Below are positions 1 to 64,000 of a stretch of 64,000 bases of DNA, one piece after another; within the stretch, counting starts at the first letter, position 1, and every line of letters starts with the position of its first letter. The notes beneath the pieces are model-generated. The model searched no databases and was not told the DNA's origin. It saw nothing but the letters and a program-made list of their open reading frames with translations. The DNA comes from Synechococcus sp. RCC307 (GTDB taxonomy: Bacteria; Cyanobacteriota; Cyanobacteriia; PCC-6307; Cyanobiaceae), in the NCBI GenBank assembly GCA_000063525.1, contig CT978603.1, forward strand, positions 1,855,105 to 1,919,104. The letters run 5' to 3'. The position numbers and the translations under genes were made by a program.

Positions 1-2793
1 TTAATCAGCCGGCAATTGCCGCAACCGGTGAGCCGTCAGGGTCTGCGGGTGAGGCGCAGCAGCAGCGATCTGTTGATGGTGCTGAGCTTCAGCGACAGCA
101 GCAACACTTACACGCGTGCCTTCATCAGCAGCTGGGTGGACCGGCAGGTGCGCGAACCGCTGCTGCGGATCAATGGCGTTGGCGATGTGGTGCTGTTTGG
201 CAGCAGCGATTTGGCCTACCGGCTGTGGCTGGATGCCACCAAGCTCAGCCGCTTTGAACTCACGATTGAGGATGTCAAAACCGCCCTGCGGAGGGAGAAC
301 GTGCTGGCAGCCCTCGGCCAGGTGGGTGATAGCCCAGCGCCCGAAGGCCAGCAATACACCCTTCCCTTACGGATGGAAGGGCGGCTACGCAACCAACAAG
401 AACTCGAGAACCTGATCGTCAAACCGTTGGGCGGCGGCAACAGCGTGCGACTGCAGGATCTCGGCACGGTGCGCCTTGGCGAAGAGCGGTACGGCTCGAT
501 TGCTCGCAATCTCGATGGCCAAGCTGCCGTCGCAGTGGGGATCTTTCAGCGCGATGGCAGCAATGCCTTGGCAGTGAGCCGCTCAGTGGAAGAGCTGCTG
601 AATCAAGCCAGTCTCGACTTCCCACCGGGATTGGAGGTGGAGACGATTGTTGATTACGCCAGCAATGTGCAAGAGAGCATCAATCAGGCGATTGCCGCCC
701 TGCGTGATGCCGTGCTGCTGGTGTTTGCCGTGCTGCTGCTGGGACTCGGCAACTGGCGCCTGGCACTGATCACAGCGGTCGCCATCCCCGTGGCCCTGGT
801 GGGCAGCTTCACATTGCTGAAGCTCAGCGGCGGCACCCTCAATGCTTTCACCTTGTTTGGCCTGGTGCTGGCCACCGGGGTGGTGGTGGATGACGCCATC
901 GTCGTCAGCGAAGACATCGGCCGGCGGATCAGTGGAGGGGCCAAACCCTTCCGAGCCGCCCGCGAGGCCATGGATGAGCTCAGTGGGGCGGTGATCGCCA
1001 CCTCTCTGGTGCTGATCGTGGTGTTCCTGCCGGTCTTGGTGATGCCTGGCTCATTGGGGAGGCTGTATCAACCCCTGGCCGTGGTGATCAGCAGCACAAT
1101 CCTGTTCTCCACCATCAATGCCTTGAGCTTCACACCGGTGGCCTCAGCGGTATTGCTCGGCAAATCGTTTCGGCCCGCACCGAAGCAAGTGGAACGGCTG
1201 CGGCGAGGGCTAGCGAGAAGCTCGCAATGGCTCGACGCCCTGCAACAGCCCTACCAACGACTGCTGGAGCGAGCTCTGAGGCGGCGGCGGCTGGTGTTGA
1301 GCCTGCTGGGGGCAGGACTACTCATCACCGCCATCGGGGTGCGAGCACTGCCCACCGGCTTTGTGCCCCAAGAGGATGGCGGCCAGATCCGTGGTGTTGT
1401 GGTGCTGCCGGAAGGGGCCTCACTGGAGCGCACACAAAGCGCCATGCAACGGGTGCAGCAGGCGGTCGCCACCGAACCCTTGGTTCGCTACGGCAACTTT
1501 TATGCGGGCCGTTCCTTTGGCGATAGCGCCCCCAACAAAGGCATCTTTTTTCTCAGGCTCAAGCCGCTGCAGCAGCGATCCACAAGCACCAGCGAGGTGG
1601 TGGAACGGTTGAATCCAGCCCTGCAGCGGGCCATGGCCGGTGATGGCCGCGTGATCTTGAGCCAACCGCAACCGGTGCGCGGCTTTGGCTCAGAAGGAGG
1701 CATCAGCCTGAATCTGCTCGATGTCAGTGGCGGGCGCTTGAGCCTGCAACAGTTTGGGGATGAAGCCGATGACTTCATCGCTGCGGCCAAGGCCAGCGGA
1801 CGGTTTGAACGGGTCGGCACCCGCTTTAGTGCCAATGCCCCCTCGCTGGAGGTGATTCCTGATCGCCAACAGCTCGCCGCCGTTGGCGTCAGCTTGGAGG
1901 AGGTGGTGGCCGTGATTGGCGACAGCTTTGGCAGCACCTACGTCAACGACACCTTCAGCGATGCCCGCGTCCGGCGCGTGATCGTTCAACTCCAAGGGAG
2001 TGATCGCAGCAGCCCAGGCGATGTGTTGCGCCTGCTGGTGCGCAATCGCGACGGCAGGCTGATTCCCCTGAGCAACTTGGTGCGGCTAGAGCCGACCACC
2101 GGACCAACCAGCATCAATCACAGCGAACTCAGCCGCGCCATCAGCATCCGTGCCAAGCCCAAACGGGGCATCAGCAGCGGCCAAGCCATGGCCACCCTCG
2201 AGCGGGTGCAACAGCAACGCAACACTCCCACCACTGAGCTGCAATTCACAGGCCTGAGCCTCGAAGAGCAGCGGGCAGGCGGCGGCACCTGGAAACTGTT
2301 TGGCTTGGGGCTGCTGGTGGTCTATCTGCTGCTGGCTGCCCTCTACGAAAGCGCCATTGATCCTGTGATCATCTTGATCACGGTGCCGTTGGCCTTACTT
2401 GGTGTCGTGCTGGGGCTAGCGGCGCGTGGTTTGTTTCTCGATGTCTATGGCCAGGTCGGGATTTTGGTGTTGATCAGCCTGGCGGCGAAGAACGGCATCT
2501 TGATCGTGGAATTTGCCAACCAGCGCGTCAAACGCGGCATTGCCGTATCGGCTGCGATCCGAGAAGCCGCCAGTCTGCGGCTGCGCCCGATCTTGCTCAC
2601 CGGGGTCTCGTCGCTGGCTGGCTTTCTACCTCTGGTGCTGGCAAGCGGTGCTGGAGCGGCCCGCAGCATCAGCATCGGCACCGTGGCTTTCAGTGGCCTA
2701 CTGGCCTCAACAGCCTTGAGCCTGTTGGTCTTGCCTGTGGTTTACGAGATCGTCAAAACCTGGGAACAGAAGCGGACACAAAAACTTGGTTAA
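1..2793 (+). CDS. RND (AcrB/HAE1-type) efflux transporter permease, 5' truncated by the window
   Basis: Inner-membrane proton-driven efflux subunit of a tripartite RND pump. The frame is open from base 1, so the true start lies upstream; by comparison with AcrB about 105-110 N-terminal residues are missing. Visible marks are the porter domain with SSSDLLMVLSF near the window edge, the TM4 proton-relay pair Asp297-Asp298 (window numbering, VVVDDAIVV), and the TM10 lysine in LAAKNGILIVEFA (about residue 830). The protein ends with a membrane segment and a basic tail (KTWEQKRTQK). The substrate cannot be told from sequence. No outer-membrane or fusion partner is visible downstream; one may lie upstream. 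The family call is firm; drug versus other substrate is open. Confidence 0.93.
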   Translation, partial: LISRQLPQPVSRQGLRVRRSSSDLLMVLSFSDSSNTYTRAFISSWVDRQVREPLLRINGVGDVVLFGSSDLAYRLWLDATKLSRFELTIEDVKTALRRENVLAALGQVGDSPAPEGQQYTLPLRMEGRLRNQQELENLIVKPLGGGNSVRLQDLGTVRLGEERYGSIARNLDGQAAVAVGIFQRDGSNALAVSRSVEELLNQASLDFPPGLEVETIVDYASNVQESINQAIAALRDAVLLVFAVLLLGLGNWRLALITAVAIPVALVGSFTLLKLSGGTLNAFTLFGLVLATGVVVDDAIVVSEDIGRRISGGAKPFRAAREAMDELSGAVIATSLVLIVVFLPVLVMPGSLGRLYQPLAVVISSTILFSTINALSFTPVASAVLLGKSFRPAPKQVERLRRGLARSSQWLDALQQPYQRLLERALRRRRLVLSLLGAGLLITAIGVRALPTGFVPQEDGGQIRGVVVLPEGASLERTQSAMQRVQQAVATEPLVRYGNFYAGRSFGDSAPNKGIFFLRLKPLQQRSTSTSEVVERLNPALQRAMAGDGRVILSQPQPVRGFGSEGGISLNLLDVSGGRLSLQQFGDEADDFIAAAKASGRFERVGTRFSANAPSLEVIPDRQQLAAVGVSLEEVVAVIGDSFGSTYVNDTFSDARVRRVIVQLQGSDRSSPGDVLRLLVRNRDGRLIPLSNLVRLEPTTGPTSINHSELSRAISIRAKPKRGISSGQAMATLERVQQQRNTPTTELQFTGLSLEEQRAGGGTWKLFGLGLLVVYLLLAALYESAIDPVIILITVPLALLGVVLGLAARGLFLDVYGQVGILVLISLAAKNGILIVEFANQRVKRGIAVSAAIREAASLRLRPILLTGVSSLAGFLPLVLASGAGAARSISIGTVAFSGLLASTALSLLVLPVVYEIVKTWEQKRTQKLG

Positions 2794-2857
2794 GAGCGGA
2801 TTGCATGCCGGTTTGTCTAGTCAGGATTCTGAGGCGATATCCCATCGGTCTGCCGGC

Positions 2858-3055
2858 ATGAAAGCCCTCACCGAAATACCACCCACTCTGAAGTTTGAAG
2901 AGTCGACCCTGCGGGCCGCAGCGGCGGTGTTGCATCGACGCCTAATTGGCCAAGGCCTCAGCCCTCAAGCTGCCGCCGACATGCTGACCAGCGAACTGGC
3001 TGCCAATCTCCTTGCCGAGCACAGCAGCGATTTGGAGTGCCTTGCCGGCAGCTAG
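2858..3055 (+). CDS. Small hypothetical protein (65 aa)
   Basis: A 65-residue soluble protein starting MKALTEIPPTLKFEESTLRA, with two likely amphipathic helices (AAAAVLHRRLIGQG and PQAAADMLTSELAANLLAEH) and a short acidic C terminus. I do not recognise the family. The ATG is 64 bases after the RND gene stop, and the gene is followed directly by a rho-independent terminator at 3082-3103, which supports it as a real last gene of the RND transcript. No cysteine pair, signal peptide or membrane segment is present. An alternative longer frame starts near 2786, but the extra residues look non-coding. Confidence 0.55.
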   Translation: MKALTEIPPTLKFEESTLRAAAAVLHRRLIGQGLSPQAAADMLTSELAANLLAEHSSDLECLAGS

Positions 3056-3081
3056 CGCCCTGCCGCAAACCATCGAATCCA

Positions 3082-3103
3082 GCCCCCAATTGGGGGCTTT
3101 TTT
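3082..3103 (+). terminator. Rho-independent terminator after the small hypothetical gene
   Basis: A perfect inverted repeat GCCCCCAATTGGGGGC is followed by a run of six T on the plus strand. It ends the plus-strand transcript carrying the RND gene and the 65-residue protein gene, and faces the psaB terminator 30 bases away. Confidence 0.85.
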
Positions 3104-3134
3104 CATGGGCCCAATCCAGTGATCCCGCCGCCAT

Positions 3135-3160
3135 AAAAAAACCCCCGCCGAGGCGGGGGT
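3135..3160 (-). terminator. Rho-independent terminator of psaA-psaB
   Basis: Read on the minus strand, ACCCCCGCC-TCG-GGCGGGGGT type arms (ACCCCCGCCTCGGCGGGGG) are followed by a run of T. The stem is GC-only and strong. It lies 41 bases past the psaB stop, as expected for a very highly transcribed photosystem operon. Confidence 0.88.
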
Positions 3161-3201
3161 CAGTGGAACGTCGAAGTGAAATCAACCCATTGATCGTTAG
3201 A

Positions 3202-5415
3202 TCAACCGAACTTGCCGGAAGTCGAAGCGATCAAGAAGGCGGCGTAGGTGAGGACATAACCCACTGAGAAGTGAGCCAGACCAACCACGCGGGCCTGAAC
3301 GATGGACAGAGCCACCGGCTTATCGCGCCAACCCATCATGTTGGCGATGGGGCTGCGCTGGTGAGCCCAAACGATGGTTTCAATCAGCTCCTGCCAGTAA
3401 CCACGCCAGGAGATGAGGAACATGAAACCGGTGGCCCACACCAGGTGACCGAAGAGGAACATCCACGCCCAAACAGCGAGGTTGTTGGTACCCATCGGGT
3501 TGTAGCCGTTGATCAGCTGAGAGCTGTTCAGCCACAGGTAGTCACGGAACCAGCCCATCAGATAGGTGCTGGATTCGTTGAACTGAGCCACGTTGCCCTG
3601 CCAGATGGCGAGGTGCTTCCAGTGCCAGTAGAAGGTGAGCCAGCCCACGGTATTCAGGGCCCAGAAGACAGCCAGATAGAAGGCGTCCCAGGCAGAGATG
3701 TCGCAGGTACCGCCACGGCCGGGGCCGTCGCAGGGGAAGGAGTAACCAAAGTCCTTCTTGTCGGGCATCAGCTTGGAGCCACGGGCATCCAGAGCACCTT
3801 TGACCAGGATCAAGGTGGTGGTGTGCAGACCCAGAGCGATGGCGTGGTGAACCAGGAAGTCACCAGGGCCGATCGGCAGGAACAGATCGGTGTTGCCGTT
3901 AATGGCATCCAGCCAGTAGTGCTCACCAGCGATGTTGGCGGAAGCCAGGCTGGCGGAGCTCGCCGGGTTGGAGAGCAGCACGTCCATGCCGTACATGGCC
4001 TTACCAGAGGCGGCCTGCACGAACTGGGCGAACACAGGCTCAACCAGGATTTGCTTCTCGGGAGTACCGAAGGCAACGACCACATCGTTGTGGACGTAGA
4101 GGCCCAAGGTGTGGAAACCGAGGAACAGTGACACCCAGCTCAGGTGGCTGATGATCGCTTCTTTGTGCTCGAGCATCCGAGCCAGGACGTTGTCCTTGTT
4201 GGCTTCGGGGTCGTAGTCACGGATGAAGAAGATCGCACCGTGGGCGAAGGCACCGCACATCAGAGCGATGGCGATGTACTGGTGGTGGGTGTAGAGGGCG
4301 GCCTGGGTGGTGTAGTCCTTCGCGATGAAGGCGTACGACGGCATCGAATACATGTGCTGTGCCACCAGGCTGGTGACCACGCCCAGAGAGGCGAGAGCCA
4401 GACCCAGCTGGAAGTGCAGCGAGTTGTTGATGGTGTCGTACAGACCCTTGTGACCACTGCCCAGATCACCAGGGGTGTTGCTGGGGGGGTTGTGGGTGTC
4501 GAGGATCTCGCGAATGGAGTGACCAATACCGAAGTTGGTCCGGTACATGTGGCCGGCGATCACAAAGATGCAACCGATGGCCAGGTGGTGGTGGGCAATG
4601 TCGGTCAGCCACAGGGCTTCGCTCTGGGGGTGGAAACCACCGAGGAAGGTGAGGATCGCGGTGCCCGCGCCATCTGCACTGCCGAAAGCCTGGCTGAGGC
4701 TGTCGGGGTTCTGGGCATAAACGCCCCAGTTACCAGTGAAGAAGGGAGCCAAACCTGCCGGGTGGGGCAGGGTCGTCAGGAAGTTGTCCCAGCCGACGTG
4801 CTGGCCACGTGCCTCAGGAATGGCGACGTGAACAAGGTGACCGGTCCAAGCGATGGAGCTGAAACCGAACAGCACAGCCAGGTGGTGGTTCAGACGCGAT
4901 TCAGCGTTCTTAAACCAAGCCAGGGAGGGACGGAACTTGGGCTGCAGATGCAGCCAGCCGGCGAACAAGGCCCAAGCCGACAGGATCATCATGAAGATGG
5001 AGCCCTGATACAGCTCGGCGTTGGTGCGCATGCCGATCGTGTACCACCAGTGGTACAGGCCGGAATACGCAATGTTCACCGGTGAAGAAGCGCCCGCTTG
5101 GGTGAAGGCGTCAATAGCGCCTTGACCGAAGTGAGGGTCCCAGATCGCGTGAGCGATGGGACGAATGTGCAGAGGGTCAGCAACCCACTGCTCGAAGTTT
5201 CCTTGCCAGGCGATGTGGAACAGGTTTCCCGACACCCACAGGCCAATGATGGCCAAATGTCCGAAATGGGTGGAGAACAGCTTTTGGTAAAGCTTCTCCT
5301 CGGTCATGCCGTCGTGGCTCTCGAAATCGTGAGCCGTGGCGATGCCGTACCAGATGCGGCGGGTGGTCGGGTCCTGGGCCAGACCCTGGCTGAACGAAGG
5401 GAATTTCGTTGCCAT
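3202..5415 (-). CDS. psaB: Photosystem I core protein PsaB (P700 apoprotein A2)
   Basis: One half of the PSI reaction-centre heterodimer, a thylakoid membrane protein that binds P700, antenna chlorophylls and, together with PsaA, the Fx 4Fe-4S cluster. The 737 residues from [16 protein letters not shown] match the family's usual length. The Fx loop [18 protein letters not shown] carries both cluster cysteines, and many paired His residues lie in eleven expected helices. The start was set at the MATKF methionine; the frame stays open further upstream, into psaA, but that part lacks PsaB similarity. The gene follows psaA after 22 bases, so the two are surely cotranscribed, and a strong terminator lies at 3135-3160. 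Confidence 0.99.
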
Positions 5416-5437
5416 GAGAGAGGTCAGAGGGTTGAGA

Positions 5438-7741
5438 TCAGCCCACCGCGATGATGCGGGCCAAGAAGAAGGACCAGGTCGTCGCGATGCCACCCAACAG
5501 ATAGTGGGCAACGCCGACAGCACGACCTTGCGTGATGCTCAGGGCGCGCGGCTGGATAGCCGGAGCAACCTTGAGCTTGTTGTGAGCCCAGACGATGGAC
5601 TCAATCAGCTCCTGCCAGTAGCCGCGGCCGCTGAACAGGAACATCAGGCTGAACGCCCAGATGAAGTGGGCACCCAGGAACATCAGGCCGTAGGCGCTGG
5701 TAGCAGAGCCATAGCTGTTGATCACCTGTGAAGCCTGAGCCCACAGGAAGTCACGCAGCCAGCCATTGATGGTGAGTGCACTGGTGGCGAAGTTGCCGTT
5801 GGTGATGTGCTGGACGGTGCCGTCAGCGTTGACGGTCCCCCAGATGTCGCTCTGCATCTTCCAAGAGAAGTGGAAGATGACAACCGACAGGGAGTTGTAC
5901 ATCCAGAACAGGCCTAGGAACACGTGGTCCCAACCCGACACCTGGCAGGTGCCGCCACGGCCGGGGCCGTCGCAAGGGAAGGCGAAACCGAGGTTGGCCT
6001 TGTCGGGGATCAGACGTGAGTTGCGGCTGTAGAGGACACCCTTCAGCAGGATCAGCACGGTGACGTGGATCGTGAAGGCATGGATGTGGTGGACCATGAA
6101 GTCCGCCGTACCCAGGGTCATCGGGGCAACAGCAACCTTGCCGGCAACAGCCACAACCTGACCACCAAAGACCTCGCTCACACCCGAGAGGGCATTGGGA
6201 GCGGTGGAGCCGGAGGCTGCAGCGTGCAGACCTTGGATCCACTGGGCAAAGATCGGCTGAATCGAAATCGCCGAGTCACTGAACATGTCCTGGGGACGAC
6301 CCAGGGCACGCATGGTGTCGTTGTGGATGTAGAGACCGAAGCTGTGGGCGCCGAGCCAGATGCAGACCCAGTTGAGGTGACTGATGATGGCGTCGCGTGC
6401 CTTGAGCACTCGGTCCAGAACGTTGTCGATGTTCTGAGCAGGGATGTAATCGCGAACCATCGCGATTGAGGCGTGAGCACCAGCACCCACAACCAAGAAA
6501 CCGCCGATCCACATGTGGTGGGTAAACAGCGACAGCTGGGTTGGGTAGTCGATCGCGATGTACGGATACGGAGGCATCGCGTACATGTGCTGGGCCACGA
6601 TGATCGTGACGGAGCCACCGAGGGCAAGGTTCACAGCCAACTGGGCATGCCAGGAGTTGGTCATGAACTCGTAGAGACCGTCGTGACCGCGAGTGGCAGG
6701 GAACAGCAGGGGATCACCCTTTTGACCCTCAAGGATCTCCTTGATGGAGTGACCAATACCCCAGTTGGTGCGGTACATGTGACCAGCCACCAGGAACATG
6801 ATCGCGATCGCCACGTGGTGGTGAGCGATGTCGGTCATCCAGAGGCTGCCCGTGATCGGGTTCAGACCACCTTTGAAGGTCAGGAAGTCGCTGTAGGCAG
6901 CCCAGTTACCGGAGAAGAAAGCACCGATGCCTTCTTTGATGCCGGGATAGAGCTGTCCAACCAGATCCTGATTGAAAAAGGCATGGGGCAGAGGGATGTC
7001 CGCCACAGAGGCAATGGCCTTGCCATCCAGACTCAGGGGCTTGCCAGCGTCGATGGCATCCATCAGCGCTGTTGTGGGCAAGGAGATGTGAATCAGGTGA
7101 CCAGCCCAGGCGAGTGAGCCCAGACCAAACAGACCAGCCAGGTGGTGGTTGAGCATCGACTCAACGTTCTGGAACCACTCCAGCTTTGGAGCCGCCTTGT
7201 GGTAATGGAAGACGCCAGCATTGAGCATCAAGCCAGCCATGACGAGGGCGCCGATGGCGGTGGCGAGCAGCTGGGTCTCGTTGGTGTAACCCCAGGAGCG
7301 CCACATGTGGAACAAACCTGAGGTGATCTGAATGCCGTGGAAGCCGGCACCGACATCACCGTTGAGAATTTCTTGGCCAAACACGGGCCAAACCACCTGA
7401 GCACTGGGCTTCACGTGGGTGGGGTCGGCGAGCCAACCGGAGTAGTTGGAGAAGCGAGCACCGTGATAGAAGGCGCCGCTCAGCCAAATGAAGATGACGG
7501 CCAAGTGGCCGAAGTGAGCGCTGAAGATCTTGCGCGAGACCTCTTCCAAGTCACTGGTGTGACTGTCGAAGTCATGAGCGCGGGAGTGCAGGTTCCAGAT
7601 CCAGGTTGTGGTCTTGGGACCCTTGGCCAAAGCGCGATCGAAATGCCCGGGCTTTCCGAGCACATCGACATCGACTGGCACCGGGTTCCGGTCAACCGAG
7701 ACCTTGGCCTTGCCCCCACGTTCTGGTGGGCTGATGGTCAT
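5438..7741 (-). CDS. psaA: Photosystem I core protein PsaA (P700 apoprotein A1)
   Basis: Partner of PsaB in the PSI reaction centre. The 767 residues begin [20 protein letters not shown], a typical cyanobacterial PsaA N terminus. The Fx loop [18 protein letters not shown] supplies two of the four cluster cysteines, and the C-terminal helices ([20 protein letters not shown]) are family-typical. The ATG is preceded by GAGGAA about nine bases upstream. The frame is open for another 67 codons upstream but without PsaA similarity. Heads the psaA-psaB operon behind an unusually long non-coding stretch. Confidence 0.99.
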
Positions 7742-8094
7742 TCGAGACGTTCCTCGAGGGTTTGGGTCGTGGCCTTTGTCAAAACCCGAAGGCAATGGCG
7801 AAGACCGCTGGGGTGCTGGGCCGCCTACCGGCCAGGCGAAAAGCCTTGCCAGCACTAGGCCACGGACCCCAGCTAGGGGGACCGCTGGACGGAGTATAGG
7901 GGCCAGAAATGGCAGGTTCCCAGCGGAGTTACAAAGGTTCAATCCCTGTGCTGGACAGGGCTCTTAGCAACCCTAAGTAACAACTAAAAAACAATTATTT
8001 CATCAGAAAAATGATACCGAGGCTTGACAGATGGCGATGCTGAGTGCACAGCTTTGCGCTTCACTGGGGTCATCCCGTGCGGCCTGCCGCCCCG
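7742..8094. promoter_or_regulatory. Intergenic region carrying the psaA leader/promoter and the divergent promoter of the next gene
   Basis: These 353 bases contain no gene that I can support. They separate divergent psaA (minus) and a secreted-protein gene (plus). On the minus strand TATACT (7893-7898) could serve as a -10 for psaA, giving a leader of roughly 140-150 bases; no good -35 matches it. An AT-rich block (about 7976-8015) stands out from the GC-rich surroundings and is the most likely place for divergent promoter or regulator binding. TTGACA at 8024-8029 on the plus strand has no good -10 partner. The exact start sites cannot be read from sequence. Confidence 0.35.
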
Positions 8095-9258
8095 ATGCTC
8101 CGCGTTTTATTCCGTCGTCTGTTGCGGCCTGGCATGGCCGTGCTGCTTGGCCTTGCTCTACTCGTTGCCCCTGTCTCGCCAAGCCTTGCGGCTCCTTGGG
8201 GCAAGCAGCGCGCTGAACCCAACAGCCCCAGCGGAGCAGCAAGCCTGTTGCAAGAGGTGGCACCACCGGGTGCCGCGCAGCAACTCAGTGATCAACTGCG
8301 CGGCAAGCAGCCTCAGCTCAGCGTGGTTAGCCCCAAGCCTGGAAGCCAAGTCGGTGCCGGGGACTGGACCCTGCAATTGCGGCTTGACGACTGGCCTGTG
8401 CTGGAGTCCAGCGAGCTAGGAGCTGGCCCCCACGTGGTGGTGCAACTGGATCACCAGGAACCCCAGCGGATTTTTGCCACAGACAGCAAGGGGCTGATCA
8501 GCGTCTCCATGCCGGCTCTGACGCCAGGCAGCCATCACCTCAGCGCCTTCGCCGCTCTGCCCTGGGGCGAAGCGGCCGCCGGCAAAAACGCGCGTATTCA
8601 ATGGCAGCTCTATCGAGGCCTAGCCACCCCAGAAGCCCTTCCTGATCTGGACGCGCCGCAACTGGTGGCGGTCGCACCGCAGCAGCTAGCCGCTGGCGCG
8701 GCTGTTCCCATCAACTGGTTTTTGTTCAATGCGCCCCTGCAGCACCTGCGCGATGGCGATGAGCAGTGGCGGCTACGGCTAAGCCTCGATGGCAGCAGTG
8801 TGGTGCTCGATCGGGCCCAATCGCTTTGGCTCAAACCGCTCAAAGCAGGCGAACACTTCCTCAAGCTCGAGTTGCTCGATGGCGATGGCAACCCGCTGCA
8901 GCCAGCCTTCAACAGCCTTGTGCAAGAGCTACGTGTCCCCGTCTCCAGAGCGGGAGCACCGGCCCTGTTCAGCAGCCGCCTCAGCGCCGATCAATTGGCT
9001 GAGCTCAGCGACCCCAATTACCAACCCACCCCGGAACCGGAACCGGAGCCGGAGCCGGAGCCGGAACCTGCAGCTGACCCCGAGCCGGAGCCAACCCCTG
9101 AGCCAGCACCAGAACCGGAAGCGGAAGCGAAAACCGAGCCGGCAGCCGAACCTCAGGCGGACTCCAGCGAGCCAGAAGCCCCGATGAACCAGGACGCCGA
9201 ACCCGAAGCTGAGGGCCAGGCCGCAACAGCTACCGACCTGAGCGGAGATCCTTCTTGA
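8095..9258 (+). CDS. Secreted protein of unknown function with Pro/Glu-rich C-terminal tail
   Basis: 387 residues. A basic N terminus (MLRVLFRRLLRPG) and a hydrophobic core ending in PSLAAP look like a Sec signal peptide with an AxA-type cleavage site, so export to periplasm or cell surface is inferred. The middle (about residues 70-300) reads like two beta-sandwich repeats (VVVQLDHQEPQRIFATDSKG; LRLSLDGSSVVLDRAQSLWL) but I do not recognise the family. From about residue 312 the protein turns into a disordered Pro-Glu-Ala tail encoded partly by tandem hexamers. The ATG at 8095 was chosen because it gives a clean signal peptide; an in-frame start at 8044 would add 17 non-signal residues. It overlaps the next gene by four bases. 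Confidence 0.7.
   Translation: MLRVLFRRLLRPGMAVLLGLALLVAPVSPSLAAPWGKQRAEPNSPSGAASLLQEVAPPGAAQQLSDQLRGKQPQLSVVSPKPGSQVGAGDWTLQLRLDDWPVLESSELGAGPHVVVQLDHQEPQRIFATDSKGLISVSMPALTPGSHHLSAFAALPWGEAAAGKNARIQWQLYRGLATPEALPDLDAPQLVAVAPQQLAAGAAVPINWFLFNAPLQHLRDGDEQWRLRLSLDGSSVVLDRAQSLWLKPLKAGEHFLKLELLDGDGNPLQPAFNSLVQELRVPVSRAGAPALFSSRLSADQLAELSDPNYQPTPEPEPEPEPEPEPAADPEPEPTPEPAPEPEAEAKTEPAAEPQADSSEPEAPMNQDAEPEAEGQAATATDLSGDPS
9031..9066 (+). repeat. Six tandem CCGGAA/CCGGAG hexamers coding Pro-Glu repeats
   Basis: Six consecutive six-base units, each CCGGAA or CCGGAG, encode six Pro-Glu pairs in the tail of the secreted protein. Length change by slippage would stay in frame, so the array could vary among strains (inference). 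Confidence 0.9.
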
Positions 9259-11057
9259 AACGCCTTGGTCTTTGCGCCAGCCAGGCCGGCCTCAAGCTGC
9301 TCGAACCGCTGCTGCAAGCGGGTGAACTCGACGCCATTGCTGTTCCTGCTGGCCTACTCAATGCCCAGCGGCCTGAGTTGATTCGCCATACAGACGGCCC
9401 AAAAGGACTGCTGCAAGAGCACTGGGGCGAGTTGGAGCTGCTGGTGGGGGCACTGGCCGCAGGAGCCCTGGTGCGACTGGTGGCGCCACTGCTGCAACAC
9501 AAGCTGCATGACCCAGCGGTGCTGCTAGTGGCAGCGGAGGGACCAACACTGCTGGCCCTACTGGGGGGCCATAGCCAGCAGGCCGACACCCTGGCCGAGC
9601 AATTGGCGCCCCTCCTGCAAGCCAACGTGATCCAAAGCGGGTTCAGCAGCAGTCAAGGACTGCCAGCCCTCGATTCATTGGGCGAAGCCTGGGGCTGGCG
9701 TCGCGGCAGTGGCAACTGGGATGCCCTGATGCATCGGGCCGCCCGGAGTGAACCGTTAAGCCTGGAGGTTGGGGCAGGGCAACAAGCCCTGAGCGATTGG
9801 CTGCTGGCCAGTGAGTTGCCGCTAGCGCGCGCCAGCAGCAGCGCGGCTGATCTCTGCATCAGCAGCAGCACGGGTGCTGGTTGCCGCTGGCACCCACCGG
9901 TGCTTTGGCTAGGGGTGGGCTGTGAACGCGGCAGCAGCCTGGAGTTGTTGCGCCAGGCCGTGGATGGCGCCCTGCAAACCGCGGAGCTAGCAGCAGAAGC
10001 CGTGGCCGGACTGGCCAGCATCGATGTGAAAAACGATGAGCCCGCCCTGCAGGTCCTGGCCAGCGAGCGCAACTGGCCGCTGAAGTTTTTCAGCGCCGAT
10101 GAGCTCAAAGCCCAATCCGTGCCCAACCCATCGGCCGTGGTGGCTGCCGAGGTGGGGTGCCCGAGCGTGGCGGAAGCCGCCGCCCTCTGCGCCGCAGGAT
10201 CCGGCGCTGAGCTGCGCTTGGAGAAACAAATCAGCCGGGGGCAACCGGGCGAAGGCGCCGTCACCACGGCGATTGCTGCCGCCCCACAACCCTGGGCACC
10301 GCAACGGGGACATCTACATCTGATTGGCGCTGGCCCTGGAGCCCTCAATCAACTCACTCCAGCTGCCCAGCAAGCGTTAGCCAGCAGCAGCGCCTGGGTG
10401 GGTTATGGCCTTTATCTCGATCTTTTGGAGCCATTGCGCCGGGCCGATCAAGTGCGCTTTGACGGCCAGCTCACCAAAGAGAAAGAGCGCTGTCAGCAAG
10501 CCCTTGAACTCGCCCGCCAAGGGGTTGTGGTGGCACTGATCTCCAGTGGAGAGAGCGGGATGTACGGCATGGCCGGCCTGGCCCTTGAGCAATGGCTGGC
10601 ATTAGCAACCCAAGAGCAACCCAACTTCAGCGTTCACCCAGGCATCTCCGCCTTCCAGATGGCCGCCGCACGGCTGGGAGCCCCTTTGATGCACGACCTC
10701 TGCACCATCAGCCTCAGCGACCGGCTGACGCCATGGGAGTTGATCGAACAGCGGCTAAAGGCAGCCGCCCAAGGAGATTTTGTTGTAGCCCTCTACAACC
10801 CCCGCTCCCGAGATCGCCATTGGCAACTGGGGCGCGCCGTGGAATTGCTGCTGGAACACAGGCCCGCCAACACGCCAGCAGCCATCTGCCGCCAACTCAG
10901 CCGCAGCGATGAGGCCTTGCAGATCCATCCATTGGCTGAGCTGCCACTCGAAGCCGTCGACATGTTCAGCCTGGTGCTGATCGGCAACAGCACGACCCGC
11001 TTTGAGCACGGGCAGATGGTGACGCCCCGCGGCTACCCCGGGGCTGAATTGAGCTGA
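9255..11057 (+). CDS. cobJ: CbiG-CobJ fusion: cobalamin biosynthesis protein / precorrin-3B C17-methyltransferase
   Basis: 600 residues acting in corrin ring formation. Residues 1 to about 345 resemble CbiG: the N-terminal segment has HTDGPKGLLQEHWGELELL and LLALLGGHSQQADTLAEQLA, followed by the CbiG C-terminal subdomain with IDVKNDEPALQVLASERNWP. From about residue 352 (GHLHLIGAGPGALNQLTPAA) to the end is a tetrapyrrole methyltransferase of the CobJ/CbiH type, with the SAM-binding SSGESGMYGMAGLALEQ and VVALYNPRSRDRHWQL. Fusion of lactone opening and C17 methylation steps is known in cyanobacteria. The TTG start at 9255 overlaps the preceding stop (TTGA), suggesting coupled translation. No B12 riboswitch is seen. 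Confidence 0.9.
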   Translation: MKRLGLCASQAGLKLLEPLLQAGELDAIAVPAGLLNAQRPELIRHTDGPKGLLQEHWGELELLVGALAAGALVRLVAPLLQHKLHDPAVLLVAAEGPTLLALLGGHSQQADTLAEQLAPLLQANVIQSGFSSSQGLPALDSLGEAWGWRRGSGNWDALMHRAARSEPLSLEVGAGQQALSDWLLASELPLARASSSAADLCISSSTGAGCRWHPPVLWLGVGCERGSSLELLRQAVDGALQTAELAAEAVAGLASIDVKNDEPALQVLASERNWPLKFFSADELKAQSVPNPSAVVAAEVGCPSVAEAAALCAAGSGAELRLEKQISRGQPGEGAVTTAIAAAPQPWAPQRGHLHLIGAGPGALNQLTPAAQQALASSSAWVGYGLYLDLLEPLRRADQVRFDGQLTKEKERCQQALELARQGVVVALISSGESGMYGMAGLALEQWLALATQEQPNFSVHPGISAFQMAAARLGAPLMHDLCTISLSDRLTPWELIEQRLKAAAQGDFVVALYNPRSRDRHWQLGRAVELLLEHRPANTPAAICRQLSRSDEALQIHPLAELPLEAVDMFSLVLIGNSTTRFEHGQMVTPRGYPGAELS

Positions 11058-11058
11058 G

Positions 11059-12135
11059 TCAGTCCTCCGTATGGGGGTGGCGGTGATGGGCATCGCTGAC
11101 GTGGGAATGGCTGTGCTCAATGGGCGCATGCTCATGGGGGTGGGCATGCCAAAAGGTCTGAGCTGGGTCGTGGCCTGCCAACTGCTCGGCGCTGTGGCTG
11201 TGGTCGTGGTGGGGGTCTGCGCCATCAGGACTGTGCTGATGGCGGTGGTCGTGATGCTGGGATCGGTGCCGATGCCAGTGGCTGTGTTCCTCGCCGATCA
11301 ACAACACAACCCCAAAGGCCATCAGGGCTGCAGCCCCTAGCAACGAGGTGCTCAGGGGATTGCGCAGCACCACAACAGCAAAGATCGCTCCAACAAAGGG
11401 GGCTGTTGAGAAGACGACCGCTTCCCTGGCCGCCCCAAGGCGGCGCAAAGCCAGAAAGTCCAACCAAATCGAGATGCCATAGCCCAGGGCCCCCACCAGC
11501 AGCAGCTGCAAGCTGACGTGCCAAGGAGGGAAGGGTTGCCCGAGCCCCCAGGCCAGCAGCAGCATCGGCAACGAGGCACAGGTGGCCTTAAAGCCAGCCA
11601 GTTGCAGCGGATCCCGCAAGCTCAGGCGCTGACTGAGGTTGTTATCGATGCCCCAGGCCATGGTGGCTGCAGCAATCAGCAGCGCGCCGCTTGTGGACGC
11701 CCCACCAAGGGATCCCCGCGACAGCACAACCGCACCAGCCAGCGTCAGTGATGCGGCGAGCACACCGCGCCGGCCCAAGTGTTCTTTGCCCACCAGGACC
11801 GCGATCAGCAGCGTGAAAACCGCTTCAAGGTTGAGCATCAAGGCCCCGGCGGCGGCGGGCAGGCGCTCCAGCCCCAGCACCAGCAGCCAGGGACCAAGCA
11901 CGCCTCCCAGCAAGGTGAGGCCTGCCAGTGCCGGCAGGTCAACGCGCCATTGGATCGGCGTTTCAGCGCCCGATCCACCGGCTAAAGCGCGCACCACTAA
12001 GAGGGCGAGACTGGCTCCGAGATAGAGCAGAGCGGCGACAGCAAGAGCTCCCCCCTGGCCCGCAAGCAGGGTGATCAGAGGGGCGCTACACCCAAACAGA
12101 AGAGCAGCCAGCAGTCCGGGGAGGTAGCGGGCCAT
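11059..12135 (-). CDS. DMT-superfamily (EamA) permease with a long histidine-rich tail
   Basis: 358 residues with about ten hydrophobic segments in the two-EamA-repeat pattern up to about residue 280, ending in LLGAAALMAFGVVLLIGEE. The last 77 residues then contain 25 histidines plus many Asp/Glu/Ser, the composition seen in metal-binding loops of zinc or nickel transporters (CDF, ZIP) but unusual for EamA proteins. Substrate is unknown; metal transport, or metal sensing by a metabolite exporter, are inferences. The ATG at 12135 was preferred to a TTG one codon upstream. The stop lies one base from the cobJ stop, facing it, with no terminator between. Confidence 0.85.
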   Translation of the reverse strand: MARYLPGLLAALLFGCSAPLITLLAGQGGALAVAALLYLGASLALLVVRALAGGSGAETPIQWRVDLPALAGLTLLGGVLGPWLLVLGLERLPAAAGALMLNLEAVFTLLIAVLVGKEHLGRRGVLAASLTLAGAVVLSRGSLGGASTSGALLIAAATMAWGIDNNLSQRLSLRDPLQLAGFKATCASLPMLLLAWGLGQPFPPWHVSLQLLLVGALGYGISIWLDFLALRRLGAAREAVVFSTAPFVGAIFAVVVLRNPLSTSLLGAAALMAFGVVLLIGEEHSHWHRHRSQHHDHRHQHSPDGADPHHDHSHSAEQLAGHDPAQTFWHAHPHEHAPIEHSHSHVSDAHHRHPHTED

Positions 12136-12146
12136 CAATAATCAAG

Positions 12147-12220
12147 TCGGGATGACAGGATTCGAACCTGCGGCCCCTTCGTCCCGAACGAAGTGCGCTA
12201 CCAAGCTGCGCTACATCCCG
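12147..12220 (-). tRNA. tRNA-Pro (anticodon CGG)
   Basis: 74 bases folding as a cloverleaf: acceptor CGGGATG/CATCCCG with discriminator A, D arm GCGC-AGCTTGGTA-GCGC, anticodon stem CTTCG/CGAAG with loop TTCGGGA giving anticodon CGG, and TTCGAAT T-loop. CCA is not encoded. It reads CCG codons and sits between the DMT permease gene (same strand) and lipA (opposite strand). Confidence 0.95.
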
Positions 12221-12244
12221 ATGTACCGAGTTTAGGAGACCAAC

Positions 12245-13114
12245 TTGCAAAAGCCTGAATGGCTGCGTGTGAAAGCCCCCCAGCGTGAGCGGATCGGTGC
12301 CGTAGCCGATCTCCTGCTGGATCTCAAGCTCAACACGGTCTGCCAAGAGGCGAGCTGCCCCAACATCGGCGAATGCTTTGCCGGCGGCACGGCCACCTTT
12401 TTGATCATGGGCCCGGGCTGCACGCGCGCCTGCCCCTATTGCGACATCGATTTCGATAAGAGCGTGCGCGAACTGGATCCCACCGAGCCCGAACGGCTCG
12501 GGGAAGCAACCCAGCGTTTGGGCCTCAAGCATGTGGTGATCACCTCGGTGAACCGCGATGACCTGGCCGATGGCGGGGCCAGCCAATTTGTGGCCTGCAT
12601 TGAGCAGATTCGCCGGCGCTCACCTGGCACCACTATTGAGCTGTTGGTGCCCGACTTCTGCGGCGACTGGGATGCCTTGGCCGCTGTGATGGCAGGGGCG
12701 CCCGATGTGCTCAACCACAACATCGAAACCGTACCGCGGCTCTACAAGAAGGCTCGCCCCCAGGCCATCTATGAGCGCTCGCTGGAGTTGCTCCAGCGCG
12801 TTCGCCAAGGCTGGCCGCGCTGCTACAGCAAATCCGGCCTGATGGTGGGGCTGGGTGAAACCGATGCCGAAGTCATAGAGGTGCTGGCTGATCTACGCCG
12901 CCATGCCGTCGACATCGTGACCATTGGCCAATACCTCTCACCGGGCCCCAAACATCTTCCGGTGGATCGCTTTGTCAGCCCAGAGCAATTCGAGCAGTTC
13001 CGCAGCCAAGGCGAATCGGAGCTGGGCTTTTTGCAGGTGGTGAGCACGCCGCTCACGCGCAGCAGCTACCACGCCGGTGAGGTGCAGCGGCTGATGCAGG
13101 AACACCCACGCTGA
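12245..13114 (+). CDS. lipA: Lipoyl synthase
   Basis: Radical SAM enzyme that inserts two sulfurs into octanoyl groups on E2 and H proteins. 289 residues. It has both cluster motifs: the auxiliary-cluster cysteines in [12 protein letters not shown] and the radical [11 protein letters not shown], plus the family's C-terminal RSSYHAGE. The start is TTG at 12245: an in-frame TAG sits three codons upstream (12233-12235) and AGGAG (12234-12238) is well placed as a ribosome-binding site, and there is no better downstream ATG before conserved sequence. It stands alone, divergent from tRNA-Pro. Confidence 0.96.
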
Positions 13115-13166
13115 TCAATTTCTTTTGGTCAACCGCTTAGGGTTTAGGCCCAGTCCGACGTACTAA

Positions 13167-14831
13167 ATGCCTGCGGCCACGGCGGTGTTCAACCGAATCA
13201 GCGCCAACAATCTGCGCGGTGACCTGTTTGGCGGCCTGACCGCCGCCGTGATCGCCCTGCCGATGGCCCTGGCTTTCGGTGTAGCCAGCGGAGCTGGCGC
13301 CACGGCAGGCCTCTGGGGTGCGGTGCTGGTGGGTCTCTTCGCCGCTCTCTTTGGCGGCACTCCCACGTTGATCTCCGAGCCCACGGGCCCGATGACGGTG
13401 GTGATGACAGCAGTCATCGCTGGCCTGACAGCCCGCAACCCCGAGCACGGCCTGGCCATGGCATTCACGGTGGTGATGCTGGCTGGGGTGTTCCAGATCG
13501 GCTTTGGCCTGTTGCGTCTGGGGCGGTACGTCACCCAGATGCCTTACACGGTGATCTCCGGCTTCATGAGCGGGATCGGCCTGATCCTGATCATCCTGCA
13601 GCTGGGACCCTTCCTGGGTCAGGCCAGCCCCAAGGGAGGCGTGATTGGCACCTTGCAGGCGTTGCCTCAACTGCTAGCCGGAGCACGCCCTTTGGAGGTG
13701 TCCCTGGCGCTGATCACCCTGGCCATCCTCTGGTTCACCCCCAAGCAACTCAAAAAAATTGCCCCACCGCAGTTGATTGCGCTGCTGGTGGGAACCCTGG
13801 TCTCGCTGCCACTGATCAGTGGCTTTGGCTCTGAGGACATTCGCCGCATTGGCGAAATTGCCTCCGGCTTCCCGCAGCTGCAGCTGCCGATGTTCAGCGG
13901 CGCTGAACTGCAACTGATGGTGGTGGATGCCGCTGTGCTCGGCATGCTCGGCTGCATTGATGCTCTGCTCACCTCGGTGGTGGCCGACAGCCTCACCCGG
14001 ACAGAGCACAACTCCAACAAAGAACTGATTGGCCAAGGCCTGGGCAACCTCGTCAGTGGCCTGTTCGGTGGCCTGCCCGGCGCTGGCGCCACGATGGGCA
14101 CGGTGGTGAACATCCAGAGCGGCGGCCGCAGCGCCCTCTCCGGCATCTTCCGCGCGGTGATCCTGATGCTGGTGATCCTGGTGGGAGCTCCACTGGCAGC
14201 CGAGATTCCTCAAGCGGTGCTGGCTGGCATTGCCCTGAAGGTGGGTGTCGACATCGTCGACTGGGATTTCATCAAGCGCGCCCACCGCATCTCCCTCAAT
14301 GGGGCGCTGATCATGTATTTAGTGATCGCCCTCACCGTTCTGGTGGATCTGATCACCGCGGTGTTTGTAGGCGTTTTCATCGCCAACATCCTCACGATCG
14401 ACAAGATGAGCGAGCTGCAAAGCGAGGCGATCCAGTCGGTGAGCACAGGCGATGGCGACCTGGAGATCAGCGACGACGAGCGCGAGCTACTGAATCAGGG
14501 CCACGGCAAGGTTCTGCTGTTCCAGCTCAATGGCGCCATGATTTTCGGCGTTGCCAAGGCGATTAACCGCGAGCACAACGCCATCAGCGACTGCAGGGCC
14601 GTGGTGTTTGACCTCTCCAAGGTGTCGCACCTGGGTGTGACCGCAGCGCTAGCCGTGGAAAACGCGGTGGAAGAAGCGATTGAAGTGGGCCGGCAGGTGT
14701 TTGTCGTTGGTGCCAGCGGCACCACACGCCGGCGCTTGGAAAAGCTCGGCCTATTCAGCAAGCTGCCAGCAGAGCGCACTGAAATCGACCGGCGCGAGGC
14801 GCTGCGGACCGCCGTAGCGGGGATTGCCTGA
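13167..14831 (+). CDS. bicA: SulP-family Na+-dependent bicarbonate transporter BicA
   Basis: 554 residues, very close in pattern to BicA of Synechococcus PCC 7002: RGDLFGGLTAAVIALPMALA, then FGGTPTLISEPTGPMTVVMT, then LGCIDALLTSVVADSLTRTE, and PGAGATMGTVVNIQSGG. Residues 1 to about 415 form the membrane domain and about 435-545 a cytoplasmic STAS domain (FQLNGAMIFGVAKAINREH). Role: low-affinity, high-flux HCO3- uptake for the carbon-concentrating mechanism; the plasma membrane is its known site. It could be another SulP anion carrier, but identity to BicA motifs is high. The stop is five bases from the facing gltB stop. Confidence 0.92.
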   Translation: MPAATAVFNRISANNLRGDLFGGLTAAVIALPMALAFGVASGAGATAGLWGAVLVGLFAALFGGTPTLISEPTGPMTVVMTAVIAGLTARNPEHGLAMAFTVVMLAGVFQIGFGLLRLGRYVTQMPYTVISGFMSGIGLILIILQLGPFLGQASPKGGVIGTLQALPQLLAGARPLEVSLALITLAILWFTPKQLKKIAPPQLIALLVGTLVSLPLISGFGSEDIRRIGEIASGFPQLQLPMFSGAELQLMVVDAAVLGMLGCIDALLTSVVADSLTRTEHNSNKELIGQGLGNLVSGLFGGLPGAGATMGTVVNIQSGGRSALSGIFRAVILMLVILVGAPLAAEIPQAVLAGIALKVGVDIVDWDFIKRAHRISLNGALIMYLVIALTVLVDLITAVFVGVFIANILTIDKMSELQSEAIQSVSTGDGDLEISDDERELLNQGHGKVLLFQLNGAMIFGVAKAINREHNAISDCRAVVFDLSKVSHLGVTAALAVENAVEEAIEVGRQVFVVGASGTTRRRLEKLGLFSKLPAERTEIDRREALRTAVAGIA

Positions 14832-14836
14832 GTCGA

Positions 14837-17800
14837 TCAGGCAGCCACCGCCTCCTTCTCAGCCAGGCCAACGTTGCCGCGCTCGCTGGGGGGAACCAGC
14901 AGCTTGAAGCGGCCCTTCCAGCTGTTCCAATCGGCAAGGATTGCCGAGGCTTTGGTGCTGCCGGTTTCAGCGACATAGGCCTCGAGCAGTGGCTTGAGCA
15001 AAGCCTCCTGCTCCGGAGTCGTCAGCGGACAGATTGCCACGATCTCCGGGTTGACCCGAGCGGTGAGGCGATCGTCTTCATCGAGCAAGAAGGCCACACC
15101 ACCAGTCATGCCAGCAGCCACGTTGCGGCCGGTGCTGCCCAGCACCACCACAACGCCACCAGTCATGTATTCACAGCAGTGATCACCAGCACCTTCAACA
15201 ACGGTTCGTGCACCGCTATTGCGGACGCCAAAGCGTTCACCGGCGCGGCCGTAGGCAAACAGCTCACCGCCCGTTGCGCCATAGAGGCAAGTGTTGCCGA
15301 GGATCACCTGGCTGCCAGGGTCGTTGCCGCTGCCAGGGGGCACCACAGTGAGACGTCCACCGCAAAGACCTTTGCCGACGTAGTCGTTGGCCTCGCCGAC
15401 CAGGCGCACATTCATGCCCTGCACGTTGAAGGCACCGAAGCTCTGACCTGCAAACCCCTCAAAGGTGAGGTTGAGCTGACCCTTGAACCCGGTGTTGCCA
15501 TGACGTGCAGCGATCTCGCCGGCCAGGCGAGCGCAGACGCTGCGATCGGTGTTGATGATCGGCACGGTGCGGGCCAACTGACCATGGCCCTCGATGGCCG
15601 CCATCAGTTCGGCATCGGCGAGTAGCTGATCTTCAAGGATCGGCCCATTGCTATGGGCCTCACTGGCGTGCTGCAACCAGGAGCGGTCTTCAGCGCCAGC
15701 AATCGGAGCCAACAGGCAGGACAAATCCAGGGCCTGGGTCTTGGCCAACTGCACCTGACGAGCCTGAAGCAGCTCCGTGCGACCGATCAACTCCTGCAGG
15801 CTGGCGACACCCAGCACGCTGAGCAGCTGGCGCACCTCTTCAGCGACAAAGAGGAAGAAGTTGACCACCTGTTCCGGCAGACCGGGGAAACGCTTGCGCA
15901 GGTTTTCCTTCTGCGTTGCCACGCCGACCGGGCAGTTATTGGTGTGACAAACGCGGGCCATGATGCAGCCCTCAGCGATCATCGCGACCGAGCCGAAGCC
16001 GTACTCCTCTGCGCCCAGCAAAGCGGCAATCACCACATCCCAACCGGTCTTGAGGCCGCCATCGGCGCGCAGCAGCACGCGATTGCGCAAACCGTTTTCC
16101 AGCAGTGAGCGGTGCACCTCGGTCAGACCCATTTCCCAGGGACCACCGGCGTGCTTGATCGAGCTCAATGGAGAAGCACCCGTGCCTCCGTCATGGCCGG
16201 AGATCTGGATCACATCGGCATTGGCCTTAGCAACACCAGCGGCGATGGTGCCGATGCCGATCTCAGCCACCAACTTGACGCTCACGCGAGCCGCAGGGTG
16301 CACCTGGTGCAGGTCGTGAATCAGCTGCGCCAGATCCTCAATCGAATAGATGTCGTGGTGCGGCGGCGGCGAGATCAGAGCCACACCCGGCTTGCTGTTG
16401 CGCAGCCAAGCGATGTATGGGTCCACCTTGGGGCCGGGCAGCTGACCGCCTTCACCTGGCTTGGCACCCTGAGCCACTTTGATCTCAAGCTGCTTGCCGC
16501 TGCGCAGGTATTCCGGGGTCACACCGAAACGACCTGAAGCGATCTGCTTGATCGCAGAGCAGGCGGTGTCGCCATTGCGCAGGCCGCCAATGCTGGGGAG
16601 CACCTTGGAGCGCCCCTCACCATCCACATCGTTGAGCATGTTGAAGCGGGCGGGATCTTCCCCGCCCTCACCGCTGTTGCTCTTGCCGCCGATGCGGTTC
16701 ATGGCAACGGCCAACACTTCATGGGCTTCGCGGGAGAGCGCTCCAAGGCTCATGCCACCGGTGCAGAAGCGGGCGCAGATGCTTTCAACGCTCTCGACTT
16801 GATCCATCGGCAACGGCGTTGGGGCCGGCTTCAGCTCGAGCAGGTCGCGCAGGGTGGTGACAGGCCGGTTTTCCAGCAGCGTCTTGTAGGTGGAGAAGTG
16901 GTCGTAACCGGGTCCAGCCTTCACTGCGGCGTGAAGAGCCTTGGCCATCTCAGGGCTGTTGAGGTGGTATTCGCCACCGGTGCGGTACTGCACAAAGCCC
17001 ATGAACTCGAGCTTGGTGCGGTTGAGTTCGGGGAACGCCTTGGCATGCAGGCTGAGGGTTTCACTGGCCAGATCGGTGATCGAGAGTCCAGCCACCCGGC
17101 TGGTGGTGCCAGCGAAGGCCAAATCGATCAGATCGGCGCCAATGCCAATGGCCTCGAAGATCTGAGCGCCGTGATAGCTGGCCAGCAAGGAAATGCCGAT
17201 CTTGGAGAGGATCTTGCGCAGCCCGTTTTCCAGCGCCAGGCGCACGTTGGCCTGAACCTGATCGGTGGTGAGGGCGGGCAGCTTGCCCAGCTCGATGGCC
17301 TTGCGCACCTTGGGTTGGTCGAGCCAATGGCGGCTGGTTTCCCAGGTGAGCCAGGGGCAAACGGCACTGGCACCAAAACCAATCAGACAGGCCAGGTGGT
17401 GGGTGCTCCAGCACTGAGCCGTGTCCACAACGATGGAGGTTTGCAAGCGCAACCCCAGCCGCAGCAGGTGGTGGTGCACAGCCCCCACAGCGAGCAGGGC
17501 GGGGATGGTGGTGTGGCTCGCAGTGACCCCGCGATCGGAGAGCACCAGGATCGTTTTGCCCTCGCGCACGGCGGCTTCAGCCGCGCTCTGCAAGTGCGTC
17601 ACCGCCTGCTGCAAGCCAGCGGGGCCATCGGCTACAGCAATCAAGGTGGAGAGGGTGGTTGCTGGCAAGCCTTGGGAGGTAGCAGCTGCGAGTTCCGCTT
17701 CGTTGAGAATCGGGCTGGGCAGATGCAACATCCCAGCCGCGCTGGCCTCCGGTTTCAGAGAAGAACCCCGGCGGCCCAGATGCATCTCCAGGCTCATCAC

Positions 17801-19420
17801 CAGTTTTTCCCGCAGCGGATCGATCGGCGGGTTGGTGACTTGGGCGAAGCGTTGCTTGAAGTAGTCGTAGAGGAGGTGAGGCTTGTCGGAGAGCACAGCC
17901 AAGGGGATGTCATCGCCCATGCAGTAGGTGGGCTCTTTGCCCGCTGAGGCCATGTCCTCAATGACCAGCTCAAAGTCTTCAGCGGTGAAGCCAAAGGCGG
18001 TCTGCTGCTGCAGCAACTCCAGATCGCCCAGCTGCTTGCTGGTGGTCCAGGGCTGGGGTTCAAGGTTGCGGCGGTGATCGTTCAGCCACTGGGCATAGGG
18101 ATAGCGGCTCGCCACCTCACGCTTGACATCCCAGTTGCGCAGCAAGCGGCCGTTTTCCAAATCAACCGCCAACATCTGGCCGGGGCCAAGCCGGCCCTTT
18201 TCGATAATGCGGCTTTCATCGAGCTCCACCACACCGGTCTCTGAGCCCATCACCACAAAGCCATCGTTGGTGAGGCAGTAGCGAGCCGGACGCAAGCCAT
18301 TGCGATCCAAGGTGGCGCCCACGCTGCGGCCATCGGCGAACACCAACAGCGCCGGGCCATCCCAGGGCTCCTGGGTGCAAGCGGCGTACTCATAGAAGGC
18401 CTGAACTTCTGGCTTGTCCTCCAGCTCGGGCTGATTGCGGAAGGCCTCGGGCACCAAGGTCAGCAAGCTTTCGGTGATCGGGCGACCGCTGCGCACCAGC
18501 AGCTCAAGGGTGGCGTCGAGGTTGGCGGAATCACTGAAGGCTGGATTGACCACGGGCTTGAGGTCAGCGGCATCGGCGCCCCAAACCTCATCGAGGTTGC
18601 TCTCCGCCGCTTTGGCCCAGTTGAGGTTGCCCAACAACGTGTTGATTTCACCGTTGTGCCCCAGCAGACGCATGGGCTGAGCCAGAGGCCAGCGGGGCAG
18701 GGTGTTGGTGCTGAAGCGGCGGTGATACACCGCAAAACTGACAGCGAAACGCTCATCGCTCAGATCGCCGTAGAAGGGCGCCAGCACCTCGGAGCGCACC
18801 ATTCCCTTGTAGACAACTGTGCGACTGCTCAACGAGCAGAAGTACAAGTCGCTGGCCTTGGCACCAAAGCTGACGCGGGCCCGGTCGCCACAACGCCGGC
18901 GCAGGCGGAACAGCAACGCTTCGAGCTCATCGCCGTCGACATCAGCCCCTAGCAGCCACTGCTCAATCTGAGGGGCATTGCTGCGCGCCAGTGGGCCGAG
19001 CACCTCGTGATTGGCGGGCACAACCCGCCAGCCGAGCGGACGCAGCCCGAGCTTGGTGGCCGACTCATCGCAAAACGCCCGGGCTTGGGCCGCACGCTCA
19101 GGCTCCCTGGGCAAAAACACCATGCCCAAACCTCGGGCTTGGCCAGCTGAGTCGGCAGCCTGCGGCCAAACGGCCTCTAAATAGGTCCAAGGGATACCGC
19201 TGAGCACTCCAGCGCCATCACCGGAATCACCATCACCACCGCAGCCTCCGCGGTGTTCCATGCAACCGAGGCCGCGCAGGGCCTGCTGCATCAGCCAATG
19301 GGACTCCTGCCCCTGAAGCTGAGCCAGGAAACCAACTCCACAGGCATCCTTTTCCCCAGCAACAGCCGCCGGAGCCGGGCTGTCGAGATGGGGCCAAGAA
19401 GCAGAGAGCTGGGTAGACAT
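14837..19420 (-). CDS. gltB: Glutamate synthase large subunit, ferredoxin-dependent type (GlsF)
   Basis: 1527 residues; converts glutamine and 2-oxoglutarate to two glutamates. Domains in order: class II amidotransferase with catalytic Cys27 in GEKDACGVGF, a central FMN-linking domain, the FMN/3Fe-4S synthase domain with the cluster motif CIMARVCHTNNCPVGVATQ, and the C-terminal beta-helix rich in Gly (GATGGELFAYGRAGERFGVR). No gltD-like small subunit is adjacent, which together with cyanobacterial practice suggests the ferredoxin-dependent enzyme, but this is inference. An NtcA-like palindrome over the start codon has the wrong spacing. The gene converges on bicA, five bases apart. Confidence 0.96.
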   Translation of the reverse strand: MSTQLSASWPHLDSPAPAAVAGEKDACGVGFLAQLQGQESHWLMQQALRGLGCMEHRGGCGGDGDSGDGAGVLSGIPWTYLEAVWPQAADSAGQARGLGMVFLPREPERAAQARAFCDESATKLGLRPLGWRVVPANHEVLGPLARSNAPQIEQWLLGADVDGDELEALLFRLRRRCGDRARVSFGAKASDLYFCSLSSRTVVYKGMVRSEVLAPFYGDLSDERFAVSFAVYHRRFSTNTLPRWPLAQPMRLLGHNGEINTLLGNLNWAKAAESNLDEVWGADAADLKPVVNPAFSDSANLDATLELLVRSGRPITESLLTLVPEAFRNQPELEDKPEVQAFYEYAACTQEPWDGPALLVFADGRSVGATLDRNGLRPARYCLTNDGFVVMGSETGVVELDESRIIEKGRLGPGQMLAVDLENGRLLRNWDVKREVASRYPYAQWLNDHRRNLEPQPWTTSKQLGDLELLQQQTAFGFTAEDFELVIEDMASAGKEPTYCMGDDIPLAVLSDKPHLLYDYFKQRFAQVTNPPIDPLREKLVMSLEMHLGRRGSSLKPEASAAGMLHLPSPILNEAELAAATSQGLPATTLSTLIAVADGPAGLQQAVTHLQSAAEAAVREGKTILVLSDRGVTASHTTIPALLAVGAVHHHLLRLGLRLQTSIVVDTAQCWSTHHLACLIGFGASAVCPWLTWETSRHWLDQPKVRKAIELGKLPALTTDQVQANVRLALENGLRKILSKIGISLLASYHGAQIFEAIGIGADLIDLAFAGTTSRVAGLSITDLASETLSLHAKAFPELNRTKLEFMGFVQYRTGGEYHLNSPEMAKALHAAVKAGPGYDHFSTYKTLLENRPVTTLRDLLELKPAPTPLPMDQVESVESICARFCTGGMSLGALSREAHEVLAVAMNRIGGKSNSGEGGEDPARFNMLNDVDGEGRSKVLPSIGGLRNGDTACSAIKQIASGRFGVTPEYLRSGKQLEIKVAQGAKPGEGGQLPGPKVDPYIAWLRNSKPGVALISPPPHHDIYSIEDLAQLIHDLHQVHPAARVSVKLVAEIGIGTIAAGVAKANADVIQISGHDGGTGASPLSSIKHAGGPWEMGLTEVHRSLLENGLRNRVLLRADGGLKTGWDVVIAALLGAEEYGFGSVAMIAEGCIMARVCHTNNCPVGVATQKENLRKRFPGLPEQVVNFFLFVAEEVRQLLSVLGVASLQELIGRTELLQARQVQLAKTQALDLSCLLAPIAGAEDRSWLQHASEAHSNGPILEDQLLADAELMAAIEGHGQLARTVPIINTDRSVCARLAGEIAARHGNTGFKGQLNLTFEGFAGQSFGAFNVQGMNVRLVGEANDYVGKGLCGGRLTVVPPGSGNDPGSQVILGNTCLYGATGGELFAYGRAGERFGVRNSGARTVVEGAGDHCCEYMTGGVVVVLGSTGRNVAAGMTGGVAFLLDEDDRLTARVNPEIVAICPLTTPEQEALLKPLLEAYVAETGSTKASAILADWNSWKGRFKLLVPPSERGNVGLAEKEAVAA

Positions 19421-19542
19421 GTACGGAAATTCACGGCTTGGTTTGCTGGCTCAGGCCCAACGGCACGAAAAAGCACACCGAAGAAAGATCCTAAAAGTTC
19501 GAGCCCTGGCTAAGTTGCTTCGACCATGCCGGGTCGTTTGAG

Positions 19543-21234
19543 GTGCTGCCAGTCAGTCCGCCCCCACCACCCAGCCCACCTGCCCTGCTGCAACTGGTTG
19601 AAAACCCAGTCAGCGAGGGCGATCGACTCTTAATCAATGGCCAGCCACTGCCGGTGCGCTGGCGCTTTGAACCCGGCACTCCAGGCCGGTTGTGGCTGCC
19701 GCTCGACCTACTCGAAGCCGAGCTCGGCGTGGAAGCCAAGCGGATTGCCGGCGGCACCCTCGAACTGAGCTGGTTTGGTCAAGAGCAAACCGTCAGCCCT
19801 GACGAGCAGATCAGCCTCGACGACGAGGTGGCCATTGAGGTGACTGCCCTGTTGCGCGGTGGCGGCATACGCCTGCAGCTAGAGCCAGGCAGCGACGGCA
19901 ACGAACAGCTGGCTCTGCAATTGCCGGCTCCGCGTTTTCTGCAGCTGCGGGAATCCATCCGTGATGGCAGCCAGCGTCTGGTCCTCGATCTCAGTGGGCC
20001 AACCCTGCTGCCTCGAAGCGATGGGCAACTCCAACTGCCGCTGAGCAACCCCAGTGCGGCTGCCCGCGCTCTACGGGAGCGCGGCCTGGAGGCTGGCATT
20101 GATGGCAGGCGGGTGCTGTTGCCGATTGAAGGCTGGAGCCAATTCAGCCTTGGAAATCCCGCCAGGCTGGTGCTCGATGAGCGCAGCAACGGGCTGGCGC
20201 CCATGGCCAAACGGCCGCAACCATTCCTGCCGGCTGGTAGTGGCGGCTTGCAGATGGAGCAGCGGCGTATGGGAATCCGCCGCCAAAATTATTTAGTGAG
20301 CTTTGTGCGGTTTGATCCCACCGCCGAAACCTTCAACTTGGTGCCCCTGAGTCGTCAAAACATGGTCGGGCTGGGGTCACTGCTGGGCCTCGCCCGCTCC
20401 CAAGGCGCCGTGGCAGCGATCAACGGCGGATTTTTTAACCGCATCCAGGCCCTGCCCCTTGGCGGCTTGCGCGATGACGGCGACTGGCTCTCGGGCCCCA
20501 TTCTTGATCGCGGCGCCATCGCTTGGGCACCGCAGGAACTACCCCGCTTCAGCCGGGTTCGGCTCAACGAAACCTTGATAAGCGATGCCGGCAAGCGCAT
20601 TCAGCTCAACGCCATCAATAGCGGCTGGGTCAGCAAGGGCGTGGCCCAATACAACAGTCTTTGGGGGCCCCGCTACAAAGCGATTACGGGTAGAGAAGAG
20701 GCGGTGTTGGTGCAGGGCCAACAAGTGGCGCGCCGCTTTAGCCACGCAGAACTCAGCCGCGGGGTTGGTTTGCGGCGCGGCGAAACCCTTGTTGTGGCTA
20801 GGGGAGGAGCACCCTTGCCGCTCAAGGCAGGCGATGGCGTCAGCCTGGAGAGGTCGATGGTGCCCAAAGCCTTTGCTGAGCTGCCCAACCTGATCCAAGG
20901 CGGGCCCTTGCTGCTCAACCAAGGGAAGGTGGTGCTCAATGGCAAAGCCGAACGATTCAGTTCTGCTTTTATGCGCCAAAAAGCACCGCGCAGCGTGGTG
21001 GGCAGTGATGACGAGCTGATTTGGCTGCTCGCCGTGGAAGGCCAGGGCAATGCCGGCCCCACCCTGCGTGAAACCGCTGAACTGATGCAAAAGCTTGGCC
21101 TCAAGCAAGCGCTCAACCTCGATGGCGGCAGCTCAACACGCCTGATGGTCAGAAATAGAGGGCAATCCAGTGGACGCGGCTTTGGCGCTGCCATTCACAA
21201 TGGTTTGGGCATCGTGCTCAGCCCCAATCGCTAA
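19543..21234 (+). CDS. Phosphodiester glycosidase family protein (NAGPA/DUF2233-like)
   Basis: 563 residues. The C-terminal half carries the marks of the family related to N-acetylglucosamine-1-phosphodiester alpha-N-acetylglucosaminidase: AAINGGFFNRIQALPLGG at about residues 298-315 and LNLDGGSSTRLMVRNRG near the end. The N-terminal half (about 1-230) resembles cell-wall AMIN-like or beta-rich domains (LRESIRDGSQRLVLDLSGP). Exported envelope-sugar processing is plausible, but with the GTG start at 19543 there is no signal peptide; the frame is open slightly upstream, so the start is uncertain. It is followed after five bases by the Fe-S carrier gene. Confidence 0.75.
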   Translation: MLPVSPPPPPSPPALLQLVENPVSEGDRLLINGQPLPVRWRFEPGTPGRLWLPLDLLEAELGVEAKRIAGGTLELSWFGQEQTVSPDEQISLDDEVAIEVTALLRGGGIRLQLEPGSDGNEQLALQLPAPRFLQLRESIRDGSQRLVLDLSGPTLLPRSDGQLQLPLSNPSAAARALRERGLEAGIDGRRVLLPIEGWSQFSLGNPARLVLDERSNGLAPMAKRPQPFLPAGSGGLQMEQRRMGIRRQNYLVSFVRFDPTAETFNLVPLSRQNMVGLGSLLGLARSQGAVAAINGGFFNRIQALPLGGLRDDGDWLSGPILDRGAIAWAPQELPRFSRVRLNETLISDAGKRIQLNAINSGWVSKGVAQYNSLWGPRYKAITGREEAVLVQGQQVARRFSHAELSRGVGLRRGETLVVARGGAPLPLKAGDGVSLERSMVPKAFAELPNLIQGGPLLLNQGKVVLNGKAERFSSAFMRQKAPRSVVGSDDELIWLLAVEGQGNAGPTLRETAELMQKLGLKQALNLDGGSSTRLMVRNRGQSSGRGFGAAIHNGLGIVLSPNR

Positions 21235-21239
21235 GTCCC

Positions 21240-21578
21240 ATGGAGCCCAAGGCCGGCTTTTTGATCACTCCCCGCGCTGCAGCTGAGCTCTGCCGCCTTT
21301 CGCTGCGGGCTGGCCAGCCTGGTTTGGCCTATCTCAACTTGGTGGAAGGCAGCTGTGAAACCTGGGCGCTGCAATTACGCGGTGGCACAGGTTCTGGTGT
21401 GGCGCTGGCGCGAGCCGATGGCATCACTCTCTATGGACGGCGCGAGCAGCTGGCGCTGCTGAAAGACATGCAGCTCGACTACCAGGGGGATCTCAGCGGC
21501 GGCGGGTTCCTGCTGCGGGGCGGCGATGAGATCCGCAGTTGCGCCTGCGGCAGTGCGTTCAGCCGTTTGGAGAGCTGA
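21240..21578 (+). CDS. HesB/IscA-like A-type iron-sulfur carrier family protein
   Basis: 112 residues with all three family cysteines: one in VEGSCETWAL (about residue 39) and two in the C-terminal RSCACGSAF. The predicted role is to bind and pass on Fe-S clusters in the cytoplasm. The glycine-rich stretch around the first cysteine is degenerate compared with canonical IscA/SufA, so this is a divergent member. It starts five bases after the glycosidase-like gene and precedes rpsL by 66 bases, so it may be at the head of, or just outside, the str transcript. Confidence 0.8.
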   Translation: MEPKAGFLITPRAAAELCRLSLRAGQPGLAYLNLVEGSCETWALQLRGGTGSGVALARADGITLYGRREQLALLKDMQLDYQGDLSGGGFLLRGGDEIRSCACGSAFSRLES

Positions 21579-21644
21579 CGAGTGCTCAGGTACTCTGGTC
21601 GATTGTCGAATCCGGTTGGCCCAGCGGCCCGCCCCCGGTCTTAG

Positions 21645-22019
21645 ATGCCCACCATCCAGCAACTGATCCGTACCGAGCGGCAGACCCTCTCCCGCAAGAC
21701 CAAGTCGCCTGCTCTGCGGTCCTGCCCGGAGCGCCGAGGGGTCTGCACTCGCGTGTACACCTCCACACCCAAAAAGCCGAACTCGGCTCTGCGGAAAGTG
21801 GCTCGTGTGCGCCTCACCTCTGGCTTTGAGGTCACCGCCTACATCCCAGGCATTGGCCACAACCTGCAGGAGCACTCTGTGGTGCTGATCCGCGGTGGTC
21901 GCGTTAAGGACCTGCCCGGTGTCCGCTACCACATCATTCGCGGCACGCTCGACACAGCTGGCGTGAAAGACCGCCGTCAGAGCCGCTCGAAGTACGGCGC
22001 CAAAGCGCCGAAAGAGTGA
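21645..22019 (+). CDS. rpsL: 30S ribosomal protein S12
   Basis: 124 residues beginning [20 protein letters not shown]. It shows the conserved decoding-site segments [16 protein letters not shown] and [12 protein letters not shown], where streptomycin-resistance changes are known in other bacteria; both loops look wild type (Lys in each). It is the first gene of the conserved str operon rpsL-rpsG-fusA-tuf-rpsJ. No clear ribosome-binding site is visible before the ATG. Confidence 0.99.
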
Positions 22020-22064
22020 TCTCCACTCCGTTCCATTACTCCCATCCGCTGATCCCCACTCTCC

Positions 22065-22535
22065 ATGTCACGCCGTAACGCCGCCGTAAAGCGTCCGATC
22101 CTGCCCGACCCCCAGTTCAACAGTCGTCTGGCATCGATGATGGTGGCTCGGCTGATGAAGCACGGCAAAAAATCCACGGCACAGCGGATCTTGTCTGACG
22201 CCTTCGGTCTGATTGGCGAGCGCACCGGCGCTGACCCCCTGGAAGTGTTTGAAACCGCTGTTCGCAATTCCACCCCGCTGGTGGAAGTGCGTGCCCGCCG
22301 GGTGGGTGGCGCCACCTATCAGGTGCCCATGGAAGTGCGCCAGGAGCGAGGCACCGCCATGGCCCTGCGCTGGCTGGTGAACTTCTCCCGTTCCCGCGGC
22401 GGCCGCAGCATGGCCCAGAAACTGGCTGGCGAACTGATGGATGCTGCCAACGAGGCAGGCAGCGCTGTTCGTAAGCGCGAAGAAACCCACAAGATGGCTG
22501 AAGCCAACAAGGCTTTCGCCCACTACCGCTACTAA
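22065..22535 (+). CDS. rpsG: 30S ribosomal protein S7
   Basis: 156 residues ([16 protein letters not shown]...), the usual bacterial length, with the conserved [14 protein letters not shown] and the C-terminal [10 protein letters not shown]. It nucleates assembly of the 30S head and is the known autoregulator of the str operon in E. coli; no matching leader can be demonstrated here. It lies 45 bases after rpsL and 92 before fusA. Confidence 0.99.
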
Positions 22536-22627
22536 TCCAAACCTCCCTTTTGCGGGTCAACGGCTGCCTGAGGTCAGCCTGTAGAGTTGCGCCCGCTTTT
22601 TAGCAACATTCCCCTTAGGAGCATCAC

Positions 22628-24703
<2,076 letters not shown>

Positions 24704-24745
24704 TCCTTCCCCCCTCTTCATTTACCCCCCGATTCTTCATTAACA

Positions 24746-25945
24746 ATGGCCCGCGAGAAGTTTGAGAGGAACAAACCTCACGTCAACATCGGCACCATCG
24801 GCCACGTTGACCACGGCAAAACAACCCTGACCGCCGCGATCACCAACGTGCTCGCGAAGAAGGGTCAGGCACAAGTTCAGAACTATGCCGATATCGACGG
24901 CGCTCCCGAAGAGCGTGAGCGCGGCATCACCATCAACACCGCTCACGTTGAGTACGAGACCGACACTCGTCACTACGCCCACGTGGACTGCCCCGGCCAC
25001 GCGGACTACGTGAAGAACATGATCACCGGTGCTGCCCAGATGGACGGCGCCATTCTGGTTTGCGCCGCCACTGACGGCCCCATGGCCCAAACCAAGGAGC
25101 ACATCCTTCTGGCCAAGCAGGTGGGCGTGCCCGCCCTGGTGGTGGCCCTCAACAAGTGCGACATGGTCGACGACGAAGAGCTCATCGAGCTGGTGGAAAT
25201 GGAAATCCGCGAGCTGCTCTCCAGCTACGACTTCCCCGGTGATGACATCCCTGTCGTCCAGGTCTCTGGCCTCAAGGCCATCGAAGGCGAAGCCGAGTGG
25301 GAAGCCAAGATCGATGAGCTGATGGCGGCGGTTGACGCCAACATCCCCGAGCCCGTGCGCGAGGTTGACAAGCCCTTCCTGATGGCTGTGGAGGACGTGT
25401 TCTCCATCACCGGTCGCGGCACCGTGGCCACCGGCCGTATCGAGCGCGGCATCGTCAAAGTCGGCGAAGAAATCGAAATCGTCGGCATCAAAGACACCCG
25501 TAAGTCCACCGTCACCGGCGTGGAAATGTTCCGCAAGCTGCTCGACGAGGGCATGGCTGGCGACAACGTTGGTCTGCTGCTGCGCGGCATCCAGAAGGAA
25601 GACATCGAGCGCGGCATGGTGCTGGTGAAGCCCGGCTCCATCACTCCTCACACCAAGTTCGAGGGTGAGGTGTATGTGCTCAAGAAGGAAGAAGGCGGCC
25701 GCCACACCCCCTTCTTCGCCGGTTATCGCCCGCAGTTCTACATCCGCACAACTGATGTGACCGGCCAAATCACTGCTTTCACCGACCGCGACGGCGGCAA
25801 CGTGGAAATGGTGATGCCCGGTGACAACATCAAGATGACCGGTGAGCTGATCTGCCCTGTCGCCATCGAGCAAGGCATGCGCTTCGCTATCCGCGAAGGC
25901 GGCCGCACCATCGGTGCCGGCGTTGTGACCAAGATCATCGAGTGA
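24746..25945 (+). CDS. tuf: Elongation factor Tu
   Basis: 399 residues, normal length. G motifs: [38 protein letters not shown] and NKCDMVDD. It delivers aminoacyl-tRNA to the ribosome. Codon use is strongly biased (mostly C-ending), as expected for a very highly expressed gene. It lies 42 bases after fusA. A short hairpin (CAGCCT-CTCC-AGGCTG, 25965-25980) follows the stop but lacks a T run, so reading on into rpsJ is likely. Confidence 0.99.
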
Positions 25946-26066
25946 TCAAACTGGGTTGGGTCCTCAGCCTCTCCAGGCTGGGGGCTCAACCTCTGTTTCA
26001 TTGCCGCCACTAGAGCGGCTGCACCTCGACAACCCATCCCCCTCAGCGTTTCGACGCTCCTGAACC

Positions 26067-26387
26067 ATGTCCACGGCTATTGCTCAGCAGAAGATCCGCA
26101 TTCGCCTGAAGGCGTTTGACCGCCGCATGCTGGATCTGTCCTGCGACAAAATCATTGAAACGGCCGACCACACCGCTGCAACTGCAATCGGCCCCATCCC
26201 CCTGCCCACCAAGCGCAAGATCTATTGCGTGCTGCGCTCGCCTCACGTCGACAAGGATTCCCGTGAGCACTTCGAGACCCGCACCCACCGTCGCTTGATC
26301 GACATCTTCAACCCCTCGTCGAAAACCATCGACGCCCTGATGAAGCTGGATCTTCCCAGTGGTGTTGATATCGAAGTGAAGCTCTGA
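26067..26387 (+). CDS. rpsJ: 30S ribosomal protein S10
   Basis: 106 residues ([20 protein letters not shown]) with the conserved [20 protein letters not shown] and [12 protein letters not shown]. In cyanobacteria rpsJ closes the str operon rather than opening the S10 operon, as here, 121 bases after tuf. S10 (NusE) also takes part in antitermination in other bacteria. Confidence 0.99.
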
Positions 26388-26445
26388 TTCAGCCGGCCCG
26401 CTGGCCCTGAATGCTTCTTAGGATGGCTTCCGTTCTCCCCACGCC

Positions 26446-27093
26446 ATGACTGAGCTGGCCGTACGGGAGCTGCCTCTTTTCCCATTGCCAGACGTGGTGC
26501 TCTTCCCCCAGGAAGTGCTGCCACTGCATATTTTTGAGCACCGTTACCGCATGATGTTGCGCACGGTGCTTGATAGTGACCGCCGTTTTGGGGTAGTGCG
26601 TTGGGATCCCGAATCCAAGCAAATGGCGCAGATCGGATGCTGTGCCGAGGTCCTCAAATGTGAAACCGGTGACGACGACCGCAGCAACATCGTCACCATG
26701 GGCCAGCAGCGCTTCCGCGTGTTGGAAATCGTGCGAGAAGCCCCGTTCATGGTGGGGTTGGTGAGCTGGATGGAGGACGAACCTCCGGTGGATGACATCC
26801 AACCGCTCGCCTCGGATGTGCAAGTGGCTTTAAAGGATGTGGTGGATCTCTCCGCCAAGTTGCTGGGTCACAAGACCGTGCTCCCCGATGACCTCCCCGA
26901 CCTACCCAGAGAGTTGTCCTTCTGGGTTGGTGGCCATCTCGGTGGTGCTGTCGCCGACCATCAACAGCAGCTGCTGGAACTCACCTCGACTGGCGAAAGG
27001 CTGCAGTTGGAATTTGAGCTTTTGGACCACACCCGCCGCCAACTCGCTGCCCGCACGGTGCTCAAAGACACCTTCAAGGATCTGGAGGGATGA
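26446..27093 (+). CDS. LON peptidase substrate-binding domain protein
   Basis: 215 residues made almost entirely of the LON N-terminal domain: [20 protein letters not shown] at the start, then [11 protein letters not shown] and a conserved core through [11 protein letters not shown]. There is no AAA+ or protease domain, so it is a stand-alone LON-domain protein. Such proteins are common in cyanobacteria; their function is not established. The stop overlaps the next ATG by four bases (ATGA), so it is translationally coupled to the quinone methyltransferase gene. Confidence 0.88.
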
Positions 27094-28034
27094 GCCTGCT
27101 TTTCACAGGGCTGGTGCTCCTCACTGGCTTGTTGGGCGTGGGACTAGTGGTTTGGTATGTGCTGCCTCGGCGCTTTCGCGGCAGCGAAAGCGTGGCCTCT
27201 GCCTACGACAACTGGACCCAAGATCAATTGCTGGAAAGCCTCTGGGGAGAGCACATCCACCTCGGCTACTACGGCGATCCTCCGCAAGGGCGGGATTTTC
27301 GCGCTGCCAAGCAAGATTTCGTGGATGCCCTCGCCCATTGGGGCGGCCTTGAAGGTTTACCCGCAGGCACAAAAGTGGTGGATGTGGGCTGCGGCATCGG
27401 CGGCAGCAGCCGTCGCTTGGCCAGCCGCTATGGCTTTGATGTGCTGGGCGTCAGCATCAGCCCTGGGCAGGTGGAGCGGGCCCGGCAGCTCACAGACCCC
27501 AATCTGTCCTGCCGCTTTGCGGTGATGGATGCCCTCAAGCTCGATCTACCCGATGCCTGCATGGATGTGGTGTGGACCGTGGAGTGCGCTCCCCACATCG
27601 CGGACAAGCAAGGCTTTGCCAATGAACTGCTGCGGGTGCTCAAACCTGGCGGACAGCTGGTCGCCGCTGATTGGAACCAGCGCGATCACCTGGGGCGCCC
27701 TTTTAACCAAGCTGAAAACTGGGTTCTCGAGCAGCTGCGGGTGCAATGGGCCCACCCCGCCTTCTCAAGCATCAACTCCTTCCGCCGCAATCTGGAACAA
27801 AGCGGCGTCCCCCTTGAGCAGTTGCAAACAGGGGATTGGAGTCGCCAAACCCTGCCCTCCTGGTGGGCCTCCATCGAAGAGGGCATTCGCCGTCCGATGG
27901 CGGTGCTCAGCCTTGGACCAGGCGCTGTGTTTAAAGGGCTCAGGGAAGTGCCCACCCTGCTGCTGATGCAATGGGCCTTCAGCTGCGGACTGATGCAGTT
28001 CGGCCTCTTTAAGGCGAAACGGTGTCATCCGTAA
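27090..28034 (+). CDS. Membrane-anchored MPBQ/MSBQ-type quinone methyltransferase
   Basis: 314 residues resembling Synechocystis Sll0418, the 2-methyl-6-phytylbenzoquinol/solanylbenzoquinol methyltransferase of tocopherol and plastoquinone synthesis. It has one N-terminal membrane helix (residues about 4-24), SVASAYDNWTQDQLLESLWG, SAM-binding VVDVGCGIGGSSRRLA, GEHIHLGYYGDPP, and a C-terminal hydrophobic segment (VPTLLLMQWAFSCGLMQFGL). Other members of this clade methylate gamma-tocopherol, so the exact substrate is inferred. Its 3' end overlaps the facing pheA by 26 bases. Confidence 0.87.
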   Translation: MSLLFTGLVLLTGLLGVGLVVWYVLPRRFRGSESVASAYDNWTQDQLLESLWGEHIHLGYYGDPPQGRDFRAAKQDFVDALAHWGGLEGLPAGTKVVDVGCGIGGSSRRLASRYGFDVLGVSISPGQVERARQLTDPNLSCRFAVMDALKLDLPDACMDVVWTVECAPHIADKQGFANELLRVLKPGGQLVAADWNQRDHLGRPFNQAENWVLEQLRVQWAHPAFSSINSFRRNLEQSGVPLEQLQTGDWSRQTLPSWWASIEEGIRRPMAVLSLGPGAVFKGLREVPTLLLMQWAFSCGLMQFGLFKAKRCHP

Positions 28035-28866
28035 TCGGGTAGGAGCCAAAACTGCTCAGCCGTTCACACAACGGTTGCAGGGCAGCGCACACTTCATCCA
28101 CAGGCGGACCAGCCGCTTCGAGATCCACAAAGAACACGTACTCCCCCAGCTCGCGTTTAGAGGGGCGTGATTCGATCCGGCTCATGTTCAAATCACGGGC
28201 CGCAAAGATCTCCAGGGCCTGCAACAACGCGCCAGGGGCGTTGGCATGCAGGGAAAAGGCCAGGCTGGTGCGGCTGGCTTGGGCTGGCTTGGGCTGCGGG
28301 CCGCGCCGCAGCAGCAAAAACCGGGTGCAATTGCCCGGCTGATCATTGATGGGATAGGCCAATTCAGCGACCCCCTGCTCCTGTCCCGCCTGCCGCGATG
28401 CCACGGCAGCGCGGAAGCGAGAGCCCCGCACCAAGCGGGCGGCTTCAGCGGTGGAACTGGTGGGGAGCTGCAAGGCTTGGGGCAGGTTCTGCTGCAACCA
28501 ACTGCTGCACTGCGCCAAAGCTTGGGGATGGGAAAGCACCTCGGTGATCTGCTCAAGGCTGCCGTCAGCCAGCAGGGCATGGCGAATCGGCAGGATCAGG
28601 GCATGCTCGATGACCAGAGCACCATGGCCCTGCTGGCCGGATTGCCACAGCAAATCCGAACAGCTCGTCACTCCGCCTTCAACTGAGTTCTCCACCGGAA
28701 CCACTGCGGCATCGACCCGCTGCTCCAACAGGGCCATCACCACCGCACGAATCGTGGCCTGCGGGCAGCGCTCAGCCTCTGGAGAACCACACAGCGCTGC
28801 TAAGCGACGGCAAGCCTGTTCGCCGTAGGTACCCGCCGGCCCTAAAAAGGCCATAGAAGTCAACAT
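28009..28866 (-). CDS. pheA: Prephenate dehydratase
   Basis: 285 residues; converts prephenate to phenylpyruvate in phenylalanine synthesis. It starts MLTSMAFLGPAGTYGEQACR and has the catalytic-domain motif VPVENSVEGGV, followed by the C-terminal ACT regulatory domain (about residue 195 on) with the Phe-binding ESRPSKRELGEYVFFVD. No chorismate mutase domain is fused. ATG 28866 was chosen; 28854 (four residues shorter) is equally possible because neither has a clear ribosome-binding site. The frame stays open upstream without similarity. Confidence 0.95.
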   Translation of the reverse strand: MLTSMAFLGPAGTYGEQACRRLAALCGSPEAERCPQATIRAVVMALLEQRVDAAVVPVENSVEGGVTSCSDLLWQSGQQGHGALVIEHALILPIRHALLADGSLEQITEVLSHPQALAQCSSWLQQNLPQALQLPTSSTAEAARLVRGSRFRAAVASRQAGQEQGVAELAYPINDQPGNCTRFLLLRRGPQPKPAQASRTSLAFSLHANAPGALLQALEIFAARDLNMSRIESRPSKRELGEYVFFVDLEAAGPPVDEVCAALQPLCERLSSFGSYPITDDTVSP

Positions 28867-28922
28867 CGCAGGACGGGACCAGGACACACCGATAGGATCC
28901 CACCGCGTCCAGGTCAGTGGGA

Positions 28923-29468
28923 ATGGTTCTGGCCTTCCGTGCAACGCAAAGCCTGAATCTGGCGGTCCGGCAAGGAGCTGACGACCTGCCGGCTTACTTG
29001 CAAGAACAACAGCGTGTGGTGGGCGCATTGCTGAGCCCCGAACAGCTGGAACCGCTGGGAGAAGGGCGCTACCGCTACAGCGTCAGCCCCTTGCAACTCT
29101 TTCAGTTGCGCATCATGCCCACCGTGGAAATTCAGGTGGAGCAACAGGCCAGCCGCCTGGAGATGCGCTCTCTGCAATGCAATCTCGATGGGGTGCCGGG
29201 GCTTGACGACGATTTCAAGCTCTCGCTGAGTTCCTGGCTAGAGGCCACAGCCAATGGACTGGTGGGCGAGGCCAAATTGGGGGTTCAAGTGACCCAGCCA
29301 GCCGTGCTGCGCCTGATTCCAACCCGCCTCCTGGAGAGCACAGGGGAATCGCTGCTCAACGGGATCCTGCTCACCATCAAAGGCCGCGTTGGCCAGCAGC
29401 TCATTCAAGATTTCCAGAGCTGGCGCCAGCAGGTGAGCCGCCCTTCAGTTCTGGCGCCAGAAAACTAA
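28923..29468 (+). CDS. DUF1997 family protein
   Basis: 181 residues from the ATG at 28923 (a GTG two codons upstream is possible). The pattern ([60 protein letters not shown]) matches DUF1997, a family of cyanobacteria and plastids with a START-like look and no established function. No signal peptide or membrane segment. Its last 68 bases overlap the 3' end of rnhB on the other strand. Confidence 0.82.
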
Positions 29469-30009
29469 GCCGGTGCAAGGGGGTGGGCCCCCACTGCAGC
29501 AGCGCCGTGCGGTGCGCTTTGGTGCCATAGCCCTTATGCGAGGCCAGCCCGTAGCCAGGCCAGCGCTGATCGAGTCGCTGCAGCAGCGCATCACGGCCCT
29601 CTTTGGCCAGGATGCTGGCGCAGGCAATCGCTAAGCAATGGCTATCGCCGGCCACCACCGTCTCCTGGGAACCAGGCCAAGGCCGCAGGGGCAGCGAGCC
29701 ATCCACCAGCACGTGATCCGGTGAGTGGCACAGGCGCTGCAGGGCCCGGCACATGGCCAGCTCGGTGGCGGCACGAATCCCCACGGCATCAATGCAAGCC
29801 GCCGAGGCCTGTCCCAGCCCATAACTCAGGCAGTGGGAGTGAATCTCAGGCAACAACGCCTGCCGTCGTTTGGCGCTGAGGGCCTTGCTGTCGGTGACAC
29901 CGAGGGCCGGTAAACGGTCAAAGGCCTCTGCTTTCAAAATCACCGCAGCAGCCCAGACAGGGCCAAACAAGCAGCCCCGCCCCACCTCATCGACGCCAGC
30001 AACAATCAC
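29401..30009 (-). CDS. rnhB: Ribonuclease HII
   Basis: 202 residues; removes RNA and single ribonucleotides from DNA hybrids. The active-site motif [14 protein letters not shown] supplies Asp and Glu, VLVDGSLPL and [12 protein letters not shown] follow. The GTG start at 30009 overlaps the rne stop (GTGA), indicating coupled expression of two ribonucleases. The last ~22 codons overlap DUF1997 coding sequence in antisense; the RNase HII core is already complete before the overlap. Confidence 0.96.
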
Positions 30010-31934
30010 CCCGCCGAACGGCGACGGCGGCGGCGGCGGCCCTCTCCCTCTGATTCGGCCTCAGGCTCAGCCGCGGCGGGCTCAGTAGCGGTGGGCTCAG
30101 GGTCCGTGGTGACAGCAGCCTCGGCAGGCTCGCTCTGCGGGGTGCTGACGACGAGCGGCGCAATCTCCACCAATGCCGGCTCAGAAGCGGTGGGTTCAGG
30201 ATCTAGCAGCGGTGTGATCTCCACGGGGATGGATTCACTCGTCTCTCCGGCAGCGGCCGCTTGACCATTGCCATTGCCGCGGCCACCACGGCGGCGGCGG
30301 CGTCCACCACTCGAGGCCAGCTCTTGCTTAGCGGCTTCCAGCACCGCATCGGCGTCATCGCCAGGACGCACAACTCGAGAGACGACGTTGTCGAGATCGT
30401 CTGGGGCGGGATCAGCCAGCAGCGCTGGATTAAGGCCGAGCCAACCGAAGACCAGCTCTTGGCTTGAATCCATCGGCACAGCCACCACCTGGGGGTCTTG
30501 GCGGCGCGGTTCAGCGCCTGCCTGAGCGGCCGATCCACTGAGGTCCTGATCGGAATCCACATGATCCACCGGCTCGGTGGCAGCCCGTCCACCCCCGCGG
30601 CGGCGGCGGCGGCCACCGCCACCGTCGCCATTGCTGGGGCTGGAGACCTCAGCTCGCGCTGAGGCGGCAGAACGCACCAAACCGGGCAAGGACGCCAAAG
30701 GCTGCAGGGTGTCTTTCCCAGGCAGGGTCACCACATGACCCAAGCCTCCGCAGCTTGGGCAGGCGCGCCCAAACAGCTCATAGATGTTTTGCCCCTGACG
30801 CTTGCGGGTGAGCTCCACCAAGCCCAATTCAGTGATCTGGGCGATCTGTGGCCGGGCCTGGTCATCCCGCATGGCCTGGGTGAAATGCTCCAGCAACATC
30901 AGCTGGTCGCGGCGCGACTCCATATCGATGAAGTCGATGATCACCACGCCGCCGATGTTGCGCAGCTTCAGCTGACGGGCAATCTCGGTGGCTGCTTCAC
31001 AATTGGTCCACAGCACCGTCTCGCGGGCATTAGCCGAGCGAGTGAAGGAACCGGAGTTCACATCCACCACCGTGAGGGCCTCGGTGGGTTCGATGATCAC
31101 GTAGCCGCCGGAGGGCAGATCCACCCGAGGCTTGAGGGCATCGCGGATGGCCGCGTTGACCTTGTAGTGCTCAAGGATTTCGCTGGCATCCTCGTGGTGC
31201 TCAACGATCAAGTTGGCTTGATCGGGGCCCAGGAAGCGATTGACGCGCGCCACCGCGTCCTCGGAATCCACCACAACCCGCAGCACATCAGTGCTGTAGA
31301 GGTCACGCAGGACCCGATGGATGAAGTCTTCGTCGCGGTTCAGCAGAACCGGCGGATGGGCTGTTTCAGCCGCCTGTTGGATGGCTTCCCACTGGCGCAG
31401 CAGGGATTCGAGATCATCAATGATCTGCTCTTCGCTGACGCCATCGGCCTCGGTGCGAACCAGTAGGCCCGTGCCTGGGGGCTTGATCAACACGGCCAAA
31501 GCACGCAGCCGGTTGCGCTCGGTTTCAGCACCGATGCGCCGCGACACATTCACCCCTTGGCCATGGGGTTGCAGCACCAGGAAACGACCTGGCAGCGACA
31601 GGTTGCCGGTGAGCCGCGGGCCCTTGGTGCCCGTGGGCTCCTTCATCACCTGAACCAGCACCTTCTGGCGCGGTTCCAGCAGCTCGGTGATCCCAGCGCC
31701 ACCTTTCTTCAGGCGCAACGGACCGAGGTCGGTGATGTGAATGAAACCGTTTTTTTCGCTCTCGCCGATGTTGACGAAAGCGGCATCGATGCCTGGGAGG
31801 ACGTTTTCAACGGTGCCCAGATAGACATCACCGATCTGGTGACGACCTTGCGCAACGATTAATTCATCAACCCGTTCGTCGTTGAGAACTGCGGCAATGC
31901 GCAGCTGCTCAGCGATGACGATCTGCTGTGGCAT
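30006..31934 (-). CDS. rne: Ribonuclease E/G
   Basis: 642 residues, the compact cyanobacterial RNase E. It has an S1 domain ([20 protein letters not shown]) and DNase I-like active site with [12 protein letters not shown] and [10 protein letters not shown], which carry the two catalytic Asp. The Zn-link CPSCGGLG follows. The remaining ~230 residues are a non-catalytic tail with Arg/Gly patches, a conserved [13 protein letters not shown] segment, an acidic Pro/Glu/Ala stretch and a terminal poly-Arg block ([11 protein letters not shown]). The terminal Arg block is known in cyanobacterial RNase E to bind polynucleotide phosphorylase. Preceded by a 267-base gap. Confidence 0.97.
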
Positions 31935-32201
31935 GGGCTGAGGCCACCCCTGACGGGGTCACCGAAGAGGACAGGGAAAGGAACAAAAATGCTGTGCAGC
32001 TATCAGCTGTTGGGGGCTGAGGCGGCGTTTCAACGAATGCACCCGGGGATATCACGACATTGGCCTTCCAGTGGAAAGCCACACCCTGGGGAAACCATGC
32101 TGTAGAGCCCTTGGGTCTGCTGCAGGCGCAGGGGAAGGACAGTGTTCAAAGCCCTTGGACGACTCGCGTCCCGCGGGCGGATCCACCGCCTTGCTTTGAA
32201 A
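31935..32201 (-). other. Non-coding gap upstream of rne (likely 5' leader)
   Basis: 267 bases between the radical SAM gene and rne, both on the minus strand. I see no gene here. Long leaders upstream of rne are known sites of autoregulation in other bacteria and in Synechocystis; here this is only suggested by the length. A palindromic CAGCTATCAGCTG lies at about 31996-32008. Confidence 0.3.
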
Positions 32202-34763
32202 TTAGCACGCAAGTTTCAAGGCCACGCGCCGCAGCTGCGTTTGCTGCAGCTCACAGCCGAGGCGTTGACCAAGCAGCTGACGCAACTGATCCGGTTTCAA
32301 ACTGCGGCCATTGGCCTGCACCAGGGTTTCCAATCCCAGCTCCAGCTGCTGGGGACTCCAGTGGTGCCAATGCAAATCCAGCAGCAGCGGCCGCAAATCA
32401 CGGCGGCAGCGACGACCCTGACGATCCAACTCCTCCAAGAGAAGAGCCTCCGCACCCAGCAACTCGCCCAGCGCCTCTTGGCAGCGACGTTCAGCAGGCA
32501 ACGGATCAGGACCACTGGGCTGCAAGCAGAAGCGCCAATGGGCTGAATGCAGCATTTGTGAAAGGGCTGGCGACTTCACCGGCACCCCATGGGCCTCGAG
32601 CAGCGAAAACCCCTCGGGCAGCAGGGGCGCCAACCGATCCATCAATTGCGCCGGCTGCACCGCTTCGGTGAAGCTCAAATCCAGCCAATCGGAATCAGCT
32701 TCAGCTCCCAGGGGCAGAGCCAGAGCCACTTGCAGCCTGGGCAGCGGATGGAACCCCCCGGTGAACGACACCGGCAGCTGACTGCGGCGCAGCGCCCGCT
32801 CCAGCATCCGCACCAAATCGAGATGGCTGAGCAGCGCCATCTCACCGGTTTTGGCAAAGCGAACCCGTAAACGCCCCACCTGCTCACTGGGGGGCTTGCG
32901 CGGCGGATCAATGGCGGGGATCGGCGGCGGCGGCACCACCACGTTGTGCCCCAGACCGTCTCCGCACACGCCGCAGTGACTGCAGCCATCGAACGAGCAA
33001 TCAGGAACCACCACCGCCTCAAGGGCCCGTTCAAGGTCTTCCTGCAACCACTGCTTGCTCACCCCCGAATCGATGTGATCCCAGGGCAAGGGTTCGGCAC
33101 AGCGCTGCCGGCGTTGCTCAGGCGTGAGGGCCTGCAGCTCAGCCCAACTGCCGAGCTCCAGCTCGCGATAACGCCCGCCCAAGCCCGCTGCGTCAATTGC
33201 CTCACACCAGGCGCCATGGGTGCGCTCGATGTTGTCGAACCAGGCATCCATGCCGGCGCCAGAGCGCCAAGCGGCTTCGATCACCGGGGCGAGACGCTGA
33301 TCCCCACGCCCAATGAAGTCCTCCATCGCCGAGAGGCGCACATCGGTGTAGTTGACCTTCAAAAAACGCATGCCCGCAAAGCGCTGGCGCAAGATCCCCT
33401 GGCGCCGCTTGAACTCAGCGGTAGAGACGCTGTGCCACTGAAACGGCGTGTGGGGCTTGGGGGTGAAGTTGCTGATCGTCAGATTCAGCTCAAGCCGGCC
33501 GATATCGCGCATTTCAAAGCGCAACCGCTCAACGGTGTCGGCGACGCCATGCACATCGGCATCGGTTTCACCGGGCAAGCCGATCATGAAATAGAGCTTC
33601 ACCTTGCGCCAGCCATTGCGCATCGCCGTCTCGATGCCCGCGCTGAGCTCCTGATCCGTCAACCCTTTGTTGACGATGTCGCGCATGCGCTGGGTGCCCG
33701 CTTCTGGCGCAAACGTGAGGCCGCCCTGGCGCGTGCCACCCAGGATGTGGGCGATGTTGTTGTCAAAGCGATCAATGCGTTGACTTGGCAGCGAGAGGCT
33801 GACGTTGTGGTCTTGCAGGCGGTTGCGAAGTTCCACTCCAACCGCGGGCAACGCGAGGTAGTCGCTGCAACTCAGCGACAGCAATGAAAAGTCGCTGTAA
33901 CCGGTGCGCACCATGCCGGTCTCAACGGCTTCCACCACCTCTTCTGGATCCACGTCGCGAGCCGGGCGGGTCAACATGCCGGGCTGACAGAACCTGCAGC
34001 CGCGGGTGCAGCCCCGACGAATCTCCACGGTGAGCCGGTCATGCACCGTCTCCACATGGGGCACCAAGCCCATGGCGTAGTGCGGCATGGGAGTGGCCAC
34101 CCGGCGCACAACGCGGCGATGGCCCAACGCCGGCACGTAGACGCCGGGCACCTCCGCTAGGTCGCGCAGTAGCTCTGAGCGCGGCAGGCCAGCGGTCTTG
34201 GCCTCCTCCAAGACCAAGCCAATCTCTGGCAATAGCTCTTCGCCATCGCCTAGGGCAATGAAATCGAAAAATGGTGCATAGGGCTCCGGATTGCTAGTGG
34301 CCGTCTGCCCGCCGGCAAAGATCAACGGCCGTGCATCTGGGGAACCAAGCGGCGCATCACCGCGATCACGGGCATAGATCGGTAGCCCGATGAGATCGAG
34401 CATTTCCAGCACGTTGGTAGCGCTGAGCTCGTAGCTGAGGCTGAAGCCAAGGATGTCGAAGCTGTTGAGGGGCCGGCGGCTCTCAACGGCAAACAATGGC
34501 GAGCCCGTGCTGCGCAGCCGCTCGGCGAGATCGGGGGCCGGCAAGTAAGCGCGATCGCACAACTGCCGCGGCTGGGCGTTGAGGATCGAATAGAGGATTA
34601 TGTGGCCGAGATTGCTGGCGCCAACCTCGTAAACCTCGGGGTAGGTAAGGGCCCAGCGGATCGAGGCCGCCTGCCAATCCCTTGGCTCCACCCCCAGTTC
34701 ATTGCCGAGATAACGGCCTGGGCGAGAGATTCCGGCATTGACCAGCTCAGCGAAAGCGGTCAT
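32202..34763 (-). CDS. TIGR03960-type B12-binding radical SAM protein with C-terminal TIGR03936 (DUF2344) domain
   Basis: 853 residues. An N-terminal cobalamin-binding-like region (residues about 25-190, [20 protein letters not shown]) is followed by a radical SAM domain with Cys252, Cys256, Cys259 in [11 protein letters not shown] Cys-rich linker ([15 protein letters not shown]) leads to the C-terminal domain ([20 protein letters not shown]). The function is unproven; the family often lies beside RNase E/G, as here. The start at 34763 ([20 protein letters not shown]) fits the family's N terminus; an ATG at 34817 has a better ribosome site (GGGGAG) but would leave only 14 bases to dapL. Confidence 0.88.
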
Positions 34764-34831
34764 CGGCGCGGCAGCACTGCCTTGAGTATGGAGCTCCGCA
34801 TAGGACAATCCCGCCATCGCGCTACTCCCCT

Positions 34832-36058
34832 ATGGCCCTCGTCAACGGCAATTACCTCAAGCTCAAAGCGGGTTACCTGTTTCCTGAAATTGGTCGCCGG
34901 GTGAAGGCCTTCAGCGAAGCCAACCCCGACGCCGCCCTGATCCGCCTGGGCATTGGTGATGTCACCGAGCCCCTGCCGCAGGCTTGCCGGGACGCCATGA
35001 AAAACGCCATCGATGAGATGGGAACTCGCGAAGGCTTCCATGGCTATGGGCCGGAGCAGGGCTACGCCTGGCTGCGCGAAGCGATTGCCAAACACGATTT
35101 CCAAAGCCGCGGCTGTGACATCAGCGCCGAGGAGATCTTTGTCTCCGACGGCTCCAAATGCGATAGCAGCAACATCCTCGACATCCTTGGCGAGGGCAAT
35201 CGCATCGCCGTAACCGATCCGGTCTATCCGGTTTATGTCGACAGCAACGTGATGGCTGGCCGCACCGGTGATGCCAATGAGGGCGGGCAATACGGCGGCC
35301 TGAGCTACCTGCCCATCACCGCTGCCAACGATTTCACCGCACCGCTACCCAGCACCCCGGTTGATCTGATCTATCTCTGTTTCCCCAACAACCCCACCGG
35401 AGCTGTCGCCAGCCGCGAGCAACTCAAGAGCTGGGTGGATTACGCCCTCGAGCACAAGGCTCTGATCCTGTTCGATGCGGCCTATGAGGCCTTCATCCAA
35501 GATCCGGCCATCCCCCACTCGATCTTTGAAATTGAGGGGGCGCGCCAATGCGCGATCGAATTCCGCTCCTTCTCCAAGAACGCCGGCTTTACAGGCACCC
35601 GCTGCGCACTCACCGTGGTGCCCAAGGGCCTGATGGGCACCAGCGCCACGGGTGAGCAGGTGGAGCTCTGGGGCCTCTGGAACCGCCGCCAAAGCACCAA
35701 GTTCAATGGCGTCAGCTACATCGTTCAGCGTGGGGCTGAAGCGGTGTACTCCGAGCAAGGCCAAGCCGAGGTCAAGGCGCTCATCAACTTCTACATGGAG
35801 AACGCCGCGATCATTCGCAGGGAGCTTTCCGCCGCTGGGCTCACGATCTATGGCGGCGAGCATGCCCCCTACGTGTGGATCAAAACCCCCGAAGGCATGG
35901 ATTCCTGGGGCTTCTTTGACCATCTGCTCAACAGGGCCAATGTGGTGGGAACACCCGGCAGTGGCTTTGGTGCCGCGGGTGAGGGCTACTTCCGCCTCTC
36001 CGCCTTCAACAGCCGCAGCAACGTGGATGAAGCCATGCGCCGCATCCGCGCTCTTTAG
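34832..36058 (+). CDS. dapL: LL-diaminopimelate aminotransferase
   Basis: 408 residues; makes LL-diaminopimelate directly from tetrahydrodipicolinate and glutamate for lysine and peptidoglycan, the route typical of cyanobacteria and plants. It begins [20 protein letters not shown] and has [12 protein letters not shown], the [10 protein letters not shown] motif and the PLP lysine in [15 protein letters not shown]. There is no ribosome-binding site before the ATG and the divergent radical SAM gene starts 68 (or 14) bases away, so the two share a very short promoter region. Confidence 0.98.
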
Positions 36059-36089
36059 ATTGCCGTCGGTTCTGCGATCTGCCCCCGCC

Positions 36090-36413
36090 ATGACGCACGC
36101 CAGTGAAACTCCGGTGAGCTCCCCTGGTGGGGGAGCCGCCGTGATGGAGCGGCAGCCCGAAACGGTGCGAAAACCATCGCCCCGTTACCGGGTGCTGCTC
36201 CACAACGATCCGGTCAACTCCATGGAGTACGTCGTCACCTCCCTGCGGGAGGTGGTGCCGTCATTGAGCGAGCAGGATGCGATGGCCGTGATGTTGGAAG
36301 CCCACAACAGCGGTGTGGGCTTGGTGATCGTCTGCGATATCGAGCCGGCTGAGTTCTATTGCGAGAGCCTCAAGGCCAAAGGTCTCACCAGCACCATCGA
36401 GCCGGAGGAGTGA
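36090..36413 (+). CDS. clpS: ATP-dependent Clp protease adaptor ClpS
   Basis: 107 residues; N-end-rule adaptor that hands substrates to ClpA/ClpC. It shows the ClpS core YRVLLHNDPVNSMEYVVTSL and the MLEAHNSGVGLV substrate-pocket segment, with a ~35-residue flexible N terminus. Start MTHASETPVS at 36090, 31 bases after dapL. The stop overlaps the GTG start proposed for the next gene (GTGA). Confidence 0.96.
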   Translation: MTHASETPVSSPGGGAAVMERQPETVRKPSPRYRVLLHNDPVNSMEYVVTSLREVVPSLSEQDAMAVMLEAHNSGVGLVIVCDIEPAEFYCESLKAKGLTSTIEPEE

Positions 36414-37180
36414 GGCCCCACTGGCGCGGCACGCTCCTCTACCCCGCCTCCTTGGTGGCGTTGTTTCTGGGTTTGCAAGGCCTACTGGGCCTAATGGGTG
36501 TTCCCGTTGCTCAGCAGGCTTCCCTGGCAGCGCTTCCCAGCGTTGCGGCCTTACTGATCTCGCTGCCTTGGCGATTGCAGCGGGCCTGGGGTGAACACCA
36601 GGCCTGGAAACGCCTTGGTGTGCGCTGCCGCTGGGGAGAACTCATACAGACACTGGGCCGTGGGGTGTTGCTGGCCGCGGCACTGCTGCTGTTCATCGTG
36701 GTGGCCTTGCTGCTCGGTGGCGCTCAAAGCGAGCTGCGTCTGACGCCGGCCTTGCTGCTCAATGGCGTGGTGTTGGGCCTAGGGGTGGGCTTTGCCGAAG
36801 AGTTGCTGTTCCGCGGCTGGTTGTTCGGTGAGCTCAGCCTGCTGCTGGGCCACCAGCGCGCCCTCTGGCTGCAGGCCGCGATTTTCAGCCTTGTGCACAC
36901 CCGGTTTCACCTCCCTGGGCTGGAACTGCTGCTTCTCCTTGGTGGCCTGGCTCTTTTCGGGGTTCTGCTCGCTGAACAACGCGATGGCGATCAAGGCGTG
37001 CTGTGGGGTGCCATTGGCCTGCATGGAGGAGCCGTTGGCGGCTGGTTCCTGCTCAGCCAGGGAGTTTTGGATTTGCAAAGCGCTGGCCCTACCTGGCTCT
37101 TAAGCCCGGACAACCCGATCGGCGGCGTGGCGGGCTGGATCGCTTTGGTGGTTTTGCTGCTGGGCTTGAGACGCTCCTAA
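36410..37180 (+). CDS. CPBP-family intramembrane glutamic endopeptidase
   Basis: 256 residues with about seven hydrophobic segments. The CAAX-protease/bacteriocin-processing (Abi) marks are present: the EELLFRG motif (EExxxR, about residues 130-136), FSLVHTRFH and GAIGLHGGAVGGWF, which supply the catalytic Glu and His residues. Membrane protease; substrates unknown. The GTG start at 36410 overlaps the clpS stop by four bases, with the GGAGGAG of the clpS end too close to be an ideal ribosome site, so a start a few codons downstream is possible. The end is six bases from the facing radical SAM gene. Confidence 0.88.
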   Translation: MRPHWRGTLLYPASLVALFLGLQGLLGLMGVPVAQQASLAALPSVAALLISLPWRLQRAWGEHQAWKRLGVRCRWGELIQTLGRGVLLAAALLLFIVVALLLGGAQSELRLTPALLLNGVVLGLGVGFAEELLFRGWLFGELSLLLGHQRALWLQAAIFSLVHTRFHLPGLELLLLLGGLALFGVLLAEQRDGDQGVLWGAIGLHGGAVGGWFLLSQGVLDLQSAGPTWLLSPDNPIGGVAGWIALVVLLLGLRRS

Positions 37181-37186
37181 ATGGCG

Positions 37187-38779
37187 TCAGGCGGTTGCAG
37201 TGGCCATGGCCTTACGGCCTTCGACTGGAGCATGCAGTGCTTCTTCCAGGGGAGCACAGCCGTAATCGCGCTCCAGCAGATCCATCACCGTGCGGCCGAA
37301 ATCTGCAGGATTGCGCTCAAAGGCTTCCAAACAGACCCGGCCGAAGGTTTGGCCCATGGGCTCGGGGTTCCACAGCAATTGGCGAGCCGTCCAAGGCAGC
37401 ATGCTCATCGGGTTGTAACCGGGCTTGATCAAGCCCTGGTCGTAGCCGTATTGCTCCAGGTGGGTGTGGGGCTGCAACCCAATGAAGAAAATGGCGGGCT
37501 CAACCTTGTCGGCGCCAAAGGCCGCCTCGAGTGCGCGGTGATAGGCAACGGTTTGACGGATCGTCTCGGGGCGCTCGTCGATCACGTTGAACGAGTAATT
37601 GACTGAGACGTGATGGCGGAAGCCAGCTCGCGCCAACAAGCTGCAGTTCTCCAGCACAGTGCGCAGGTTGTAGCCCATGCGCATCTTGCGAACGAGCTCC
37701 TGAGACCCGGAGGTAATGCCGATCTCGAAGTACTCCATCCCTGTGGCCACCATCAGCTCAGCCAGTTCGGCATCGAGGTTGTCGGCGCGGATGTAAGCAG
37801 CCCAACGGATGTCATTCCAGCCCTGCTGCTGCACCGCTCTCAGGAGCTCTTTGGCGTCTTCGATGTAACGCCGCGCTGGAATGAACTGGGCATCGGTGAA
37901 CCAAAAACCGCGCACCCCGCGCTCATAAAGCTGACGCATCTCGGCGATGACTTCATCCACGGGGTTGACCCGCACCGCCTTGCCCTCAACAACGGTGTAA
38001 ACGCAGTAACAGCAGTTATGGGGACACCCTCGTTTGGTCTGAACGCCGACATAGAAGTCGCCAGCTTCGAGATACCAGTTCAGCTGCGGCCAAATCGATT
38101 CGATGTAGTCGTAATCGCAGGCGGTTTTGATCAAACCCGAGGGCTGCTCGTGGATTAGGCCAGGGCGAGGCGCTTCCCCGGCACGGAAACAGCGTTCACC
38201 AGCGAGAGATTCCCCGCGCAGCAACTTTTCAAGCAGCGGCTCGCCTTCGCCGACAGAGACCACCGTGCCTTTGGGCAACAACGGCGCCAATTGCTCGTAA
38301 AAAACACTGGTGGCACCGCCACCCAAAACGGCTTGAGCCTGGGGGCAATGGTGGCGGGCACGCTTGAGGCCACGCCGGATCAGACGCAAGTTGCGCCAAA
38401 GCTCGCCATAGAACGAGCCCATTAACTTCACCCCGCCCAAGGCACCACGCAGGCGCCTCAGTGGATTGCGGGCGTAAAAGACTTCAAACGAGTGCTGCAG
38501 CGGATTGCCGCCGCGCCCATCAACGGGCGCATAGATCTGGATGTCTCGCCAGGAGAACACCAGCAAGGTGGGCCGGAAAGCATCAACCGTGGCTCGAAGC
38601 ACCCGGTCAACATCCAGCAGGGGAACGGCCGCTAGATCAAGCAGCCGCTGCTGCAACTGGGGGAATTGCTTGTGAAGGTGATCGGCCAGATAGATCGGGC
38701 CGATCGGAAAGATGGGGTTGCAAGGAAGGCGTACCAGCAGGACGCGATCAGCCGAAGTCGGTGTTGGACTCTCAGACAC
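37187..38779 (-). CDS. Radical SAM protein of the 'photosystem II high light acclimation' type
   Basis: 530 residues. A B12-binding-like N-terminal region ([20 protein letters not shown]) precedes a radical SAM core with Cys252, Cys256, Cys259 in [10 protein letters not shown], then [20 protein letters not shown] and the [20 protein letters not shown] strand. Proteins of this look in picocyanobacteria carry the label 'photosystem II high light acclimation radical SAM protein'; I know of no demonstrated reaction. The GTG start at 38779 diverges from psbA with 153 bases between, so shared light control is possible (inference). The product could modify a protein or a cofactor. Confidence 0.85.
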
Positions 38780-38843
38780 CGCTCCAGCACAAGGAATCGG
38801 ACCCTAACAAGGCCATTGCCACTCCGGAGTCTGAAAAAGTTGG

Positions 38844-38871
38844 TTTACATCCCGCAATGTTGCTTTAAAAT
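38844..38871 (+). promoter_or_regulatory. psbA promoter
   Basis: TTTACA (38844-38849) and TAAAAT (38866-38871) are separated by 16 bases. TTTACA is the usual -35 of cyanobacterial psbA promoters. Transcription would begin near 38878, giving a leader of about 55 bases before the psbA ATG. Confidence 0.65.
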
Positions 38872-38932
38872 TCTGAGACCGGAAATTGCTCCGGGAATCC
38901 ATACCGCCTCCGGGCACACCCCAAACGCACTC

Positions 38933-40012
38933 ATGCAAACCACCATTCAGCAGCGCTCCGGCGCCTCTGCGTGGCAGCAGTTCTGCGAGTGGGTCACCAG
39001 CACCGACAACCGCCTCTATGTGGGTTGGTTCGGTGTTCTGATGATCCCGACTCTGCTGGCTGCCACCACCTGCTTCATCGTTGCCTTCATCGCCGCTCCC
39101 CCGGTTGATATCGACGGCATCCGCGAGCCTGTCGCCGGCTCCCTGCTTTACGGCAACAACATCATCTCCGGTGCTGTTGTTCCTTCCAGCAACGCCATTG
39201 GCCTGCACTTCTATCCCATCTGGGAAGCCGCTTCCCTCGATGAGTGGCTGTACAACGGCGGTCCTTTCCAGCTGGTGATCTTCCACTTCCTCATCGGCAT
39301 CTACGCCTACATGGGCCGTGAGTGGGAACTCTCCTACCGCTTGGGCATGCGCCCTTGGATCTGCATTGCTTACAGCGCCCCTGTGGCTGCTGCTTCTGCA
39401 GTGTTCCTGGTCTACCCCTTCGGTCAGGGTTCGTTCTCTGACGCGATGCCCCTGGGCATCTCTGGCACCTTCAACTACATGCTGGTGTTCCAGGCCGAGC
39501 ACAACATCCTGATGCACCCCTTCCACATGCTGGGTGTGGCAGGCGTCTTCGGCGGCAGCTTGTTCTCCGCGATGCACGGCTCCCTGGTGACCTCCTCCCT
39601 GGTGCGTGAAACCACCGAGAGCGAGTCCCAGAACTACGGCTACAAGTTCGGCCAAGAGGAAGAGACCTACAACATCGTGGCTGCCCACGGTTACTTCGGT
39701 CGCCTGATCTTCCAATACGCCTCGTTCAACAACAGCCGCAGCCTTCACTTCTTCCTGGCTGCCTGGCCTGTGGTTGGCATCTGGTTCACCGCCCTTGGCG
39801 TGAGCACGATGGCCTTCAACCTGAACGGCTTCAACTTCAACCAGTCCATCCTGGATTCCCAGGGTCGTGTGCTGAACACCTGGGCTGACATCCTCAACCG
39901 TGCCGGCCTCGGCATGGAAGTGATGCACGAGCGCAACGCTCACAACTTCCCCCTCGACCTGGCTGCTGCCGAGAGCGCCCCTGTGGCTCTCCAGGCTCCT
40001 GCCATCGGTTGA
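38933..40012 (+). CDS. psbA: Photosystem II D1 protein, high-light type (Glu130)
   Basis: 359 residues; reaction-centre subunit that binds P680, pheophytin, QB and the Mn4CaO5 cluster. Residue 130 is Glu ([10 protein letters not shown]), as in the high-light D1:2/PsbA3 forms, where Glu130 strengthens the bond to pheophytin. The C terminus has the cluster ligands His332, Glu333, His337, Asp342 and Ala344 ([14 protein letters not shown]), then a 15-residue extension removed by CtpA after Ala344. ATG 38933 is the family start ([20 protein letters not shown]). A strong terminator follows. Other psbA copies are expected elsewhere in the genome. Confidence 0.98.
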
Positions 40013-40051
40013 TCTGGAATCAACAAACGATTCAGATCAACTGAATCGGAA

Positions 40052-40077
40052 AGCCCCCTCCTCGGAGGGGGCTTTTT
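40052..40077 (+). terminator. Rho-independent terminator of psbA
   Basis: AGCCCCCTCC-TC-GGAGGGGGCT is a near-perfect ten-pair GC-rich stem followed by TTTTT. It lies 40 bases after the psbA stop and isolates psbA from the permease gene downstream. Confidence 0.9.
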
Positions 40078-40124
40078 GTTGTGCGGATGCAGGCTGAATC
40101 CAAGCTGGCTATCTGTGGGAGGCG

Positions 40125-41768
40125 TTGAAAGCAGACGCTTTGGCCGTGCTTTTTGCCATCTCCAACAGCGTGCTCGGCGATGCCATCGGCGGGAGCCTGG
40201 TGGAATCGGCGTTGATGTTTTGGGAAACCCTTTGGCCCTTGGTATTGGGCTTCGGGATTGCCGGCCTCGTTCAGGCCTGCGCCAGCCGCGATGGCATGGA
40301 AAAGGTGCTGGGCAATCACCGTGCCGGAGCGATTAGCCGCGCCGCTGGCTACGGCATGTTGTCGTCCTCGTGCTCCTACGCCGCCTCGGCGATGACCAAA
40401 AATCTGGTGGTCAAAGGGGCTGATTTCATCACAGCCATGGTGTTCATGGTGGCCTCCACCAATCTGGTCATTGAGATCGGATTGGTGCTGATTGCCCTCA
40501 TGGGATGGCAGTTCGCCGTGGCGGAATTTGTCGGCGGGCCGATCATGATCGTGCTGCTGGCCCTACTGGGAACCCTTCTCTTCCCGGCCGTAGTCACCCG
40601 CCCAGCACAGCAACGGCTGCAACGCAAAAGCGCCTCCCAAGACGCCCCGACAGAGACCTCCCAAACGTCTGTGGGCCTCGCCAAAAGGCTGCGTACACCT
40701 GCCACGTGGGCCAACGCCGCCAGCTACACCCTGGCCGACCTGACCATGCTGCGCAAAGAGCTGCTGATCGGCTTTCTGGTTGCCGGTGCCCTCACCAGCT
40801 TTGTTCCTGATGCCACCTGGGAGGTGGTTTTTGCCCAGGGCCATGGCCTCTGGACATCAGTTCAGAACGCCTTCATCGGCCCACTGATCGCCGTAATCAG
40901 CTTTGTCTGCTCCGTTGGCAATGTGGCCTTGGCCGCATCGCTCTGGCAGGGAGGCATTTCCTTTGGTGGGGTGGTGGCCTTCATCTTTGGCGATCTGATC
41001 ACGCTCCCTCTGCTGCTGATCTACCGCAAGTACTACGGCCCACAGTTAGCCCTGCGCATGTGGTTGGGCCTGTGGCTGGTGATGTCAGTCAGTGGGCTGC
41101 TGGTGGAGTTGATCTTCAGCCACATCGGCCTGGTCCCTGCGGTGCGTCAAACCGCTACCGCCCAGGCAAGCTTTGCGTGGAACAGCACCACCTGGCTCAA
41201 CCTTGTGGCCATCGCCGCCCTAGTCGGTGCCTCCTGGCTGGCTCACCACAAAGAACGCTTTGGAGGCGGCAGCGGCTACGCCATTGATCCGATCTGCGGC
41301 ATGCAAGTGGAAATTGCCAATGCCCCAGCCCATCGCTGCAAAAATCACACCGACTACTGGTTCTGCTCCGATCACTGCGCTGAGAAATTCGACAAGGCAG
41401 GAGCCCCAAAGTCCACGCCTCAGCGACATAAGAGCGTTCCAACCGCCAAGACCTCATCCTGCAAAGACCCGGTTTGCGGCATGGACGTTGATCCAGCCAC
41501 GGCCAAAGTCAGCCGTACCTATGGGGGCACCACAGTAATTTTCTGCGGCAACCACTGTGCTGAGAAATTCGATGAAAACCCAACGAAGTACTGCCAGCCC
41601 AGTGCCGATTGCAAGGATCCGGTCTGCGGCATGAGCGTTGATCCAGCCACCGCCAAAGTCAGCCGCACCTACAGCGGCACCACAGTGTTTTTCTGCGGCA
41701 ACCACTGCGGTGACAAATTCGACCAGGACCCTGAGCGTTATCTCAAAACGGAGGGCAGCCACGCTTAA
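40125..41768 (+). CDS. ArsP/DUF318-type permease fused to three YHS metal-binding domains
   Basis: 547 residues. Residues 1 to about 375 form a two-part membrane permease with the family marks SSSCSYAASAMTKNLVVKGA and FVCSVGNVALAASLWQGG, then IFGDLITLPLLLIYRKYYG. The cytoplasm-like tail carries three YHS domains, each with a DPxCGM entry (Cys391, Cys451, Cys501) and an FCxxHCxxKF exit. YHS domains occur in heavy-metal ATPases and metallochaperones. A metal-related transport role is inferred, the ion unknown. The start is uncertain: TTG 40125, TTG 40140 or GTG 40146 all precede the first membrane helix. The mntCAB-like genes follow. Confidence 0.85.
   Translation: MKADALAVLFAISNSVLGDAIGGSLVESALMFWETLWPLVLGFGIAGLVQACASRDGMEKVLGNHRAGAISRAAGYGMLSSSCSYAASAMTKNLVVKGADFITAMVFMVASTNLVIEIGLVLIALMGWQFAVAEFVGGPIMIVLLALLGTLLFPAVVTRPAQQRLQRKSASQDAPTETSQTSVGLAKRLRTPATWANAASYTLADLTMLRKELLIGFLVAGALTSFVPDATWEVVFAQGHGLWTSVQNAFIGPLIAVISFVCSVGNVALAASLWQGGISFGGVVAFIFGDLITLPLLLIYRKYYGPQLALRMWLGLWLVMSVSGLLVELIFSHIGLVPAVRQTATAQASFAWNSTTWLNLVAIAALVGASWLAHHKERFGGGSGYAIDPICGMQVEIANAPAHRCKNHTDYWFCSDHCAEKFDKAGAPKSTPQRHKSVPTAKTSSCKDPVCGMDVDPATAKVSRTYGGTTVIFCGNHCAEKFDENPTKYCQPSADCKDPVCGMSVDPATAKVSRTYSGTTVFFCGNHCGDKFDQDPERYLKTEGSHA
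41460..41723 (+). repeat. Tandem duplication encoding the second and third YHS domains
   Basis: Two in-frame units 150 bases apart. By hand, about 98 of the 114 bases in 41460-41573 match 41610-41723, and most differences are third-codon changes. The first YHS domain (from about 41283) is clearly more divergent, so units two and three arose by a more recent duplication. Confidence 0.88.
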
Positions 41769-41794
41769 TTGGACTGAGTGAAGCGAGGCAACCC

Positions 41795-41998
41795 ATGCCA
41801 GAGGAAGACCCGACGCTTCAATTTGAACTGAATGAGGAAGCCATTGGGCTGATGCTGAAGTCGGTGAGCTTCTATCTCGAGCGCTGGCCCGGCGGGCCAG
41901 ACCCAGGCGAGCAAGAAGGCTTGATCAAGCTCAAATCTCTTTTTGCTGCAGCTCTGCTGGAATACAACTTCAATCGCTCAGGCGGCGAATTAACTTGA
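41795..41998 (+). CDS. Small acidic hypothetical protein (67 aa)
   Basis: 67 residues beginning MPEEDPTLQFELNEEAIGLM, acidic at the start, with an amphipathic helix (LKSVSFYLERW) and a second helix (GLIKLKSLFAAALLEYNF). No membrane segment or cysteine. I do not recognise the family. GAGG (41784-41787) is a suitable ribosome site. It lies 26 bases after the YHS permease gene and directly abuts the next frame, so it is probably part of the same metal operon; a small accessory role is conceivable but unproven. Confidence 0.7.
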   Translation: MPEEDPTLQFELNEEAIGLMLKSVSFYLERWPGGPDPGEQEGLIKLKSLFAAALLEYNFNRSGGELT

Positions 41999-42952
41999 TT
42001 GACGGCTCATAGGCAGCACTTGGCACGCGGCAAACAGCTGTTGATTGCGCTGCTGAGCTCAGCTCTGATGGCGGGCTGCACTGCAAGCCCAGAGCTTGAA
42101 AAAACCAAACAAGGCAACAACAAGCCGGTGGTGCTCACGACCTTCACCGTGCTGGCCGACATGGCCCACCAAGTGGCGGGAGATCGCCTTCAAGTGCGAT
42201 CGATCGTGAAGCCTGGCGCCGAAATCCATGGCTATGAGCCCACCCCTAGTGATCTGGAGCAGGCCGCCGGTGCTGATCTGGTGGTGGAGAACGGCCTGGG
42301 ACTGGAGCTATGGGCCGACCGCTTTCTGCGAGCAGCAGGGGATGTGCCCCGTCTCACTCTCAGCCAGGGGATGAAGCCCCTGTTGATTGAAGGCGATGCC
42401 TACGCCGGCAAGCCCAACCCCCATGCCTGGATGTCACCTCAACGGGCGATGGGCTATGTCGATGGCTTGGTGGCGGGTTTCAGCCAGCTCGATCCTGAGG
42501 GCGCGCCGGAGTTCCGCCGCAACGGGGAAAACTACAAACAACAGCTGCAGCAACTGGATCAAGAGCTGCGAAGCGGCCTCGCCGAGCTGCCACCACAGCA
42601 ACGGCTGCTGATCAGTTGCGAAGGGGCGTTCTCCTATTTGGCCCACGATTACGGCCTGGAGGAGGCCTATCTCTGGCCAGTCAATGCTGAAAGCCAAGTC
42701 ACACCAAGGCGCATGGCACAGCTGATCACCACCATCAAGCAACGCCAAGTCCCAGCAATTTTTTGTGAAAGCACCGTCAGTGATAAGGCCCAACGGGAAG
42801 TCGCCAAGGCCTCAGGCGCCCGCTTTGGCGGTACGTTCTATGTGGATTCCCTCTCGGGCAGCGACGGCCCGGCCGCCAGCTTGCTTGATCTGCAACGCCA
42901 CAACGTCAATCTGATCAAGCGCGGACTCGGCAGCGAAGGAGGTGAGCGTTGA
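41999..42952 (+). CDS. mntC: Manganese-type ABC transporter substrate-binding lipoprotein (MntC-like)
   Basis: 317 residues of the cluster A-I metal-binding family. The signal peptide ends in a lipobox (LMAGC), so it is anchored outside the plasma membrane. Ligand positions read His in IHGYEPTPSD, His in NPHAWMSP, Glu in ISCEGAFSYLAHDYGL and Asp in YVDSLSG; the His-His-Glu-Asp set is that of manganese binders such as Synechocystis MntC, whereas zinc binders use three His. No His-rich loop, again pointing to Mn. A TTG start at 41999 is given; TTG 42020 is an alternative. It overlaps mntA by four bases. Confidence 0.88.
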   Translation: MTAHRQHLARGKQLLIALLSSALMAGCTASPELEKTKQGNNKPVVLTTFTVLADMAHQVAGDRLQVRSIVKPGAEIHGYEPTPSDLEQAAGADLVVENGLGLELWADRFLRAAGDVPRLTLSQGMKPLLIEGDAYAGKPNPHAWMSPQRAMGYVDGLVAGFSQLDPEGAPEFRRNGENYKQQLQQLDQELRSGLAELPPQQRLLISCEGAFSYLAHDYGLEEAYLWPVNAESQVTPRRMAQLITTIKQRQVPAIFCESTVSDKAQREVAKASGARFGGTFYVDSLSGSDGPAASLLDLQRHNVNLIKRGLGSEGGER

Positions 42953-43710
42953 TGCGCATCGAAGCCGATCAGGTCTGCGTTGATTACAACGGCCGCGTTG
43001 CCCTTTATGACGCCAGCCTGCATCTCCCCGCTGGCAGCATCTGCGGCCTTGTGGGGATGAACGGGGCTGGTAAGTCGACACTGTTCAAAGCACTCACCGG
43101 TTTTGTGCGGCCATCCCGCGGCCGGATCCGCATCAATGGGCAGCGCGTGGCCCAAGCCCAGCGTGAGCAGGCGGTGGCATATGTGCCGCAAAGCGAAAGC
43201 ATCGACTGCGGCTTCCCCGTCTCGGTTTGGGATGTGGTGATGATGGGCCGCTATGGCGCCATGAACCTGCTGCGCATTCCGCGCCAATCGGATCGCATCG
43301 CGGTGCGCGATGCCCTCGAACGGGTGGACCTGCTGGAGTTGCGCCATCGCCCGATTGGCTCCCTCTCCGGTGGCCAGCGCAAGCGCGCCTTTTTGGCCAG
43401 GGCCATCGCCCAAAGGGCCTCGGTGCTGTTGCTCGATGAACCCTTCAACGGGGTGGATGTACGCACCGAAAAGCTGATGGCTGAGCTGTTCCTGCAGCTA
43501 CGCCGGGATGGACGCACGATTTTGATCTCCACCCACGACCTCAGCCATGTGCGCGACTTCTGCGATCTGGTGGTTCTGATCAACAAGACCGTGCTCGCCT
43601 ACGGCGAGACATCCGAGGTGTTCACACCAGAGAACCTGGAACTCACCTTTGGCGGCATGCCTCCCAACCTGCTGACGGGGCCCAGTTCCGCCGAGGAACC
43701 CGAGCCATGA
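42949..43710 (+). CDS. mntA: Manganese-type ABC transporter ATP-binding protein (MntA-like)
   Basis: 253 residues with Walker A GMNGAGKSTLFKAL, the Q-loop VAYVPQSESID, the signature LSGGQRKRAFLARAIA, Walker B VLLLDEPFNGVD and the switch His in STHDLSH. It is the cytoplasmic motor of the MntCAB-like importer. The ATG overlaps the mntC stop and its own stop overlaps mntB, each by four bases, so the three are translationally coupled. Confidence 0.92.
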   Translation: MMRIEADQVCVDYNGRVALYDASLHLPAGSICGLVGMNGAGKSTLFKALTGFVRPSRGRIRINGQRVAQAQREQAVAYVPQSESIDCGFPVSVWDVVMMGRYGAMNLLRIPRQSDRIAVRDALERVDLLELRHRPIGSLSGGQRKRAFLARAIAQRASVLLLDEPFNGVDVRTEKLMAELFLQLRRDGRTILISTHDLSHVRDFCDLVVLINKTVLAYGETSEVFTPENLELTFGGMPPNLLTGPSSAEEPEP

Positions 43711-44549
43711 TCACTTGGCTGCTGGAGCCCTTAAGCCACGACTTCATGGTCAGGGCCCTGTTGGTCAGCGCTCTAGTTGGCGGGGTCTGCGGCCTGCTGT
43801 CCTGTTACATGACGCTCAAGGGCTGGGCCTTGATGGGCGATGCCGTCTCCCATGCGGTGTTGCCTGGGGTGGTGTTGGCCTATGCCCTGGGGTTGCCGTT
43901 CTCGCTGGGGGCTTTTGTCTTTGGCGTCGGCTCGGTGACGGCGATCGGTTTTGTCAAACAGAAATCCAGGGTGAAAGAAGACACCGTGATTGGACTGGTG
44001 TTCACCGGATTTTTTGCCTTGGGCTTGGTGCTGGTCTCTAAGACCCGCAGCAACATCGACCTCACTCACATCCTGTTTGGCAATGTGCTGGGCATCTCCC
44101 AGGCCGACATCCAGCAAACCCTGCTGATCTCAGCGCTGGTGGTAGCTGTGCTGCTGCTGTTGCGCCGCGACCTGTTGCTGTTCTGTTTTGATCCCACCCA
44201 CGCGCGATCGATCGGCATCAACACTGGGCTGTTGCACTACGTGCTGCTCTCGGTGCTGTCCCTGGCAGCGGTGGCGGGCTTGCAAAGCGTGGGAATCATC
44301 CTGGTGGTGGCGATGCTGGTGACCCCTGGTGCCACGGCCTATCTGCTCACCGACCGCTTTGATCGCATGACCCTGCTGGCCATCACCAGCAGCGTGCTCG
44401 CCAGCCTGCTGGGGGTGATCATCAGCTACTGGAGCGATAGCTCCACCGCAGGCTGCATCGTTCTGGTGCAAACCGGATTGTTCTTGTTGGCATTTCTGTT
44501 CGCACCACGTCACGGCATCTTTCGCCAACACCCAGAGATAGGTGCCTGA
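43707..44549 (+). CDS. mntB: Manganese-type ABC transporter permease (MntB-like)
   Basis: 280 residues, about eight membrane segments of the ABC-3 permease family, with GWALMGDAVSHAVLPGVV near the N terminus and VGIILVVAMLVTPGATAYLL. The first of these is the family's EAA-like region. Membrane channel for the MntCAB-like importer. The stop lies nine bases from the facing SMP-30 gene, with no terminator. Confidence 0.92.
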   Translation: MITWLLEPLSHDFMVRALLVSALVGGVCGLLSCYMTLKGWALMGDAVSHAVLPGVVLAYALGLPFSLGAFVFGVGSVTAIGFVKQKSRVKEDTVIGLVFTGFFALGLVLVSKTRSNIDLTHILFGNVLGISQADIQQTLLISALVVAVLLLLRRDLLLFCFDPTHARSIGINTGLLHYVLLSVLSLAAVAGLQSVGIILVVAMLVTPGATAYLLTDRFDRMTLLAITSSVLASLLGVIISYWSDSSTAGCIVLVQTGLFLLAFLFAPRHGIFRQHPEIGA

Positions 44550-44558
44550 GGCCAGGGC

Positions 44559-45458
44559 TCACCCCGCAAATGTATGAGCTGGCAAGCCAGCAACACCGAC
44601 CTCAGCAACAAACAAGCCTCCCGCCAAGGGTTGCTGCTCCAGTTGATCGGGAGCGAGCTGGTGACGGGCCGTGGTGATGAACAACTGATCGAGATTCGCT
44701 CCGCCAAAGCAGCAGGAGGTGACTTTGCTGCAGGGCACTTCCACAGTGGCCAGCTGCTCGCCACTGCCTGGATCCCAACGGGTGACCGCCGAACCGTCAT
44801 GCAGTGCAATCCAGAGCATCCCCTCAGCGTCGATGGTCATGCCATCAGGCACACAATTCCAAGCTTCCGGGATCTCCACACACACCGTGCCCTCATCAAG
44901 GGGATCGCCCTGCTCATCCAAGGCGAATCGCAACACCTGCAGCGTTGGGGAATCAATGAAATACAGCCAGCGCCGATCAACGCTCCAAGCCAACCCATTG
45001 GAGATGGTCACGCCAGAACGCATGAGGCGTGATTGCAGGTTGGTGTCCAAACGCCAAAGCGCTGCAGCACCGGTGGCTAACTCGTAGTGCATCGTTCCGG
45101 CCCAAAGCCGGCCCCAGGGGTCGCACTTGCCGTCATTGAACCGGTTATCGAGGCAATGGGCCTCGGGGTGGTGCAGCAGTGAGCGCTCACCACTTGTGGG
45201 GTCCACCCGCAAAAAACCATCTGCTGTCGCCGCTAAGAGATCGCCATGAACCGTGGGCACCACACAGCCGACATGGCACCCCACATCGATGAAGCTGTTG
45301 TCGCCACTGTTGGGATCAAAGAGTCCGATTCGCGACGACTCGATATCCACCCACAGCAACTGGGAGCGCTCGGCCCACCAGTGGGGACCTTCACCCAAAT
45401 GGGCTCCAGCCGGCAGAACACAGCGCGCCTGGAGCGGGCGGACAACGGAAACAACCAT
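44559..45458 (-). CDS. SMP-30/gluconolactonase/LRE family protein
   Basis: 299 residues, six-bladed propeller hydrolase family. Metal-site positions are seen: Glu in [17 protein letters not shown], Asn/Asp in [20 protein letters not shown], Asn in ISNGLAWS and Asp in [12 protein letters not shown]. It likely hydrolyses a sugar lactone, such as gluconolactone, but the substrate cannot be read from sequence. No signal peptide, so cytoplasmic. It diverges from aroC with 135 bases between. Confidence 0.88.
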
Positions 45459-45593
45459 GGCCGAAGCCCGCTGGATCTCATTCCAGTGTGTCCAGCCTTC
45501 GACAGGCCTTTGGGAGCTCTCCAGAAGGATTCAAGAAACAAACAAACGCATGACGCGCTCTGGCCCGTACGCTCGATGCAGTTTCAGCTGGCC

Positions 45594-46676
45594 ATGGGCA
45601 GCAGTTTCGGCCATCTCTTCCGCATCAGCACGTTCGGGGAATCCCACGGCGGCGGTGTTGGCGTGATTGTCGATGGGTGTCCTCCGCGCTTAGCCATCGA
45701 CATCGAGGCCGTCCAAGCCGAACTAGACCGGCGCAAGCCTGGTCAAAGCAAGATCACGACCCCACGCAAAGAGGATGACCGCGTTGAGGCACTCAGCGGT
45801 CTGCTCGATGGGGTCAGCCTCGGCACCCCGATTGCGATGGTGGTGCGCAACAAAGACCAGCGGCCTGGCGATTACAAGGAAATGCAGGTGGCTTTTCGGC
45901 CCTCCCACGCCGATGCCACCTACCAAAGCAAGTACGGCATTCAGGCGCGCAGCGGCGGTGGCAGGGCATCAGCGCGTGAAACCATCGGCCGCGTGGCCGC
46001 CGGAGCCATTGCCAAGCAAATGCTCCGGCAGCTGCATGGCACCGAAGTGCTGGCCTGGGTGAAACGCATCCACACCCTGGAAGCCAACATCGATCCAGCA
46101 GTGCCCACGCTGGACGCGGTGGAGTCCAACATCGTGCGCTGCCCCGATGCCGCCATGGCGGAGCAGATGATCGAGCGCATTGAGTCCATCGGGCGTGATG
46201 GCGACTCCTGCGGCGGGGTCATCGAATGCGTGGTGCGCCGGCCACCCACGGGGCTGGGAATGCCGGTCTTCGACAAGTTGGAGGCCGATCTCGCCAAGGC
46301 CGTGATGTCACTACCGGCCACCAAAGGATTTGAGATTGGCTCGGGCTTTGCAGGCACCACCCTTCTGGGCAGCCAGCACAACGATGCATTCCTGCCAACT
46401 AGCGACGGCAGCTTGCACACCGCCACCAACAATTCTGGTGGGATCCAAGGCGGAATCAGCAATGGCGAGCCGATCGTGCTGCGGGTGGCTTTCAAGCCAA
46501 CCGCCACGATCCGCAAAGAACAACAAACAATCAACGCCAGTGGCGAAGCCACAACACTGGCGGCGAAAGGACGCCACGATCCCTGCGTGCTACCCAGGGC
46601 CGTGCCCATGGTGGAAGCCATGGTGGCCCTGGTGCTCGCTGATCACGCTCTACGCCAACGCGGCCAGTGCGGTTGA
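45594..46676 (+). CDS. aroC: Chorismate synthase
   Basis: 360 residues; last step of the shikimate pathway, needing reduced FMN. It begins [20 protein letters not shown] and has [20 protein letters not shown] and a [17 protein letters not shown] segment, all family signatures. ATG 45594 was chosen over ATG 45576 because homology begins there; neither has a good ribosome site, and the open frame extends far upstream without similarity. Confidence 0.97.
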
Positions 46677-46687
46677 GCTGAACTGGT

Positions 46688-47281
46688 TCAGCTAAGGGTT
46701 GCGGTTGCGCTGCCCACTCCATTGCTGGAGGTTGCGGCGCCAGAACCCAACTTGCTGGCTGCTTTGGCCATCCGCTTGGCAACCGAACCGGTGGAACGCT
46801 TGGCCTTCGCAGGCGATGCGGCCCTTGCGGTCTTGCGAGCTGCCGGCTTAGCAGCTGCCTTGCGGGTCACCTTGGTGGTGGTGGTTGCCTTTTTGACGGT
46901 TGTCTTTTTGGCAACAGCCTTTTTAGGAGCTGCTTTCTTGGCAACAGCGCGGCGGGTGGTTGTGGTTTTGGCCTTCACATTGCCGGTCTTGACCGGACGG
47001 GTGCGATGGCTCAACACCATGGCCCATTCCTCATCGCTGAGGTTGCTGGGCTTGCTGCCGTGCTGATTGGCCAACTTGGCGGCCTTTTCGATATCAACAA
47101 CAAGGTTTTTCCACGATGTGGCGAAACGCTTGTCGCTTTGAGACTTCGCAGCGGACTCCACAAGAGTCTCAACCACTCCTGAGGGGGTCACCTTCTTACG
47201 GCGACGATTGAAGATCTCTTTCTGGAGCTGAGCAATCAGAGAGAGAGCCTTGTCGCTGAGCTTGACTTTGAGCTCTGCCAT
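46688..47281 (-). CDS. Hypothetical protein with histone H1-like Lys/Ala-rich tail
   Basis: 197 residues. Residues 1 to about 92 form a compact, charged helical domain (MAELKVKLSDKALSLIAQLQ, then PSGVVETLVESAAKS). Residues about 95-185 are almost only Lys, Ala, Thr, Arg and Pro, with repeats such as AVAKKAAPKKAVAKK and RKAAAKPAARKTARAA, the composition of eukaryotic H1 tails and bacterial H1-like proteins. Nucleic-acid binding is inferred. The tail ends in a Ser/Gly/Thr stretch. It follows eda on the same strand after 48 bases. Confidence 0.75.
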   Translation of the reverse strand: MAELKVKLSDKALSLIAQLQKEIFNRRRKKVTPSGVVETLVESAAKSQSDKRFATSWKNLVVDIEKAAKLANQHGSKPSNLSDEEWAMVLSHRTRPVKTGNVKAKTTTTRRAVAKKAAPKKAVAKKTTVKKATTTTKVTRKAAAKPAARKTARAASPAKAKRSTGSVAKRMAKAASKLGSGAATSSNGVGSATATLS

Positions 47282-47329
47282 GGCTCGCAGATATAGGTCA
47301 TTCCCAGATGTAACACCTGAGACTCAGAT

Positions 47330-47989
47330 CTACAACGTCTCCTGATTGGTGGTGATGCCGTGCAAGTACGGCTCAAGATGCTCGGCATGGCCCGGATGCA
47401 GCAGGTCTTGTTCATCAAAAAGCGTGGATCCAAGCGCCACGGCTTCCACCCCAGAAGCAAACCAGGCACTGAGATCTGCAGGTCGAAGCCCACCGGCCGC
47501 AATACAAAACGGCAGGGGTGCCATCGGCCCGCGAAGCTGGCACCAATAGGACGGGCCCAGGCTGGCCGCGGGAAACAATTTCACAGCTCCTCGAGCGCCA
47601 GCGCAATGCACCTCACTCGGACTCCACACCCCGGGCACCAGGGTTAACCCCAACGCATCGGCTTGCTCCCACATCTCCGGGCAGCTGATCGGCGACATCG
47701 CAAAGCGCAAACCCTGGCCGTGGGCGACCACTAACTGCTCGGCCCAGCGCACACCGGCTACGCCAAAACGCAAATCAGGCCAGTGGTTTGGCAGGGTCTG
47801 CAGCAGCTCCAACCACCAAGGCTCTTGGCTCCAAGCCAGTTCGACGTGGTGAAAGCCAGCGGCCGCAACAGCATCGATCTGACGCTGAGCTTGCGCTGGC
47901 GAGCCCGGTCGCAACACCGCAAGCAAGGGCGATTGCCGCAGTGAGTCACAAAGGCCTGAGGGGTCGCCGCGGCGCACCCCTGCTTCCAT
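47330..47989 (-). CDS. eda: KDPG/KHG aldolase-like protein (Eda family)
   Basis: 219 residues, class I aldolase of the Entner-Doudoroff pathway type. The Schiff-base lysine is present in GAVKLFPAASLG and the Glu in HHVELAWSQ aligns with E. coli Glu45. However, the residue aligning with Arg49 of E. coli Eda (in LRT) is not Arg, and the GAGT loop reads GVAGVRW, so substrate or activity may differ. C-terminal IAAGGLRPADLSAWF is family-like. The ATG overlaps the ftsH stop (ATGA). Confidence 0.82.
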   Translation of the reverse strand: MEAGVRRGDPSGLCDSLRQSPLLAVLRPGSPAQAQRQIDAVAAAGFHHVELAWSQEPWWLELLQTLPNHWPDLRFGVAGVRWAEQLVVAHGQGLRFAMSPISCPEMWEQADALGLTLVPGVWSPSEVHCAGARGAVKLFPAASLGPSYWCQLRGPMAPLPFCIAAGGLRPADLSAWFASGVEAVALGSTLFDEQDLLHPGHAEHLEPYLHGITTNQETL

Positions 47990-49845
47990 CAGACGTAGTC
48001 GGCGACTTTGGCGTCGCGGCTGATCAGCAGCTCTTGAAGCTGCTCAGCATCAACGGTTTCCATCTCAACCAGCATCTCTGCCAGTTCATCGAGAAGGGCA
48101 CGGTTGTCGCTCAGCACCTGCACTGCGCGGGTGTAAGCAGCATCCACCAGGCTCGACACCTCTTTGTCGATGGTGGCTGCGGTGTCCTCCGAGAAATCAC
48201 GCTCAGCAGCAATGTCACGGCCGAGGAACATGCCGCCTTGGGAACGACCCAAAGCCACAGGACCCAGCTTGTCGCTCATGCCGAAACGGGTCACCATCTG
48301 GCGCGCCACACGGGCCACCTGTTGGAGGTCATTGGAAGCACCGGTTGTGACTTCGTCTTCGCCATACACCAGCTCTTCGGCAACACGGCCGCCCAAGGCC
48401 ACCGCCATCTGATTTTGCAGATAGGAGCGGGAGTAAAGACCCGACTCCATGCGCTCTTCACTGGGGGTGAAGAAGGTCAAACCACCGGCCTGACCGCGGG
48501 GAATGATGCTGATCTTCTGAACAGGGTCGTAATCAGGCATCAGGGCGCCCACCAAGGCGTGTCCTGACTCGTGATAAGCCACCAAGCGCTTGCGCTTTTC
48601 GCTCATCACGCGGTCTTTCTTCTCAGGACCTGCCATGACGCGCTCAATGGCGTCGTTGATCTCGTCCATGGAGACCTCGCTGAGCTGACGGCGAGCAGCC
48701 AGGATGGCGGCCTCATTCAGCAGATTGGCCAGGTCGGCGCCAGTGAAGCCAGGGGTGCGACGGGCCACTTTGTCGAGATCAACGTCTTTCGCCAGGGTCT
48801 TGCCGCGGGCGTGAACGCCAAGCACCTGGAGACGACCGCTGTAGTCAGGGCGATCAACCACCACCTGACGGTCAAAGCGACCTGGACGCATCAGCGCTTG
48901 ATCAAGCACGTCGGGGCGGTTGGTGGCCGCAACGATGATGATTCCGGTGTTGCCTTCAAAACCATCCATCTCCGTCAGGAGTTGGTTCAAGGTCTGCTCG
49001 CGCTCGTCGTTGCCGCCGCCAAGGCCGGCGCCACGTTGGCGACCTACCGCATCAATCTCATCGATGAAGACGATGCAAGGGGCGTTTTTCTTGGCCTGTT
49101 CGAACAGGTCGCGGACGCGGCTGGCACCCACGCCAACAAACATCTCAACGAATTCCGAGCCGGAAATCGAGAAGAAGGGAACGCCAGCTTCACCGGCTAC
49201 CGCTTTGGCAAGCAAGGTTTTGCCGGTGCCAGGAGGTCCCACCAACAGAACGCCTTTGGGGATCTTGGCGCCAACAGCGGTGAAGCGATCGGGGTTCTTG
49301 AGGAAGTCGACGACCTCGGTGAGCTCAAGCTTGGCGCCTTCAATGCCGGCGACATCTTCGAAGGTCACCTGGGTTTGGGGTTCCATCTGAACCCGCGCTT
49401 TGCTCTTGCCGAAGCTCATGGCCGGGTTGCCACCACCGCCCTGGGCGCGGCGAAGCAAGAAGAACAATCCACCCAGCAGCAGCAGAGGGAACAGCAGGCT
49501 GCCCAACGCCGATTGCCATGCCGGCGACTGACGGCTGGGCTGCACGTCGATGTCAACGTCGTGCTCGCTGAGCAGGTTGAGCAGGTTCTTATCGGGGGCC
49601 AGGTTCACCTGGGCGCGCTGGCCATCACTCTTAACGGCCAATGCTGTGCCCCGATCAGGAGCAATCAGCACCTTGGAGATTTCGTTGCTCTGAACGGCCT
49701 CAACGAAGTCGCTGTAGCGGAGGTTGACCGGCGCATTGTTGGGCGTATTGGAACGTCCTCCAACAAAGGCGGTGCCGAGGGCGATCAACACCACCATCAA
49801 CAGGACATACAGCCCCGCGTTGCGCCAACTCTTCTTTGCGGCCAA
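47989..49845 (-). CDS. ftsH: ATP-dependent zinc metalloprotease FtsH
   Basis: 618 residues. Two N-terminal membrane helices (residues about 10-28 and 108-124) flank a lumenal or periplasmic loop. The AAA+ domain has [29 protein letters not shown] and [20 protein letters not shown]; the protease domain has [13 protein letters not shown] (HExxH). Cyanobacterial FtsH hexamers degrade damaged D1, and one of several paralogues is expected here. The start is TTG at 49845: an in-frame TGA sits two codons upstream and GAGGGG is spaced seven bases before. It is followed by eda with a four-base overlap. Confidence 0.98.
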
Positions 49846-49889
49846 GGCTCAACCCCTCGAGATTACGGAATGTTAACTGCAGTCGCCCG

Positions 49890-51047
49890 TTAGGCGGCAC
49901 GCAGCACGTCAACAACGCTGCGGAAGGCAAACCACTCGGGAATATCCTCGCCACTGCGCAGCATCTTGCGGAACTGAGTGCCGCTCAGCTTTTTGACGTG
50001 CAAATTGCTGGCTTCGGCGTGCTCAGCGGTCACGTAGCCCTCTTCGTCGGTGTAAACGAGGTTGAGAGAAGGAACGGTTTGCATCCCCAGCTCGGGGGCG
50101 TTTTCGCGGGCGAAATCTTGGGCTTGATAGGGGCCGTAGAAGTCATCACCACTCACCGACGACTTACAGCCGGCCATGTCGCGGCCAATGATGAAGTGGG
50201 TGCAGCCGTAGTTCTTGCGGATGATCATGTGCTGCAGCGCTTCCCGCGGGCCAGCCATGTGCATCGAGTAGGGCAGATAAGCCCAACGGATGCGGGAGTT
50301 ATCGACTTCTTCGGCCAGACGCTCGTAGGTCTGGAAGCGAACAGCCCCGGGGATGTCATCGCCTTGGGTGGGGCCGCACGTGGGATGCACGAGCACAACG
50401 CCGTTCTCACTGACGTTCTCGGCATGCAGAGCGCGGGTGAAGAGCTCGTAGTGGGCGCGGTGAATGGGGTTGCGGCACTGGAAGGCCACCACGTCTTCAC
50501 CTGAGGGCAGACCGGAACGCACTTCTGCAGGCGTCTTGCAGGGGAATGGACGCTGGGGGAGCTCCATGCCAACGATGGAACCGCCCAGATAAAAGCGGCC
50601 ACGTTCGGTGGCGATCATGCGCACGGCGGGGTGCTCCAAGGAGCTGGTGCCGTAGCAACCGAGCGCCTCACGGGCTTTATCGGGCTCCCACTTGCTCTCC
50701 ACCGTCATCACGGCGAGGTTGCGGCCTTGATAGCTGAGCAGCAGGCGCTGACCAACGGCAATGTCGTCCCGATCGGTGTCCATCACGATCGGCAAGCCAA
50801 ACAGCAGGCCTGAGGTGGTGCGATTGCTCTCGACAACCGAGCGGTAGTCCTCCTCGCCCATGAAGCCGCGCAGGGGGGAGAAACCTCCCACCATCAACAG
50901 CTCCACATCGCAAGCGTTGCGATCACTGCACTCAACACGGTGATCAACTCCTGCGATGGCCGCCTCCCACTGGTCAGCAGGCAAGCGCAGATCCACCAGC
51001 GTGCCGCCGTGGGGTGCAATCAGTGCCTGGGGAGCGGTGCTGGTCAT
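49890..51047 (-). CDS. sat: Sulfate adenylyltransferase (ATP sulfurylase)
   Basis: 385 residues; first step of sulfate assimilation, ATP plus sulfate to APS. The catalytic signature FQCRNPIHRAHYEL and the IIRKNYGCTHFIIGRDMAGC segment are clear, with MVGGFSPLRGFM near the N terminus. There is no fused APS kinase domain. It lies between psbO (59 bases upstream) and ftsH (44 bases downstream) on the same strand. Confidence 0.97.
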   Translation of the reverse strand: MTSTAPQALIAPHGGTLVDLRLPADQWEAAIAGVDHRVECSDRNACDVELLMVGGFSPLRGFMGEEDYRSVVESNRTTSGLLFGLPIVMDTDRDDIAVGQRLLLSYQGRNLAVMTVESKWEPDKAREALGCYGTSSLEHPAVRMIATERGRFYLGGSIVGMELPQRPFPCKTPAEVRSGLPSGEDVVAFQCRNPIHRAHYELFTRALHAENVSENGVVLVHPTCGPTQGDDIPGAVRFQTYERLAEEVDNSRIRWAYLPYSMHMAGPREALQHMIIRKNYGCTHFIIGRDMAGCKSSVSGDDFYGPYQAQDFARENAPELGMQTVPSLNLVYTDEEGYVTAEHAEASNLHVKKLSGTQFRKMLRSGEDIPEWFAFRSVVDVLRAA

Positions 51048-51050
51048 CGA

Positions 51051-51098
51051 GCCGGGGGCGAAATGCGGTTGAATTCTTCCAGATCAACGGCCCCCGGC
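51051..51098 (-). other. Perfect 9-bp inverted repeat between psbO and sat
   Basis: GCCGGGGGC (51051-51059) and GCCCCCGGC (51090-51098) pair exactly across a 30-base loop. It sits just after the psbO stop on the minus strand but is not followed by a T run. It could protect the psbO transcript 3' end or weaken readthrough into sat. Confidence 0.4.
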
Positions 51099-51106
51099 GG
51101 GAGCCA

Positions 51107-51937
51107 TCAGGCCTGCTCGAGGCGGCCGTAGAGCTCACCAGAGACCTGAACGTCAAACGTCTCACGGCCACCCATGTCGGAGTCAGAAGGCTGAACGGCG
51201 GTGAAGACACCAGCGAATTCGCCAGTCTCGGCATCAACGCGGGTGATGGAGAAAGACATGGTGCCGGTGCCATCGATGTAGCGCTTGACGTTCTCGCTGT
51301 TGAGTTCGTCCTCCCCGATGTCCTGAGCGGCCACCAGACCCTGGGCGTAGCCAACACCGGTGGTCAGCGCACGGCCTTTGGGATCGAGGAAGTTGCTGGT
51401 GCGGTAGCTGGGGGTGCGGTACTCACCGCTGAAATCGGTGCTGGTGGTGATGGCGCTGCCATCGGCCGTGGCCAGCAGCTGCTTGCTGGAGAAGGTGAAC
51501 GGAATTTCCTCACCACCGGGGAGCAGCACGGTGATCGGCTGGAAGTCGATGCCGCCTTTCTCCTTGAACTGCAAACCGCTGTCGGTTACAGCCAGATCGC
51601 CATAGACCGAGTCGAGGCTGGAGGTGTAGCGGGTCAGGATCCGGCCTTCCACGAACTGGGCTTCCTGACGCTTGTTGGTGGGCTCACCCTTCACCGCCAC
51701 GGTGCTGGGGTGGAAGCACATCTCCTGCAAGGAGTACTTGCCACCAGCGGTGAGGCTGATGCTGCCGCGGGCCGACTCCGGCAGGGTGATGCAGTCGTTG
51801 GCCAGGCCAGTGTTGTGGATGTCGTCGTAGGTCAGATCGGCGCGATCGATCGATTTGGCGTCGCCACTACAGGCGGTCAGCAGTGCCAGACAGGCCGCCA
51901 AACAAAGAGCAACGGTTGTCCGCAGCAGGGAACGCAT
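51107..51937 (-). CDS. psbO: Photosystem II manganese-stabilizing protein PsbO
   Basis: 276 residues; the 33-kDa lumenal extrinsic subunit that protects the oxygen-evolving Mn cluster. The signal peptide (MRSLLRTTVALCLAACLALL) ends in LTACSG; a lipobox-like Cys at the cleavage point is common in this group. Then TYDDIHNTGLANDCITLPES and the disulfide partner Cys in SLQEMCFHPSTVAV are seen. ATG 51937 is preferred; another ATG lies five codons upstream. Divergent from a small hypothetical gene, 83 bases away. Confidence 0.97.
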   Translation of the reverse strand: MRSLLRTTVALCLAACLALLTACSGDAKSIDRADLTYDDIHNTGLANDCITLPESARGSISLTAGGKYSLQEMCFHPSTVAVKGEPTNKRQEAQFVEGRILTRYTSSLDSVYGDLAVTDSGLQFKEKGGIDFQPITVLLPGGEEIPFTFSSKQLLATADGSAITTSTDFSGEYRTPSYRTSNFLDPKGRALTTGVGYAQGLVAAQDIGEDELNSENVKRYIDGTGTMSFSITRVDAETGEFAGVFTAVQPSDSDMGGRETFDVQVSGELYGRLEQA

Positions 51938-52020
51938 GGGCCGGCAGTACATCGTGAGCGCGATCGTACAACTGAAAACCGCCGTCCCTCGTAGGATGTC
52001 GCGGCTCTCAACATGGCTCG

Positions 52021-52344
52021 ATGTCTGCTCCCCAAAGCGACTGGACGGCGCGCCTGCAACGTTGGTGCACCGAAGGGGCTGAGCTCAGCGAGCAAGCCGG
52101 GAACGATCCCGAACAGCTGTTGGTGGTGTTGCGGCAGCTCGAACAGCTCCACCGCGACTTACAAGACGGGCCGTTCCGCAACAGCCTGCCCTCCGATCGC
52201 CACCAGCTCTACAAGTTGCTGCAGGCCATGGAGCAAAACGGTGGCTGGCCTTACATCCCCCGGCTACAGCTCAAAACCTTCATGGAACTGCTGGAACCAG
52301 GCAACGAGCACGACACGCCTGATCAATCCGCCCTTGCTGCCTGA
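52021..52344 (+). CDS. Conserved-looking hypothetical protein (107 aa)
   Basis: 107 soluble residues starting MSAPQSDWTARLQRWCTEGA, with helices rich in Leu and Gln (LLVVLRQLEQLHRDLQDG, HQLYKLLQAMEQNGGWPYIP). The Leu/Tyr/Trp pattern and single-copy position by psbO look typical of small cyanobacterial proteins of unknown function. I do not recognise a named family. Its last 22 bases overlap the end of coaBC on the other strand. Confidence 0.72.
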   Translation: MSAPQSDWTARLQRWCTEGAELSEQAGNDPEQLLVVLRQLEQLHRDLQDGPFRNSLPSDRHQLYKLLQAMEQNGGWPYIPRLQLKTFMELLEPGNEHDTPDQSALAA

Positions 52345-53600
52345 GGCAACCTGAGCCTCAGGTGATCCAAAAGGCCATGGGCCAAGGCCAACTTGCTGCA
52401 CGGGCCCATGGCTTCTGGGCTGGCCCCTCGGCTGAGCAGCCATCCCTGATTGGCTGAGGCGGCAAAACCAACCCCTGGTTGATCAATGGGGTTGGCAAAC
52501 AGCAGATCACAGCCTTTGCGCTGAAATTTGGCCTCGGCCTGGGGCAACACATCGCCGCTATGGGCTGCAAAACCCATCAACACCTGATCGGCGGAGCGGC
52601 GCTGCACCATCTGGTGCAGCAGATCCGGAACCATTTCCCAACTGGCTGGGCTGTGCAGCACCTCTTGCAGCTCCTGTTTGCTGAGCTTGCCGCTCAAGGG
52701 CTGCTGCAAACGCTGATCAGCCACAGCGGCCGCCATCACCACGGCTGCCGCACTGGCCTGATGGCGCTCGAGCAGCTGCTCCAACTCAGCGGCCGTGCCA
52801 AACCCCTCGCTGTTCAACCCTTCGAGCAACCCAGACTCCAGCTGCAGCGGACCGTGCAACAGGCGAACCTGCGCCCCGCGCCAGCGGGCCGCCTGGGCCA
52901 GCAGCACCCCCATCAACCCAGTGGATGGATTGCTCAGCACCCGGGCGGGATCGAGGAACTCCTGGGTGGGGCCAGCTGTGACCAGCAACTCCACACCCTC
53001 GAAATCGCGCTGAACGCCATGCACCGCCAAGGACGTAGCCGCCTGCAGGAGCAAGCTCGGCTCCACCATTCGGCCACTGCCGCGCCGGTCACAGGCCAGC
53101 AAGCCTTCGGTGGCCGGGGGCAACGCCAACAGCGATTGATCGCTCTGTAGTTGCTGCCAATTGCGCTGCACCGCAGGCGATTCCCACATGTCGGTGTTCA
53201 TCGCTGCCGCCGCTAGCACAGGAACCCGTGTGGCCATCAGCGTGGAGGCCAGCAGGGTGTCAGCCAGGCCATGCACCAACCGCGCCAGCGTGCTGGCGCT
53301 CAACGGCACCAGCAACACCAGATCAGGCCATTCCGCCAGATCGATGTGGAGGGGCCTGGGCTCGTGATGACTCCATTGATCAGCTTCGAGATAGCAGCGG
53401 TGGCGCGACAGGCTGGCCAAGGCCACAGGGCTCACCAATTCGGCTGCACTGGGTGAGAGCAGACAACGCACCTCAGCCCCCCGCTTCACAAGGGCGCTCA
53501 CCAGCTGCGGCAATTTCACCGCCGCGATGCTCCCGCTGCCCGCCACCAAAATGCGCCGCCCAGCAAGGGGCTCAAGCGGATCGAGGGGGGCGCTGGTCAT
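52323..53600 (-). CDS. coaBC: Bifunctional phosphopantothenoylcysteine decarboxylase/phosphopantothenate-cysteine ligase
   Basis: 425 residues; two steps of coenzyme A synthesis. The CoaC flavoprotein half (residues about 12-190) has VAGSGSIAAVKLPQLVSALV and AAAMNTDMWESPAVQRNWQQ. The CoaB half (about 200-420) has LVTAGPTQEFLDPARVLSNP and VVMAAAVADQRLQQP, the CTP-dependent ligase marks. The ATG overlaps the stop of the DUF2555 gene (ATGA), so the two are coupled. Confidence 0.96.
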   Translation of the reverse strand: MTSAPLDPLEPLAGRRILVAGSGSIAAVKLPQLVSALVKRGAEVRCLLSPSAAELVSPVALASLSRHRCYLEADQWSHHEPRPLHIDLAEWPDLVLLVPLSASTLARLVHGLADTLLASTLMATRVPVLAAAAMNTDMWESPAVQRNWQQLQSDQSLLALPPATEGLLACDRRGSGRMVEPSLLLQAATSLAVHGVQRDFEGVELLVTAGPTQEFLDPARVLSNPSTGLMGVLLAQAARWRGAQVRLLHGPLQLESGLLEGLNSEGFGTAAELEQLLERHQASAAAVVMAAAVADQRLQQPLSGKLSKQELQEVLHSPASWEMVPDLLHQMVQRRSADQVLMGFAAHSGDVLPQAEAKFQRKGCDLLFANPIDQPGVGFAASANQGWLLSRGASPEAMGPCSKLALAHGLLDHLRLRLPQAARAD

Positions 53601-53815
53601 CAGTCCTCGTCAAAGGGTTCCTGATCAACCAGATGCACATAGGGGCGCACGAGCTCAGGGCGATGGATCGCCAGGGCCCTGAGCAGGTGCCAGTCGCCAA
53701 GCCCATCAAATGGGGAGGCGTAATCGTCGTCCTCCAGGCGCTGGGCGAGGACCGCCACGCTGGCTTCGGTCTGGGCGGCCAGCAGTTCTTCAGTGATCAG
53801 GGCGGTTGAGGACAT
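53600..53815 (-). CDS. DUF2555 family small protein
   Basis: 71 residues with the DUF2555 pattern: LAQRLEDDDYASPFDGLGDW then HLLRALAIHRPELVRPYVHL and an acidic end. Small cyanobacterial family without a firmly known role. It precedes coaBC with an ATGA overlap, and diverges from tRNA-Ala. Confidence 0.85.
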   Translation of the reverse strand: MSSTALITEELLAAQTEASVAVLAQRLEDDDYASPFDGLGDWHLLRALAIHRPELVRPYVHLVDQEPFDED

Positions 53816-53843
53816 GTTTGGTAGCTTCGAATCAAGTCCCCAA

Positions 53844-53916
53844 GGGGAATTAGCTCAGCTGGTAGAGCGCTGCGATCGCACCGCAGAGGTCAGGGGTTCG
53901 AATCCCCTATTCTCCA
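53844..53916 (+). tRNA. tRNA-Ala (anticodon CGC)
   Basis: 73 bases with acceptor GGGGAAT/ATTCTCC, discriminator A, D arm GCTC-AGCTGGTA-GAGC, anticodon stem CTGCG/CGCAG with loop ATCGCAC giving anticodon CGC, and T arm AGGGG-TTCGAAT-CCCCT. CCA is not encoded. It reads GCG codons. The octamer GCGATCGC lies inside the anticodon arm. Confidence 0.94.
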
Positions 53917-53921
53917 TCGCC

Positions 53922-54305
53922 ATGATGGCCTGGCCGCTGCTCTTGGCATCCCTGCCCCTGCTGCAAACCGCGCAGGACAGGATCGTGTTGCTGGATGTTG
54001 GCCCGCTGCAGCCGCTGCCGGCTTGGGCTCTGACGAGTGAGCAATCAACAGAGGATCGCCCGGCCACCATGCGTGTGGCTTGGACCGAACGCCAGCAACT
54101 CGATGGCCCCGGCCGCTGGGCTGTGGCCTATGGAATCGACTGCGAGGGACGGCGCATCCGCCGCTTGAGCGCGCCGCTGGATCTGAATGCAGGCAGCTTT
54201 GCCAAACAAGCTGCCATCACTGGTGAAGCGGGTTTTTGGTACCCCGAACGGCCCTTCACGCTGCTGAGCCGCCTGTTGCAACAGGCGTGTGCAACCCAGC
54301 GATGA
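53922..54305 (+). CDS. Small secreted hypothetical protein (127 aa)
   Basis: 127 residues. MMAWPLLLASLPLLQTAQ looks like a short signal peptide. The mature part has a pair of cysteines (IDCEGRRIRRL and QQACATQR) and hydrophilic beta-like sequence (TMRVAWTERQQL). I do not recognise the family. The ATG is only five bases after the tRNA-Ala 3' end, so the mRNA is most likely made by cutting a shared tRNA transcript. Confidence 0.65.
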   Translation: MMAWPLLLASLPLLQTAQDRIVLLDVGPLQPLPAWALTSEQSTEDRPATMRVAWTERQQLDGPGRWAVAYGIDCEGRRIRRLSAPLDLNAGSFAKQAAITGEAGFWYPERPFTLLSRLLQQACATQR

Positions 54306-54371
54306 GGAGCGGGAGTTTATCCCTCAGCACCTCAATGGGGTACAAAGGGTCACCAACCTCAATGGTGAGCG

Positions 54372-54572
54372 ATGTCGCAGTCCAAGCGTGAACAGGTCGT
54401 CAGCCACCTCCGTTACATCCGCCAAGAACTGCGCGAAATGCATCAAGGCGTTATGGACGACGGCCTGCTGCCCGAAAGCGGTGAAGTCCGTGGTGTGATG
54501 GCCCAAATGGAAGCGCTGCTGGAACTGCTGGAAGGCAAAGGCAGCCGCAAGGCCAAAGAAGTCAAATCCTGA
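54372..54572 (+). CDS. Small hypothetical helical protein (66 aa)
   Basis: 66 residues, MSQSKREQVVSHLRYIRQEL followed by a helix-turn-helix-like pair with acidic loop (MHQGVMDDGLLPESGEVRG) and MAQMEALLELLEGKGSRKAK. Highly charged, no membrane segment; coiled-coil-like. The pattern is typical of small conserved picocyanobacterial proteins of unknown function. The nearest neighbours give no hint of role. Confidence 0.7.
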   Translation: MSQSKREQVVSHLRYIRQELREMHQGVMDDGLLPESGEVRGVMAQMEALLELLEGKGSRKAKEVKS

Positions 54573-54691
54573 GCTGGCACCACCTGTAGTGGTTGAGGCA
54601 ACCACAAGGACCAGATGTTGTGTATAAAGGGCCTGGCGGAGCACCGGGCCAGGTGATGGGGATCCCAGGCTCGCTTCGCCAGATCTTCCAA

Positions 54692-55201
54692 TCAACCGAG
54701 CACGACCAGGTAACGGGCTCCCACCTGCTTGACCCAGCGGGTGACCTCTTCGGTTAGGGCGCGACCAGCAAGGCCGATGCAACCTGCCGTGCCATCCAAG
54801 CTGACGTCCTCGTGGATGCCGAAGTGGCCCCGGGTCGTGCCAAAGAGTGGATCAACAGGGATAAACCAACTGCGACCGATCTCATAGAGATCGCCGGAAT
54901 GAAGCTTGATCGGAGACCCCACGGTGTAGGCGCCCGGCGGCAGAGGCGCGTGGTTGCCGGGCCTCCAAAAACGATCCAAGCGCTCAGTCTCAGGGCGCCC
55001 AGTCACCGTCGTCCAGCGGCGCAGGGGCCGCTCACCACGCCAGAGGGTGAGATCCCAGAGACGATTTCCGCGGCGATCGCGCTGCGGGGTTGGGGCCAAC
55101 TCAAGCCAGGGCTCCTCGGTTTCGGCAACGTGCTTGGCGAACTGAGTGGGCAGCGCTGGATCCGGCAGCTCTTGCGGTTCCCCCAAAAAGAACGGAAGCA
55201 T
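54692..55201 (-). CDS. L,D-transpeptidase (YkuD-like) catalytic-domain protein without signal peptide
   Basis: 169 residues. The catalytic region reads HFGIHEDVSLDGTAGCIGLA, close to the His...Cys arrangement of L,D-transpeptidases, with PPGAYTVGSPIKLHSGDLYE upstream as in YkuD folds. Predicted role in peptidoglycan crosslinking or lipoprotein attachment. An in-frame TGA lies one codon before the ATG at 55201, so no longer start with a signal peptide is possible; the protein as read would stay in the cytoplasm unless exported otherwise. Confidence 0.75.
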   Translation of the reverse strand: MLPFFLGEPQELPDPALPTQFAKHVAETEEPWLELAPTPQRDRRGNRLWDLTLWRGERPLRRWTTVTGRPETERLDRFWRPGNHAPLPPGAYTVGSPIKLHSGDLYEIGRSWFIPVDPLFGTTRGHFGIHEDVSLDGTAGCIGLAGRALTEEVTRWVKQVGARYLVVLG

Positions 55202-55298
55202 GGGTCACGTTCGAGGTGGCGCTGAGCTTCGCTGATTTCCGCTCACCAGAGGAAAACAGCAGGACAGCGCGCAAACCGAATCCCACGCGACTCAAGCG

Positions 55299-55631
55299 AT
55301 GCAAGCGACGCGACTCAACCGGCTCAGCGGTCAACTGCTCAGCCGCCTGAGCCAATGGGCCGAGAACCCATGGCGCCGCTTCTCGCTGCTGGTGCTGGTG
55401 CTGTTGGCCGGCTTCAGTGCCGGGGTCAGCATCGGCTCGGTCGCCGGTGTGCTGATGGTGATCGACCCAGTGGGAGCCCTGGTGGTGGTGGCCGCCTCAG
55501 AACTCGCCATCAAGGCAAGACGGCCCCTGCTCAAGCGCGGCGGCGACAAACTGCCGCTGGGCCTGTTGGACATGGCCCGCATGGGAATCGTTTATGGCCT
55601 GCTGCTCGAAGGCATCAAATCGAGCATTTAA
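55299..55631 (+). CDS. Ycf20 (DUF565) family membrane protein
   Basis: 110 residues: TRLNRLSGQLLSRLSQWAEN then PWRRFSLLVLVLLAGFSAGV, the Ycf20/DUF565 entry, a membrane helix, a loop, and a second hydrophobic segment (VIDPVGALVVVAASELAIKA). Plastid and cyanobacterial family linked to thylakoid function in plants; role in cyanobacteria is not fixed. It lies 66 bases before the NDH-2 gene on the same strand. Confidence 0.82.
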   Translation: MQATRLNRLSGQLLSRLSQWAENPWRRFSLLVLVLLAGFSAGVSIGSVAGVLMVIDPVGALVVVAASELAIKARRPLLKRGGDKLPLGLLDMARMGIVYGLLLEGIKSSI

Positions 55632-55697
55632 TCCCTGCTTCGCGGCCAATTTTGAACGGCGTTCATACCTTGTGGAAGTTGATCGCTACAAGGGCCA

Positions 55698-57182
55698 ATG
55701 ACTGCCACCCGTGAGCGTTTCTTTCTTGAACTCGAGCCTCCAATGGAGGAGCTGCGGGGCAAGCCCCATGTGGTGATCGTTGGTGGTGGCTTTGCCGGCA
55801 TCAAGGCCTGCAAGGCCTTCAAGGGCGCTGATGTGCGCGTCACCCTGATCGACAAGCGCAACTTCAACCTGTTCCAACCGCTGCTCTATCAAGTGGCAAC
55901 TGGCCTGGTCTCCCGCGGCGATGTGGCCACCCCATTGCGCCAATTGGTGGGGGCCCAGCGCAATGTTCAGGTGCTGCTTGGTGAAGTCAGCGAGATCCAA
56001 ACCGAGGCCAAGCAGGTCATCTTCAATGGCAAGGCCATGGCCTATGACCACCTGATCCTGGCCACCGGATCAGGCAGCAGCTTTTTTGGCCACGACGACT
56101 GGCGCGGCATTGCCCCGCCGATGAAGATCCTCGAGCACGCCGAAGAGATTCGCCGACGGCTGCTCATGGCCCTGGAGCAAGCCGAGCAAACCCCCAACGG
56201 CGACGAGCGCGCGTTTCTGCAAACGGTTGTGGTGGTTGGCGGCGGTCCCACCGGCTGCGAAATGGCCGGCGCCATCAACGAGCTGATGCGGCGCTCGATG
56301 GCCAAGGACTTCAACCAACTCGACCCAGGGGCCACACGGATCATGGTGGTGGACCCCGGCGACCGGCTGCTCAAGGCCATGCCGGAAGCCTGCTCTGCAG
56401 CTGCTGCCAAGGAATTGCAAGCCATGGGTGTGGAGCTCTGCTTCCACAGCCGGGTTCAGTCGATCGTGCCCGGTGAAGTGCTGATCACCACCCCCGAGGG
56501 TGAGCGCACAATCAAGGCCGCCAATGTGTTTTGGACTGCTGGTGTGCGCGCCTCGCATCTCGGCAAAAAACTGGCGGAAGCCACTGGCTGTGAAGTGGAC
56601 CGCGGCGGCCGAGTGATGGTGGAACCGGATTTCTCCATCCCCAATCACCCTGAAATCCGGGTGGTGGGCGATCTCTGCAGCTACAAACACACCGCCGACG
56701 GCAAAGCCTTGCCGGGCATGGCCGGTCCAGCGGTGCAAATGGGCGGCTGGGTTGCCAAAGACATTCGCGCCCAACTGGAGGGCCGCAGCCACAAACCCTT
56801 TGCCTGGTTTGACTTCGGCAGCATGGCGGTGTTGGGCCGGCTCGGCGCTGTGGCCGACCTGCGCGGGATCAAGCTGGCGGGCCTGCCGGCCTGGGTTCTG
56901 TGGGCCGTAGCCCACCTGGCCTTCATGCCCGATGAAGAGAATCGCCTCACCCTGCTGGTGAAATGGCTTTGGGCCATCCTCACCAGGCAACGGGGATCGC
57001 TGTTGCTGACCGGGATGCCCAGCCAGCACGTGGGGCTGGAAGGAGGTTCAGCCCCCTTCCCCATGGGCCTGCACAGCGAACCGTCCATCGCCGAAATGGA
57101 CGGGACCATGGGCAAGGCCATGGAGAACTTCCGCGAAGCGGAAAACCCCCAAGCACCCGCCTCAGCTCAACCCAGCAGCTGA
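55698..57182 (+). CDS. Type II NAD(P)H dehydrogenase (NDH-2 family)
   Basis: 494 residues, FAD-linked, one-subunit quinone reductase that does not pump protons. Two Rossmann motifs: FAD site [20 protein letters not shown] (about residue 16) and NAD site [20 protein letters not shown] (about residue 176), plus the second FAD contact [21 protein letters not shown] hydrophobic C-terminal segment ([20 protein letters not shown]) should anchor it to the membrane. Related to Synechocystis ndbA/B/C; which paralogue cannot be told. The 3' end overlaps pyrB by 21 bases. Confidence 0.9.
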
Positions 57183-58226
57183 GCTGGCCGGCTCACTGGC
57201 TGCCATCAGATAAAGCAGGGCCATGCGCACCGGAATCCCGTTGCGCACCTGCTCTTCTACTAGCGAACGGCTCGGGTCATCGAGCAGCTCTCCGCTGAGC
57301 TCAACGCCGCGATTCACCGGTCCGGGGTGCAGCACAGGCACCGACTTGCCGCAGCGCTCCAGCCGGCGGTGGCTGAGTCCGTAGCGCTGGTGATAGGCCT
57401 CCAGGCTGGTGATCAACTGCTCCTTCATGCGCTCCTGCTGCAAGCGCAGGGTCATCACCGCATCAGCACCCTCGAGGGCACGATCGAGATCACGTTCGAT
57501 GCGCAAACTGCCGCGCTGCGCAACCAGATCCTGCGCCTGACCGGGCGGGGGCGCGTGGGTGAACTGGGCAAAGGCATCCGGCAACAGGCTCGCTGGGCCA
57601 CAGAGCACCACATCCACACCACAGGCGGTGAGCGACCACAAGTTGGAGCGGGCGACACGGGAATGCAGCACGTCGCCAACAATCACAATCCGCTTGCCGG
57701 CTAGCGCCTCAAGCGTGGGGGTTTCCGGGTTGAAATGGCGCGCCAGGGTGAAGAGATCCAGCAGGGCTTGGCTGGGGTGGCTGTGCAAGCCATCACCGGC
57801 ATTCAGCACCGCTGTGCGGCAGCCAGCCGCCTCAAGATCTCTGGCCAACTCAGCCGGCACGCCAGCGCAACGGTGACGCACCACCAACACATCGGCCCCC
57901 ATGGCCACATAGGTGCGGGCGGTGTCGAGCAGGCTTTCGCCTTTGGCTAAAGCGCTGCTGGCTGGCGAGAAGCTCTGCACATCTGCGGACAAGCGCCGCG
58001 CCGCCAACTCAAAACTGCTGCGCGTCCGCGTGCTGGGCTCAAAGAAGAGCGTTGTCACCAACCGGCCCTGCAGAGCAGGCAAACGCCGAGGACCACTCAT
58101 GGGTAAGGCCCGAAAGCGACTGGCAAGTTCCAGCACGGTGGCGTAGTCCTCCTGGCTGAAGGCAGCCAGGTCGAGCACATGGCGGTAGCTCCAGCGGCTC
58201 AGGGGAGGACGGGCGATCACCTCCAA
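57162..58226 (-). CDS. pyrB: Aspartate carbamoyltransferase catalytic subunit
   Basis: 354 residues; second step of pyrimidine synthesis. Carbamoyl-phosphate site [20 protein letters not shown], then [11 protein letters not shown], the motif [16 protein letters not shown] and [12 protein letters not shown] are all present. The TTG at 58226 gives the longest plausible protein; a GTG two codons later is an alternative and neither has a clear ribosome site. It lies nine bases after the glycosylase gene on the same strand, suggesting cotranscription. Confidence 0.96.
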
Positions 58227-58235
58227 AGTAAGGGT

Positions 58236-58847
58236 TCAATCTGATCTGGGCCGCAGCGGCACCACCGGCTTGCTGAAACTCGGATGTCCCGCCCACAGCC
58301 AACGCCAGGGCAAATCCAACCCCTGCTTGATGCCAACACGGGCGCTCTCAATCAACACACCTGGTGGCTCGCTCGCTTCGCTCAGCCACAGACCCGTACC
58401 TTCCGCGACCGGTTGAGCGTTGTGGCTCAGATCAATACCGAATCGGCGCGCTAACAAGCCAGGGCCTGCCGCGATCCGCGGCGGCTCCTGGGGCAAAGCG
58501 ATGGCACGCAGCAACACCCCATTGGCCCAGTCATCGCGGCCTGTCACCACATTCACGCAGTGATGGATGCCGTAGGTGAGATAGACGTACCAATGGCCCG
58601 GCGGGCCGAACAAAGTGGCATTGCGTTTGGTGCGGCTGCGGTAGCCGTGGCAGGCGGGCTCCTCTTGGGAATACGCCTCCGTTTCCACCACCACACCCCA
58701 AAGCAGGCTGCCGTCGGCTTGGCGTTTGACCAAGTGGCAGCCGATGAGCTCAGGCCCCACCAGCTCAGCGGGGCGCGCAAAAAAGCTGGAAGAAAGAGCT
58801 CGCACAAGGCCAGAAGCCGCCAGACTGGTCTTACACCCATTCGGCAC
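58236..58847 (-). CDS. DNA-3-methyladenine glycosylase (AAG/MPG family)
   Basis: 203 residues; removes alkylated bases such as 3-methyladenine. Family motifs: [19 protein letters not shown], the catalytic Glu in [19 protein letters not shown], then [20 protein letters not shown] and [12 protein letters not shown]. Start uncertain: GTG 58847 gives the full open frame but leaves eight bases before the divergent 40-residue gene; GTG 58805 ([12 protein letters not shown]) would begin close to the family's usual N terminus and leave room for promoters. Confidence 0.9.
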
Positions 58848-58855
58848 ACCAGCCC

Positions 58856-58978
58856 ATGACCCTGGCCCAGCTGCTGATTCCCTTGGCCATCCTGTTCAGC
58901 GTGTCGCTGGTGTTCTTCGGCATGAGCGGTGGCTACTACGACACCGACGCCTACGACGGCAACGGCACCGCCCACTAA
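58856..58978 (+). CDS. Small membrane protein (40 aa), family not recognised
   Basis: A 40-residue frame with one hydrophobic helix (residues about 4-24, [20 protein letters not shown] at the start) and a short polar tail ending [16 protein letters not shown]. Size and layout match the single-helix subunits of thylakoid complexes (PSI, PSII, cytochrome b6f, NDH-1), but it is none of those that I can recall. Coding is supported by ATG-to-stop fit between tightly packed neighbours, only three bases before the next ATG, and by C/G-ending codons. A role in a membrane complex is only inference. Confidence 0.62.
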
Positions 58979-58981
58979 GCC

Positions 58982-59752
58982 ATGACCACACCCGAAGCGA
59001 TCCGGCTGCAGCTGCGCAGCTGGCCTGAGGTGGAGGCCTACCTGGAGCGCTGCAAAGGCGTGATTGTGCCCCTGGGCTCCACCGAGCAACACGGGCCCAC
59101 CGGAGCGATTGGCACCGATGCCCTGACCGCTGAAGCCGTGGCTTTGGAGGTGGGTCGCCGCAGTGGGGTTCTGGTCACTCCGACTCAAGCCTTTGGCATG
59201 GCTGAGCACCACCTCGGCTTTGCCGGCACCGTGAGCCTGCAGCCCAGCACGCTGCTGGCGGTGCTGCGGGATGTGGTGCTCTCCCTCGCCACCCATGGCT
59301 TTGAGCGGGTCTTTGTGATCAATGGCCATGGCGGCAACATCGCCACCGGGCGGGCCGCCTTTGCGGAGGCCTATGGCGAAGCGCGGCGGCGCCAACTGCC
59401 CGTGGCCCCCAAGCTCCAATGCCGCATGGCGAATTGGTTCATGGCTGGTCCGGTGATGCAAGAAGCCCGCAACCTCTACGGGAACCGTGAAGGGCATCAC
59501 GCCACCCCCAGCGAAATTGCCCTCACCCTGCATTTGGAGCCAAGCCTGCAAGACCTGCAGCGGCCCCTGCCTGAGCCAGCCCCCGCCGGCCCAATCCACG
59601 GCCCCGATGATTTCCGGCGGCGCCACCCCGATGGCCGCATGGGATCTGACCCCTATCTGGCCAAGGCGGATCACGGCGAACGCTTCTTGGACCTGGCTGC
59701 CACGGCGCTCTGCAAGGATCTGGAGCAGTTTCTGGCCAGCGACGCCCCATGA
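58982..59752 (+). CDS. Creatininase family protein (amidohydrolase)
   Basis: 256 residues. Metal-site and catalytic marks of the creatininase family: [20 protein letters not shown] with Glu and His ligands, then [20 protein letters not shown] and [10 protein letters not shown], then [20 protein letters not shown] with a further His/Glu. True creatininase activity is unlikely here; related enzymes act in cofactor pathways (for example mycofactocin, formamidopyrimidine). It follows the 40-residue gene by three bases and overlaps gatC by four. Confidence 0.9.
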
Positions 59753-60042
59753 GCCACATCTCCGCCGACGACGTGCGCAAGGTGGCCCAACTGGCGCGGC
59801 TTGATCTGCCAGACGACAGCATCGCCACCTTCACCCCGCAGCTCGAGCGCATTCTTGATTTTGTGGCTCAGCTCGAGGCCATCGACACCGAGGGCCTGCC
59901 GCCCACAACGCGAGCAGTGGAAGTGGTCAACGTCACCCGGGAAGACGGGGTTGAACCCACGCCAGTGCGCGAAGAACTGCTCAACCAAGCCCCTCAGCGG
60001 GAAGGTGATTTCTTCCGGGTGCCGCGAATCCTGAACAACTAA
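59749..60042 (+). CDS. gatC: Asp-tRNA(Asn)/Glu-tRNA(Gln) amidotransferase subunit C
   Basis: 97 residues: [20 protein letters not shown] at the start, [20 protein letters not shown] in the middle, and the C-terminal [11 protein letters not shown]. GatC stabilises GatA in the GatCAB complex that makes Gln-tRNA. gatA and gatB are not in the window. The ATG overlaps the creatininase stop (ATGA). It faces crtR with one base between the stops. Confidence 0.95.
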
Positions 60043-60043
60043 C

Positions 60044-61063
60044 TCAGCGCGGGCCGACGCTGGTGCGGTGCAGCAGACCGATCACGCGCCGGCGGTTCTG
60101 AAAACCAGGCACAAAGTGGGCGACCCAGCGCAGTTTGGAGCGAGTGCGGCTGTGGCTGCGGATGCCAAGCAACACGTCATAGAAGAAATTGCCGCAGTCG
60201 TGCAGGGTCTCGAAGATGCCCAACCGTTGAGGTGAACCCTTGCGATCCAGCAGGGGCTTGGTCGCCCGGTAGGCCGCTTGGTACTGGAACCAGGGAATCG
60301 AGGGCCAGAGGTGGTGAACCAGGTGATAGTTCTGCCCCATGATCAGCAGATTCATGGTCTTGCCCGGATAAACGCGGGCATTGGTCCAGCGGTTGCGTGA
60401 ATCAAACGGCCGGTGGGGCAAATAATCGAAGAACAAGCCCAAGGTGACCCCCACCAACAGGGCCGGCGCAAACCAGCAGTTGAAGATGAACGGCAGGAAG
60501 CCACCACGGGCTGCCCCCACTATGATCAGCACAAACACGGTGCGGGCCAACGCCCACTCAAAGAGCTCATAACGGCGCCAGAGCCGGCGCTGGAAGAAGA
60601 AATACTCGTGATAGAAGAAGCGCGGGGCGATCAACCACAACGGTCCAAAGGTGGAGACGATGTGGTCGGGATCGTGCTTGGGATCGTTGACGTGGGCATG
60701 GTGCTGTAGGTGCACCCGCGTGAACACCGGGTAACTAAAGCCAAGCAGCAGAGCAGCGCCATGGCCCATCACCGCATTCCAAAAGCGGTTGGGGTGGGCA
60801 GCGTTATGGCAGGCATCGTGAATCACAGTGCCCTCGAGGTGCAGGGCTAAAAAGCCAATCAGCACCAGCAATGGCAGGGGCCACTGGCCCACAAACCAAC
60901 CCCAAATGGTGAGCGCCGCCAGGGCATAACCACCCAAGAACAGGCCAACGGTGGGGTTGAGTGCCGCGGGAGGCTCAACGAAATGCCGTGGCACCGAGCT
61001 CACTGCGGGGCGCTCGGCCACTCCTGATGCCATTGGCGAGGTCCGGACAGGGGTTGCCGTCAC
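60044..61063 (-). CDS. crtR: Beta-carotene hydroxylase CrtR
   Basis: 339 residues of the membrane fatty-acid hydroxylase/desaturase family. Three His boxes are visible: HDACHNAAHPNRF, RVHLQHHAHVNDPKHDPDH and YHLVHHLWPSIPWFQ, with about four membrane segments. Synechocystis-type CrtR adds the 3-hydroxyl of zeaxanthin, the main xanthophyll of this group. The GTG start at 61063 includes a ~30-residue variable N terminus; ATG 61033 is a possible shorter start. Confidence 0.93.
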   Translation of the reverse strand: MTATPVRTSPMASGVAERPAVSSVPRHFVEPPAALNPTVGLFLGGYALAALTIWGWFVGQWPLPLLVLIGFLALHLEGTVIHDACHNAAHPNRFWNAVMGHGAALLLGFSYPVFTRVHLQHHAHVNDPKHDPDHIVSTFGPLWLIAPRFFYHEYFFFQRRLWRRYELFEWALARTVFVLIIVGAARGGFLPFIFNCWFAPALLVGVTLGLFFDYLPHRPFDSRNRWTNARVYPGKTMNLLIMGQNYHLVHHLWPSIPWFQYQAAYRATKPLLDRKGSPQRLGIFETLHDCGNFFYDVLLGIRSHSRTRSKLRWVAHFVPGFQNRRRVIGLLHRTSVGPR

Positions 61064-61116
61064 TGCTGCCGAACCTCCTGACCTAAGAACCGAGCCAGCC
61101 TAGGGAAAAGCCCTGA

Positions 61117-61719
61117 TCAGAGGTTGGTCTTGCTCAGCAAAGCGGGCAACAAGCTCCGGGTGGCTGGACGGTTGGCCGCTGCCATGCAGCTGTCCTTGAG
61201 CAGGTTGATCACGGCAGGCGGCTCGAAATTGTTGGCCACCCAGCGGGCCTCCAGCTCAAACAAACGCTGCTCGGGTGGGTAGGCCGAGAGGATGTACATC
61301 TTTTCCTGCTGCGGCGTGTCATCGAGCATTTCGCGCTGAATGCCCTTCAAGCCCATGGAGAGAGGGCTGGCATTGCGGCACACCTGCATCACATGGACCG
61401 ACTCGTGGGCCAGGGTGTTCCAGTAGTTGACCGATCGGTCCGGCATGGTGTTGGTGCACATCAACACCTTGTTCTGACGCGGGTCGTAGAGGCCCTCCAG
61501 GCCAGCAGGGCAGTTGTCGCGGTACTCCACCGGAACACCTTGCATGGCCAATACTTGCTCAAGCTGTTGCACCTGCCCCCAGCGCGCCGGAACGGGCGCA
61601 GCACTGATCTGAGGGCCCCACTGGTGGAAGGCTTCCCGCGCGGTGCCTTGGGCCACCGGAACGGCCGAAGCCAAGGCACCAACCACTGCAATCGATACCG
61701 CCAGAGCCCGAAACACCAT
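61117..61719 (-). CDS. Secreted protein with HExxH motif (putative metallopeptidase)
   Basis: 200 residues. A signal peptide (MVFRALAVSIAVVGALASAV) ending near AQGTA predicts export. The mature protein has LAHESVHVMQVC, an HExxH zinc-binding motif, and a later Glu in QRLFELEARWVANNF that could be the third ligand. Four or more cysteines (NCPAGLEG, VLMCTNTM, VCRNAS, KDSCMAA) suggest disulfides. Not a family I can name. Transcribed toward crtR, 53 bases apart. Confidence 0.75.
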   Translation of the reverse strand: MVFRALAVSIAVVGALASAVPVAQGTAREAFHQWGPQISAAPVPARWGQVQQLEQVLAMQGVPVEYRDNCPAGLEGLYDPRQNKVLMCTNTMPDRSVNYWNTLAHESVHVMQVCRNASPLSMGLKGIQREMLDDTPQQEKMYILSAYPPEQRLFELEARWVANNFEPPAVINLLKDSCMAAANRPATRSLLPALLSKTNL

Positions 61720-61793
61720 GGCTGGGTCTTACGAGTCCCAACCATGGACACGATGGAAGCTGGGTCAGGCCCAGTTCCAATTGATTGCGGAAG

Positions 61794-61875
61794 TGCCCAC
61801 CGGGGGACTTGAACCCCCACGACCGAGGCCACTGGTACCTAAAACCAGCGCGTCTACCAATTCCGCCAGGTGGGC
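61794..61875 (-). tRNA. tRNA-Leu (anticodon TAG)
   Basis: 82 bases: acceptor GCCCACC/GGTGGGC with discriminator A, D arm GCG-GAATTGGTAGA-CGC, anticodon stem CTGGT/ACCAG with loop TTTAGGT giving TAG, a class II variable arm (GTGGCCTCGGTCGT region) and T arm GGGGG-TTCAAGT-CCCCC. No intron. Reads CUA and, by wobble, other CUN codons. Confidence 0.94.
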
Positions 61876-61901
61876 AGACGACAACTGTAGGCAGCGCTTG
61901 A

Positions 61902-62720
61902 ATGTGGCCAGTCATGACAGGGTCTGTGCTGGCCGTTCTGATCGGATCCCTCGCCCTTGTCGCCGGGCTGCTGCTGATGCTGCTGCCCCTGGTGGCGAGC
62001 GAGCTGGCCAGGCCACGCGACAGCTTTTGGGCTGCTGTGGTGTTGCTTCTGGGCCTGGTGCTGGTGACGGCATCCGACAGGCTCACCGGCGCTCCGATGC
62101 TGGGTGTGCTCTGCGGGGGCTTGTTAATCGGCCGTCTGGGATCAGAAGTGGGGCAGCAGCGCTGGGGGGCTCTTGAGCCGGCCCAGCAGCAGCGCTTCAG
62201 CGAAACGAGCTATTGGACGCTGCAATTGGAGCAGCTGCGTGGTGCCGCGGCCAAGCTCCTCGCCGCTGGCGGGATCGTGGCGAGCTGGTTACAAGAGCGG
62301 CTCAAGAAACCCGAAGTCAACAAACGCTGGGTGCGCGCTGATGCCACTGGCGAAACCACACCCACCGAAGCTGAGCCAACGACCACAGAGCCCAGTGCCG
62401 AAGTCGTTCCCGAGCCTGAAGCTGAGCCAGAACCCGAAGCAGAGCTGGAGACCAAGCCTGTTCCCGAACCAGCCGCCGAGCTCACGGTGGAGGTTGAAGC
62501 CACCACAACAGTCGAGGCTGAAACGGAATCAGAGGCAGAGGCAGACATTGAGCCCGAAGCCCTCGCTGCCAGCTCAGACGCAGACCCCAGCAGCGACGAG
62601 CTGCCCACCGTGGAGGCCGAAGTACTGGATCCAGCGCCCCAGGTTGAGCAACCGTTGGCCGCTGTGATTCAGTCGCTTGACGAGGTCGACGCCCTCCTCG
62701 CGGACGGCCGCCACGGATAA
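61902..62720 (+). CDS. Ycf66 family membrane protein with acidic Pro/Glu-rich tail
   Basis: 272 residues. The N-terminal ~75 residues have three short hydrophobic segments in the Ycf66 pattern ([40 protein letters not shown]). Residues about 95-140 contain polar helices, and from residue 155 on the protein is an acidic Pro-Glu-Ala-Thr disordered tail. Ycf66 is a plastid/cyanobacterial family of unknown role. ATG 61902 is used; ATG 61914 is equally good. ileS follows after 23 bases. Confidence 0.82.
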
Positions 62721-62743
62721 TCGCCAGCAGACGTCGAACCCTG

Positions 62744-64000
<1,257 letters not shown>

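Follow-up and report, generated by a model that had tools for sequence, protein, structure and literature searches.

In the 64,000-nucleotide stretch of Synechococcus sp. RCC307 DNA analysed here (the window), the small gene at positions 58856-58978 is almost certainly ndhP, which encodes the known subunit P of NDH-1L; this identity is established by sequence, and the position and role of the subunit would be carried over by homology. A phmmer search of the encoded peptide against PDB sequences returned nine matches up to E 10, of which only two were significant, 6khi_P (E = 3.8e-7) and 6hum_P (E = 3.6e-6), both representing NdhP of cyanobacterial NDH-1L; the remaining seven were V-type ATP synthase chains (E = 0.68 or worse). 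Both NdhP alignments start at residue 5 and run through residue 40 to the C-termini of the PDB chains, so that the homology to a characterised NDH-1L subunit includes the C-terminal tail. A profile made from an alignment of 17 cyanobacterial copies matched 6khi_P and 6hum_P at E = 1.4e-13 and 3.6e-12, with no PDB match below E = 0.3 apart from the NdhP chains. While the initial annotation had rightly proposed a minor subunit of a photosynthetic or respiratory complex, it knew of no named subunit with such a tail, yet NdhP, as seen in 6khi_P and 6hum_P, has this tail. Scans of the 40-residue peptide against Pfam and NCBIfam gave no match at E 10; the window gene is therefore likely to have been left hypothetical or uncalled, in line with the initial view that it is easily missed, and the identification as NdhP supplies a name where the models of these two collections give none.

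Small size and a single helix are common to many small photosynthetic subunits, and PsbI chains did appear in the profile search (E = 1.8 to 9.9); the gene might thus be thought to encode a small, as yet uncharacterised subunit of a different complex (i.e., a photosystem, cytochrome, or ATP synthase complex) that resembles NdhP by chance. We consider this very unlikely, as the significant PDB matches are to NdhP only and extend over almost the entire peptide with its tail, and as a protein search of the genome with the peptide yielded no second NdhP. A second DNA match in this genome (C1:264203-264237) is contained in a long open frame continuing past the match; because this frame reads through and the protein search reported no match there, it was taken as a chance match.

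The frame assigned to ndhP (Table 1) has 40 codons, an ATG start, and a TAA stop. The highest 19-residue Kyte-Doolittle mean of the peptide is 2.39, beginning at residue 3, and the single membrane helix initially described is therefore sound; with 40 residues and one helix, the peptide falls within what is expected of NdhP (about 40-44 residues and one membrane helix). A promoter scan of positions 58700-59000 detected no site of the sigma-70 type; it gave a single terminator-like site, which is located within ndhP and is likely to be a chance occurrence; an Rfam search over the whole window found nothing beyond three tRNAs.

Table 1. Features of the ndhP region, in window coordinates or protein residues.
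Feature	Position	Strand	Basis or remark
MPG-family DNA-3-methyladenine glycosylase gene	58236..58847	-	PF02245, E 7e-50; start 58847 or 58805; neighbour, outside the system
ndhP	58856..58978	+	PDB sequence matches to NdhP; conservation
Membrane helix of NdhP	residues 3-21 or so		
Conserved tail of NdhP	residues 25-40		predicted to be cytoplasmic
Creatininase-family amidohydrolase gene	58982..59752	+	PF02633, E 1.5e-65; neighbour, not known to belong to the system

The gene is conserved across the family of the window's genome. A search with the peptide against 300 genomes of this family yielded a match at E up to 10 in 269, including 193 of the 197 good genomes (completeness of 90% or more and contamination of 5% or less). 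Matches in one genus (g18) were weak with the peptide, mostly near 1e-3; four of its genomes searched again with the profile gave E-values from 1.0e-8 to 4.9e-10. The 31 genomes without a match to the peptide are mostly incomplete, four being >90% complete; in the 20 of these that were searched again with the profile, no match covering the tail was found (best E = 0.091, positions 7-31). Among 146 genomes of the phylum, the profile matched 67, all belonging to the window's class; one genome of this class was among the misses listed, beside which there were 59 further misses. NdhP is thus present across photosynthetic cyanobacteria (269/300 genomes in the family and 67/146 in the phylum).

We read 30 host loci, i.e., the window's and 29 others representing the best of the 269 matches. 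All 29 other copies remain open up to the same C-terminal AH and the stop codon. A frame of 373 residues on the opposite strand and one of 100 residues on the same strand overlap ndhP, raising the alternative that the intergenic ndhP frame is open by chance or that the true gene here is another frame; since hundreds of genomes conserve the frame, including those in which neighbours and spacers differ, this alternative was already refuted by the family and phylum searches, and we regard its probability as negligible. The 269 family matches and the 29 copies open to the final AH and stop exclude a chance frame, and the initial annotation of a real small gene is borne out.

The pattern of change within the gene points to a constrained tail. 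Relative to the window's copy, 6.2% of tail positions (residues 25-40) differ across the 29 other loci, compared to 51.6% for residues 1-24, and ten tail residues are identical in 30/30 host loci. In Nei-Gojobori comparisons, silent change clearly exceeded non-silent change against L006, L007, L010, and L011 (pS of 0.48 and 0.54 and pN of 0.11 and 0.12 for L006 and L007, respectively). Against most loci outside the genus, silent and non-silent change were about equal, with nearly all non-silent changes located in the helix; the ratio outside the genus is weak evidence, and more weight is given to the contrast between tail and helix. Neither of the two observations named initially as refuting, a frame not kept in related genomes and a surplus of non-silent changes, was made: the frame is conserved, and non-silent change is in no general excess.

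The matches to PF02245 and PF02633 support the initial placement of the gene between a DNA glycosylase and a creatininase gene. As described, 3 bases separate the TAA of ndhP from the creatininase-family ATG, and the two nearest relatives (L004 and L005) likewise have 3 bases at this junction; in most other loci this spacer is longer. The 8-base gap reported on the other side requires translation of the glycosylase from the GTG at 58847; with the in-frame GTG at 58805 (identified by eye) as the start, the gap to ndhP is about 50 bases. In full-length hits from 16 loci outside the genus, the first homologous glycosylase residue is between 6 and 28, mostly 12-18. Among the 29 other loci, some of which are cut by contig ends, a creatininase-family gene is located downstream of ndhP on the same strand in 28, gatC follows the creatininase-family gene in 27, and a divergent glycosylase gene is found upstream of ndhP in 19; the arrangement seen in the window is thus widespread in its family. 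By eye, a short antisense gene seems to be present in the spacer between ndhP and the creatininase-family gene in L008, L010, and L012, and to be missing from L004, L005, and the window's own genome. A 494-residue frame on the forward strand (window positions 55698-57182), about 1.7 kb upstream of ndhP, appeared by eye only to be similar to a type II NADH dehydrogenase.

NdhP is an already described single-helix subunit, and the window gene is of note solely as an annotation gap; given the published work on NdhP, its product is a further instance of a known subunit and not a new kind. In previous studies, NdhP was found to stabilise that end of NDH-1L where NdhD1 and NdhF1 are located and to be required for assembly (PMC4131877, PMC6992706); in T. 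elongatus, it is found in NDH-1L only, where it is physically present and needed for assembly (PMC4131877). It is located at the distal membrane-arm end, adjoining NdhD1, with its C-terminus on the cytoplasmic side, a beta-carotene and lipids are located between NdhP and NdhD1/NdhF1, and NDH-1L is undetectable in an NdhP deletion mutant (PMC4131877, PMC6992706, PMC7021789). Schwarz et al. 2013, as cited in PMC4131877, described the subunit (sml0013) as ubiquitous among cyanobacteria, and its gain has been assigned to the step leading to photosynthetic cyanobacteria that lack thylakoids (PMC12038448).

If position and role are transferred by homology from Thermosynechococcus and Synechocystis, the window's NdhP would cross the thylakoid membrane a single time, its N-terminus facing the lumen and its conserved tail the cytoplasm, and would be located beside NdhD1, near the NdhD1/NdhF1 junction. 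Together with a beta-carotene and lipids, it would help to fasten the end specific to NDH-1L to the membrane arm; in its absence, NDH-1L would not be stably assembled and NDH-1-dependent cyclic electron flow would be reduced. The invariant tail may make the contacts that lock NdhP in place.

The genome also encodes the partners of this subunit. Six antiporter-family genes (PF00361) were found, two of which adjoin each other and encode NdhF1 (best match 6hum_F, E = 3.3e-251) and NdhD1 (6hum_D, E = 1.1e-227), so that both proteins occur in the same genome as ndhP; NdhO is present as well. By eye, the other PF00361 genes comprise one NdhB-like gene, one further ndhD, and one pair that precedes a ChpX/CupB-type CO2-hydration gene (PF10216, E = 2.3e-170); this ndhF/ndhD pair and the CO2-hydration gene are found at about C1:752126-755800 (L035). 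Because the pair lies directly before the ChpX/CupB-type gene, a CO2-uptake form of NDH-1 is likely, and both this form and NDH-1L are likely to be made.

NdhP-like genes also occur in cyanophages. A tblastn search with the window peptide matched 357 of 50,697 phage records, with organism names beginning with Synechococcus (296), Cyanophage (43), Prochlorococcus (10), or Marine (8); the tail-tube protein of T4-like cyanophages, which is found in 467 records with the same four first words, provides a rough yardstick, the two sets being unmatched record by record. In 18 phage regions (L040-L057) read from the 357 records, NdhP was named in two (P-TIM68 and S-SCSM2R), and in five the correct frame was annotated as a gene without a name (L041, L048, L052, L054, and L056); in ten, the NdhP frame had no annotated gene, often with another frame annotated across it, and one record was without annotation (L057). 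Eight of these stretches included gnd and/or zwf (L040, L043, L045, L046, L047, L053, L055, and L056) and six included petE (L040, L044, L045, L049, L050, and L055). An annotated zwf or hypothetical gene starts inside the NdhP frame, in another frame, in S-SM2 (L046:1508-2947), Syn1 (L055:1514-1816), and S-RIM2 (L053:1514-1810); these starts may therefore have been placed too far upstream, or the genes may overlap.

Thirteen phage copies (L040, L044-L047, and L049-L056) carry an insertion between helix and tail, which is absent from all 30 host loci read: three residues in ten copies and two in three, with none in the remaining five. Extra residues follow the final histidine in four or five of the 18. 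A PDB search with a phage copy found NdhP at E = 3.7e-9, and one with an insertion-bearing copy at E = 5.7e-4. Matches to phrog_2173, labelled in PHROGs as being of unknown function, were obtained for all three phage copies scanned and for the window protein (whole length, E = 1.5e-13); based on these matches, this viral family is NdhP, and the identification thus gives it a name. No mention of phrog_2173 by name was found in the literature searched. Phage ndhP has already been inferred from metagenomes (PMC10452541, PMC3877843); the available text of the literature naming ndhP with phage contained no description of its spread or of the insertion before the tail.

We tentatively propose, as a possibility that we hold to be somewhat doubtful as a whole, that marine T4-like cyanophages widely carry a mostly unannotated NdhP of their own, often clustered with gnd, zwf, petE, ptoX, and petF, and that this phage form, often with the insertion of 2-3 residues before the tail, might replace or supplement the host NdhP and thereby shift infected cells towards NDH-1L and cyclic electron flow. 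Of this, the occurrence of NdhP in phages is shown by the present searches; the displacement of the host subunit and its effect are predicted. The identification also suggests, in a form open to experiment, one way in which cyanophages might redirect electron flow in the host.

In T. elongatus (6khi_P and 6hum_P), NdhP has a single helix, as does the window protein, and the tail pattern G(F/Y)YDTDxYxGNGxAH is common to both; NdhP of Synechocystis 6803 (Sml0013) has 40 residues, as does the window peptide (PMC5126843). The helix sequences of these two proteins have diverged from that of the window. A similarity to PnsB4/NDF6 of the chloroplast NDH, a larger protein than the window's NdhP, was weak and not significant (E = 0.16 with a phage copy and E = 1.9 with the host profile); a weak similarity of NdhP to this protein has already been stated in PMC4131877. 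Cyanophage NdhP (phrog_2173) matches the window protein over its whole length and differs from it by the insertion in 13 of the 18 copies read and by the C-terminal extra residues in four or five.
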